Positions 1-42,241 of a stretch of DNA of 42,241 nucleotides are shown in pieces (positions within the stretch are counted from its first letter, which is position 1; every line of letters starts with the position of its first letter). Source of the DNA: a virus; IMG/VR virus record IMGVR_UViG_3300020411_000892, positions 1-42,241 of that record. One strand, 5' to 3'. A program made the translations under genes and the position numbers. Below the pieces are notes generated by a model that saw only the letters and a program-made list of their open reading frames with translations, was not told the DNA's origin and ran no database searches.

Positions 1-390
1 GTACCATCCTACGGGACTCTAAAGAATAACTATACTTTGCTATGGGATATGCCTAGCAATGAAGGTTATATTAATATAGTATCCGTGATGCAGAAGTTCT
101 TTGATCAAGCGATCAGTGGTAACTGGAGTTATAATCCAGAGCATTTCGATAACAATGAGGTTCCTGTCAGTGTAATGGCACAGGATCTATTAACCACCTA
201 TAAGTATGGGTGGAAGACATCTTACTATCATAATACATATGATGCTAAGAAAGATGTCGATGAACCAACCCATCCAATCGGATGGTATGATAACGTAGAA
301 GAACATCGAGAGGCAACAGACCGTCGTCTCCAAGAACTTCTATACGAAATGGAAACCGCTGAGGAGGACTGTGATGGCTGTAAGGTCTAA
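1..390 (+). CDS. nrdA: Ribonucleotide reductase large subunit, C-terminal part
   Basis: The frame is open from base 1, so the gene is cut by the window edge and only about 129 C-terminal residues are present. The protein ends in CDGCKV, the C-terminal cysteine pair that in class I reductases passes electrons from thioredoxin or glutaredoxin to the active site. NrdA reduces ribonucleoside diphosphates to deoxynucleotides together with NrdB, whose start codon lies inside the last codons of this gene. A glutaredoxin gene at 15755 could be its reductant. The family call rests on the C-terminal tail, the following nrdB and typical cyanophage order; the catalytic barrel is outside the window. Confidence 0.9.
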   Translation, partial: VPSYGTLKNNYTLLWDMPSNEGYINIVSVMQKFFDQAISGNWSYNPEHFDNNEVPVSVMAQDLLTTYKYGWKTSYYHNTYDAKKDVDEPTHPIGWYDNVEEHREATDRRLQELLYEMETAEEDCDGCKV

Positions 391-1534
391 GGAGATTAAT
401 GGAGTAACAGTTTTCAATCAAAACAAAACTGATACTCTTAAGCAACCAATGTTCTTTGGAAAACCTCTGGGAGTCCAGAGGTATGACGGTGCTAAGTATC
501 CTGTCTTTGACAAACTTACAACACAACAGTTAGGTTACTTCTGGAGACCAGAAGAGGTATCACTTCAGAAGGATAGAGCTGATTATACTCAGTTAAATGA
601 TACCCAAAAACATATTTTCACATCTAATTTAAAGTACCAGATCTTACTTGATTCAGTACAAGGTAGGGGACCTGGACTTGCTTTCATTCCATACTGTAGT
701 TTACCTGAACTAGAGTCAGCAATGATAGCGTGGGAATTTATGGAGATGATTCATAGTAAATCCTATACTTATATCATCAAGAATGTATACTCAGATCCAT
801 CTGATATATTCGATACTATACTAGACGACGAAAAGATTATTGCACGTGCGGAGTCAGTCACTAAAGCATACGATGAGTTCATTAACCAAGCACACTCTTG
901 GGACACTGGTTGTATGTGGACTGATAGTAGTCGTGGATCACCCACATCTAGATGGTGTGAGAAGGATCTAAAACGTTCACTTTATCGGGCAGTAATGAAT
1001 GTTAACATCTTGGAAGGAATACGCTTTTATGTTAGCTTTGCTTGTAGTTTTGCTTTCGGTGAACTCAAACTTATGGAGGGGTCAGCAAAGATCATCTCCC
1101 TTATTTCAAGAGATGAAAGCCAACACTTGGTACTCACTCAGCAAATAATTAAGAAGTGGCAAGAGGGTGATGACCCTACTATGCTAGAGATCATTAAGGA
1201 AGAGGAAGAAAACGTTGTTGAAATGTTTAAGAAATGTGTCGAAGAAGAGAAGGAATGGGCTGAATATCTGTTCAAAGATGGTAGTATAATAGGGTTGAAC
1301 GCAAAGTTACTCGGACAGTATGTTGAGTGGATTGGAAATCGCCGTATGAAATCGGTAGGTTTACAACCCATCTATGATATACCACTGAGAAACAATCCCC
1401 TACCTTGGACTGAGCATTGGTTGAACTCTAAAGGACAACAGAATGCTCCACAGGAAACCGAAATTGAATCCTACGTAGTGGGAGCTATTAAACAAGATGT
1501 CACAGCGAAAACCTTTTCGGGGTTCAAGCTATGA
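374..1534 (+). CDS. nrdB: Ribonucleotide reductase small (radical) subunit
   Basis: The 386-aa product matches class Ia R2 subunits in length and motifs. It holds the diiron and tyrosyl radical that start catalysis in NrdA. Visible landmarks are WEFMEMIHSKSYTYI (metal ligands E and H, then the radical-tyrosine region), NILEGIRFY with a ligand glutamate, and RDESQH with the final E-x-x-H pair. I chose ATG 374 over GTG 371 because GAGGAGG lies about 6 bases upstream of it. It overlaps the nrdA end, so the two are probably translationally coupled, consistent with equal subunit need. No intron or inserted homing endonuclease is visible here, although T4-like nrd genes often carry them. Confidence 0.96.
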   Translation: MAVRSKEINGVTVFNQNKTDTLKQPMFFGKPLGVQRYDGAKYPVFDKLTTQQLGYFWRPEEVSLQKDRADYTQLNDTQKHIFTSNLKYQILLDSVQGRGPGLAFIPYCSLPELESAMIAWEFMEMIHSKSYTYIIKNVYSDPSDIFDTILDDEKIIARAESVTKAYDEFINQAHSWDTGCMWTDSSRGSPTSRWCEKDLKRSLYRAVMNVNILEGIRFYVSFACSFAFGELKLMEGSAKIISLISRDESQHLVLTQQIIKKWQEGDDPTMLEIIKEEEENVVEMFKKCVEEEKEWAEYLFKDGSIIGLNAKLLGQYVEWIGNRRMKSVGLQPIYDIPLRNNPLPWTEHWLNSKGQQNAPQETEIESYVVGAIKQDVTAKTFSGFKL

Positions 1535-1646
1535 TCCTTGGTCCATTAAAAGACATCTTAGATTCCTTCGGGAAGTTAAACACGATTTAAAATATGGATC
1601 AAGATTAAGGGTTAAAAAGTTTAGAAACCCTGACAAGTCTAAATAA
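1497..1646 (+). CDS. Small basic protein, unknown function
   Basis: A 49-codon ORF starts inside the end of nrdB in another frame and continues past its stop. The product is very basic (about 17 Lys, Arg and His residues) with a central stretch SIKRHLRFLREVKHDLKYG that looks helical. It ends exactly where the hairpin and repeat region begins. No family is recognised. A nucleic-acid-binding role is only a guess from charge. The reading is preferred to the alternative 19-codon ORF at 1531 because it fills the gap and shows a coherent composition. Confidence 0.5.
   Translation: MSQRKPFRGSSYDPWSIKRHLRFLREVKHDLKYGSRLRVKKFRNPDKSK
1639..1645 (+). promoter_or_regulatory. Possible late promoter, CTAAATA type
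   Basis: CTAAATA differs from the last seven bases of the T4 late octamer TATAAATA at its first base. It overlaps the stop of the small basic ORF and precedes the repeat-bearing island at 1649-2120. The same heptamer occurs at 11314, 16000 and 27502 just before gene blocks. It is a short AT-rich motif that can arise by chance, so the support is positional. Confidence 0.35.
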
Positions 1647-1648
1647 TT

Positions 1649-1666
1649 ATGTAGCAATCGCTACAT
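1649..1666 (+). other. Perfect 7-bp hairpin after the nrd block
   Basis: ATGTAGC at 1649-1655 pairs with GCTACAT at 1660-1666 around an AATC loop. It starts directly after the stop codon at 1644-1646. No T-run follows, so it is not a standard intrinsic terminator; it could be an RNA end, a processing site or a stabilising structure. Confidence 0.45.
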
Positions 1667-1689
1667 TAACGTTCATCCTGATACATTCA

Positions 1690-1716
1690 GGACGCAAGTA
1701 AGCCGACTCGGAACGG
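1690..1716 (+). repeat. GGACGCAA...GCCGACT...GGAACGG repeat, copy 1
   Basis: The core GGACGCAA, AAGCCGACT and GGAACGG blocks recur at 1884-1910 with small internal differences (GTA here against AA there, one base shorter). This copy lies 16 bases before the 56-aa ORF. A nine-base unit GTTCATCCT is also repeated around it, at 1671 and at 1722. The element is recognised only from internal repetition. Confidence 0.7.
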
Positions 1717-1731
1717 AGTTCGTTCATCCTT

Positions 1732-1902
1732 ATGATACCATTCGCACCATTACTAGCAACCGCTATTGCGTGTGCAGAAGCTGAAGATTTAATCAACGGC
1801 ATACAACGTAATAGGGATATATCATCTGACTCTAAGCAATCGCTTGTCGAGGTGATAAAATCCACAGCAGAAGGGTGTTTTAAGGACGCAAAAGCCGACT
1901 GA
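1732..1902 (+). CDS. Small protein (56 aa) in repeat island
   Basis: The ORF encodes a hydrophobic, alanine-rich N-terminus (MIPFAPLLATAIACAEAEDL) and a polar helical tail. It may be a weak export signal or membrane anchor. The C-terminal residues KDAKAD are written by the second copy of the repeat, so repeat and coding sequence overlap. No strong Shine-Dalgarno is visible, which lowers confidence in translation. I recognise no domain. Related small ORFs next to this repeat are, as far as I recall, common in marine picocyanobacterial and cyanophage genomes. Confidence 0.55.
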   Translation: MIPFAPLLATAIACAEAEDLINGIQRNRDISSDSKQSLVEVIKSTAEGCFKDAKAD

Positions 1903-1910
1903 AGGAACGG
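1884..1910 (+). repeat. GGACGCAA...GCCGACT...GGAACGG repeat, copy 2
   Basis: Second copy of the element at 1690-1716. It overlaps the last codons and stop of the 56-aa ORF and lies 33 bases before the DUF4278-like gene. Each copy therefore precedes a very small gene. Confidence 0.7.
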
Positions 1911-1943
1911 GTCTAATCCACCCTACCTTAAGAGGAAAAGCCA

Positions 1944-2075
1944 ATGGCACAAGTAACTTACCGTGGTGTCAAGTATGACACAAATGACAAGTCCAAGAAG
2001 TCTTGTCAAGAAAATGTACAACACCTTGTCTATCGAGGGATAGTACTAGACAAAAAAGTACCTGTATGTGCTTAA
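1944..2075 (+). CDS. DUF4278-like small protein
   Basis: The 43-aa product begins MAQVTYRGVKYD, which fits the (L/V)TYRGVxY signature of the cyanobacterial DUF4278 family, and has a second related LVYRGIVLD segment in its C-terminal half. Function is unknown. AAGAGGAAAAG lies just upstream of the ATG and can act as ribosome binding site. The strong terminator at 2095 follows directly, so this is the last gene of its transcript. The family call rests on a short motif, but the motif occurs at the expected N-terminal position. Confidence 0.7.
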   Translation: MAQVTYRGVKYDTNDKSKKSCQENVQHLVYRGIVLDKKVPVCA

Positions 2076-2094
2076 AATCAAATGAACGGATTAC

Positions 2095-2121
2095 ATACCC
2101 CCGTATAGGGGGTATTTTTTT
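2095..2121 (+). terminator. Intrinsic terminator
   Basis: ATACCCCC at 2095-2102 pairs perfectly with GGGGGTAT at 2108-2115 around GTATA, followed by a run of T residues. It ends the island downstream of nrdB, so talC starts a separate transcription unit. Confidence 0.9.
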
Positions 2122-2155
2122 GTCTACATAGTACAAGCATATCCCCAGAACTACT

Positions 2156-2824
2156 ATGAAAATCTTCCTAGATTGTTCTGATCCTGAGCTGATCAAGTCT
2201 GCTTATGATACTGGTCTTGTGGATGGTGTCACCACCAACCCCACATTGATGTTAAAAACAGGACAGAATCCAGTAGATGTAATATATCAAATATCTGAGA
2301 TCTTTTCTTGGACTTCCTCAGTATCAGCTGAGGTTGTAGGAGAAACAGCCGAAGAAATGTTAGAGGCTGCTGTAGAATACTACAACATCGCACCTAATGT
2401 TACTATTAAACTTCCCTGCACGATACAAGGACTCCTTGCGTGTCAAGATTTAACAAGGGATGGTATCAAAACCAATGTCACACTAGTCTTTAGCCCTGCT
2501 CAAGCAATTCTTGCTGCCAAGGCAGGTGCCACATATATCTCACCATTTATAGGTAGATTATATGATCAGTACACTGATGGTATAGGATTAGTAAAAGAAA
2601 TTAAAGAAATTTACTCAATGCACAATGTTGAAACTCAGATCCTCGCTGCTAGTATTAGGAATCCCATTGATGTCCCTCGTTGTTTTGCAGTCGGTGCTGA
2701 CGTATGCACTGTACCTATTAGTATATTCTTCAAACTCTATGGGCACGTCTTGACAGACAAGGGGTTGGAGATGTTTAATAGAGATTGGGCTGACTTACAG
2801 GAGCAACTTTATGCAGAACAATAG
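2156..2824 (+). CDS. talC: Transaldolase, TalC type
   Basis: The 222-aa product has the short form typical of TalC/MipB-type transaldolases and of cyanophages. Transaldolase moves a dihydroxyacetone unit between sugar phosphates in the pentose phosphate pathway. Landmarks are MKIFLDCSDP with the early aspartate, GVTTNPTL, and NVTIKLPCT, whose lysine (about residue 85) should form the Schiff base. Phage TalC is thought to help draw host carbon into NADPH and ribose production; nrdB upstream and the CP12 gene at 34202 fit that programme. It lies 34 bases after a terminator, so a promoter is expected in the short gap, though no clear one is seen. Confidence 0.96.
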   Translation: MKIFLDCSDPELIKSAYDTGLVDGVTTNPTLMLKTGQNPVDVIYQISEIFSWTSSVSAEVVGETAEEMLEAAVEYYNIAPNVTIKLPCTIQGLLACQDLTRDGIKTNVTLVFSPAQAILAAKAGATYISPFIGRLYDQYTDGIGLVKEIKEIYSMHNVETQILAASIRNPIDVPRCFAVGADVCTVPISIFFKLYGHVLTDKGLEMFNRDWADLQEQLYAEQ

Positions 2825-2963
2825 TGAACCCAAGCTTAAGGTATTACTCCGTAAGCTTGATGATATAGTATACGAAATCAAATCCGAGGTGTATTCGGAC
2901 CCTTCTAAATATTTGAAAGGTCCTAACGTACAGATCGGTGATGACAATGACGGAGAGTATTGA
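2811..2963 (+). CDS. Small acidic-tailed protein, unknown
   Basis: A 50-codon ORF overlaps the talC end by 14 bases. AGGAG lies at a good distance before its ATG. The product has a lysine-rich helical first half (KLKVLLRKLDDIVYEIKSEV) and an acidic tail ending GDDNDGEY. No family is recognised. It is kept because start, ribosome binding site and tight packing match neighbouring genes. Confidence 0.65.
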   Translation: MQNNSEPKLKVLLRKLDDIVYEIKSEVYSDPSKYLKGPNVQIGDDNDGEY

Positions 2964-3399
2964 TTATGAAAATCCCTGGTACTACAATGGTACAGCTTTC
3001 ACTTCTGACGATATTGGCGACCAGTTCGGTTACGTCTACCGCATTACTAATAGGGAATCGGGCAAGCAATACATCGGAAGAAAGTATTTCTACCAGAAAC
3101 GAAAGCCTAGAGGTGGAGGTCGGAGGGTTACGTCTGAGAGTAACTGGAAAACATACTACGGATCTTGCCCTGAGCTTAAAGAAGATGTTAGAAAGCTTGG
3201 ACGCAATAGTTTTCAACGAACCATCCTTTCATTACATCCAACCGTGGGAAAGACTAATTATGAAGAGACAAGACAGCTCTTCATCAACAATGTCCTCACC
3301 GAAGCACAAGATGGCAGACCCAGATATTATAACTCCAATATACTAGGACGGTACTATCGAAAAGACTACTTCCCAACACAACTACACGAATCCAAGTGA
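2941..3399 (+). CDS. GIY-YIG nuclease-like protein (SegE type)
   Basis: The N-terminal half carries GYVYRITN and, 13 residues later, KQYIGRK, the two strands that define GIY-YIG endonucleases, followed by W-K-x-YYGS and a conserved glutamate near the C-terminal third (NYEETRQLF). About 152 aa is similar to the SegE-like family of T4-type phages, freestanding homing or resolving nucleases. No extra DNA-binding domain is visible, so cleavage specificity cannot be inferred. Possible starts are GTG 2938, ATG 2941 and ATG 2947. It overlaps the previous small gene, and its C-terminus overlaps the amber-interrupted ORF. Confidence 0.8.
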   Translation: MTMTESIDYENPWYYNGTAFTSDDIGDQFGYVYRITNRESGKQYIGRKYFYQKRKPRGGGRRVTSESNWKTYYGSCPELKEDVRKLGRNSFQRTILSLHPTVGKTNYEETRQLFINNVLTEAQDGRPRYYNSNILGRYYRKDYFPTQLHESK

Positions 3400-3634
3400 G
3401 GCTCAAGACCTAGGACATCTAGAGGCAGGTTCTCACGAGGATGAGTATGTTGATCCTGCTACTGGTTTTAGTAAGAGAAAACCTATCAGTGACAGGGAGT
3501 GCATTTATAAGTGTTTAGCTAATTGTATATCACTTGCTGGTTTGGACAAGAATCAGGTAGAGAGGTTAGCAAAACAGTTCAACCCACACAATGAAGTAGA
3601 ACTTAATATAGAGTCGGAATACCCTCCTTTGTAA
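3311..3634 (+). pseudogene. ORF interrupted by an in-frame amber codon
   Basis: Starting at ATG 3311 (MADPDIITPIY), one frame runs to TAA 3632-3634 with a single TAG at 3344-3346. After the TAG it encodes about 95 residues with ordinary composition, including a basic and Cys-containing segment (DRECIYKCLANC) and a hydrophobic helix (ISLAGLDKNQVERLAKQF). No ATG, GTG or TTG occurs in that frame until TTG 3542. Without this gene 3400-3634 would be empty in an otherwise compact region. It may be a broken gene, an amber readthrough gene, a gene with a rare start codon, or hold a sequence error. Confidence 0.5.
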
Positions 3635-3641
3635 GGTAATA

Positions 3642-3647
3642 TATACT
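3642..3647 (+). promoter_or_regulatory. Possible -10 element (TATACT)
   Basis: TATACT lies 20 bases before the ATG at 3667 in the short gap after the interrupted ORF. No convincing -35 is visible, so this is a tentative sigma-70-like early promoter. Confidence 0.3.
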
Positions 3648-3666
3648 GTAGAACTCAAAGGCTATT

Positions 3667-4008
3667 ATGTCAGTATCAGTACAGTATGTTGAGCAATTGA
3701 AGGAGTCTGTGAATGCAGTAAGACAAGCGTTCAAGACAGCATTAGATGAGGATGTAGAAGATAATATTACTAGTGAAATATGGAGACACTACCTAGGATT
3801 GAAATCAATAACTGCCAGCGCAGAGAAAGAGATTGATCCCCTTAAGGGTGGGTTTAAAATTGATTGTACAGACCCAGTGTTTGCAGGATCAGGAGTCAAG
3901 GGTGGCTTCTCTGATGATATAATATCTTTCAACACTGACACGTATGCTGCTGCAGGTACAGTAGATTTTTCAGGTGTAGCAGGAGAAGATCACATCAGCT
4001 TAGGATAA
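3667..4008 (+). CDS. Hypothetical protein, 113 aa
   Basis: The product has an N-terminal helical, mildly acidic half (residues 1-55) and a C-terminal half rich in Gly, Asp and Ser with repeated short strands (GGFKIDCTDP, GGFSDDIISF, AGTVDFSG). The C-terminal half resembles a small beta domain. I recognise no family. It is flanked by gaps on both sides, so it may be transcribed alone. Nothing indicates a catalytic site. Confidence 0.75.
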   Translation: MSVSVQYVEQLKESVNAVRQAFKTALDEDVEDNITSEIWRHYLGLKSITASAEKEIDPLKGGFKIDCTDPVFAGSGVKGGFSDDIISFNTDTYAAAGTVDFSGVAGEDHISLG

Positions 4009-4043
4009 TGAGAGGCATTCTCAATAACTAGGTATTTTTTCTC

Positions 4044-4362
<319 letters not shown>

Positions 4363-4363
<1 letters not shown>

Positions 4364-4530
4364 TGGCAAGGTATAAACTTCAGATGGAAACAGAAGAAGG
4401 TTGGCGAACTCTCAACAGGTACACCAACCTTTCTCCTGCTAAGGCTGAATTTTATGTTAAGTTATGTCGGTTCTCTAGAGACCTAGTATATAATTATGTT
4501 CCTATTAGGGCTGTTGAAAATGACTTCTAG
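4363..4530 (+). CDS. Small basic protein, unknown (55 aa)
   Basis: ATG 4363 forms a TAATG junction with petF, which favours it over the upstream in-frame start at 4303. The product (MARYKLQMETEEGWRTLNRY...) has a beta-like N-terminus and a basic helix. It reads like a compact single-domain phage accessory protein. No family recognised. Confidence 0.65.
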
Positions 4531-4738
4531 TTTTGGTGAAGACTGGTATAGTGAGGACAATCTCAAGCTGAGACAAGACACACTCAGGATCTTGATGAAA
4601 AAGTATCCTAAATATACCAAGAAGGTATATGAATGTGCAGATGAATGGTGTAGGAAGCAGGTTACTACCTCAGGTCTTACATCATACTTCGAAGCATATT
4701 ATCTACCAAAAGTTACCGACGCACCTTGCGACATATGA
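4520..4738 (+). CDS. Hypothetical protein, 72 aa
   Basis: I chose ATG 4520 (MTSSFGEDWYSED) because it overlaps the previous stop by a few bases, the packing seen across this cluster, while the earlier start at 4496 would add an unlikely hydrophobic leader. The product is charged and helical with two cysteines (YECADEWCRKQ). Function is unknown. Confidence 0.65.
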   Translation: MTSSFGEDWYSEDNLKLRQDTLRILMKKYPKYTKKVYECADEWCRKQVTTSGLTSYFEAYYLPKVTDAPCDI

Positions 4739-4884
4739 ACAAAGTAAAAAAGACATTCGACCAAGTAGTTACTTGGGATAGAAATCTTGCGAAGAAATTC
4801 CAAGATAAATTTAACCTGACAGACTACCAGATGTTGTGTGTCTCATTCGCAAAAGGATTCATCATCGGAGCTATTCTACTATGA
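4735..4884 (+). CDS. Small protein with hydrophobic C-terminus
   Basis: The 49-codon ORF starts in an ATGA overlap and ends in another. It is lysine-rich in its first half and ends in a hydrophobic segment (FAKGFIIGAILL), suggesting a tail-anchored membrane protein. No family recognised. Confidence 0.6.
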   Translation: MNKVKKTFDQVVTWDRNLAKKFQDKFNLTDYQMLCVSFAKGFIIGAILL

Positions 4885-5105
4885 CAGATTCAAACTTTAC
4901 TACGGAGACAGGACCTACTACTTACCCAGTAGCAGGTGATGGAAGCGTATTTACAGATGGTATATTGGAGCAAATCCATACACATCTACACGAACTTAAT
5001 GCTAAGGTAGATCATTTGCTAGAGCATATGCATCAACCCTTACACGGTACGATTACTATAGACTCACCCCCTAAGACAGAAGCAGGTAACACAGAAAACG
5101 TATGA
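4881..5105 (+). CDS. Hypothetical protein with His-rich heptad region
   Basis: ATG 4881 in an ATGA overlap is preferred over the in-frame start at 4836. The 74-aa product has a central helix, GILEQIHTHLHELNAKVDHL, with heptad-like leucines and several histidines (also HMHQPLH), which could form a coiled coil or bind metal. Flanks are Thr, Pro and Gly rich. Function is unknown. Confidence 0.65.
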   Translation: MTDSNFTTETGPTTYPVAGDGSVFTDGILEQIHTHLHELNAKVDHLLEHMHQPLHGTITIDSPPKTEAGNTENV

Positions 5106-5440
5106 CTTATCCAGCACCAGACAAACCTCCTAAGGATGACTGGTTTGACAATCCATTAGACAGTATGCCTATCGCAACTGATAAGGGTGGATTTGACTGG
5201 GAAGATACAGCACCCTCTGAATATGAACCTCCCGACGAGGAACCAGAAGAGGTAACAATGCACGAGAAGATGTATAGGATGGCAACTGCCAGATACAATC
5301 CCTTCTCTATAGGTGGTTCAGAGAACTGCGATGCAGATATTGATTGTCCCACAGGTGGATCGGAAGCAGCGTGGAAGGTACCACCTAGACCAGAGGAAGA
5401 GATTTACGATCAACTCAATGACCCTTTTGGAGGGTATTGA
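5102..5440 (+). CDS. Acidic proline-rich protein, unknown
   Basis: The 112-aa product is strongly acidic and proline-rich, with DW-F/E and PPDEEPEE patches, so it is probably largely disordered. A more structured stretch lies at residues 54-75 (MHEKMYRMATARYNPFS). It starts in an ATGA overlap and is the last gene before the psbA promoter region. No family recognised. Confidence 0.7.
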   Translation: MTYPAPDKPPKDDWFDNPLDSMPIATDKGGFDWEDTAPSEYEPPDEEPEEVTMHEKMYRMATARYNPFSIGGSENCDADIDCPTGGSEAAWKVPPRPEEEIYDQLNDPFGGY

Positions 5441-5460
5441 CAAGCAGCGTTACAGTATGT

Positions 5461-5468
5461 TATAAATA
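5461..5468 (+). promoter_or_regulatory. T4-type late promoter before psbA
   Basis: TATAAATA, the exact T4 late-promoter octamer, lies 20 bases after the previous stop. It would transcribe the 27-codon leader ORF and psbA. In T4 such promoters are read by host polymerase with phage gp55, gp33 and gp45; a gp33 candidate is at 20421. Confidence 0.65.
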
Positions 5469-5535
5469 TCCACGGGTGCAAGGGCACTGTCAATAAGTCC
5501 CCCCGATGATACAATGGGTCTCCAGTAAGGAGAAT

Positions 5536-5619
5536 ATGTATCCCACCCCTTACTTACCCCAAACCAAGACCACGGGGATTATGTCTTATCATACAAGTAA
5601 ACATCGCACTCTTATCTAA
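5536..5619 (+). CDS. 27-aa leader ORF abutting psbA
   Basis: A strong AAGGAG stands 3 bases before ATG 5536. The ORF (MYPTPYLPQT...HRTLI) ends in TAA at 5617-5619, and the psbA ATG follows with no gap and in the same frame. psbA has no visible ribosome binding site of its own, so ribosomes finishing this ORF may reinitiate on psbA. It could alternatively be an untranslated leader that happens to be open. Confidence 0.5.
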   Translation: MYPTPYLPQTKTTGIMSYHTSKHRTLI

Positions 5620-6744
5620 ATGGCTCCGCTAACTCTTAAGCGTGGTGCGAAGACTCAAGTTAGTTCTTCCACTATTGCTGTAGAGCAGTCACCATTGCAA
5701 GGATGGAGCGAGTTTTGTGAGTGGGTAACATCCACTGACAATCGTTTGTACGTTGGTTGGTTTGGAGTCTTAATGATTCCTTGTCTTCTAACTGCAGCTA
5801 CTTGTTTCATCGTAGCATTTATCGCTGCTCCTCCTGTCGATATTGACGGGATCCGTGAACCTGTTGCAGGTTCATTAATGTATGGAAACAACATCATCTC
5901 TGGTGCTGTAGTTCCATCATCCAATGCTATTGGAATGCACTTCTATCCCATTTGGGAAGCAGCAACCATCGACGAATGGTTGTACAATGGAGGTCCATAT
6001 CAATTAGTAATCTTCCACTTCCTTATTGGAATCTGTGCTTATATGGGCAGACAGTGGGAGTTATCTTACCGTCTAGGTATGCGTCCTTGGATCTGTGTTG
6101 CATATTCTGCACCAGTATCTGCTGCATTCGCAGTCTTCCTAGTATATCCTTTTGGTCAGGGTTCATTCTCTGATGGTATGCCTCTCGGTATATCAGGTAC
6201 GTTCAACTTTATGTTCGTATTCCAAGCAGAACATAACATTCTGATGCATCCATTCCATATGGCAGGTGTCGCAGGTATGTTCGGAGGAGCATTGTTCTCT
6301 GCAATGCACGGTTCACTTGTTACCTCATCTCTAATCAGAGAAACGACAGAGAATGAGTCTCAAAACTATGGTTACAAGTTCGGACAAGAGGAAGAAACAT
6401 ACAACATCGTAGCTGCACACGGTTACTTTGGTAGATTAATCTTCCAGTATGCTTCATTCAACAACTCTCGTTCGCTCCACTTCTTCTTGGCAGTCTTCCC
6501 TGTTGTCTGCATATGGTTAACCTCTATGGGTATATCCACGATGGCATTCAACCTTAACGGATTCAACTTCAATCAAAGTATCATCGATGCTAATGGTAAG
6601 GTTGTTCCTACGTGGGCAGACGTTCTCAACAGAGCAAACCTAGGTATGGAAGTTATGCACGAGCGTAATGCTCACAACTTCCCTCTTGATCTTGCTGCTG
6701 CTGAGGTTACCGAGGTTGCACTGCTCGCACCTTCAATAGGATGA
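5620..6744 (+). CDS. psbA: Photosystem II D1 protein
   Basis: D1 is the reaction-centre subunit of photosystem II in the thylakoid membrane and the one most rapidly damaged by light; phage copies keep electron transport going during infection. The D1 landmarks are present: VGWFG near the N-terminus, [24 protein letters not shown] (Asp170 region), [12 protein letters not shown] (Glu189, His190, His198), and [17 protein letters not shown] before the processed C-terminal extension. The residue equivalent to position 130 is Gln, as in low-light D1:1. The N-terminus is about 15 residues longer than cyanobacterial D1, and no ATG lies between it and the conserved region. Confidence 0.98.
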
Positions 6745-6878
6745 AGTTGAACAAACCTTTGATGCACGTAAGACTGCATCAACTTAAATTTTTCTACTGG
6801 GATCCACGAATAGATCCTAGAGAACCTGAATACTGGAACCCCTCAGGGGGTTCCTTTTTTATGCTTGCTAGTATATAA
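6741..6878 (+). CDS. Small ORF overlapping the psbA stop and terminator
   Basis: A 45-codon ORF starts in an ATGA overlap with psbA. The first part ([20 protein letters not shown]) is basic and aromatic, then [14 protein letters not shown]. Its last ten or so codons run through the terminator hairpin and T-run, so a transcript ended there would lack a stop codon. It may be a genuine small gene with an odd 3' end, or only a chance frame. Confidence 0.35.
6835..6860 (+). terminator. Intrinsic terminator after psbA
   Basis: GGAACCCC at 6835-6842 pairs with GGGGTTCC at 6847-6854 across a TCAG loop, followed by six T residues. It bounds the psbA transcription unit. Confidence 0.9.
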
Positions 6879-6879
6879 T
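6874..6879 (+). promoter_or_regulatory. Possible -10 element (TATAAT)
   Basis: A perfect TATAAT 22 bases before the gene at 6901, just after the psbA terminator. The ten bases TATAATAGTA recur exactly at 8629 before another gene pair. No good -35 is seen at normal spacing. Confidence 0.45.
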
Positions 6880-6900
6880 AGTAGGATTAACACGATTGGT

Positions 6901-7089
6901 ATGAACAAAGAACAATTCTTTAAAGACCTTCAAGACTGGGAGCGAGAGTACGCTGCTATGGATGTCGAGAGAACCAAGAGAGAAGAAGAGATCCTTAAGG
7001 GTGACCCTATAAAATCACACGAAGGGATGATGTATGGTAGAATGTATGCTGACTGGAAGAAGAGAAAGGGGTATGAACTTGACGTTTAG
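6901..7089 (+). CDS. Small charged protein, unknown (62 aa)
   Basis: The product is a charged, helical protein (MNKEQFFKDLQDWEREY...DWKKRKGYELDV) without Cys or hydrophobic segments. ATG 6901 follows the -10 element, and the alternative upstream start would lie within it. It overlaps the oxygenase gene that follows, so the two are likely co-expressed. No family recognised. Confidence 0.65.
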   Translation: MNKEQFFKDLQDWEREYAAMDVERTKREEEILKGDPIKSHEGMMYGRMYADWKKRKGYELDV

Positions 7090-7651
7090 AAGTATTGATA
7101 GTGCATTTGCTGTACCTATAGTACGTTACACTATTGGTTGTGATCTAGAACCAATACTGGACTTTGCTGATGGTGCAGAGTATAATGTAGGAAGTATAAA
7201 GCAGACGATACATAATCGTCTTCACATACAACCACTCTTTAAGAAATTATTTTCTCACATACAAGAGTGTCTAGATGATTACAAAGATCTGTATCAATAT
7301 GATTGCTACAGAATCAAACCAGTATTATCGTGGATCAATGTTAGTACAGCAAAGGAAGAGCACCACGAACACAATCATCCCAACTCTCTCATCTCAGGTG
7401 TACTCTACCTTAAGAACTGTACTCCCACGTACTTCTCATCACCCGCTAGTGCTGCTCGTACAGGTGTTGTTGTGTTTAACAATCATCCGATGACGTATGA
7501 AGCACAAGGTATAGCAGGTGATCTTATATTATTCCCATCTTATTTGGATCATTACACTGTACCTGGTGGTGAAAGATGTACACTCAGTTTTAATACTATG
7601 CCTGAAGGTATAGTCAACCAAGGAACACTAATGGAAATGGATTATCGATGA
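7073..7651 (+). CDS. 2OG-Fe(II) oxygenase-like protein 1
   Basis: The 192-aa product fits the small phage family of putative 2-oxoglutarate/Fe(II) oxygenases. Recognisable parts are WINV, then H100-N-H102-PNSLISGVLYL, the GDLILFPSYLDH160 strand, and R168-CTLSFN. In this fold the two histidine sites bind iron and the arginine binds 2-oxoglutarate. The usual H-x-D is H-x-H here, as in the other four copies in this window. The substrate is unknown. AAAGGGG precedes the ATG. It shares a tight unit with a small gene and peptide deformylase. Confidence 0.8.
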   Translation: MNLTFRSIDSAFAVPIVRYTIGCDLEPILDFADGAEYNVGSIKQTIHNRLHIQPLFKKLFSHIQECLDDYKDLYQYDCYRIKPVLSWINVSTAKEEHHEHNHPNSLISGVLYLKNCTPTYFSSPASAARTGVVVFNNHPMTYEAQGIAGDLILFPSYLDHYTVPGGERCTLSFNTMPEGIVNQGTLMEMDYR

Positions 7652-7869
7652 AACATTCTACATACTATAGTGATGACGACAAGCGTGAAGCTTCAGTCCT
7701 CCAGAGTCAGTTCTTAGGTAGAGAATTTAAAGTGATCTGTTGTACATTTGATGGTGCTTGTAAGACCACTAAAGATTACTTTGAACGTGCCTCTACTATT
7801 CATACAGAGCAGTTCGATTCCTTGCAAGAGGCAGAGGACTACGCTGAAAATTGGGTACTACAAAAATGA
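7648..7869 (+). CDS. Hypothetical protein, 73 aa
   Basis: The ORF starts in an ATGA overlap with the oxygenase and ends in another with the deformylase. It contains FKVICCTFDGACKTTKDYF with three cysteines and an acidic C-terminus (LQEAEDYAENWV). It is hydrophilic and probably soluble. No domain recognised. Confidence 0.7.
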   Translation: MKHSTYYSDDDKREASVLQSQFLGREFKVICCTFDGACKTTKDYFERASTIHTEQFDSLQEAEDYAENWVLQK

Positions 7870-8333
7870 TTTACGATTTAATTCCACCAGAAGATCCACT
7901 ATTGCACGAAAGAATAAAGAAGTGTAGTTACAATTTGGATCGCAAAGATATTTCATTCACTTTGAATGAGAATATGTTGTACCATAATGGTGTTGGATTA
8001 TCTGCAAATCAACTTGGTATTAAAGAAAGATGTTTTGTTATGATAAGATCTACTGACGTAGAGAATCTACAGACTCTTGTCGTATTTAATCCTAGAATTA
8101 TCAAGTCCTCAGTGAGAGAGGAGTTAATGGAGGAAGGATGTTTATCCTATCCAGAACTAAGGTTACCTATACGTAGACCTTATAGTGTCATCATTAAATA
8201 TGAGGATGCTGAAAAGAACATACATAAATCAAAACTGAGTGGCTTCCTTGCAAGAATATTCCAACACGAGTATGATCATATGGAAGGCATAGACTTTACA
8301 CAAAGACAAGATGGCAAAGTTAAAACCAGGTAG
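7866..8333 (+). CDS. def: Peptide deformylase
   Basis: The enzyme removes the formyl group from new polypeptides. All three family motifs are present: GVGLSANQ (residues 43-50), EGCLSYP (residues 90-96, metal ligand C92) and QHEYDH (residues 133-138, ligands H134 and H138, catalytic E135). At 155 aa it is slightly short, with a trimmed C-terminal helix, as in other cyanophage deformylases. Published work on a related cyanophage enzyme showed preference for D1-like peptides, and psbA lies about 1.1 kb upstream. ATG 7866 is chosen for its ATGA overlap with the previous stop. Confidence 0.96.
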   Translation: MIYDLIPPEDPLLHERIKKCSYNLDRKDISFTLNENMLYHNGVGLSANQLGIKERCFVMIRSTDVENLQTLVVFNPRIIKSSVREELMEEGCLSYPELRLPIRRPYSVIIKYEDAEKNIHKSKLSGFLARIFQHEYDHMEGIDFTQRQDGKVKTR

Positions 8334-8619
8334 TTACATAGACACTCAGGGAATGGGTGGTCCTATGACTCCAGAAGACCTTGCTAAGTGGAAAGCAGAG
8401 GGTCATAAGCAGGAATATAAACCTGCTATCATTAAGCCACGTAGATTATTCACTCCAACATATGCTAAGGAGATGAAGATCTTAATCAATGAGGTGCTAG
8501 ATGAACGTGAAGGTAAGTTTGATTATAAGTCATACTTTGACACTGAACCATTCAAGCATCCTGTAGGGGAGGAGGAGCCACCTTATGAAGGTGCACAGTA
8601 CCCTGACCTAAAGGGTTGA
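8311..8619 (+). CDS. Hypothetical protein, 102 aa
   Basis: It overlaps the deformylase end by 23 bases in another frame. The product is hydrophilic, rich in Lys, Glu and Pro, with MTPEDLAKWKAEGHK and a helix around residues 50-67 (YAKEMKILINEVLDEREG). No signal peptide or membrane segment. Function is unknown. Confidence 0.7.
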   Translation: MAKLKPGSYIDTQGMGGPMTPEDLAKWKAEGHKQEYKPAIIKPRRLFTPTYAKEMKILINEVLDEREGKFDYKSYFDTEPFKHPVGEEEPPYEGAQYPDLKG

Positions 8620-8628
8620 CTTGAGTGC

Positions 8629-8634
8629 TATAAT
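8629..8634 (+). promoter_or_regulatory. Possible -10 element (TATAAT)
   Basis: TATAATAGTA here exactly repeats that at 6874. It lies 22 bases before the small membrane gene that precedes purN. TTGACT occurs 7 bases upstream, too close to be a normal -35. Confidence 0.45.
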
Positions 8635-8655
8635 AGTACAGTTACAAGATTACTA

Positions 8656-8742
8656 ATGCATTTATTATTGACTTTAATTTGTATAGCACTGATTGCTTTG
8701 GCACTTGCTTACAGTATAGTTAAACACTACGACCCTCACTGA
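8656..8742 (+). CDS. Single-span membrane micropeptide (28 aa)
   Basis: The ORF encodes an almost wholly hydrophobic helix (LLLTLICIALIALALAYSIV) with a short KHYDPH tail. It ends one base before the purN ATG and follows a -10 element. It is one of several tiny membrane proteins in the window. No family recognised. Confidence 0.55.
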   Translation: MHLLLTLICIALIALALAYSIVKHYDPH

Positions 8743-8743
8743 T

Positions 8744-9265
8744 ATGAGACTAGGAGTAATGTGTTCTGGCGAAGGAACTAACTTCGAAAACATTGTACAC
8801 TCGTGTCCAGATCACGAGGTAGTCTTGATGGTCTACAACAAAAAGAAATGTGGTGCTCAGAAGAGAGCAGAACGTCTTGGAATTAATGCAATTAGAATTG
8901 CTAGTAAGGATGAAGACGACATCATCACACTCTTCAATGCATACAATGTGGATCTTATAGTGATGGCAGGGTGGATGAGAGTGGTCAGCAAGAAGTTTGT
9001 TGACGCTTTTTCTGGACGATTAATTAATTTACACCCCTCCCTGCTACCTAAGTACAAAGGACTGCACGCTATTGAACAAGCGATGAAGGCAGGTGAAGAT
9101 GAGACAGGGTGTAGTGTACACTTTGTTACTGAGGAGCTAGATAGTGGTGCTGTTATTAAACAGCAAGTAGTTCCTATTCTGCCAGGAGATACGATAGAAT
9201 CGCTTACAAGAGCAATACAACAGGCAGAACACACGCTTTTACCGCAAGTGATCAATGCTTTCTAA
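8744..9265 (+). CDS. purN: Phosphoribosylglycinamide formyltransferase
   Basis: PurN transfers a formyl group from 10-formyltetrahydrofolate to GAR in the third step of purine synthesis. The 173-aa product starts MRLGVMCSGEGTNFENI, the phosphate-binding N-terminus, and has the catalytic triad N95 and H97 in INLHPSLLP and D133 in EELDSG. It is slightly shorter than bacterial PurN. It is followed by a small ORF and purC, so two purine enzymes are paired. Confidence 0.95.
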   Translation: MRLGVMCSGEGTNFENIVHSCPDHEVVLMVYNKKKCGAQKRAERLGINAIRIASKDEDDIITLFNAYNVDLIVMAGWMRVVSKKFVDAFSGRLINLHPSLLPKYKGLHAIEQAMKAGEDETGCSVHFVTEELDSGAVIKQQVVPILPGDTIESLTRAIQQAEHTLLPQVINAF

Positions 9266-9434
9266 AGGATATCGATTGAAACTTACAGACATATGCTGTA
9301 GGATGATGACAGATGACGGAGTACCAGTCTCCTTAGACGAAAGGATCTGGATGACTAAGTTATGTGAACATAATCACCACGCACGTGGTATAGTAGAATC
9401 TTTATTATGTCCCTACAAATATGAACCTAGTTAA
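9255..9434 (+). CDS. Small protein between purN and purC (59 aa)
   Basis: The ORF overlaps the purN end by 11 bases and the purC start by 14. The product has a basic N-terminus, a central DDGVPVSLDERIWMTKLCEH segment and many Cys and His residues, so metal binding is possible. No family recognised. Tight packing on both sides and coherent composition argue that it is real. Confidence 0.65.
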   Translation: MLSKGYRLKLTDICCRMMTDDGVPVSLDERIWMTKLCEHNHHARGIVESLLCPYKYEPS

Positions 9435-10116
9435 CGAAGGCAAAGTTAAATCAGTATACGATGTCGATGGTGATGCACAGAAAGTGCAGATCAAATTCCA
9501 CGACAAAGTAACTGCTGGAAATGGTAGACTCGTAGAGTTTCCTGAGGACAAGGGTAAGACTTGTGCTCTCATTTCTGCATTGCTTTTCGAGAAGCTAGAG
9601 AGTTCGGGGATCCGCACGCATTATCTGGGTCTACCAGCACTAGATACTATGCTGTGTCGCAAGTTGACAATTATTCCTCTTGAGGTTATAGTTAGAAACA
9701 TTGCAGCAGGATCTATCGTTAAGACTACCACCATTAATGAAGGTACTATAATTCAACCAGCAATAGTTGAGTTCTTCCTTAAGGATGATAGTAAAGACGA
9801 TCCACTCCTTACAATGGATCGTGTTAGGTTAATGGGTCACAACCCTCAACCTCTTATAGATAGTGCGTTGGATATCAATTACCAACTGCAAACCCTCTTT
9901 ACATTATGTGGAATTGATCTAGTTGACTTTAAACTAGAGTTTGGTTATGATGCACACGGCGATCTTTATCTCGCAGACGAATTATCACCAGATAATATGC
10001 GTCTCTGGAAAAAGAATACGAAAGAACGTTTCGACAAGGATCTTTTCCGTAAGGATGAAGGAAACATCGTCGAAGCATACAAAATAATACTGACACAACT
10101 GCGTCAGTTCTGTTAA
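9421..10116 (+). CDS. purC: SAICAR synthetase
   Basis: PurC joins aspartate to CAIR in an ATP-dependent step of purine synthesis. The 231-aa protein shows both family signatures, LEVIVRNIAAGS (residues 87-98) and LADELSPDNMRLW (183-195), plus the N-terminal NEGKVKSVYD nucleotide-binding loop. Length is close to the bacterial enzyme. With purN it suggests the phage relieves a purine bottleneck while nrdAB and thyX handle deoxynucleotides. Confidence 0.96.
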   Translation: MNLVNEGKVKSVYDVDGDAQKVQIKFHDKVTAGNGRLVEFPEDKGKTCALISALLFEKLESSGIRTHYLGLPALDTMLCRKLTIIPLEVIVRNIAAGSIVKTTTINEGTIIQPAIVEFFLKDDSKDDPLLTMDRVRLMGHNPQPLIDSALDINYQLQTLFTLCGIDLVDFKLEFGYDAHGDLYLADELSPDNMRLWKKNTKERFDKDLFRKDEGNIVEAYKIILTQLRQFC

Positions 10117-10190
10117 CCCTATACACCGTCGCAAGACCAGCGTTGCGCCTTAGCAATCTGATTAGTGTAGGACACACAAAGTAAACTAAA

Positions 10191-11321
10191 ATGATTAATG
10201 AAACTCGTACCCTGTTCGAGGTGGAGGAATCCGCTTTGGAACAGAAGGACTTCACTAAAAACATTGAAGTCATTCCAGAACTAACACTGGAACAATTTCT
10301 GGCACTGCCAGAAGTGCCTATGCAAAGAGACACTGAAGGTCGATGGAAGAAAGCAAGGGCACATCTTAAGCACGTGAGGTCAGAGCACTGTGTTGTGCAT
10401 CTGGTTAGACTCACAAAAGATTCAACAATAGCAGGGATAAAGTACGAAGCAGGTACTTTATTCAGGGTCGATGGAAATACAAGAGCGTACAACTGGGAAA
10501 GAGAAGGGTCTGATTACCTACCATCAAAACTGATAGGGATCGTGTACAGCTATGATACTATGGATGGTGTCAAGCAATGCTACGATACCTTTGACTCGCA
10601 AGAGGCTACGGAAAGGAATCAGCAGAAGGTCTTTGGTATCTTGACTGGGTTGTGTAACTACACTCCTCTCTCAGAGAAACTAAGGGCAGGTGCTATCATC
10701 TCAGGGATGAACAAAGCATCTCACTTTGCTAACCCTTCAACTTGGAATCAGACTACAATCAAATCACAGGAACAACTATCCAGTATGGTACAGTACTGGC
10801 ACGGTAACGGATGCATACAGGCATTAGATAAACTAATGACCAGAAAGGACAAGTGGAATCAGCCATTCATTGCTGCTGCTCTACTAAGTCTCCGTCAATA
10901 TGGTCCAAGGAACAAGAAACTCTTGGAAGCTTGGAGATATATTGAGTCAAGTGGTGGTCCTACTGCTTGCTCTGAAGATAAGTGGGATGGTGTTACCCAT
11001 ATTGTAGAGAACTGGAAGTTCAATGCAGAGACTGGAGTGTCTAATAGATTTAGAGATAAATCCATTATGACTGACACTAAGTGGGAGAATATGGATCGTA
11101 CTGTTCCGTTTATCCTATATCATCTAGATAACTGGATGAATGATATAATGAAAAGGAAAACAAAAGGATACCATAATTCATCTTGGGTAAATGTAGCTAA
11201 AGAGTATTGTTCTAGAACTCCTTATGATTCTCTAGGTATCAGTGATCTATCTGATATCATAGATGAGAAGCAAGAGTTGATAGACTCATTACAAGCACAG
11301 CTTAAGATGACCACTAAATAA
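10191..11321 (+). CDS. ParB/DGQHR-like domain protein, function unknown
   Basis: The 376-aa product has an N-terminal region (residues 30-110) ending with LFRVDGNTRAYNWE, which resembles the DGxHR loop of ParB/Srx-fold and DGQHR-domain proteins. The middle (about 150-290) is helical and basic with several Trp. The C-terminus ends in a helix, SDIIDEKQELIDSLQAQLK, a likely coiled coil. DNA binding, nuclease or NTPase activity is possible by analogy only. It lies alone between purC and the large structural gene, and a late-promoter-like motif overlaps its last codons. Confidence 0.5.
   Translation: MINETRTLFEVEESALEQKDFTKNIEVIPELTLEQFLALPEVPMQRDTEGRWKKARAHLKHVRSEHCVVHLVRLTKDSTIAGIKYEAGTLFRVDGNTRAYNWEREGSDYLPSKLIGIVYSYDTMDGVKQCYDTFDSQEATERNQQKVFGILTGLCNYTPLSEKLRAGAIISGMNKASHFANPSTWNQTTIKSQEQLSSMVQYWHGNGCIQALDKLMTRKDKWNQPFIAAALLSLRQYGPRNKKLLEAWRYIESSGGPTACSEDKWDGVTHIVENWKFNAETGVSNRFRDKSIMTDTKWENMDRTVPFILYHLDNWMNDIMKRKTKGYHNSSWVNVAKEYCSRTPYDSLGISDLSDIIDEKQELIDSLQAQLKMTTK
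11314..11320 (+). promoter_or_regulatory. Possible late promoter, CTAAATA type
   Basis: CTAAATA followed by AAAGTAAAG lies 17 bases before the 1069-aa structural gene and overlaps the end of the previous gene. Its position before a probable virion gene fits a late promoter, but the leader would be very short. Confidence 0.4.
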
Positions 11322-11336
11322 AAGTAAAGAACTTTT

Positions 11337-14300
11337 ATGTCAGGCGGTCACGATAACGGATGGTTTATGCAGAACTGCGATCCATCTCCAGATACTACCT
11401 CCACCACCACGGAGGTACCTTCTGGAGGTGGTCCAGTTAATACTGATGCTGCAGGAAACCCCGCACAGAAAACTGTATCACAAATCATAGAGAATTTAGT
11501 AGGGCAATGCTATCCTTCACAAGCACCCCAGACGATAAGAAATTTCATACCTGATGACGACAAGAGAACAGATACAGATCCATTAGATTTTGATTTTAAT
11601 TTTTTATTCCCTACACTTATAGATCTTGGATTAGATATTAGTGGTTTACCTACGAAGGTTAGAGTAACATTTCCTGACGGTAAAGATGAAACATCAGGTA
11701 AGGTATGTCTTAATGATCCTGATGATCCTAATTCAGAAGTAAATTGTGAAGGGAACTACGAATACGAAGCTTGTATAAAAGAACATCTTAATTGTATGTT
11801 CAAACCTTATGCTGGTGGTGCTTGGAAACCACCTCAAGCAGACTGTGATACCTTTGTACCTGAAGGTGCCTTTGGTATTACTAATAAGGTATGTGTTAGG
11901 AACTGTGTTCATCCTAGAGTTCCTATCTATCAGCACGAGAAGAATGATAATTCAAACCACACATACACAATGACATCTGATACTCCTGCAGGGTACAGTA
12001 ATACTAAGGTAGCTTGGTATGCTCACCAAGGAGAGACAGATAAAGCTATACCTGTGTACGTTTCATACTCATCGACAAACATCGATACGATGTTGACTAC
12101 TGATCCTGCTGGTGAGAAGAGCACAATGGATGCTGCTGGTATGGGTGCACGTGATACTGTGATGTTCTATGCTTACCGTGATGCTACACAGATCATTGGT
12201 GCATTAGGTGAAGGTGAGCAGGGTAGTCCGTTGTACAGATACTATAACCCTATCACTTTAGATCATAGGTATACTCTCACTCCTATTGGTGGTGCACCTA
12301 TCAATCCTAACTTAGATAAAGGATACTATGATCTATTCGAGGAGGTTGATGCTGATCTATTGATTGAATTCAACTGTGCTAGAGGTGCTGCATCATATAA
12401 GAATACGTTTGGATATTATTTGACAGGTGGTTCTGATATGGATCCTGTCTTTGGTCAGATATTATTGTCTAATGCTACTGATGCTACAGGTTATAGATCA
12501 TTTACTATACCTGCTGCTACTCTCAACCAGTATGTACCTTGTCGCTTAGGGTTTGTGATGATCCCTAATGGATATCAAGTCAATGGTTCATCTGCTGTTG
12601 CAATCGGTACCAATATGGCATTCACCGAACTGAACACAGGGTGGACGACAGTAGGACTTGGTAGTTCTCAGTCAAATTATTCCCTGTTTTCAGAAACGAG
12701 ATTAAACCCCGTAGTTAATGGTAGACACAAGAGGATGACCCGTTGGACATCCCGTTGGTGGCAGTGGTGGGAAGATTTAATTGATGGTGATGATGACTAC
12801 GATGATATGAAAATATCCTATCGTTTAAATTATGCTGGTAGTAACTGGTACTATGAAGGTATACAGTGTCACGTCTTTAAAGATCTCGTTGAGCCAGAGT
12901 ATATGGAACTCCGAGGTACAAATGATTGTGAGGATAGTTGGTTCACTCCTAGAGGATTTACTGATGCAGCTCTTACTCGTCACGAGTGTGGACGTTTAGA
13001 AGAAGGAGAGTTTGGTTGTTCTAAATGTGTGGGTGAGTATTCTTTCAAGAGAAATGCTACTCAAACTGTTACTGCTGTTAGATCAGGTACTGTATCTCTT
13101 AGATCACACGGTGGTATGACTGGAGGGTTTGGTGACTGTACTGTATTCACCTATGAACTATTAAAGAATGGTACACAGATACATATAGATTCTCCTGCTG
13201 TTCAGGAGTGGAAGAGTATAGGTGAGAAACTACACGAGTTTACTATTGCTAAGGGTGATGATATTACATTTAGAATTGTTAGTATAGATCAAGGACACTA
13301 CAATGGATCAGTCACACCAGCATTTTCTCTAAGAGATGAAGGTACTGGTGCTATCTTCTGTCAATGGGGTGTACAACTTACAACTATTGCTCAGAACTAT
13401 TCTGCTGCACAACAAGGACAACCTGTAGGATCTACAGGACCTTGTGGTATTGTAGGTTCCTTTAGTTTGTATGATTTAACTAATGCAGCTAACACTACTC
13501 CTGCTTGGAGTACAGGTGGTGGTCTGACTAACAATGAACTGACTGTTAATAGTATACCTGGTGCCTTTGGTGATGATAATGATGTTGATGATGATACTAC
13601 AGGTGTAATGGTACGTGAGATAAAGAATGGTTTATCAGTATCAATACAGTATGAAGTTAATCCAGGACAGGTTAAGTATAAAGTTCTTGGTGTCGTTGAT
13701 CACGGGGAAGGAGGATATCGTACGGGACAACTGTTGAGATATTATATTGGTACAAATAAAGATACTGGTGAGAAGTTCTGGCAAGGTCTTCGTATTGATA
13801 CTATCGATGGTAGTAACTGTCCTAGTACAGGTATCGTACAGTCAATGTCCTTCCAGAGTATACTAGAAGACAATGAACTCAATGAGTATGGTCTGCCACC
13901 AGCTAAAGTATTGATGGTTGCCCAAGGTGTACAGTCATCTACATACTATGATTCACATTGCAGTACACTAGCAGAACATTTATTTACTATTGATCTGAAA
14001 GACACTGCTGATTCTGTTGAGTCACTACGTGGTGAACCTTGTACCTTGATACAATACTGGCAGAAGAAGACTGCTGCTGGTGAACCAGTTAATTTCTATC
14101 ACGATGTTCGGTTACCCAAGGGGTTGTATTCTCAGAACTTTGTTGCTAGATTTAGAGCACAGTTAGTCTACAAACCTGCACTGAACAATGTTGCTGGAGT
14201 ACCAGAGAGTAGAGTAGGGTACACATTCAGTTGGTACCTTGATAGTATTATTGATTATGGTATAGGGTATGAGGATGGACAGGAATATGCTTTCCAGTTC

Positions 14301-14546
14301 CCAGACCCAACCGCAGGTGACTCTGACGGTACTATGATTGAAACTCCGTACTTCCCTAACAACCGTTTACTCCCCTCTAAGATAAGGATTAAGAACGCAG
14401 AGACAGGTTACGTTACACGTACTGCTAAGTGGGGTATCTACGAGCAGTCACACAACAAAAACTCTACCATATGGTATAGTAATATGAGTAGGGGTAAGAC
14501 TGACCAGTTCAAAACCTACAACATTATTATTGATGATGCACAATGA
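11337..14546 (+). CDS. Large probable virion or adhesin protein with HYT-type repeats
   Basis: At 1069 aa this is the largest gene in the window. Residues 1-80 are Thr, Gly and Pro rich, then comes a Cys-containing region. Residues about 195-316 hold three tandem units of the form P-(I/L/V)-Y ... HTYTM / TMLTT / HRYTL ... WYAH / FYAY, resembling DUF5648-like repeats of extracellular proteins. The rest is rich in short beta strands, Gly and aromatics, with further Cys pairs (for example CGRLEEGEFGCSKC). No signal peptide is seen, so a virion surface or fibre protein is more likely than a secreted one. Several small genes follow in ATGA overlap. Confidence 0.55.
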   Translation: MSGGHDNGWFMQNCDPSPDTTSTTTEVPSGGGPVNTDAAGNPAQKTVSQIIENLVGQCYPSQAPQTIRNFIPDDDKRTDTDPLDFDFNFLFPTLIDLGLDISGLPTKVRVTFPDGKDETSGKVCLNDPDDPNSEVNCEGNYEYEACIKEHLNCMFKPYAGGAWKPPQADCDTFVPEGAFGITNKVCVRNCVHPRVPIYQHEKNDNSNHTYTMTSDTPAGYSNTKVAWYAHQGETDKAIPVYVSYSSTNIDTMLTTDPAGEKSTMDAAGMGARDTVMFYAYRDATQIIGALGEGEQGSPLYRYYNPITLDHRYTLTPIGGAPINPNLDKGYYDLFEEVDADLLIEFNCARGAASYKNTFGYYLTGGSDMDPVFGQILLSNATDATGYRSFTIPAATLNQYVPCRLGFVMIPNGYQVNGSSAVAIGTNMAFTELNTGWTTVGLGSSQSNYSLFSETRLNPVVNGRHKRMTRWTSRWWQWWEDLIDGDDDYDDMKISYRLNYAGSNWYYEGIQCHVFKDLVEPEYMELRGTNDCEDSWFTPRGFTDAALTRHECGRLEEGEFGCSKCVGEYSFKRNATQTVTAVRSGTVSLRSHGGMTGGFGDCTVFTYELLKNGTQIHIDSPAVQEWKSIGEKLHEFTIAKGDDITFRIVSIDQGHYNGSVTPAFSLRDEGTGAIFCQWGVQLTTIAQNYSAAQQGQPVGSTGPCGIVGSFSLYDLTNAANTTPAWSTGGGLTNNELTVNSIPGAFGDDNDVDDDTTGVMVREIKNGLSVSIQYEVNPGQVKYKVLGVVDHGEGGYRTGQLLRYYIGTNKDTGEKFWQGLRIDTIDGSNCPSTGIVQSMSFQSILEDNELNEYGLPPAKVLMVAQGVQSSTYYDSHCSTLAEHLFTIDLKDTADSVESLRGEPCTLIQYWQKKTAAGEPVNFYHDVRLPKGLYSQNFVARFRAQLVYKPALNNVAGVPESRVGYTFSWYLDSIIDYGIGYEDGQEYAFQFPDPTAGDSDGTMIETPYFPNNRLLPSKIRIKNAETGYVTRTAKWGIYEQSHNKNSTIWYSNMSRGKTDQFKTYNIIIDDAQ

Positions 14547-14824
14547 TTGGACAACCTGAAGCATTCTGGGATCGTCGCTTGGCTAAGTCCCAGAGAGAAC
14601 TCAAAAACATTGCAAACATCCTTAAGAAACACGAGGATGATCCCGCTACGGTCAAGAAAAAGATTAAGAAAAACAAAAAGTATTTCAGAAGTATGTTAGG
14701 TGAGCTTGACCGCATCGATGGAACGCTATATAATGTTAGCGAACAAACACAAGGAGAAAATGCCGACCAAGGAACAGAAACAAGCGGGTTGGACTCTTCT
14801 GATGGAGAGCCTACACAAGCCTGA
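14543..14824 (+). CDS. Small basic helical protein, unknown (93 aa)
   Basis: It starts in an ATGA overlap with the large gene. Residues 12-50 are a highly basic helix (KKHEDDPATVKKKIKKNKKY) and the C-terminus is acidic and Ser/Thr rich (TETSGLDSSDGEPTQA). It may be a chaperone or DNA-binding accessory for its neighbour, but nothing proves it. A second frame starts inside it at 14760. Confidence 0.6.
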   Translation: MIGQPEAFWDRRLAKSQRELKNIANILKKHEDDPATVKKKIKKNKKYFRSMLGELDRIDGTLYNVSEQTQGENADQGTETSGLDSSDGEPTQA

Positions 14825-14939
14825 TAATAAACTCAGGAACTGTGCCCGAAACCAAGAATGTTATGATGAACTCTTACAGTACCGTGATGAGGTCATAGAA
14901 TTCTGTCAGACTCGTTTAAAGGAGGTCCAAAATGATTAA
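14760..14939 (+). CDS. Hypothetical protein, 59 aa
   Basis: AAGGAG lies four bases before ATG 14760, the best start in this frame. The product (MPTKEQKQAGWTLLMESLH...) is helical with two cysteines (NCARNQEC). It overlaps the previous gene by 65 bases in a different frame, a long overlap for this genome. No family recognised. Confidence 0.6.
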   Translation: MPTKEQKQAGWTLLMESLHKPDNKLRNCARNQECYDELLQYRDEVIEFCQTRLKEVQND

Positions 14940-15159
14940 CTTAGACGAGAAGTATCACAATTACTTGGGTGGTAAGAAAACATTTAGGATTGATGGTGTC
15001 AATGAACCTCTTACAGGTTATGGATACCATTGTGATGGTAACGACATCCAAGGCTATTGGGTATCGACAACCAACTATAAGTTATTCTATAATATGAATG
15101 AACAATTTATCAGAATGGAAGCCTTGAATGAACTTGTTTCCAGTAAAAGTACATCCTAA
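14932..15159 (+). CDS. Hypothetical protein, 75 aa
   Basis: AAAGGAGGT precedes the ATG, the strongest ribosome binding site in the window, so high translation is likely. The product is aromatic and beta-like (FRIDGVNEPLTGYGYHCDGNDIQGYW), possibly a small SH3-like or OB-like domain. Function unknown. It overlaps the second oxygenase gene by 32 bases. Confidence 0.7.
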   Translation: MINLDEKYHNYLGGKKTFRIDGVNEPLTGYGYHCDGNDIQGYWVSTTNYKLFYNMNEQFIRMEALNELVSSKSTS

Positions 15160-15748
15160 AGAACACCAGAATTATGAGATCGTTCAAGAGATTGATGATC
15201 TCATTTCTTTATTGAATGAGACAGGGGATTGGTCAAGCGTATCCTATATGTCACCCAATGCTATGCAGGAAACCATTCACGGTACGCATAGTAAGCAGCA
15301 TCTTTTGCAGCTGTTTAAGAAGCATTTAATGCCCAAGTTAAACTCATTTCTTGGGGAAGCGATAGAAGAATATGTTCAATCCATCAATCAGCAAGTACCA
15401 GACTCAGCGAGTGCATACATAGAACCGTTGAAAGGCAGTTGGAATATCAGTCAGTCGTGGATAAATATTTGTCCAAAAGATAAGAGTTTTGTTCGCCATA
15501 CACACGCAGGTCAAACAATATCTGGTGTGTATTATCATAAGACTCGACCTGAACAGGGTGGAATCCTCTTCTATAATCCCAATCCATATGCTAAGATGTG
15601 TCTCTGGGGAACAGTTGAGGAAGGGATCTACTTTGATCCTGTACCTGAATCTGTTATACTATTTCCGTCTTGGTTAGAACATCAGACTGAACCTAATAGG
15701 ACAGATGATCCCCGTATTTCCATTGCTTTTAACGTACACCTACCTTAA
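15128..15748 (+). CDS. 2OG-Fe(II) oxygenase-like protein 2
   Basis: The 206-aa product has the family pattern W-I-N-I-C-P-K, H124-T-H126-AGQTISGVYYHK, LFPSWLEH185-QTEPN and R196-ISIAFN. It is the copy closest to the canonical family shape. Iron binding by H124, H126 or its neighbour and H185, and 2-oxoglutarate binding by R196, are inferred from the fold. Glutaredoxin follows six bases later, so the pair may be co-expressed. Substrate unknown. Confidence 0.85.
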   Translation: MNLFPVKVHPKEHQNYEIVQEIDDLISLLNETGDWSSVSYMSPNAMQETIHGTHSKQHLLQLFKKHLMPKLNSFLGEAIEEYVQSINQQVPDSASAYIEPLKGSWNISQSWINICPKDKSFVRHTHAGQTISGVYYHKTRPEQGGILFYNPNPYAKMCLWGTVEEGIYFDPVPESVILFPSWLEHQTEPNRTDDPRISIAFNVHLP

Positions 15749-15754
15749 GAACCT

Positions 15755-16003
15755 ATGGCAGCTCCCAAAAACACAACCATTTATACTAAGCCTGGTTGTC
15801 CTTTCTGTAGCAGGATTACAGAGTTGTATCAACTGAAAGGTTGGCCATACAAAGAGTATGTGTTGGATAGAAATTTTACTAGAGAACAATTCTATAATGA
15901 ATTCGGACACGGTTCTACCTTCCCTCAATTAATTGTGGATGGTACCAATAGAGGTGGTTGCAATGAAACCATTAGTTACTTCAAGTCACAGAAACTTCTC
16001 TAA
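15755..16003 (+). CDS. Glutaredoxin
   Basis: The 82-aa product is a compact glutaredoxin with the redox pair C15-P-F-C18, the cis-proline STFPQLIVDG segment and GGCNE near the glutathione site. It reduces disulfides, and is a likely electron donor for phage ribonucleotide reductase. T4 itself encodes a glutaredoxin-like NrdC. All motif residues are intact. Confidence 0.95.
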   Translation: MAAPKNTTIYTKPGCPFCSRITELYQLKGWPYKEYVLDRNFTREQFYNEFGHGSTFPQLIVDGTNRGGCNETISYFKSQKLL

Positions 16004-16006
16004 ATA
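16000..16006 (+). promoter_or_regulatory. Possible late promoter, CTAAATA type
   Basis: CTAAATA overlaps the glutaredoxin stop and lies about 55 bases before the next start at 16061. It matches the other CTAAATA sites in the window. Confidence 0.35.
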
Positions 16007-16060
16007 GAGCTAGAATTGAGGTCTATTATTCGTTGTCCACCTTACACATTGGAGAGACCG

Positions 16061-16300
16061 ATGTTCGAACAGATGATCCAGTCATTGTATACTTTCGCTC
16101 TCTTCGGAGCGTTTGTTCTTGGAGCAGTAGTTGCCTGGTTAGCTAAGGATTATATTGATTCTTATCTAGACAACGCAGCATATGCTAAAGCAATTACACA
16201 CCCTGAGATGTTAGACTCTCAAGGTAATGTTGATCAGACTGAGTTACTATACTTGTCATTCAACGACCAAGATGATACAATAGAACAGGATGAAGATTAA
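16061..16300 (+). CDS. Membrane-anchored small protein (79 aa)
   Basis: ATG 16061 has GGAGAG upstream and starts an N-terminal transmembrane helix (LYTFALFGAFVLGAVVAWLA), while the earlier frame start at 16016 would put a basic leader before it. The rest is acidic and soluble (QDDTIEQDED). This is a type of small membrane protein common in these phages. Function unknown. Confidence 0.7.
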   Translation: MFEQMIQSLYTFALFGAFVLGAVVAWLAKDYIDSYLDNAAYAKAITHPEMLDSQGNVDQTELLYLSFNDQDDTIEQDED

Positions 16301-16315
16301 ACCGTTGATTTAATT

Positions 16316-16753
16316 ATGAAATTATTAATCTCTGAGATCCTCCAGAAAGCACACAGTGCTAAGACCAAAGCAGAAAAGATTAAAGTTCTAAAGGAGAACA
16401 ACAGCCAGACGCTACGTTCTCTATTCATTTGGAACTTTGATGAGTCTGTCAAGTCTGTTTTACCTGAGGGTGAAGTGCCATATCGACCTAATCCAGCACC
16501 AATGGGTACTGAACATACTCGTTTGGAAACTGAAGGACGTAAGTTCTATTACTTTATTGAAGGAGGTGCTGATAACCTCTCTATGATAAAGAAAGAGAAT
16601 ATGTTTATTCAAATGCTGGAAGGTCTTCATCCAGAAGAGGCTGAAGTTGTCTGTCTTGTAAAGGATAGAAATCTTCAGAAGAAATATCGTATCACTAAGG
16701 CAGTGGTAGAAGCTGCATTCCCTAGTATCAAATGGGGTGGTAGGGGTAAGTGA
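16316..16753 (+). CDS. Conserved phage protein, possibly DUF6433
   Basis: The 145-aa product starts with a helix (MKLLISEILQKAHSAKTKAEK), continues with SLFIWNFDESVKSVLPEGEVPY and ends with a basic helix and KWGGRGK. I believe this matches a cyanophage-conserved family (DUF6433), but the label is from memory. Its conserved SLF-W-F pattern and basic C-terminus suggest nucleic-acid or protein binding. It overlaps the next gene by a GTGA junction. Confidence 0.6.
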   Translation: MKLLISEILQKAHSAKTKAEKIKVLKENNSQTLRSLFIWNFDESVKSVLPEGEVPYRPNPAPMGTEHTRLETEGRKFYYFIEGGADNLSMIKKENMFIQMLEGLHPEEAEVVCLVKDRNLQKKYRITKAVVEAAFPSIKWGGRGK

Positions 16754-17031
16754 GAATAATTAAACAGAACTGCAAACCAGATGATGCTCTGGATAAGAGC
16801 CTGCCTTATACTGCCTACTTAGTAGAGTATGAGGCTGAAGGTGAAGGTATATGCTATGATCTAGCGATGCCTCAAACACAGGTAGAGATGTTTGATTATT
16901 ATTACGATAGATATAAGAAAGGTTTTAAAAACTTTAAACAATCTGATGGTAGAGTGAACCCAAGCTTATGGCAGTCCCAGAACGACCCTCCCAAGAAAAA
17001 GAAACGCAGAAGGAAACCAGAAGAGGAATGA
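16750..17031 (+). CDS. Hypothetical protein with basic C-terminal tail
   Basis: It starts with GTG in a GTGA overlap, with GGGG nearby upstream. The 93-aa product has an acidic, aromatic middle (MFDYYYDRYKKGFKNF) and a strikingly basic tail (PPKKKKRRRKPEEE) that may bind nucleic acid. No family recognised. Confidence 0.65.
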   Translation: MRIIKQNCKPDDALDKSLPYTAYLVEYEAEGEGICYDLAMPQTQVEMFDYYYDRYKKGFKNFKQSDGRVNPSLWQSQNDPPKKKKRRRKPEEE

Positions 17032-17279
17032 TTTACACCTATAAGAAAGGTGTTAAAGAAAAACCTCCTGAAGAACCTAAGGTAGAAGAGGAACCTAAAA
17101 AGGATCCTATGATGACCTCGGAAGAAGCAGGTAAAGCTGCTGCTTCTTTGTTTCTTACACCTCTAGTCCTTATGTTTGTATGGAACTGGAGTATACCAGC
17201 AATCTTTGGATTGCAAACCATAAATTATTTACAGGCATTCTGCTTGATTGTTATCGGCAGGTGCTTTAAGAATGACTAG
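17028..17279 (+). CDS. Small membrane protein (83 aa)
   Basis: ATG 17028 follows GAGGA and overlaps the previous stop by ATGA. Residues 1-36 are charged and Pro/Lys/Glu rich. Residues about 41-75 are hydrophobic (LFLTPLVLMFVW, LQAFCLIVI) and probably form one or two spans. Function unknown. The following gene also encodes a membrane protein. Confidence 0.65.
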   Translation: MIYTYKKGVKEKPPEEPKVEEEPKKDPMMTSEEAGKAAASLFLTPLVLMFVWNWSIPAIFGLQTINYLQAFCLIVIGRCFKND

Positions 17280-17439
17280 ACTATGGAGGATATGGAAGTA
17301 TGCATTAGGTTCTTTCTCTGATGAGAAGACCAAGAGGTATGATAATTCTGTTGTCCTTGTACGATCTTTCATTTTTTTATCTTATCTTATTACTAACTGT
17401 TTTATTATTAGTGGAGTTATCCGCCACTGGAATGACTAA
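17272..17439 (+). CDS. Small membrane protein (55 aa)
   Basis: ATG 17272 overlaps the previous stop by a few bases. The product has a basic N-terminus (MTRLWRIWKYALGSF) and one transmembrane segment (VRSFIFLSYLITNCFIISGV). With its upstream neighbour it forms a pair of tiny membrane proteins just before thyX. No family recognised. Confidence 0.6.
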   Translation: MTRLWRIWKYALGSFSDEKTKRYDNSVVLVRSFIFLSYLITNCFIISGVIRHWND

Positions 17440-17442
17440 ATT

Positions 17443-18168
17443 ATGACAAAAGTATGCCTCGTTTCCGTCACTCCTGACGCTGAAAAAACTATAGGATACA
17501 TCGCAAGAGTATCCAACCCTAAGAACCAAGAGAACCCTAATGTGGCTAAACTTCTTGGTTATTGTATTGAACACGGTCATTGGAGCGTGTTTGAGCAAGC
17601 ACATATGACCCTAGAGATCAACACTACTAGAGGATTAGCAGCACAGATCTTAAGGCATAGAAGTTTTACATTTCAAGAGTTCAGTCAGAGATATGCTAAC
17701 ACTGAACTACTAGCAACTACTATAGAACCACCAGCATTAAGAAGACAGGATAAAAAGAACAGACAAAATTCTATAGATGATCTCGATGAAAAACAGACGA
17801 CGTTCCTCCAGAAGAAGATCTCTCGTTACTTCGCTGAAGGAGTGGACTTATACGATGAACTCATACGTGAGGGTATTGCGAAGGAATGTGCGAGATTTGT
17901 TCTCCCGTTAGCAACACCAACTCGTCTCTATATGACAGGTAGTGCACGTAGTTGGATGCATTACATACAGTTGAGGACTGGACACGGTACACAGAAGGAG
18001 CATATGGATGTTGCTGGTCTATGTCGTGACCATTTCATATGTAACTTCCCTATAATATCTAAGGCACTAGGATGGTGTCCAGATGCCGAACAGGATTGCG
18101 ATTGCGGATATAGGAACGAATATCCCGATGGGTGGGACGATCTTCAGCCGTGCCTAAGGATAGATTAA
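17443..18168 (+). CDS. thyX: Flavin-dependent thymidylate synthase
   Basis: ThyX methylates dUMP to dTMP using methylene-tetrahydrofolate, NADPH and FAD. The family signature RHRSFTFQEFSQRY lies at residues 71-84, in the RHRxxSxxxxSxR form seen in cyanobacteria. The downstream GSARSWMHYIQLR segment carries further conserved FAD and dUMP contacts. The Cys-rich C-terminal tail (WCPDAEQDCDC) is a local oddity. 241 aa is a normal length. The stop is shared by TAATG with the next oxygenase. Confidence 0.97.
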   Translation: MTKVCLVSVTPDAEKTIGYIARVSNPKNQENPNVAKLLGYCIEHGHWSVFEQAHMTLEINTTRGLAAQILRHRSFTFQEFSQRYANTELLATTIEPPALRRQDKKNRQNSIDDLDEKQTTFLQKKISRYFAEGVDLYDELIREGIAKECARFVLPLATPTRLYMTGSARSWMHYIQLRTGHGTQKEHMDVAGLCRDHFICNFPIISKALGWCPDAEQDCDCGYRNEYPDGWDDLQPCLRID

Positions 18169-18776
18169 TGCCCTGTGAAGTACTTCCTTTGTTCTCGAAA
18201 CCTCTGTACATATCAGAGGCAGACGAGAAGATGCCCAATATATTAGGTGGCATAGATCAGTTTACTTACAATGATTATGGTTACGAACGTAGTGGTACTA
18301 GGACTGACGATCAGGCAATAGTACACTACTTTCCTGCTTTTAAGGACTGGTTGTCTGAACACATAGCAGAGTATTGTTTCGGACTACAAGGTATAGATCC
18401 TGAAGTACATAAGGTAGAGATAACCGCATCGTGGATAAACATATATCCTAAAGGATGTAGAGCAAAACCACACGTACATAACAATGCTATGTACAGTGGT
18501 AACGTATTCTTACAGTGCTCTAGTGGCAATTTGATATTTGAAAACCCCTATAGGCATCAGTATATGGAGCCTAGTCTTAGGGATATGAACCTATATAATT
18601 CTACACAGTTCACGTTGGAGCCAAAGAATAGTGTAGTATGCATTTTCCCTGCTGATGTGGTACACTATACGGAACCTAATGAATCGGATGAGGATCGAAT
18701 CACTCTTTCATTCAACCTATTCGTTAGAGGTAACCCTATCTGGCCACCACAATACAAAGGAGTGGAATCTCAGTAA
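18168..18776 (+). CDS. 2OG-Fe(II) oxygenase-like protein 3
   Basis: ATG 18168 forms TAATG with thyX, which favours it over the upstream frame start. The 202-aa protein has WINIYPKG, H102-V-H104-NNAMYSGNVFL, IFPADVVH166-YTEPN and R177-ITLSFN. The first histidine pair follows KP instead of the more usual spacing, and the sequence is well diverged from the other copies. Substrate unknown. It is followed by a short conserved gene in TAATG overlap. Confidence 0.8.
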   Translation: MPCEVLPLFSKPLYISEADEKMPNILGGIDQFTYNDYGYERSGTRTDDQAIVHYFPAFKDWLSEHIAEYCFGLQGIDPEVHKVEITASWINIYPKGCRAKPHVHNNAMYSGNVFLQCSSGNLIFENPYRHQYMEPSLRDMNLYNSTQFTLEPKNSVVCIFPADVVHYTEPNESDEDRITLSFNLFVRGNPIWPPQYKGVESQ

Positions 18777-19006
18777 TGCCAAACTATGACTTTAAAAACA
18801 CAGAGACTGGAGAGATCATTGAAGTTTGTATGTCTATCCACGATCTAGATAAATATAAAGAGGAGAACCCTCATATGGAAAGGTACTTTGGTAATCAAGT
18901 ACCTAAGACAATGTATGGTAAACCTAAACAATCTGATGGATTTAAAGATGTGATGTCTAAAATCCAAGCAGCGCATCCAAAAGCAAACCTGAGTCGATTT
19001 ACCTAA
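18776..19006 (+). CDS. FmdB-like N-terminal small protein without Cys pairs
   Basis: The 76-aa product begins MPNYDFKNTETGEIIEVCM, like FmdB-type proteins (MPxYdY...tG), but lacks the zinc-binding cysteines. It continues with NPHMERYFGNQVPKTM and a basic tail. It may be a degenerate zinc ribbon or an unrelated conserved phage protein. It starts in TAATG overlap and sits directly before phoH. Confidence 0.6.
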   Translation: MPNYDFKNTETGEIIEVCMSIHDLDKYKEENPHMERYFGNQVPKTMYGKPKQSDGFKDVMSKIQAAHPKANLSRFT

Positions 19007-19009
19007 ATT

Positions 19010-19756
19010 ATGCCAGCAAGAAAGCGTAAACCTGCAAACGGAAACGGTTCCGCTAGGGTAATGAAGAGAAAGAAACCAATTAATCTTGACTATCTGAAGA
19101 CTATTGAACCCTTAACCGACAATCAGGAAAGGGTTTTCAAGTCTTATGCAGAAGGTAAGCACCTAGTATTACACGGTGCTGCTGGCACAGGTAAAACATT
19201 TATCTCCTTGTTCCTTGCGATCAAGGATGTACTAGAACCAACTTCACCTTATGATAAGGTGTATATGGTACGCTCTCTAGTACCTACCAGAGAGATTGGA
19301 TTCTTACCAGGTGATCACGAGGATAAGTCAAACCTATATCAGATACCATATAAGAATATGGTGAAGTATATGTTTGAGATGCCAGATGATGCATCATTTG
19401 AGATGCTCTATGATAATCTGCGTAACCAAGCAACTATATCCTTCTGGTCTACAAGTTTTATACGTGGTACGACGTTTGATAATTGTATTATAATTGTTGA
19501 CGAGTTCAGCAACTTGAATTTTCACGAACTTGATAGTATAATAACCAGAGTTGGTCAGAACTGTAAGATCATCTTCTCAGGTGATCACGCACAGACTGAC
19601 TTGCTCAAGATCAATGAACGCAACGGTGTCCTAGAGTTTATGCAGATTCTAAAGACAATGCCATCATTTGAGTGTATCGAATTTGGTATTGAGGATATTG
19701 TACGTTCAGGTCTGGTTAAAGAGTATTTACTCTCCAAAATCCAACTAGGAATGTAA
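19010..19756 (+). CDS. phoH: PhoH-like ATPase
   Basis: The 248-aa product has a Walker A motif GAAGTGKT (residues 56-63), Walker B IIIVDEF (160-166) and the SGDHAQTDL segment typical of PhoH. The N-terminal 30 residues are basic. PhoH-like proteins are widespread in marine phages, and the family includes RNA helicase-like enzymes; the role during infection is uncertain. The following gene, an exonuclease, is three bases away, so a nucleic-acid role is plausible. Confidence 0.93.
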   Translation: MPARKRKPANGNGSARVMKRKKPINLDYLKTIEPLTDNQERVFKSYAEGKHLVLHGAAGTGKTFISLFLAIKDVLEPTSPYDKVYMVRSLVPTREIGFLPGDHEDKSNLYQIPYKNMVKYMFEMPDDASFEMLYDNLRNQATISFWSTSFIRGTTFDNCIIIVDEFSNLNFHELDSIITRVGQNCKIIFSGDHAQTDLLKINERNGVLEFMQILKTMPSFECIEFGIEDIVRSGLVKEYLLSKIQLGM

Positions 19757-19758
19757 TT

Positions 19759-20424
19759 ATGTTCAAAATGGTGGGACCACCAACCCCACTGACTGAGATG
19801 AACGCCGTCCAACGTGACGGTCTTCGTTTATATAAGGTCAGTGATGATAAATGGTATCCTAGTGTTACCACAGTGACAGGACACAGAAAAAAGGATTCTA
19901 TTCTCAAGTGGAGAAAGAGAGTAGGTGAGAAGGAAGCTAATCGTATCAGCTCCCTTGCAACAAATCGTGGCAATCGTTATCATTCTATGGTAGAATGCTA
20001 CTTAAAGAATGAAACAGTAGAATTTGATGATTCGCATCCTCTTAGCACTTTTCTTTTTAAATCTTCTAAGAAAGTCTTGGATCGGATCAACAATATACAT
20101 CTTCTGGAAAGTCCTTTATACAGCGATTATCTTCGCGTTGCTGGTCGTGTTGACTGCATAGCAGAATACGATGGGGAACTAGCAGTCATTGATTTCAAGA
20201 CTGCTACGAGAGAGAAGAAAGAATCTTGGATTGAGAACTACTTTGTTCAAGAGACTGCCTACGCTGTAATGTACTATGAAAGGTGTGGTGTTAAGGTTGA
20301 TAAGATAGTAACATTGATTGCTATTGAAGACGGTGCTACACAAGTTATACAGAAGTATGACTTAGATTATTATCATACTTTACTTAAAGAGTACATCAAT
20401 GAATTTATGAACCTATCTAAATGA
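19759..20424 (+). CDS. PD-(D/E)XK exonuclease, RecB/MGME1-like
   Basis: The 221-aa protein contains the nuclease core: RGNRYH near residue 74, then D132 in GRVD, D145-F-K147 in VIDFKTA, and Q164-ETAYA, the motif order of RecB-like and MGME1-like exonucleases. DNA end processing in replication or recombination is likely. There is no helicase domain. Starts at M1 (19759) or M4 are both possible. It overlaps the gp33 gene by four bases. Confidence 0.88.
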   Translation: MFKMVGPPTPLTEMNAVQRDGLRLYKVSDDKWYPSVTTVTGHRKKDSILKWRKRVGEKEANRISSLATNRGNRYHSMVECYLKNETVEFDDSHPLSTFLFKSSKKVLDRINNIHLLESPLYSDYLRVAGRVDCIAEYDGELAVIDFKTATREKKESWIENYFVQETAYAVMYYERCGVKVDKIVTLIAIEDGATQVIQKYDLDYYHTLLKEYINEFMNLSK

Positions 20425-20666
20425 AAGACCTCCAAGAAAAATTTATGACACAAGCAAAATTCTCTGGCTTAGTAGAGGAGGTTGTCAAGAACAGTGACGG
20501 ACTAGTAAACTACATCGATGCTGTAGTGGTAGTCTGTGATGAGTATGAGATTGAGGTGGAAACCGTAAACAAATTGATCTCAAGACCATTGAAGGACAAG
20601 ATTAAATATAATGCACAGCAACTTAATTTCGTGAAGAAAACATCACGAGGAGTATTACCACTATGA
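20421..20666 (+). CDS. 33: gp33-like late transcription co-activator
   Basis: The 81-aa product contains VNYIDAVVVVCDEYEIEVET and a following VNKLISRPLKDKI, which fits the conserved core of T4 gp33, the small protein that links host RNA polymerase to the gp45 clamp for late transcription. It matches in size, in pattern and in neighbourhood with gp32. It would act on the TATAAATA promoters in this window. The assignment is from recalled motif, not an alignment. Confidence 0.75.
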   Translation: MKDLQEKFMTQAKFSGLVEEVVKNSDGLVNYIDAVVVVCDEYEIEVETVNKLISRPLKDKIKYNAQQLNFVKKTSRGVLPL

Positions 20667-21001
20667 ATCAAAGATTTTACGAATCGGATGTAGTTCGTAA
20701 TGAGATGGAAGAGATGCAGAATTTATACCAAGAGTTGTATGAAATCTCAATGCGTTTTCCTAAAATGAAGAAGGAAGATAAGAGAGAGCATATTGAGAAG
20801 ACAATGGAACTCATTGCTAAACAGAAGGTATTCTATGCTAGAATATCACTGTTGGCATTGGAGGATCCTGAAGCACGAGAAATCAAGACCAGACTTGATG
20901 AAATGACCAAAATTTACAGTCAGGGAAAGGACATTAACAATGTCCTGACTGATATGGAACTCAAGCTTAAAGAATGGAAACAGCAGCTTGACAATGTATA
21001 A
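20663..21001 (+). CDS. DUF1825-like helical protein
   Basis: The 112-aa product is entirely helical, beginning FYESDVVRNEMEEMQNLYQEL and ending in a coiled coil. It matches the cyanobacterial DUF1825 pattern (FfdSEiVqeE...YQ.L) in length and helix order. Function is unknown in host and phage. It lies between gp33 and gp32, and the late promoter of gp32 overlaps its last codon. Confidence 0.75.
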   Translation: MNQRFYESDVVRNEMEEMQNLYQELYEISMRFPKMKKEDKREHIEKTMELIAKQKVFYARISLLALEDPEAREIKTRLDEMTKIYSQGKDINNVLTDMELKLKEWKQQLDNV

Positions 21002-21004
21002 ATA
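20997..21004 (+). promoter_or_regulatory. T4-type late promoter before gp32
   Basis: Exact TATAAATA overlaps the stop of the DUF1825 gene and lies 54 bases before the gp32 start, in one of the few gaps of this block. It would give a leader containing the hairpin at 21011. Confidence 0.65.
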
Positions 21005-21010
21005 GTACGT

Positions 21011-21025
21011 TACCCTTATTGGGTA
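21011..21025 (+). other. Leader hairpin upstream of gp32
   Basis: TACCC at 21011-21015 pairs with GGGTA at 21021-21025 around TTATT. It lies at or close to the start of the predicted gp32 transcript. In T4, gp32 represses its own translation by binding a structured leader; this could be the local equivalent, but that is inference. Confidence 0.35.
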
Positions 21026-21058
21026 GTAAAAACACACAAAACACTACAAGGACTAATT

Positions 21059-21994
21059 ATGTCATTCGCAACACTTAAAAAATCCTCAGGCAAGTTTCAA
21101 AATCTTACTAAAGAGATAGAGAAACTCAATAGCTCTGGTAAGCAAACCGACGAGAGACTATGGAAACCAGGGGTTGACAAATCTGGTAACGGATTTGCCA
21201 TTATAAGGTTTCTTCCTCAAGAAAACGCAGACGATCTACCTTGGGCACAAGTTTGGAGTCACGCATTCCAAGGACCAGGAGGTTGGTTGATCGAAAACTG
21301 TCCAACTACTAAGGGTGAAAAATGCCCTGTATGTGCTCACAATAGTACATTGTGGAACAGTGGTAGAGAACAGGACAAGGATGTAGCACGTAAGCAAAAG
21401 CGTAAGCTTTCATACTACGCTAACATCTATGTCGTTAAGGATCCATTAAATCCTGAGAATGAGGGACAAGTATTTTTATACAAGTTTGGCAAACGTATAT
21501 TTGACAAGTTATCTGCACGTATGCAGCCTGATGAGAACGATTATGATCCACAACCAGCGATAAACCCATTTGACCTATGGTCAGGTGCTGATTTTAAACT
21601 TAAAATCAAACAGGTAGCAGGTTACTGGAATTATGATGATTCTACATTTGCTTCCCCTGGTACTCTAGGTGGGTTCGATGACGAAGCTCTTGAGGAGATC
21701 TTTAACAAGACTCATTCACTCAAGGAGTTCACCGATGATTCGAACTTCAAAACTTATGAGGAGCTCGATGGTCGCCTTAAGGCGGTTCTGGGCAGAGCTG
21801 TCAGACCAAAAACATTCGACGCAGAAACCGAGGAGAACGAAGGAGCAATTAATGCCCTTAGATCCGATCCTACTCCTGCAAAGGAGAGTTGGACAGAAGA
21901 CGTTGAAAGTTTCGCAGAGAAGAAAGTTGCAGTATCTGCAACATCTGAAGACGAAGCCTTGAGCTACTTTCAGAAATTAGCTGAAGAGGACTAA
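21059..21994 (+). CDS. 32: Single-stranded DNA-binding protein gp32
   Basis: The 311-aa product matches T4 gp32 in size and plan: a basic N-terminal segment, an OB-fold core and an acidic C-terminal tail (DEALSYFQKLAEED). The zinc site is H68, C81, C89 and C92 (T4 H64, C77, C87, C90). It coats replication and recombination intermediates. The 2OG oxygenase gene follows in a TAATG overlap. Regulation may include the late promoter and hairpin just upstream. Confidence 0.96.
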   Translation: MSFATLKKSSGKFQNLTKEIEKLNSSGKQTDERLWKPGVDKSGNGFAIIRFLPQENADDLPWAQVWSHAFQGPGGWLIENCPTTKGEKCPVCAHNSTLWNSGREQDKDVARKQKRKLSYYANIYVVKDPLNPENEGQVFLYKFGKRIFDKLSARMQPDENDYDPQPAINPFDLWSGADFKLKIKQVAGYWNYDDSTFASPGTLGGFDDEALEEIFNKTHSLKEFTDDSNFKTYEELDGRLKAVLGRAVRPKTFDAETEENEGAINALRSDPTPAKESWTEDVESFAEKKVAVSATSEDEALSYFQKLAEED

Positions 21995-22608
21995 TGTTAC
22001 ACGAACTCTTTCCAGTTCCCGTATGGGAGGAGAATATTGGGGTGCCAGACGGCACCCTTTCGTTTGTCGATGAAATTGTCAAGTATGAACGTATGGGTGC
22101 TTATGGTAACACCAAGAGCATATCCTGTAATAAGCAAATATTGAAGGAAGTCCCAGAACTCGAAAATCACGTTTTTGAGGGAGTTTCCCGATATTTAAGA
22201 AACCACCTTTTAGTCGCACCTAACGTAACTATCGAAATTGTGCGATCTTGGGTGGTTTTGCATTATAAAGGGGATTACTCAGATTTTCATACTCACACGA
22301 ATGCTGTCTGGAGTGGAATATACTATATACAGACAGAACCGAACAGTGGAGATCTATTATTCGACAAAACTGGATTATATCAAAACTGTTTTTTACAGGT
22401 TTTAGAACCTGATACACTAGGATACATAAATGCCACGGCAAAGCATCATAGGTTCCAACCTAAACCAGGAGACCTATTTGTGTTTCCATCTCAGTTGATG
22501 CATAAGGCAGAACCCAACCAGTCCACAAACTGTCGCTATTGCATAGCCTTTGATGTGTTCATACGTGGTACAATAGGTACAAGACACGGAAATGAGGTTA
22601 CACTATGA
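21994..22608 (+). CDS. 2OG-Fe(II) oxygenase-like protein 4
   Basis: The 204-aa product has RSWVVLHYKG, H99-T-H101-TNAVWSGIYY, LFVFPSQLMH170-KAEPN and R181-YCIAFDVF. The family order is clear, but AFDVF replaces the usual SFN end, a mark of divergence. It begins within the gp32 stop and overlaps the His-rich exported gene, so these three are probably co-translated. Substrate unknown. Confidence 0.8.
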   Translation: MLHELFPVPVWEENIGVPDGTLSFVDEIVKYERMGAYGNTKSISCNKQILKEVPELENHVFEGVSRYLRNHLLVAPNVTIEIVRSWVVLHYKGDYSDFHTHTNAVWSGIYYIQTEPNSGDLLFDKTGLYQNCFLQVLEPDTLGYINATAKHHRFQPKPGDLFVFPSQLMHKAEPNQSTNCRYCIAFDVFIRGTIGTRHGNEVTL

Positions 22609-22922
22609 AATTTCTCCCATTGTTGGCGATCCCTTTCCTAGCAGCACCTGTTCACGCAGGTCATCGTACAACCTACTGGACTAAACCAACATTGGACGGA
22701 GCAGAAGTTACTCCATCTCATTGTGTTAAAGATCCTCAATTTGGTTGGAACTGCTGGTATAAAAGGGTAGAAAAACGCAGAAGACATCGCCACCACCACC
22801 ATCATTGGGGTGAGACGCATTATTTACCTTGGTATAATACTACACCAGTATTCCGACCAAACAAGTGGAATCATCACGGAGTACCTTGCTACATCTATAA
22901 AGATGATAATTGGTGTTTCTAG
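22605..22922 (+). CDS. Exported His-rich small protein
   Basis: The first 18 residues (MKFLPLLAIPFLAAPVHA) look like a signal peptide with cleavage before GHRT. The mature part of about 87 aa has four cysteines (C40, C50, C95, C104), which could form two disulfides, and a basic, His-rich stretch (KRRRHRHHHHHW) at residues 58-68. Metal or polyanion binding at the membrane or cell surface is plausible. No family recognised. It overlaps the fourth oxygenase by four bases. Confidence 0.75.
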   Translation: MKFLPLLAIPFLAAPVHAGHRTTYWTKPTLDGAEVTPSHCVKDPQFGWNCWYKRVEKRRRHRHHHHHWGETHYLPWYNTTPVFRPNKWNHHGVPCYIYKDDNWCF

Positions 22923-23719
22923 TAACCGCTTGAGGTTTCTGCTGTGGTGGTTGTTTCTACTGCTGTTCCTGCAGACGCAGAACCTTTACTTACAAGTGCC
23001 GTGCTAGAACCACTACCAGATGCTGACCCAGTTGAAGCAGTGCTTTGACTGGGTTTGTTGTATTTGGGTAATCCTATAAACTCTTCTGCAAGAGATCCTT
23101 GTGTCTTCTTATATCCTTTCTCATCAACCTCTGCATTAGGAAGATACATTGCTAGTTTCTTGAACTCAGCGATGAAATCAGTCAAATATTGTGGGCGAAG
23201 CAGGTATATATTTCTCTTTACTTCATTAATCTTTGATTCATATGCATAGTATGATACAGGTATGCGACTTGATGCTGCAGGTACGATACTACCATCAGGT
23301 TTGATATATTGGAAGTCTTCAGATACCTGATACCCAGATTTTAGAAGAATACTACCATCAGTATGTACGTATTCTAATGTCTCATAGTGTCTAACACCTT
23401 CCACTGAACCATACTTATCTTCAACGTACTTATAGAGATCCTCACGGTTCATTGGCCAGTCTTCATTAATATTGATTATATTATTGACAAGCAATATAAC
23501 CCAATCTAGACCAGAGTCTTTATAGAACTTGTATGCTATCTGATCAGGTCTTTCATTTTCACCTATTTCATACTGTTGAAACCCTAAAAGAGCACCTTGT
23601 AGTTCGTCACGGATTTTAATTCTTCTGAATATATTAACCGCAAGTTGATAAGGTTGAAAACCATCAATTCTAGTCTTATTGCGGACATATACCTTGGGTA
23701 GATACTTAAAGTATGCCAT
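22919..23719 (-). CDS. 53: Baseplate wedge protein gp53
   Basis: The 266-aa product begins MAYFKYLPKVYVRNK and contains the gp53 hallmark ERPDQIAYKFYKDSGLDWVILLVNNI (LysM-like wedge core), which in T4 locks wedges together around the hub. The last about 50 residues are low-complexity Ser, Thr, Gly and Ala, unlike T4 gp53, and may be a disordered extension. It is transcribed after gp48 on the minus strand, one base apart. Its end overlaps the His-rich gene by four bases tail to tail. Confidence 0.88.
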   Translation of the reverse strand: MAYFKYLPKVYVRNKTRIDGFQPYQLAVNIFRRIKIRDELQGALLGFQQYEIGENERPDQIAYKFYKDSGLDWVILLVNNIININEDWPMNREDLYKYVEDKYGSVEGVRHYETLEYVHTDGSILLKSGYQVSEDFQYIKPDGSIVPAASSRIPVSYYAYESKINEVKRNIYLLRPQYLTDFIAEFKKLAMYLPNAEVDEKGYKKTQGSLAEEFIGLPKYNKPSQSTASTGSASGSGSSTALVSKGSASAGTAVETTTTAETSSGY

Positions 23720-23720
23720 A

Positions 23721-24803
23721 CTATCTTATTTCGTTTTTGGTGAGGAATGCAGTTTCATCGAAGTTTAAATTCAAGTTAAATGCAGCAGGACCATAATCCG
23801 TAGCACTATCATATTCATCTTTCAATGAGTTGTAAGGACCATCTGGAGTTAGATCCATACTAAGGTTAGTTAGTACACATTTCACAGGGAATTGCATAAT
23901 TCTTGCTAATCTAGCAGGTTGCCCTGCCATTAGATCCAGATCACCATCTTCATTAACTTTACCTTCTACCCTTGCAATACTTAGTCTGAAATAGTCAGGT
24001 ATGGTAAGGAAACGGTTGCTACCACCACCAGACTGACTACCTAGTATATTTGCAGCAGTATCATTGATCGCTGGTTCTGCTCCAGGATTTGCACTTGCTG
24101 CTGGATCATCACCCCATTGTAATTCTTCAGGAGTACCATCATTTGTTCCAGGTAACATCGCTTTACGAAGAATATGTACTATTCTGTAGAGTTCTGCTGC
24201 TTCCTGTCTATTCTTCGGAGCACACTTAAAGTTAAAGTTGTGTGATCTATAGGATGTACCTCTAAATGTTGTTTCTTGATATGGGTTGAAAATCTTTTTA
24301 GTTGTTAGTGCAGCGATTGAGTTAGCATCTAATCCATCTGCTTGTAGTCCTAGACCACTATTTACTGTACCTATAGCAGATCCTACAGCATTCATTATAA
24401 ACTCTGGTTTTGCAGCACCAGCAGTTTGCTGTAATTGTTGTACTAAGTTCCCTTGTAAGTTACCTTTATCAGCAGCACTTGTACCCATCCCTTGCTTCAC
24501 CATATTCATTACACCTAGTCCTGCAGCACCTAGAGTAGTTCTAGCATACTCAGCACCATATTCTTCTTTTAATCCTTGAGGTAAATATAAATAAATAGTT
24601 TTATAAAGAGCACCTTCATTACTACCACCTCCACCTATGTGCTTGTAGGGATTACCCCTATCCGAACTATATACTTTTATCACCAAATAATCGACTACCT
24701 TGGTACCAAAAGAATCCGCATCACGGATTGACGCACTGATTTGATCATTACCAGGTACTTGGGTTGGAATCGATCTTGGATATACTAATGGAGCATCTGA
24801 CAT
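23721..24803 (-). CDS. 48: Baseplate tail-tube cap gp48
   Basis: The 360-aa product is close to T4 gp48 (about 364 aa). It contains the tail-tube family segment NPYQETTFRGTSYRSHNFNF and a hydrophobic Gly/Ala stretch in the middle. It caps the baseplate hub to start the tail tube with gp54. Its start codon directly touches that of gp4 on the other strand. A minus-strand TATAAATA at 24884-24891, inside gp4, gives a promoter about 80 bases upstream. Confidence 0.85.
   Translation of the reverse strand: MSDAPLVYPRSIPTQVPGNDQISASIRDADSFGTKVVDYLVIKVYSSDRGNPYKHIGGGGSNEGALYKTIYLYLPQGLKEEYGAEYARTTLGAAGLGVMNMVKQGMGTSAADKGNLQGNLVQQLQQTAGAAKPEFIMNAVGSAIGTVNSGLGLQADGLDANSIAALTTKKIFNPYQETTFRGTSYRSHNFNFKCAPKNRQEAAELYRIVHILRKAMLPGTNDGTPEELQWGDDPAASANPGAEPAINDTAANILGSQSGGGSNRFLTIPDYFRLSIARVEGKVNEDGDLDLMAGQPARLARIMQFPVKCVLTNLSMDLTPDGPYNSLKDEYDSATDYGPAAFNLNLNFDETAFLTKNEIR
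24586..24593 (+). promoter_or_regulatory. Candidate late promoter (+) inside gp48
   Basis: TATAAATA on the plus strand lies within gp48 coding sequence (antisense), about 210 bases before gp4. With no gap between gp48 and gp4, it is the nearest octamer to start the gp4 to gp54 rightward unit. In coding terms it is the complement of codons for IYLYL, so chance is possible. Confidence 0.45.
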
Positions 24804-25253
24804 ATGCCGAAAAAGAAATCTTATTACTCAGGAAGATTCAGACCTAGTAACCCAGGCAAGTATAAAGGTGATCCTACAAACATTATTTATAGATCTTCTT
24901 GGGAGAAGAAAGTAATGATTTGGTGTGACGTTAATTCTAACGTTCTAAAGTGGTCTTCTGAGGAGATAATTATACCTTATAGATCACCTATTGATGGTAA
25001 AGTTCATAGATATTTCCCAGATTTCTATGTTAAAGGTAGATTAAAAGGTAGTGGTGTAAAAGAGTATATTATTGAGGTTAAACCTGCTGCTCAGTGCAAA
25101 AGACCTAAACCTACTACTAAAGTGACTAAAAGATATATTAATGAGGTTAAGACTTATAGTGTTAATCAGGCAAAGTGGAAAGCAGCAAGATCCTATGGTA
25201 AGGATCGTAAGCAGGAATTTGTAGTATTAACGGAGAAGGATTTAGGGCTATGA
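24804..25253 (+). CDS. 4: Head completion protein gp4
   Basis: The 149-aa product aligns from memory with T4 gp4: YYSGRFRPSNPGKYKGDPTN, IIYRSSWEKKVMIWCD, LKWSSEEIIIPY and HRYFPDFYVK. In T4, gp4 completes filled heads before tail joining and has a nuclease-like fold (the IIEVKP segment fits the D/E-x-K part). Its start abuts that of gp48 (CAT-ATG), so its own promoter must lie in gp48. It overlaps the next gene by four bases. Confidence 0.93.
   Translation: MPKKKSYYSGRFRPSNPGKYKGDPTNIIYRSSWEKKVMIWCDVNSNVLKWSSEEIIIPYRSPIDGKVHRYFPDFYVKGRLKGSGVKEYIIEVKPAAQCKRPKPTTKVTKRYINEVKTYSVNQAKWKAARSYGKDRKQEFVVLTEKDLGL
24884..24891 (-). promoter_or_regulatory. Candidate late promoter (-) inside gp4
   Basis: TATTTATA on the plus strand is TATAAATA on the minus strand, about 80 bases before the gp48 start and inside gp4. 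It is correctly oriented to transcribe gp48 and gp53. Confidence 0.5.
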
Positions 25254-25720
25254 GCCTATTTGAGGACATTAAAGACCTATCAGGAGGTAAATCTAATTCA
25301 CCATCTTGGTGGAGAAGTCAATTCCAGTATGGATTGGAAGGATTGACACCATCTGCTGAGCCTGGCACTGTTGGAAGGATGCTTTTCTTTACATATAGAG
25401 CAGAATATGCTGAAAAGTATAGGTTTTGGGATGTATATCCTTTAGTTTATGTCCTAGGAGAAGACTCTACTCACTTCTGGGGTGGTAACTTACATTATGT
25501 TGAACCAGAGTATAGAACAATCGTTGGAAGTGACCTTGCTTCTGGTAATAGTATCGTACCCAACGAAACCTTGCATAAATACTTGAGAAAGAATGTTTTA
25601 TCCGCTACTTATGACGTACCCAGTACTGAGTGGCCTGATGTGGGGTTGATCCCCTGTGAACAGTTTGTTACTACTATTAATGGTAGGAATATTCCAATTC
25701 CATCGAAACACGTTTACTAA
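25250..25720 (+). CDS. Conserved tail or head gene between gp4 and gp54
   Basis: The 156-aa protein carries PGTVGRMLFFTYRAEYAEKY, then DVYPLVYVLGE and GGNLHYVEPEYR, a pattern I recall from conserved T4-like phage proteins of uncertain role. It overlaps gp4 and gp54 at both ends, so it is expressed with them. A baseplate or neck role is inferred only from position. Confidence 0.6.
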   Translation: MSLFEDIKDLSGGKSNSPSWWRSQFQYGLEGLTPSAEPGTVGRMLFFTYRAEYAEKYRFWDVYPLVYVLGEDSTHFWGGNLHYVEPEYRTIVGSDLASGNSIVPNETLHKYLRKNVLSATYDVPSTEWPDVGLIPCEQFVTTINGRNIPIPSKHVY

Positions 25721-26514
25721 TGGGAATTTCGTTTACAAGATTTAAAGACACCGTTGCGACAGGAGCGTTTGAGCCAGCACGCTCAAATATGTTTACGGTG
25801 ATGATCTCTATCCCACCGTTCTTAGTCTATGATTTACAAGAATTTGGAGGTGCCGATTCTTATTATACTGCTATAGACTTTTTTGCTGATCAGGTTACTG
25901 TACCATCAAGAAATATGATGTCAGGTGAAGTAACGAACTTTGGATCGATGAGAAGATATGCTACACAACAGACACCCACAGATTTAAATATACAGTTTAT
26001 AATAACTAAGAACCAATGGCATAGAAACTTCTTTGAGAAGTGGATGAATGGTATTAGTAGGGATACTGAGAACAGAAGTATGTTCTATGATAAGTATACG
26101 TCAGATATTCTTATTAATAAGTATGAACCTGGATCTAACCTTGTAACAAGATTTGTTGATGGTAATAAGAGAGTAGGACAGATAAGAGATAATAAGATAA
26201 CAGCACAGTGGAGAGCTGTTGGTTGCTTCCCATATAATGTTAGTACAGTACAGATGACTAACGAAGCAACATCACTAATGAAATTGGATGTACAGTTCTA
26301 CCTAGAGAGATTCCGTCTTGGTACTACTATTAAGAATACTGCTGACTGGACAACTGATGAAGTAACTATCAGAAGTGCACGTAGTGTTGTTAATCGTAGA
26401 AACAATAATGATGAGCTTACTACATTAGATAGAGTTATTGATGCAGCAACTGATGTGGGTAATGTTATAGGTAATATAAAACGTTATGGTGACACTATAA
26501 GCAGATTGTTTTAG
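25720..26514 (+). CDS. 54: Baseplate tail-tube initiator gp54
   Basis: The 264-aa protein has the tube-fold signature VTVPSRNMMSGEVTNFGSMR followed by QFIITKNQWHRNFFEKWMNGI, as in T4 gp54 and gp19. With gp48 it starts tail-tube polymerisation. gp54 rather than gp19 is chosen by length (gp19 is shorter) and by its place beside baseplate genes. The C-terminal 60 residues are a charged helix. Confidence 0.8.
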   Translation: MGISFTRFKDTVATGAFEPARSNMFTVMISIPPFLVYDLQEFGGADSYYTAIDFFADQVTVPSRNMMSGEVTNFGSMRRYATQQTPTDLNIQFIITKNQWHRNFFEKWMNGISRDTENRSMFYDKYTSDILINKYEPGSNLVTRFVDGNKRVGQIRDNKITAQWRAVGCFPYNVSTVQMTNEATSLMKLDVQFYLERFRLGTTIKNTADWTTDEVTIRSARSVVNRRNNNDELTTLDRVIDAATDVGNVIGNIKRYGDTISRLF

Positions 26515-26546
26515 TGCCTAGATAGTATGTGTAATATGATTTCGTT

Positions 26547-27218
26547 ATGGTTCGTGAAAAGATTGCTGATTTGATCAGGAATGCAGCTCTATCATTTGAT
26601 GGAGTTGAACCTTTGGAATGCGACTGTGAGTATATTGATTTTGAAGCAGGATGGATTAAAAATGAAATGTGGAAAGCACCAGGTTTCAGGAAGATTCATC
26701 TAGAAACTTCAGAAGTTAAAGGACTCGATGTATTGCATTGTGTCTTCTTTCCTGACTATAACTATAATATACCTATCTTCGGGTGTGATATTGTCGCTAC
26801 TAAGACGGTAATAACTGCTGCTATTGTAGATATTTCTCCTGTTAGAGGGAGTGAAAAGATCTATGATACCATAGCACCTATTAGTAACTCGTATATTTTC
26901 AAAGAAAAAAGAGTTTTACCTTTATGGGGTGATGAGATATTCTCACCTCATTTTAAATTTGTTAGAATACGAGATGAGGAAGAGGTAGGTGAATATATAA
27001 GGATACTGGAGGGTTACTTAAACACATTATGTGATTGGGTCAAATCTATTGAGAAAGAAGATAACTATGTTGATGCTATGCTGAGAATGGATGATCAAGT
27101 ATGGTACTCTACTCAGCAGAGAAAAAACAAAAAGACCATAGCAGCATTGTCGAGTTGGTTCGACAAGGAGTGGGCAATTGATTATATACACAATATCCTA
27201 TTTGACCTACCAAAATGA
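26547..27218 (+). CDS. pcyA: Phycocyanobilin:ferredoxin oxidoreductase
   Basis: PcyA reduces biliverdin to phycocyanobilin using ferredoxin electrons. The 223-aa sequence tracks the cyanobacterial enzyme closely: APGFRKIHLE, LDVLHCVFFP, IPIFGCDIVA, LPLWGDEIF, YSTQQRKNKKT and the end NILFDLP. Residues matching catalytic E76, H88 and D105 are E53, H64 and D81, so it should be active. It looks more like PcyA than the phage enzyme PebS. It sits inside the baseplate operon between gp54 and gp26 and could use the phage ferredoxin. Confidence 0.93.
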   Translation: MVREKIADLIRNAALSFDGVEPLECDCEYIDFEAGWIKNEMWKAPGFRKIHLETSEVKGLDVLHCVFFPDYNYNIPIFGCDIVATKTVITAAIVDISPVRGSEKIYDTIAPISNSYIFKEKRVLPLWGDEIFSPHFKFVRIRDEEEVGEYIRILEGYLNTLCDWVKSIEKEDNYVDAMLRMDDQVWYSTQQRKNKKTIAALSSWFDKEWAIDYIHNILFDLPK

Positions 27219-27505
27219 ATCCAATCTTTGACATATTATTTTCTATAACCTGGGTAGTGCTTCTAGTAGGTGCTATCAGAACTATGTCACAAGGATGGAA
27301 TATGGAACCCCCTAAACCTAGCAAGAAACCTTTCAATGAACACCCTGAAATGGAAGAAGTAAAAGAGGGTGATGAATTGTTAGTTGTAAATTTTGGTGAC
27401 CCATTACACAAATCATTATCAGACCGTGTGGATGAATTAAATGATCCCTGGGATGATGAAGACGATGAGGATGATGGTGGAGACATCGTTGCCCTGCGTC
27501 GCTAA
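27215..27505 (+). CDS. Membrane-anchored acidic protein (96 aa)
   Basis: It starts in an ATGA overlap with pcyA. Residues 1-25 form a transmembrane helix (FDILFSITWVVLLVGAIRTM) and the C-terminus is strongly acidic (DDEDDEDDGG) with a basic end ALRR. Function unknown. It may be co-expressed with pcyA before the late promoter of gp26 at 27502. Confidence 0.65.
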   Translation: MNPIFDILFSITWVVLLVGAIRTMSQGWNMEPPKPSKKPFNEHPEMEEVKEGDELLVVNFGDPLHKSLSDRVDELNDPWDDEDDEDDGGDIVALRR

Positions 27506-27508
27506 ATA
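27502..27508 (+). promoter_or_regulatory. Possible late promoter, CTAAATA type
   Basis: CTAAATA overlaps the stop of the membrane protein gene and lies 21 bases before gp26, which begins the hub gene run. Similar to sites at 1639, 11314 and 16000. Confidence 0.45.
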
Positions 27509-27529
27509 ATTATACTGAGTTGAATTACT

Positions 27530-28234
27530 ATGCCATTACCTACCCTGGTTGTACCAGAATATGAGTGCAACCTGCCAAGTGGAAAGAAAGTGACCTATAG
27601 ACCCTTTTTGGTTCGTGAGGAAAAGTTACTATACGTAGCGATGGAATCACAAGATCAAAAGGAAATGGTTAAAGCAGTTAAAGAAATCATCAAGAACTGT
27701 ACTAGCGTAAAGAATGTGGGTACTTTATCTACATTTGATATCGAATTACTTTTCCTTCGTATTCGTGCTAAGTCAGTCGGTGAGATTAGTGAGTTTAAAC
27801 TTACTTGTCCTGATGATGGTAAGACACAAGTTGATGTTGAAGTTAACTTAGAAGAGGTGGATGTTGTTATTCCTCCAGATCATTCTAAGAAGATCAGGAT
27901 CACAGATGATGTCACTCTTGTTATGAAATATCCTTCTATTGACACTTTCGTAAAGAATAACCTATCTGAGAATCCTAATATAGATGATGTATTTGACCTT
28001 GCTGCTGATTGTGTAGATCAGATTGCAACTGGTGAGGATGTTGAAGATGCAAAGAACTATAAGAAGGCAGAATTAGTCTCGTTCTTTGAAGGTATGAACT
28101 CTCAGCAGTTCGCAAAGGTACAAGGTTTCTTTGAAACTATGCCTAAGTTAGAACATACTATAGAGGTCTTTAACCCTAAAACTGAGGTTAAGAGTGAGAT
28201 TAAATTGGAGGGTATGGCGGCTTTTTTCGAATAG
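27530..28234 (+). CDS. 26: Baseplate hub protein gp26-like
   Basis: The 234-aa product contains PSGKKVTYRPFLVREEKLLYVAMESQD, a segment typical of the T4-type gp26 base plate family, and a FDIELLFLRIRAKSVG strand. T4 gp26 takes part in hub assembly. It is followed by gp51-like, tape-measure and gp27 genes as in T4 order. It ends with the sequence LEGMAAFFE. Confidence 0.85.
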   Translation: MPLPTLVVPEYECNLPSGKKVTYRPFLVREEKLLYVAMESQDQKEMVKAVKEIIKNCTSVKNVGTLSTFDIELLFLRIRAKSVGEISEFKLTCPDDGKTQVDVEVNLEEVDVVIPPDHSKKIRITDDVTLVMKYPSIDTFVKNNLSENPNIDDVFDLAADCVDQIATGEDVEDAKNYKKAELVSFFEGMNSQQFAKVQGFFETMPKLEHTIEVFNPKTEVKSEIKLEGMAAFFE

Positions 28235-28254
28235 CCCTAGCCCACGATTCTCTA

Positions 28255-28422
28255 ATGAATCTGTTTGAAGTGAATTTTGCGATGATGCAATATCACAATT
28301 ATAGTTTGACAGAGCTAGAGAATATGATTCCGTGGGAAAGGGATGTTTACGTGAATATGCTCATTCGTTATCTGAAGCAAGAAGAAGCCAAACAACAGGC
28401 AGCTAATCGTACTTCGATTTAA
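28255..28422 (+). CDS. 51: gp51-like baseplate hub assembly protein
   Basis: A 55-aa ORF lies between gp26 and the tape-measure-like gene. It has FAMMQYHNYSLTELENMIPW followed by ERDVYVNMLIRYL, a Y-H-x-x-x-x-L-x-x-M-I-P-x-E-R pattern that I recall from short proteins directly after gp26 in T4-like cyanophages, named gp51-like. T4 gp51 itself is much longer (about 250 aa), so it may be only a remote relative. It forms a TAATG junction with the next gene. Confidence 0.6.
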   Translation: MNLFEVNFAMMQYHNYSLTELENMIPWERDVYVNMLIRYLKQEEAKQQAANRTSI

Positions 28423-30734
28423 TGGCACCACAAGCAAAAAAAGTTAAAATAAGATCCTTCCTTGCTGTAAAAGATAAGGGTGGTACTGCTGGTGCTGGAA
28501 ATGATCCTATTAAGTCAATGACATTGGCTTTTAATAGGATGGGTAATACGGTAGAGGATATTGGTAGGATAATAACTGATACTTTAGAAGCAAAGGCACA
28601 GGCTGCAAGAGATGCAGCAGAAGCAAGTAGATTACAATTAGTCAAGAAACAAGAGAATGAATACGAACAGAAGTTACTTGCTGATCCTAAGGATGTTAAG
28701 GATGGTGTAGAGAAGAATAAACCAAAGGTAGACAAAGGTAAATGGTCTTGGTTACAGAAGCTATTAATGCCATTTACTAGGTTATTAAAGTTTGCTGCTA
28801 CTTGGTTTGTCCTAGATTTTTTATCAAATCCTAAGAATAAGAAGATTATATCTGTAGGTTTTACAGTAATTGGTGGTTGGTTTAAGATATTATCTAAAGT
28901 AGTATTAAAGAGTGTAGACTTTATAATGTCTGCATTTGGTGAGAAGAACCCTGTTATAGGTGCATTAAAGTTAGTTGGTGGTATTGCTGGACTATTCTTA
29001 GCAGATCGTATACTAAAACCTTGGAAACTATTTGGTGACGCTAATAGATTGCGTAAGTTTGTACAAGGACAGATGAAGAGAGGTCTGGATCCTAAGAAAC
29101 TTGCTGCACGACAGAGATTAGGTAAGTGGAGAAATATACGCAGAATGCGAAGGTTGAGAGCCTTCGGTGGAAATATGGCACGGAGGGGTGGTGGACTCTT
29201 ACGTGGTGGTGGAAAAGTATTAGCAGGTGGTGGTCTATCTGTAGCAATGGGTGTTGGTGCAGCATTCCGTCGTAAAGATGAAGGTGCATCAGTAGCAATA
29301 GGTGCTGGAGCAGGTGCAGTTATGGGTGGACTTGCTATGTCTGCACTGTTGACACCTATACTAGGTCCGTTTGGTCCTATTGTAGGACAGTTTATAGGTA
29401 GTTTCTTAGGTGAACATATAGGTGCATTCATTGGTGATGCAATCAAACCTCTCTTTGAACCTATTAAGAGAGTATTTGGTGAGATATTGATGCCAGTAAT
29501 GAAATCATATTATGAAGGTCCTATGAAGGCATTCTCAGAATTCTGGCAGAGTCTGATACCAGCACTCCAAAAGGTATGGGATTTCTTAAAACCATTTGCT
29601 GATTCTGCAATCAACCAGTTACAGTTGTGGCTGCAGCACCCTAGTATAAAGAATGCTGTAGCAAGATTGAAACGTTTTGTTGGGGCTGCAGGGGATCTGG
29701 TAGGTGGTGTACAATCTACTGCAGGTAAGATAGCAAATGTATTTGGTTTAGAATCTGAGTTAGATACTGCTCAGAGAGAACTGGGAGATGAACAGAGAAC
29801 TGTAAGACAGAAAGAGCGTGCTATTGAAGCTGCCAAAGAGAAGTTGCAGTGGTTGCAGACATTAGCACAAGAGAGAGGAATGGATGGTAAGGAAGCAGGT
29901 TGGCATAGGTATACTTTAGGTGAAAGAATAGAGTTCCAGAGAGAACATATTGAAGCACTGGAGAATGCTAGAGCTGATGCTGTTGAAAGAGTAGAGAGTG
30001 AACAAGCACAGTTGACTGAGCTCCAAGCACATCAAGCTGAGTCTGCAAGAATGCTGGAAGCAGCGGCTGCTGGTCACGGTACTGGTAGTAAGATATTCCC
30101 TTTACCGAAGGGTCAGTTTGATGGTGAGCCATCCTCTTGGTTTAAGAGTGCACCTCAAGCAGAAGGTAAGGGTGATGGTATGGGTGTTGTACTCAAACCT
30201 AAACCTGATACTAGTTTAACTCAAGCAGTTGTTGCTGCTGTTGGTGGTATTGTATCTGGATGGAATTTTAAGGGTGGTAAGGATAAGAATTCTCAACTTA
30301 AGATAGAGGCTGAGGGAGAGCCAGCGAGACACCATCGGTACCTTCATATGGAACCTTTGGTTAAGAAGGGTGATAAAGTAAAAGCTGGTCAGATGATCGG
30401 TAGGTTAGTCGATCAAGGAGCAGATACTAGATTAAACTTCTCTGTATGGAAACCAAACTGGTCTTGGCCAGAGAACCCACATAAGGAATTACCTAAACTA
30501 TTTGGTACTCCTAAGTCTGCAGAGAATACTATTATCCCTCCTGAAATAAATAATGCAGACAGTGTAGCTACAACAACTGCAAATGTACACGAAACCAATC
30601 CTTCCAATGGAGAAATTCAGACAGAAGGAAGCAGTGTTATTGTACAACCTATAGTTAGACGCTCAACAGGAGGTGGTGGTGATTCTGGTTCAACAGTAGT
30701 CACAGCTTCAGCGGAGACAAACATTAGAGGATAA
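28422..30734 (+). CDS. Tape-measure-like tail protein 1 with degenerate M23 domain
   Basis: The 770-aa protein shows an N-terminal segment (MTLAFNRMGNTVEDIGRIIT) shared with the next gene, helical hydrophobic and glycine-rich regions at about 120-320 (FVLDFL, GAGAGAVMGGLAM), a coiled-coil stretch at about 445-545 and a C-terminal module near residues 636-690. That module, RYLHMEPLVKKGDKVKAGQM then IGRLVDQGADTRLNFSVW, resembles a LytM/M23 peptidase fold, but RLNFS replaces the zinc-binding HLHFE. So it may bind peptidoglycan without cutting it. It fits a T4 gp29-type tape measure or hub role. Confidence 0.6.
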   Translation: MAPQAKKVKIRSFLAVKDKGGTAGAGNDPIKSMTLAFNRMGNTVEDIGRIITDTLEAKAQAARDAAEASRLQLVKKQENEYEQKLLADPKDVKDGVEKNKPKVDKGKWSWLQKLLMPFTRLLKFAATWFVLDFLSNPKNKKIISVGFTVIGGWFKILSKVVLKSVDFIMSAFGEKNPVIGALKLVGGIAGLFLADRILKPWKLFGDANRLRKFVQGQMKRGLDPKKLAARQRLGKWRNIRRMRRLRAFGGNMARRGGGLLRGGGKVLAGGGLSVAMGVGAAFRRKDEGASVAIGAGAGAVMGGLAMSALLTPILGPFGPIVGQFIGSFLGEHIGAFIGDAIKPLFEPIKRVFGEILMPVMKSYYEGPMKAFSEFWQSLIPALQKVWDFLKPFADSAINQLQLWLQHPSIKNAVARLKRFVGAAGDLVGGVQSTAGKIANVFGLESELDTAQRELGDEQRTVRQKERAIEAAKEKLQWLQTLAQERGMDGKEAGWHRYTLGERIEFQREHIEALENARADAVERVESEQAQLTELQAHQAESARMLEAAAAGHGTGSKIFPLPKGQFDGEPSSWFKSAPQAEGKGDGMGVVLKPKPDTSLTQAVVAAVGGIVSGWNFKGGKDKNSQLKIEAEGEPARHHRYLHMEPLVKKGDKVKAGQMIGRLVDQGADTRLNFSVWKPNWSWPENPHKELPKLFGTPKSAENTIIPPEINNADSVATTTANVHETNPSNGEIQTEGSSVIVQPIVRRSTGGGGDSGSTVVTASAETNIRG

Positions 30735-32776
30735 TGGCAACTACTTCACCTAAAATTAGATTTTATAAGTTCGTTACGGCACCGAAGAGTAAAGGACTTA
30801 CAATATCCATTGGTAATAAGACAGTAGCAGGATCTGATTTTGGATCTGCTATTAATGCTATCAACTCACTGGGTGCTACTGTTAATAGTATAGGTGTAAT
30901 GCTGCAGACTAGTCTTGCATCAGAGAAGGCAGCACAACAAGAATTGCTAAGAAACCAGCAGTTAATGAGAGATCAAGCCCTTGGTAAGAATCTTAAACAG
31001 GGTGCTACTGGTGTAGGGAAGAGAGTAGGTGGATTGTTATCTAAAGCTGCACCAACATTCTTAGAGTACTTGGGTAGATTATTAAAATCTCTACTAACAT
31101 TTGGTGTATTAGATTGGTTAAGTAAGAAGGAGAATACAGAGAAACTAAAAGTGATGATGGACAGACTTGGTAAGTTTGTCAAGGGAATGGTGTCTTTTAT
31201 TGGAAATGTTACTAAGTTTATAGGTGATGCCTGGAATAGTACGTTTGGTGACGGTAGTACTTGGATAGAAAGAATAACTGGTGCATTAAAACTGATAGCT
31301 GTAGGAGGTGCAGCCTTATTAGGCTTATCATTCCTAAAGAATCCTATAGCAACGGTTAAGAATTTTGCTGGCATCTTGAAGATGGTCAGCGGTGGTGTTA
31401 TGAACCTAGGTAAATTCCTAGGTGGTAATGCTATAGGTAGAGGAATTCAGGCTGCCACACAAGGTGTGATGGCATATCAGGATGTAATGCAGGATGAAAC
31501 TATACCTGAAGAGGATAGAAAAGCTGCTGCTGTAGGTGCTGGAGTTGGTGCTACTGCTGGTGGTATGGCACTGGGTGCTATAGGTAACAGTATTGCTGGA
31601 CCTATTGGAGGTATGATAGGTAATGCTTTAGGTGGTTGGTTAGGTAAGCATCTTGGTAAGTTCTTCGGTCCAGCAGTAATGGACTGGATAGAGAAGTTTG
31701 GACAGTTCTTTGATAAGGTAAAGGAAGCTGTCAGTGCATTTATGAAACCAGTGACAGATGCTATACGAGGTATATTTGAATCATTAGGTCCTGCTATCGA
31801 TAAGGTAGTGGATATGATTAAGCCTCATCTACCTAAGATAATGCAGATTGCCAATTTCATTGGTAAGGTAGTATTTGCACCATTAATAGGATTATTGAAA
31901 GGATTGAAGTGGTTGTTGGATATGTTTGTAGGGTCTGATAATGATAATGTTACACAAACTGATGTAACTTCTGTTACTCCAAGATATTATGAAGATATGA
32001 ATGAAGATGATCAACGAAGGGTTGATTATGTTTCGGATCAAGCTGGATTCTCTAAAGGTGGTTACGTACGTACTGCACCGATATTTAATATACCGTTGAA
32101 GCCCATTCCTATCAGAAGTAAAGGAGGATGGATATCTGGACCACAATCAGGTTACCCTGTATCACTGACGGGTAGAGGTGTTGACTTCATAGGTCACGGT
32201 ACTGAGTATGTGGCACAAAGATCTGGTGGTGGTTATGTTATACCCGTAGATACACCACATACCCGTAAGGATCCAGGTTTAACTGCCAGGTCCCTGAAGA
32301 GTGCTATGCTTGCAGGATTTGGTGGACAATTACCTGGTAGATCTAAGGGTGGTGTAGTAAGAGTCAAGGCACCTACATCTAAATTACCTGAGTTTGGATT
32401 TGGTGGTCTATTCCAATCTGTTGGAGAAACTGTTGCTAAAGCTGTTAGTGGTGCTCAACCTATCATCAATGCTATAACACCAGTTGCTAATGCTATACTA
32501 CCTGGTGCTGGTGCTGCTGCAGGATTAGGTGCTAAGATCATTGAAATGGTTAAGACACTTGAACAGATCACAGCAGAGAGACAGGCAGCAAACATACAAG
32601 GTGCAGCACAAGCTGTTGTACTTGATATGATAGAGATGCCTGGTCCTCCTAGTGGTGGTGGCGATGGTGGTACACCTATTGTTATGCCACGTAAACAGAA
32701 TCCAGCAAATAGATTCTTACAAAGTCGCTTTGGATATCTTGGTGAAGGTTCTACAATCAGCAGTAACTTCTTCTAA
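30734..32776 (+). CDS. Tape-measure-like tail protein 2
   Basis: The 680-aa protein repeats the plan of its upstream neighbour: IGNKTVAGSDFGSAINAINS and LGATVNSIGVMLQTSLASE at the N-terminus, a FGVLDWLSKKEN segment matching FVLDFLSNPKN, and a Gly/Ala hydrophobic core (GVGATAGGMALGAIG). It lacks the C-terminal M23-like module and instead has Ser/Lys/Gly stretches (FSKGGYVRTAP). One of the two probably measures tail length as T4 gp29; the other may plug the hub. It overlaps its neighbours by single bases (TAATG). Confidence 0.6.
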   Translation: MATTSPKIRFYKFVTAPKSKGLTISIGNKTVAGSDFGSAINAINSLGATVNSIGVMLQTSLASEKAAQQELLRNQQLMRDQALGKNLKQGATGVGKRVGGLLSKAAPTFLEYLGRLLKSLLTFGVLDWLSKKENTEKLKVMMDRLGKFVKGMVSFIGNVTKFIGDAWNSTFGDGSTWIERITGALKLIAVGGAALLGLSFLKNPIATVKNFAGILKMVSGGVMNLGKFLGGNAIGRGIQAATQGVMAYQDVMQDETIPEEDRKAAAVGAGVGATAGGMALGAIGNSIAGPIGGMIGNALGGWLGKHLGKFFGPAVMDWIEKFGQFFDKVKEAVSAFMKPVTDAIRGIFESLGPAIDKVVDMIKPHLPKIMQIANFIGKVVFAPLIGLLKGLKWLLDMFVGSDNDNVTQTDVTSVTPRYYEDMNEDDQRRVDYVSDQAGFSKGGYVRTAPIFNIPLKPIPIRSKGGWISGPQSGYPVSLTGRGVDFIGHGTEYVAQRSGGGYVIPVDTPHTRKDPGLTARSLKSAMLAGFGGQLPGRSKGGVVRVKAPTSKLPEFGFGGLFQSVGETVAKAVSGAQPIINAITPVANAILPGAGAAAGLGAKIIEMVKTLEQITAERQAANIQGAAQAVVLDMIEMPGPPSGGGDGGTPIVMPRKQNPANRFLQSRFGYLGEGSTISSNFF

Positions 32777-34176
32777 TGGCAGAATATCAACCCAAAGGTT
32801 ATACTTTAAATGAATTTTCCCTTCTCGTATCTGATGAGGTAGTTCCTACTGAGGATTTGTCCAGTCTTAGTTTTACTGGTGAAAATGCTTTTGATCTTCG
32901 TGGTATATGTTCTGCTTGGAATTACTATGAGTCATTAACATCTCCTTCAGTAAGGATGGAGTTTGTTTTTTATGATACTATTGACCTTGCTGCATCATTG
33001 AATGGTAATGAGTATATTAAAATACGTATTAGTACAGACTCATCACCTGATGAAGAACTAGAGATTATACAGAAGACATTTAAGATTGGTGAGGTTACTA
33101 AGTCTGAGAGAGCACAGACTTATATCGTATACACTGCATCACCAGAAGTAACTAGTAATGAAGTTAATAGAGTATTCAAAGCCTTCAAGGATAAGCCTGG
33201 TACAGAATCTATACAATCTATACTAACTGATGCTCTTAAATTTGATGGTAAAAAGGATCGTTGGGAACCTAGTAGAGGTAACTTTAATTTCGTATCACCT
33301 AACTGGAGACCTTATGATGCTATAGAATACATAACTGATAAGATTACAGGATCTGTATCTGGTAAGTCTGGATATATTTTCTGGGAAACTTATAAAGGTA
33401 AGAATTTATGTACTATAGATTTCTTATGCTCTACAAATAATGAATCATTTAATAATCCTGTCATCTATAGTTACATACAAGCAAACATAGGTGATGATGA
33501 TATTAATGCTTTCAAGATAGAGACTGTTAACTATCCTGATAGAGCAAACCATCTTGAGAAGTTACGTACAGGAATGTATAGTACATCAACGATAGGAATT
33601 ATTGCACCTGCTATTACTAGTGGTAATCTACCTTCTGCAGGTGCTACTACAGAGGAAGGATCAACTGGATCAGATGATAGTACACCCAGTGGATCTATTC
33701 AAGAACCCGTTAACTTTACAGCACAGTCTGTATTTAATGAATCAAGTAATCTCAATCCTGATTTTCCATTCCCTAAGGTCAACTCGGAATATTTTTCTGA
33801 GGACAGACCTTCTAGGATAAAGATCCGTGCATTACCAAGTATGTTATTCTCTGAGAATAGTGTGAATCCTGAAGGAAATGCACCTAATATGAAGACGGAT
33901 AGTGTTATGGCTTCCGCATATGCTGCCTCCAGATGGCAGTTAATGAATGCTTTTAACCTAGATATAAAGGTACCTGGCAACGTTGCAATCACTGCTGGTG
34001 ACATAGTAGAGGTAAGGATTCCTGAATCTACTACCACAGAAGAGCAATCTGACAGGATTGAACTAGATAAAACTTACTCTGGCAAATACTTAGTTGTAGG
34101 TTTAATGCACGAATACTCACCAGATGGGGTTACGACAGACTTACAACTTGCCAAAGATAGCATATCTAACCTATAA
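32776..34176 (+). CDS. 27: Baseplate hub protein gp27-like
   Basis: The 466-aa product begins with beta-rich sequence (YTLNEFSLLVSDE, SAWNYYESLTSPSVRMEFVF) and ends with VPGNVAITAGDIVEVRIPES then SGKYLVVGLMHEYSPDG, like the tube-like domains of T4 gp27, which form the torus carrying gp5. A Ser/Thr/Gly linker at about 285-315 splits it. Position before gp5 supports the call. CP12 lies between them. Confidence 0.8.
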   Translation: MAEYQPKGYTLNEFSLLVSDEVVPTEDLSSLSFTGENAFDLRGICSAWNYYESLTSPSVRMEFVFYDTIDLAASLNGNEYIKIRISTDSSPDEELEIIQKTFKIGEVTKSERAQTYIVYTASPEVTSNEVNRVFKAFKDKPGTESIQSILTDALKFDGKKDRWEPSRGNFNFVSPNWRPYDAIEYITDKITGSVSGKSGYIFWETYKGKNLCTIDFLCSTNNESFNNPVIYSYIQANIGDDDINAFKIETVNYPDRANHLEKLRTGMYSTSTIGIIAPAITSGNLPSAGATTEEGSTGSDDSTPSGSIQEPVNFTAQSVFNESSNLNPDFPFPKVNSEYFSEDRPSRIKIRALPSMLFSENSVNPEGNAPNMKTDSVMASAYAASRWQLMNAFNLDIKVPGNVAITAGDIVEVRIPESTTTEEQSDRIELDKTYSGKYLVVGLMHEYSPDGVTTDLQLAKDSISNL

Positions 34177-34201
34177 TAAAACACTCGAAGACAAACCTAC
34201 T

Positions 34202-34429
34202 ATGGAAACTATCGAACAACACATTGCTCACGACAGAGCCATTGTCGATGATCCTACAACAAACCCTGCTGCTCGCAGACACTACAAAGAAGAGCTACAC
34301 GATTTGGAAGAGTACGTAGAGCACCATAAAGCAGAGATTGAAGCAGGAGATCATCACGATCCTAATTGTATAGAATTATTTTGTGACCAACATCCCGACG
34401 AACCAGAGTGTCTCGTATACGACGATTGA
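34202..34429 (+). CDS. cp12: CP12-like Calvin cycle inhibitor
   Basis: CP12 binds GAPDH and phosphoribulokinase and stops the Calvin cycle in the dark. The 75-aa product ends C61-DQHPDEPEC70-LVYDD, the CP12 C-terminal cysteine pair and acidic tail that bind GAPDH. The N-terminus is charged and helical and lacks the N-terminal cysteine pair of many host CP12 proteins. ATG 34202 is chosen as the first ATG after the gp27 stop. It sits between gp27 and gp5, and the late promoter of gp5 follows, so it may be made late. Known phage CP12 acts with TalC. Confidence 0.9.
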   Translation: METIEQHIAHDRAIVDDPTTNPAARRHYKEELHDLEEYVEHHKAEIEAGDHHDPNCIELFCDQHPDEPECLVYDD

Positions 34430-34436
34430 ATACCTG

Positions 34437-34444
34437 TATAAATA
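34437..34444 (+). promoter_or_regulatory. T4-type late promoter before gp5
   Basis: Exact TATAAATA, 26 bases before the gp5 ATG in the 40-base gap after CP12. It should start the unit containing gp5, the next small genes and cpeT. Confidence 0.65.
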
Positions 34445-34469
34445 ATTTTCGTAGCATACTATTTTATTA

Positions 34470-36890
34470 ATGCCTGAAGCAACGATCAATACTATAGGTA
34501 AATCGGATGTAATGGGTCGTGACGGTTTCACCTGGTGGATAGGTGAAGTTGAAAAGATCGACGACCCTCAAGAACTTGGAAGAGTAAAAGTCCGCATCAT
34601 TGGTTGGTATACTGGTGGTAAGAGTAAGGAAGCATATGTTTCTACTCTACCCACCTCCGACCTTCCGTGGGCACTTTGTCTTGGTCCGACAGATCAGGCT
34701 GGCATTAAGAATACAGGAACAAAAACTGAGCTGCAGGTCGGTGCTCAGGTATTAGGATTCTTCCTAGACGGGGAAGAAGCACAGATGCCCGTTGTTATGG
34801 GATCTATGAGATCCTTTAAGAACAATGCTGACTCTCAAACTGGAGAGACAGGTGCTGATTCCGATCAACCTCCAACTGTAGTTGCAGATGGTACCGAAGC
34901 TCCAGATCTACCAGCTCAATCTAAGGATGGTGCTGGTGCAGATGTACACGGTGGTGCACCATTTAATACTACTGGTGAAGCACCGTCAGATGGTTCTGGT
35001 GGACAAGCAACAGATAGAGGTATATTATCTAAAGCAGAGAGAGAACTTCCTGGAAACTATGCTTCTAATCCTAAGGTTGTACCTACAGAGGCACAAGGTA
35101 TAGCTAATGGTTCTGCTGGTCCAGCAGGTGAGGGTTTTGAGAGAGATTTGAATCGGATGCTAACAGAAGTGGGGAATTTTTCTTCTGCTCTGGCAAAAGA
35201 TCCTGCAGGTAACTTAATCTCTATCATTACTGGTAAGAAGGTAGATAATAAGATATTAGATAAAGCGATGAAGGGTATAAACAACTTCATTGCCAATGGC
35301 ATATCTGGTATTATGTCGTGGATGAAAGAGGTACTGGCTAAACAGATTGAAGCAATTATCAGTCAGATTACCACTTGGTTATCCAATGTTATACCAATGG
35401 GTGTCATAAATGCTATACTTGCATTAGCTGATTTCATCTTTAGTCTCTTCTGTGGATTTGAAGGGAAGTGGATCATCAGTCTAGTAAGACAAGCGTTTAA
35501 TGATACTGCTGCCTTTGCCGAGAATATGGCAGGGATAATAGTATCAAAAGTGTATGATGCTATTCCTACTGGAGTTTTAGATACTGTTAACAGTATTGTA
35601 GGTAAGGTTAAGGGTGCACTTAACAAGGTGATGGAAGTAGCAAACGTACTTGTAAGTGCTATCTCTACTATCAAGAACCTTGCAGGTAAACTGAAGGATA
35701 TGGCTAGTAAGATTCAGTCTATCTTCCAGTTTGATTTCTCTAAGATTTCTTGGAGCAATATTGTAAGTTTAATACTCGCCCTTCTTAAGATGTTAATTCC
35801 TAAGAAGGACTGCGGAAGGAAGATAAAACCTCCGAAACAGAAATTCTGGCTACCCTTGTGGGGTACGTCAACTTGCGATACTGTACCTGAATTCTTTGAA
35901 CGAGAGGTAGAGATTGATTCTGGTGGCAATGCTGTCACTGGAAATGATGTTATCTCATCAATGTATAGTAACTTGAGTCCTTTCAAGATGGAAGTCCAGT
36001 CATTTATGAATGGTGCTTCTGTTATTCAGGATAATAATCCTGGAAAAGAAAAGACTATAGTATCTGGTACTGGTGGACAAACTACCATTGATGATAATCA
36101 AGGTAATACACACCGTAACCAACCAAATAATCTTACACAGATTATAGGTGGAGATTACTGCACAACAGCTAAAGGCGATGGAGTCCTTACTATTGAAGGT
36201 GATCTTAAGATACACGTGATGGGTGACCTAGACCTAGAGGTCGGTGGATCCTTTAACCAGCACCAATCAAATGGTGTAGGTGAAGAGAACGATAAACAGT
36301 CTAAGTCTGCTCAAACTATTGCTGCTGATCACGAGATCAATTACCAAGGTAACTGGGGTATACAGGCAGCAAATATTACAATGAATGCTCTCAGTAACTT
36401 AGATCTTAATGCTGGATCTATTTCTACGAAAGCAACTTCATTAATGAATAGTATATCTGGTGAAATTGTTAACGAATGTGCTTGGGAAACTAACTTAGTT
36501 AACAATGTCGTATTTAATATGGTAGCGATGCTTAACCCTATACCAGGTGTTACAGGTCGTTTATCAATTCTTAAAGGTCCAGATATTACTCTAGTTGGTG
36601 AAGGTATCCCAGGAACAAGTGTTCTTCCCGCTGCTCACGTCCGTATGGCTGTGAGTGCTGCCCAACCTTGTGGTGTTGTTGATGTTATCACTGGTACTAC
36701 AGGTGGTAAAGCAACAGTTGTAACCACTGGTGCTGGTGGTATTGGTGAGTTTGTTACAGCAGCAGGTGGGGCTATTGTAAATGCCGTGACATCTGGTACA
36801 ATAGCATACAGTGTAGGTGCTGGTATCGCATCCTTCGGATGTGGAGTTGGTCCTACCCAGATCTACGGTCTGCCCTTAATGTTAAACTGA
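34470..36890 (+). CDS. 5: Baseplate hub and needle protein gp5-like
   Basis: The 806-aa product has an OB-fold-like start (TWWIGEVEKIDDPQELGRVK, then VRIIGWYTGGKS and QVGAQVLGFFLDGEEAQMPV), a linker, a long hydrophobic helical region (about 240-450) and a C-terminal beta-helix-like part (DGVLTIEGDLKIHVMGDLDL), as the T4 needle. No lysozyme domain is visible between OB and needle, where T4 gp5 has one; the helical region takes that place. The extreme C-terminus is Gly-rich (GAGGIGEFVTAAGG). Confidence 0.88.
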   Translation: MPEATINTIGKSDVMGRDGFTWWIGEVEKIDDPQELGRVKVRIIGWYTGGKSKEAYVSTLPTSDLPWALCLGPTDQAGIKNTGTKTELQVGAQVLGFFLDGEEAQMPVVMGSMRSFKNNADSQTGETGADSDQPPTVVADGTEAPDLPAQSKDGAGADVHGGAPFNTTGEAPSDGSGGQATDRGILSKAERELPGNYASNPKVVPTEAQGIANGSAGPAGEGFERDLNRMLTEVGNFSSALAKDPAGNLISIITGKKVDNKILDKAMKGINNFIANGISGIMSWMKEVLAKQIEAIISQITTWLSNVIPMGVINAILALADFIFSLFCGFEGKWIISLVRQAFNDTAAFAENMAGIIVSKVYDAIPTGVLDTVNSIVGKVKGALNKVMEVANVLVSAISTIKNLAGKLKDMASKIQSIFQFDFSKISWSNIVSLILALLKMLIPKKDCGRKIKPPKQKFWLPLWGTSTCDTVPEFFEREVEIDSGGNAVTGNDVISSMYSNLSPFKMEVQSFMNGASVIQDNNPGKEKTIVSGTGGQTTIDDNQGNTHRNQPNNLTQIIGGDYCTTAKGDGVLTIEGDLKIHVMGDLDLEVGGSFNQHQSNGVGEENDKQSKSAQTIAADHEINYQGNWGIQAANITMNALSNLDLNAGSISTKATSLMNSISGEIVNECAWETNLVNNVVFNMVAMLNPIPGVTGRLSILKGPDITLVGEGIPGTSVLPAAHVRMAVSAAQPCGVVDVITGTTGGKATVVTTGAGGIGEFVTAAGGAIVNAVTSGTIAYSVGAGIASFGCGVGPTQIYGLPLMLN

Positions 36891-36892
36891 TT

Positions 36893-37081
36893 ATGTCTGA
36901 AACCTATCTTGAGTACGTCTGGGTTGACTTTACAAGACGTACAATTACTATTATGGATGATGAAGGCAGACAGGAAAAGGTACGTTACAAATGGGATGAG
37001 GAAGGTGCCTTAGGATTCCAGTCTGTAGTCGAAATGATCCAAGAAGATGTCCCATCAGAACGTTGCCATTTTAAACTATGA
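36893..37081 (+). CDS. Hypothetical protein, 62 aa
   Basis: The first ATG after gp5 is at 36893. The product (MSETYLEYVWVDFTRRTITI...) is beta-rich and ends in a helix (FQSVVEMIQED). No family recognised. It overlaps the next gene by ATGA. Confidence 0.65.
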   Translation: MSETYLEYVWVDFTRRTITIMDDEGRQEKVRYKWDEEGALGFQSVVEMIQEDVPSERCHFKL

Positions 37082-37365
37082 TTAGAGTATCTTTAGAAGA
37101 ATTGTGTCAGAATACTGAGTTCACAATGAAATTAGCAGCAAGAGGTAACCCTCTTGTGGTAGAATTACCAGAAGGCAACGTGCTTATCACACCTGTTGCC
37201 AATAGTAGAGAAAGTATACAGGTAGATAATGAAATTGCTGCAATGGAAGCAGCAGCACAAGCAGCAGGAGCACCAACTCCTATGCCTGGGGTTAACTTAC
37301 CTTCACAAGCGGAAGTACAATCTTACGTTCACGAAACACTCGGTGAATTAAACGCCCAACTCTGA
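37078..37365 (+). CDS. Small protein with Phd-like N-terminus
   Basis: The 95-aa product begins VSLEELCQNTEFTMKLAARG followed by NPLVVELPEGNVLITPVA, resembling the antitoxin Phd/YefM N-terminal fold (helix, then G-x-P-x-V-V-strand). The rest is Ala and Gly rich, then a helix. No toxin gene is evident. The Phd link is a guess; plain function is unknown. Confidence 0.5.
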   Translation: MIRVSLEELCQNTEFTMKLAARGNPLVVELPEGNVLITPVANSRESIQVDNEIAAMEAAAQAAGAPTPMPGVNLPSQAEVQSYVHETLGELNAQL

Positions 37366-37383
37366 CCTATATAATGCGAACCG

Positions 37384-37869
37384 ATGAATCAAGACCATTT
37401 TCTACAACTTTTGGTACATCACTGGCATAATTTAAAACAAGCACAGATGTATCCTTCTGCCTTCGCCTATACCCATTACTGGTGGTATATGGAGAACGGT
37501 CAGTTATATTCAAAGCAATGGTATGATTGGAACGGGGAACTATATAGAGGTCGCAAACATAACTTGCGGATAGAACCGAGTCAAATAGTAATCGAGACCT
37601 ATGATAAGTTCCTTCGTGTACCTGATCTAGTTTTCACAGAGTCGGAAACCTATAATGGGTATTTCGGTAGGACTCGTGGAGATGCAGAGAGGCACGATGG
37701 TGCTAAAGTCCAGGCGAAAATTACGCTGACTGCTGATGAGTTTACTACCCACGATAAGGGGTGGGATGAAAATGGAAAATTGGTTTGGGGTGCTGAAAAA
37801 GGACCATTTGTATTCGAGAAATGTACCAAATCCATTCCGACTACCATATCATCCATAACGTTGGATTAG
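37384..37869 (+). CDS. cpeT: CpeT-like bilin lyase/chaperone
   Basis: The 161-aa product fits the CpeT/CpcT family: FLQLLVHHWHNLKQAQMYPS, then FAYTHYWW, SKQWYDWNGELYRGRKHNLR and IVIETY, which match the family's F-x-x-Q-A, Y-x-Y-R and IE-x-Y blocks. Host CpcT/CpeT attach or handle phycobilins on phycobiliproteins; phage homologs are reported to be divergent and may bind bilins without lyase activity. It is encoded about 10 kb from pcyA in the same late region. Confidence 0.88.
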   Translation: MNQDHFLQLLVHHWHNLKQAQMYPSAFAYTHYWWYMENGQLYSKQWYDWNGELYRGRKHNLRIEPSQIVIETYDKFLRVPDLVFTESETYNGYFGRTRGDAERHDGAKVQAKITLTADEFTTHDKGWDENGKLVWGAEKGPFVFEKCTKSIPTTISSITLD

Positions 37870-37874
37870 TTCAA

Positions 37875-38072
37875 ATGTGGTTTATCAATGGTAAAGCATT
37901 TACCTTTGAAGAGATCGATAATCCAAGTATAGAATTAATAGAAGAATGTCAAAATAAGTTACAGTATACTATGGATGATATGTACAGAATCAGTCAATAC
38001 CTTATAATGGAGGAACTTCATCCTATTGTCTTCTCAATAGATGATTACTGTACTGGAGAAATTCCCTTATGA
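37875..38072 (+). CDS. Hypothetical protein, 65 aa
   Basis: ATG 37875 follows the cpeT stop by five bases and avoids an overlap with cpeT that an earlier in-frame ATG (37821) would make. The product (MWFINGKAFTFEEIDNPSIE...) is acidic and mixed alpha/beta. No family recognised. Confidence 0.6.
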   Translation: MWFINGKAFTFEEIDNPSIELIEECQNKLQYTMDDMYRISQYLIMEELHPIVFSIDDYCTGEIPL

Positions 38073-38209
38073 AAAGAACTCACACCATAGAAAAGAAGAA
38101 TCCTCAACACAATCAAGTTTGGGAATGGGAAGAGACTCCCGAATTGGTTGATGCGTTGAGGATTTTAGAACAGTCTAGTCGGATTGCTGACGAGAAGCGG
38201 CTTCCTTAG
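38069..38209 (+). CDS. Small protein (46 aa)
   Basis: The ORF starts in an ATGA overlap and has a basic N-terminus followed by WEWEETPELVDALRIL. It ends 35 bases inside the convergent minus-strand gene. No family recognised. Confidence 0.55.
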   Translation: MKRTHTIEKKNPQHNQVWEWEETPELVDALRILEQSSRIADEKRLP

Positions 38210-38321
38210 CTTTCTCTCGTCGCTTTACCATTTTTGCATATGCTACATCTTGTTTGGTATACCAATCAGGGTGTTTTTTTGCCTGTTTAATGATCTTCTT
38301 TGCGGCTTTTTTGTCTTTCAT
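38175..38321 (-). CDS. Small basic protein (48 aa)
   Basis: On the minus strand this ORF encodes a lysine-rich helix (MKDKKAAKKIIKQAKKHPDW) and a segment YTKQDVAYAKMVKRREKAKE, a composition and shape I recall from a short conserved cyanophage protein. It may bind nucleic acid. It overlaps the plus-strand gene by 35 bases tail to tail. Confidence 0.6.
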   Translation of the reverse strand: MKDKKAAKKIIKQAKKHPDWYTKQDVAYAKMVKRREKAKEAASRQQSD

Positions 38322-38343
38322 ATATGATAGAATGTGTAATATA

Positions 38344-39093
38344 TTATTTATCCTCCTTCGGCCAGTCCTGATTTAAGAATTTGGGTGGTGCCCAAAGTAA
38401 TGAATGCTTACCTACCCATTGTCCTTCTAGTGAATATTCACCTGTTTTATGTACTCTTATATTAAGACCGATTGATGTTTTCTGTTCGTGTGAACCATTA
38501 GGTGTAGTAGAGTGCTCTAACCAACCAGGAAATAATAGTAAAGTATTAGGGAAGGTTTCAACTGCCATATCCCTTTGTGTTGCGAAGCATTCTAAATATG
38601 CTTGACTTAATGGCGAATGAAAGTTTATAATACCGTTGTGCTGGCGGGTTCTATGATAATAGACACCTGCTAGTTCCCATCCTGGGTGTAAATGTTTTTC
38701 TTGACAAGTACCCTTAGGATATAGATTCAACCAAGACTGAGGTATTTCAAAATTATCGTGCCCTATGTAATGCGTACAGCATTCTTTAATAAAGGTCGTT
38801 AGATTAGGTACTTTGTCTGCATAACCGCCAAGAAAATTTCGTCTTTCTCCAGTATCGTATACTGGATCAACATCAACGTTAATTTCTTGTTGTTCTTCTT
38901 CTCTAATATAGTTTATGCAGTCTTCTACTTCATCATCTATTGCTGCCCAATTATGCTCGTATCTCACTACAGTAGAAGGGAACAGATCCATTACTGTCTG
39001 GTTGATTCCTCCCGTTGTTAGCTTCTCGGCTCTTGCCTTTGCTACAATATCTTCTCCTCCTCTGGAGGATGTTGCTCCTGTATTCTTTACCAT
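38344..39093 (-). CDS. 2OG-Fe(II) oxygenase-like protein 5
   Basis: The 249-aa product is the longest copy and the only one on the minus strand. It has WLNLYPKGT, H134-L-H136-PGWELAGVYYHR, LFPGWLEH194-STTPN, and at the arginine site K205-TSIGLN, a change from R that could alter 2-oxoglutarate binding. N-terminal 35 residues and a C-terminal 40-aa tail (LEGQWVGKHSLLWAPPKF) are extra. It is transcribed from its own gap, where a minus-strand AATAAATA lies at 39116-39123. Confidence 0.8.
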   Translation of the reverse strand: MVKNTGATSSRGGEDIVAKARAEKLTTGGINQTVMDLFPSTVVRYEHNWAAIDDEVEDCINYIREEEQQEINVDVDPVYDTGERRNFLGGYADKVPNLTTFIKECCTHYIGHDNFEIPQSWLNLYPKGTCQEKHLHPGWELAGVYYHRTRQHNGIINFHSPLSQAYLECFATQRDMAVETFPNTLLLFPGWLEHSTTPNGSHEQKTSIGLNIRVHKTGEYSLEGQWVGKHSLLWAPPKFLNQDWPKEDK

Positions 39094-39115
39094 AATATAG
39101 GGGTGGACTAAAAAT

Positions 39116-39123
39116 TATTTATT
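39116..39123 (-). promoter_or_regulatory. Possible late promoter (-), AATAAATA
   Basis: TATTTATT on the plus strand reads AATAAATA on the minus strand, about 23 bases before the oxygenase start in the divergent gap. One base differs from TATAAATA. Confidence 0.4.
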
Positions 39124-39133
39124 ACCTTGCAAA

Positions 39134-39352
39134 ATGTCTATTTTTTCTTCTCAACAACCTGAGGACAATGCTACTTTAAAATGGCTAAAAAAACACCAGG
39201 TAAAATCCAAGTGGTATTACTGGTTCTGGGGTATCTGCGCCGTTGCTGTTACCAGCGGTCAGGTTTATGTGGGTACGGGATACAGACAGATGGCAGACTC
39301 AGTTGATAGACTTGGATTGTCCCTGGCTGAATTGATTAGGAAGTCAGACTAG
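39134..39352 (+). CDS. Membrane protein, 72 aa
   Basis: The product has a charged N-terminus, a transmembrane segment (YYWFWGICAVAVTSGQVYVG) and a soluble C-terminal helix. Divergent from the minus-strand oxygenase gene with a 40-base gap. No family recognised. Confidence 0.65.
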   Translation: MSIFSSQQPEDNATLKWLKKHQVKSKWYYWFWGICAVAVTSGQVYVGTGYRQMADSVDRLGLSLAELIRKSD

Positions 39353-39505
39353 CACTTCCTTACATAATCGTCTACAATAACTCTGATTGTCATCACACTC
39401 AATTAGACAGTCGAAGTAGTCGTTTATCATTTGATCGTTATCGTAACCATCATCGTCTACAGCGTTCCAATTTGCTAATTGGTTATATGACATCAGGTTA
39501 TGCAT
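39344..39505 (-). CDS. Small acidic Cys-containing protein (53 aa)
   Basis: A minus-strand ORF with GGAGG nine bases before its ATG. The product has an acidic core and four cysteines (FDCLIECDD and YCRRLCKE) in a C-x3-C and C-x3-C pattern, possibly a metal site or disulfide hairpin. It overlaps the previous gene by nine bases tail to tail. No family recognised. Confidence 0.65.
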   Translation of the reverse strand: MHNLMSYNQLANWNAVDDDGYDNDQMINDYFDCLIECDDNQSYCRRLCKEVLV

Positions 39506-39576
39506 TGAATTTAGCCTCCGTTGAACTGTGAAAATAACAAAGAGAATTTCATTTCATCTCTGTCCTCCGTTATGCT

Positions 39577-39582
39577 ATACTA
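39577..39582 (+). promoter_or_regulatory. Possible -10 element (TATACT)
   Basis: TATACT within CTATACTATATAG, 37 bases before the gene at 39620. The region is nearly self-complementary and could serve either strand (39344 gene on minus). No -35 is clear. The remaining gap 39506-39576 holds a copy of CCTCCGTT at 39515 and 39565. Confidence 0.35.
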
Positions 39583-39619
39583 TATAGGCTAGTTTGTGTC
39601 CACTTGCTAACAAAAATTT

Positions 39620-39841
39620 ATGCCTAGTCCTGTTGTTATTGACGAAACCGAGCACATCACAGTGACGGTCGAGGGTGATAAAACACCCACAGAAATATAC
39701 AATGATCTGATTTCAAGAATCGAAGATATTGGATCACGAAAACCAGAAGTTAGAGAAAAATGCATCGCATTGCTCTGTTTAATTCGTGGAACCAATTTTG
39801 TATCTAATAAAGCGTATCCTGCTGCTAGTTTAGGCAAATGA
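39620..39841 (+). CDS. Hypothetical protein, 73 aa
   Basis: The product begins with beta-like MPSPVVIDETEHITVTVEGD and continues as a helix (TEIYNDLISRIEDIG). It ends before the TATAAATA at 39849. No family recognised. Confidence 0.65.
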   Translation: MPSPVVIDETEHITVTVEGDKTPTEIYNDLISRIEDIGSRKPEVREKCIALLCLIRGTNFVSNKAYPAASLGK

Positions 39842-39848
39842 TACCGTG

Positions 39849-39856
39849 TATAAATA
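39849..39856 (+). promoter_or_regulatory. T4-type late promoter before fibre-like genes
   Basis: Exact TATAAATA, 29 bases before the GTG start of the 441-aa structural gene in the gap after 39841. It would drive the two fibre-like genes. Confidence 0.65.
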
Positions 39857-39884
39857 AAGTTGTACGAACTACTGCCTGAGCTAA

Positions 39885-41210
39885 GTGGGAACGAAAAGAA
39901 TTTCACAATTAGATACTCTGGCTGATGAGGTGCTCACTGGTGAAGCGATTCTGCCAGTTGTTATCTCTGACCCTTTGATTCCAAATAGGAAGGCAAAGAT
40001 CAATCAGTTATTTAAAGGAGTAAGTGCGGGATCCCAGTCGGCTCCTGGACTTTGTTTTGACTTGGATAGGGACACAGGTCTCTATCAATCAGCATACGAT
40101 GAGATAGGTCTTGCATTTGGTACATCTAGTATGTACTATAGAAAGCAAGGAAACGCAGATGGATCTGCAACTATACGATTAATTGCAAGTGATACTACTT
40201 CATCTAATGTTAACATTGATTTACGACCGCAGGGTTCTGGTAAGTTCCTTGTAAATGGTCCGACCGAACTAATTGATACTAACTTTTATATTGCTGACGA
40301 TCAGAACCCTGATAAGAAAGCAAAATTTGAAGTATCTGCAGTATCAACTGGTGCTGGTATTCGTACGTTTGCTTTACCAAGCACAGGAAGTTTTACTTCT
40401 ACTACTCTGTTAGGTAATGACACCGCACAGACTATTAGTAATAAGACTATCATCATTCAGGATGGTAACTTACAAATTGTTGGTTCATCTAATTCTGGTA
40501 AGATAGCATTATTTGAAACTGACTCTTGGGAAGCACCTGTAACTCACATTTACAGACTTCCTGATTATGGTACATCTGCATCTCAGAGTACATTAATTGA
40601 TACTATTACAGAACAAGACGTAAGTAATAAGAACTTTATTAATCCTACTGTATCAGATATTGCTTCTGGAGATCCAAATAATCCAACTCCTGAGGTACTA
40701 TTAGATGCTGGTGATCTCACCACAAATAGAATTGTAAAATTCCCAGACCAGTCTCTTACTCTTGCTGGTACGGAATCTACACAGATTATTAAAAACAAGA
40801 CGTACTCTGGACCTTACTTTAGTAAGGAAGATGATGCTACGGCTCGTATATATTTTGATCTGACGGAAGTGCAAGGTGCCCAGACACTTAGATATGACTT
40901 CCCAACTTCATCACTAAATACAAACATACTTTCAAATAACACACTTGTAACAACTAAAGCAACACAGGTACTCGAAAATAAGAGTATTAAGGAACTTAAG
41001 TTGATTGATGGTGTTGATGAAACGAAACAGGTATTCCTGGATCTTGGTAATCTTGAAGGTATGAGAACCATTAGGTTCCCTAATGCTGATGCTACACTAC
41101 TATCGACTGAAAACGTTGGAAGCGTTGGTGTCGCATTTGGAGGTCCAATTTCGGCACCAGATCTGGGTGGTAGACTCAGAATACAACAACACTTTTTAGC
41201 AGGTTGGTAA
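39885..41210 (+). CDS. Fibre-like structural protein with NKT repeats
   Basis: The GTG start at 39885 is the best candidate. The 441-aa protein begins GTKRISQLDTLADEVL and contains recurrent units of the form T-x-Q-x-(I/V)-x-NK-(T/S/N) (TAQTISNKTI, TEQDVSNKNF, STQIIKNKTY, ATQVLENKSI), a pattern seen in phage tail and baseplate fibre proteins, with beta-rich Thr/Ser sequence between. It follows a late promoter. The exact part of the virion is uncertain. Confidence 0.7.
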   Translation: MGTKRISQLDTLADEVLTGEAILPVVISDPLIPNRKAKINQLFKGVSAGSQSAPGLCFDLDRDTGLYQSAYDEIGLAFGTSSMYYRKQGNADGSATIRLIASDTTSSNVNIDLRPQGSGKFLVNGPTELIDTNFYIADDQNPDKKAKFEVSAVSTGAGIRTFALPSTGSFTSTTLLGNDTAQTISNKTIIIQDGNLQIVGSSNSGKIALFETDSWEAPVTHIYRLPDYGTSASQSTLIDTITEQDVSNKNFINPTVSDIASGDPNNPTPEVLLDAGDLTTNRIVKFPDQSLTLAGTESTQIIKNKTYSGPYFSKEDDATARIYFDLTEVQGAQTLRYDFPTSSLNTNILSNNTLVTTKATQVLENKSIKELKLIDGVDETKQVFLDLGNLEGMRTIRFPNADATLLSTENVGSVGVAFGGPISAPDLGGRLRIQQHFLAGW

Positions 41211-41217
41211 TTAACAA

Positions 41218-42241
41218 ATGACAGCAGGAAGATTAGCTGCATCATCCCCCGCAGCAACAACAAATACCGTGCTATACAGTTCGCACATTGGTACAACAAC
41301 CAGTGGTGTTCTACACGTAGCCAACAGATCGGGAAGTGCTATAACTTATAGAGTTGCACATAAGGATTACAGTCAAGTTTTAACACTTGATGCTAACACC
41401 TATGACTTTAAGAAAGGTAACCCTATAACAAAGTATAAGTTAGCGATTAACCCTGGACTGACTCAGGCAAACGCAACACCAGGTTTAGGAATTATATCTG
41501 ATCAAGGTAACTGGGAAGCACGTATTGGGGATGTAGTACGTACTACCGCAACTACCACTTACTTTACTAAAGTAAAGAGAACTGCACAACTGTTCATTGA
41601 TTCAACAACTGGTTCTGGAGCATTCGTTGGTGGCGAGGCTATTACTGCTGGTACGTCTGGTCTAACTGGAGTATTCCGTGGAATCGGTACTTCTACAATG
41701 GATTTGGAATTAGATGATATTGCTTCTGGTGATACTACTATTAAGTTCACCACTGCTGATAATATGGCAGTCAATGACTATATTGTCTTTGACGCTGATA
41801 ATGCTGCTGCTGAAGTTGCAACAATTACTGGTATCGCATTCTATAACTCACCAACCAATACAGGAGGTGCTACTGTAACTGTTACTCGTGGTACATTTGG
41901 TACTACTGCTGTAGCACATACACCTGGTCAATATCTTCAGGCATACACTCCATCTGGAACAACCACCACTATTAACGAGGGTGCTGTATTCCAGTCAAGT
42001 GACTTAACAGTAACGGTTACTAATGGTACTACTGTAGTATCTGGACAATATATCCTTGTAGGTAACGAGGTTATGCTTTGTTCTGCTGTTGCTGGTAATG
42101 ACCTTACAGTTGAACGTGGAATGTGGGGAACCACAGCAGTAAACCATAACGATGGTTCTACTGTTACACCATTGGTTGCTACTGCTGGTGCTGTTGGAGC
42201 AGCAAAGTGGTTTTCTGCTGGTGAAACAGTAACTGGTGCTG
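41218..42241 (+). CDS. Structural (fibre-like) protein, 5' part
   Basis: An open frame begins at ATG 41218 and runs for 341 codons off the end of the window. It begins with a Thr/Ala-rich stretch (MTAGRLAASSPAATTNTV) and is rich in Thr, Gly and Val, with two copies of a V-x-RG-x-x-GTTA-x-x-H unit (TVTRGTFGTTAVAH and TVERGMWGTTAVNH). It is probably a trimeric fibre or baseplate appendage, following the gene before it. Confidence 0.7.
   Translation, partial: MTAGRLAASSPAATTNTVLYSSHIGTTTSGVLHVANRSGSAITYRVAHKDYSQVLTLDANTYDFKKGNPITKYKLAINPGLTQANATPGLGIISDQGNWEARIGDVVRTTATTTYFTKVKRTAQLFIDSTTGSGAFVGGEAITAGTSGLTGVFRGIGTSTMDLELDDIASGDTTIKFTTADNMAVNDYIVFDADNAAAEVATITGIAFYNSPTNTGGATVTVTRGTFGTTAVAHTPGQYLQAYTPSGTTTTINEGAVFQSSDLTVTVTNGTTVVSGQYILVGNEVMLCSAVAGNDLTVERGMWGTTAVNHNDGSTVTPLVATAGAVGAAKWFSAGETVTGA

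Follow-up and report, generated by a model that had tools for sequence, protein, structure and literature searches.

The late promoters of phage T4, which depend on gp55, gp33 and gp45, consist of an 8-bp box with the octamer TATAAATA that lies one helical turn or so ahead of the transcription start; AT-rich DNA follows the box directly, there is no -35 element, gp55 reads the box, and the promoters stand upstream of late structural genes (PMC2988020). Cyanomyoviruses such as S-PM2 and Syn9 use NATAAATA, a version of this motif whose first base is free, as their late box, and g55, g33 and g45 have been reported in all sequenced cyanomyoviruses (PMC2984593). A survey of 16 cyanophage genomes accepted only boxes that were intergenic or lay within 10 bp of the upstream gene (PMC3037559), a rule under which boxes embedded in a neighboring gene would go unlisted. 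The DNA analyzed here, called the window throughout, is a virus record from IMG/VR, 42,241 bases long, and represents a fragment of a T4-like cyanophage with psbA, gp32, gp48, gp53 and gp4. Viruses of this group are marine and have cyanobacteria as their hosts. At the divergent gp48/gp4 junction of the window, two putative late promoters share with those of T4 the octamer, the AT-rich DNA just downstream and the position upstream of late structural genes, and they share with those of S-PM2 and Syn9 the virus family and the motif. In contrast to the T4 promoters, these boxes are embedded, in antisense orientation, in the opposite late gene, with zero intergenic DNA between the genes and with predicted leaders of ~75 and ~205 nt. 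The promoter type is known; the proposed placement is unusual and is well supported by comparison with relatives.

The gp48/gp4 junction and its octamers

The gene for gp48, the baseplate tail tube cap (23721-24803, minus strand; 360 aa; PHROG 230, E 6.4e-68), is followed in its unit by that for gp53, a baseplate wedge subunit (22919-23719, minus strand; PHROG 232, E 6.5e-77), and the two form an isolated minus-strand pair (22919-24803) in surroundings that are mostly plus-strand. The first gene of the plus-strand unit encodes gp4, the head closure (completion) protein (24804-25253; 149 aa; PHROG 218, E 3.8e-61). With gp48 starting at 24803 on the minus strand and gp4 at 24804 on the plus strand, the two ATGs stand back to back in CATATG (24801-24806), and the genes touch with no intergenic DNA, just as the original prediction had described. 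In both frames, the stretch back to the upstream stop contains no further start, and the protein matches set in within the first few residues; the zero gap is therefore genuine and not a product of annotation.

The octamer TATAAATA occurs at 24586-24593 on the plus strand, inside gp48, and at 24884-24891 on the minus strand, inside gp4. The claim that each octamer lies in the other's gene and is oriented for the opposite one therefore holds at both positions, and, gp48/gp53 and gp4 being virion assembly genes, both boxes precede late genes and point toward them. The minus box covers gp4 codons 27-30 (I-I-Y-R) and has its 5′ end 88 nt upstream of the gp48 ATG; it would serve gp48-gp53. The plus box belongs to a double box, TATAAATAAATA (24586-24597), which is antisense to I-Y-L-Y codons 69-73 of gp48, lies 218 nt upstream of the gp4 ATG and would serve gp4.

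It had also been cautioned that some octamers are expected by chance and that position is the evidence, and the counts agree: the whole window has six octamers vs 3.5 expected (at least six in 16 of 100 shuffles) and 14 copies of NATAAATA vs 12.8 expected. Neither count is an enrichment, and since the octamer count is not significant, only position is informative. The remaining four octamers are found 33-159 nt upstream of plus-strand genes, psbA and gp32 among them. The copy at 5461-5468, 159 nt upstream of psbA (5620-6744), fits a published late-sigma site ahead of psbA in cyanomyoviruses (PMC5931967). On the minus strand there are only three copies of NATAAATA in 42 kb, two of which are upstream of the two clear minus-strand units: the first would feed gp48-gp53, and the other clear minus-strand gene (38344-39093) has one copy 30 nt upstream and one at its 3′ end. 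That gene encodes a 2OG-Fe(II) oxygenase, and its own upstream box reads AATAAATA (39116-39123, with the distance counted to the ATG); two further 2OG-Fe(II) oxygenase genes are present in the window (7034-7651 and 21994-22608). An early-promoter reading is not favored by a sigma-70 scan of 22400-25400, which returned 5 sites vs 9.8 expected from shuffles, none of them placed for gp48 or gp4.

Taken with the comparison below, these positions make it very likely that both octamers are the -10 boxes of T4-type (gp55) late promoters, embedded in the opposite genes and serving the divergent gp48-gp53 (minus) and gp4-onward (plus) units. With gene identities and positions established by computation, we infer gp55 use, start sites and promoter activity as follows. 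Both octamers would be recognized by host RNA polymerase carrying gp55, the phage's late sigma factor. With no intergenic DNA left, the boxes sit within the coding sequence of the opposite gene, and synonymous codon choice at Ile-Tyr would hold them there, coding-strand ATT TAT being ATAAAT on the other strand. Starts placed 13 nt from the 5′ end of each box, according to the one-helical-turn spacing of T4 (PMC2988020), would fall near 24599 on the plus strand and near 24878 on the minus strand, giving a gp4 leader of ~205 nt and a gp48 leader of ~75 nt. Over the 12 nt downstream of the box in abutting loci, the AT fraction is 0.66 for the minus box and 0.70 for the plus box (0.66 for boxes in gaps); given 60% AT for the window as a whole, this excess is modest. 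Upstream of the box, a 12-nt stretch is conserved at the minus site, where it also encodes protein, and is not conserved at the plus site.

Box location across related cyanophages

The comparison drew on 268 gp4 loci, 188 of them distinct, taken from phages in IMG/VR and GenBank, and most fall into one of three layouts, although the gap class is uncertain for some loci owing to start-codon choice. In layout A, gp48 and gp4 are divergent and abutting with a gap of -2 to +5 nt (n = 47 distinct; P-RSM6, S-WAM1, S-SZBM1 and P-TIM40 are included), and strictly abutting relatives all have gaps of -2 to +4 nt. Layout B is divergent with a gap, commonly ~36-46 nt (n = 41; Syn9, where it measures 37 nt, Syn19, P-SSM4 and P-RSM4). 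In layout C, gp4 is on the strand of gp48 and diverges from a tail-tube-like gene (n = 67; S-CAM4, S-CAM9, S-BM3 and S-CREM1). A few loci have gp48/gp4 gaps of 10 or 25 nt.

Box location exchanges with the presence of a gap. In abutting loci, the minus NATAAATA is inside gp4 in 46 of 47, the plus NATAAATA is inside gp48 in 38 of 47 and junction boxes are seen in just 1-2 of 47, counts that still include two loci (L246 and L045) misclassified as abutting through alternative start codons and left out of the later codon test and the later plus-box site/cluster test. Gapped loci have the same genes, the same divergence and both boxes pointing across the junction, face to face in Syn9 and Syn19; however, their boxes, with the pattern N[AC]TAAATA, flank a ~40-nt gap at the start codons, whereas those of abutting loci are 70-330 nt inside the genes. 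The minus box is at the junction in all 41 gapped loci and the plus box in 34; a plus box inside gp48 is found in only one of the 41, and 17 have a junction box together with a minus box inside gp4. Same-strand loci have a plus box in the gap in all 67 cases, a minus box at the gp4 site in only three, and a plus box inside gp48 in 2 of 66. In many of them (L258, L261, L262, L266, L267 and others), the divergence point has moved to the junction of gp4 and the tail-tube-like gene with late boxes still in the gap. Among the short gaps, the 25-nt loci (L016, L225 and L231) place GATAAATA in the gap and TATAAATA inside gp4 and lack a plus box in gp48, and the 10-nt loci (L111-L114 and L116) mostly have CATAAATA at the gp4 start together with a box in gp4.

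Octamers that are not conserved while the divergence is kept had been named beforehand as counting against the original prediction. Taken literally, that is what the gapped relatives display, but their boxes have been relocated into the gap and not lost. Comparison across related cyanophages strongly supports the prediction that each octamer is a late promoter for the opposite gene. On the gp4 protein tree, abutting loci cluster together, with only 4-5 layout changes, so the association between layout and boxes rests on few independent origins, and a pairs test of layout vs boxes on this tree comprised only four pairs and had no power. Codon invariance at the minus box and site turnover at the plus box are stronger evidence than this association.

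Predicted leader overlap and the constraint on each box

Given T4 late-promoter spacing, a region of ~280 nt (24599-24878, both strands) is predicted to lie in both 5′ leaders. An antisense overlap of about 300 bases had been foreseen, and the geometry gives nearly that length if initiation occurs at these positions; the further idea that the overlap could regulate the two arms is unsupported, because, in relatives of the same layout in which both boxes can be placed, the predicted length is anywhere from 71 to 388 nt, and it nearly vanishes in gapped phages, where boxes face each other within ~40 nt. We therefore consider it unlikely that the relative amounts of baseplate and head-completion proteins are controlled by complementary gp48 and gp4 leaders or by collisions between polymerases from the two facing promoters, even though the overlap is forced by the geometry if both boxes fire and even though antisense transcription is known in a cyanomyovirus from the RNA CfrI of S-PM2 (PMC2984593). 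CfrI has been detected as an RNA of its own that runs antisense to psbA and to a homing endonuclease gene, whereas here an overlap of mRNA leaders is only predicted and follows from the layout alone. A variable length is also the expectation if only the presence of the promoters is selected. The fuller version, in which reciprocal embedded late promoters evolved at the zero-gap junction with a leader overlap of ~70-390 nt and facing polymerases balancing the two protein classes, is improbable as well; the overlap from facing starts would most likely be a by-product of packing.

The plus box in gp48 is exact in 38 rather than all 47 abutting loci and its site moves, with no exact copy in gp48 of six strictly abutting loci (L190, L014, L103, L108, L119 and L030), and the closest relatives of the window (L095 and L088) have retained just the AATAAATA half of the double box. 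The predicted gp4 leader of the window is long relative to its other boxes, which counts against the promoter reading, and a synonymous shuffle alone yields a box in 29% of abutting loci. One could thus propose that only the minus box in gp4 is real, that the gp48 octamer arises by chance from AT-rich Ile-Tyr codons, and that transcripts reading through from the gp32 region supply gp4. We find this unlikely. With protein and codon pool kept in the shuffle, the plus box is present in 38 of 46 abutting loci vs 13.4 expected, and by 60%-identity cluster in 18.0 of 24 vs 6.8 expected (binomial P 3e-6); gp48 has a plus box in only 1 of 41 gapped relatives, and it goes without one in the lineage whose box is in the 25-nt gap. 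Across abutting loci the boxes are at three non-homologous Ile-Tyr sites, so the plus box was either gained more than once or moved. Read-through itself could be stopped by a plus-strand hairpin inside gp53, antisense to that gene (23025-23055; 14 pairs, z -5.2), which is nearly unchanged in many relatives where the surrounding identity is ~76% and is altered in two (L130 and L220). This hairpin is a candidate terminator of the gp32 unit, or it may reflect coding constraint. If it ends the upstream plus-strand transcript, gp4 would need its own promoter, and from 21059 to gp4 the only plus-strand NATAAATA is the one in gp48.

The minus box is kept in gp4 by selection. Codons 27-29 (Ile-Ile-Tyr) are ATT ATT TAT in 44 of 44 abutting loci, whose protein identity goes down to 55% with a median of 69%. 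On a tree built without gp4 codons 23-33, these codons have undergone 0 synonymous steps vs 2-16 at other conserved columns, codon 93 excepted. A constraint from mRNA structure, from translation or from some non-promoter DNA-binding site would fit the observations that synonymous conservation reaches somewhat past the octamer (codons 23-32) and that codon 93 is invariant too. Such a constraint is nonetheless very improbable as the explanation. The invariant core is exactly ATAAATA, and the first base N upstream of it varies, as in the NATAAATA reported for S-PM2 (PMC2984593); moreover, the conservation is lost where gp4 and gp48 share a strand, with the codon triple in only 4 of the 39 same-strand loci that have I-I-Y and absent also from those on the abutting side of the gp4 tree. 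Codon 93 (25080-25082) is Lys AAA in 44 of 44 abutting and 69 of 70 same-strand loci, and the abutting-loci tree shows no synonymous change there; in contrast to the box codons, it hardly varies in either layout examined. The unremarkable whole-window counts are in keeping with a reading of the two octamers as chance matches, devoid of promoter function, in AT-rich coding DNA. That reading is scarcely credible, since it is contradicted at this locus by zero synonymous steps at three successive codons, 46 of 47 conservation and the swap with boxes in gaps.

Probable late promoters within coding genes

In the searchable, mostly non-subscription literature, no description of this junction was found. 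A transcriptome study of Syn9 would reportedly concern a gapped phage. In the main text of the RNA-seq papers on S-PM2 (PMC5931967) and P-HM2 (PMC5082946), we found no statement on the gp48/gp4 junction. From the comparison of layouts, T4-type late promoters have very probably relocated into each other's genes at this locus. When intergenic DNA is squeezed out, regulatory signals can, on this evidence, relocate in full to the opposite strand of protein-coding genes and be kept there by synonymous codons. Intergenic-only promoter surveys of these phages would then undercount late promoters. The natural series of gapped, 25-nt, 10-nt and abutting junctions makes promoter relocation directly testable.
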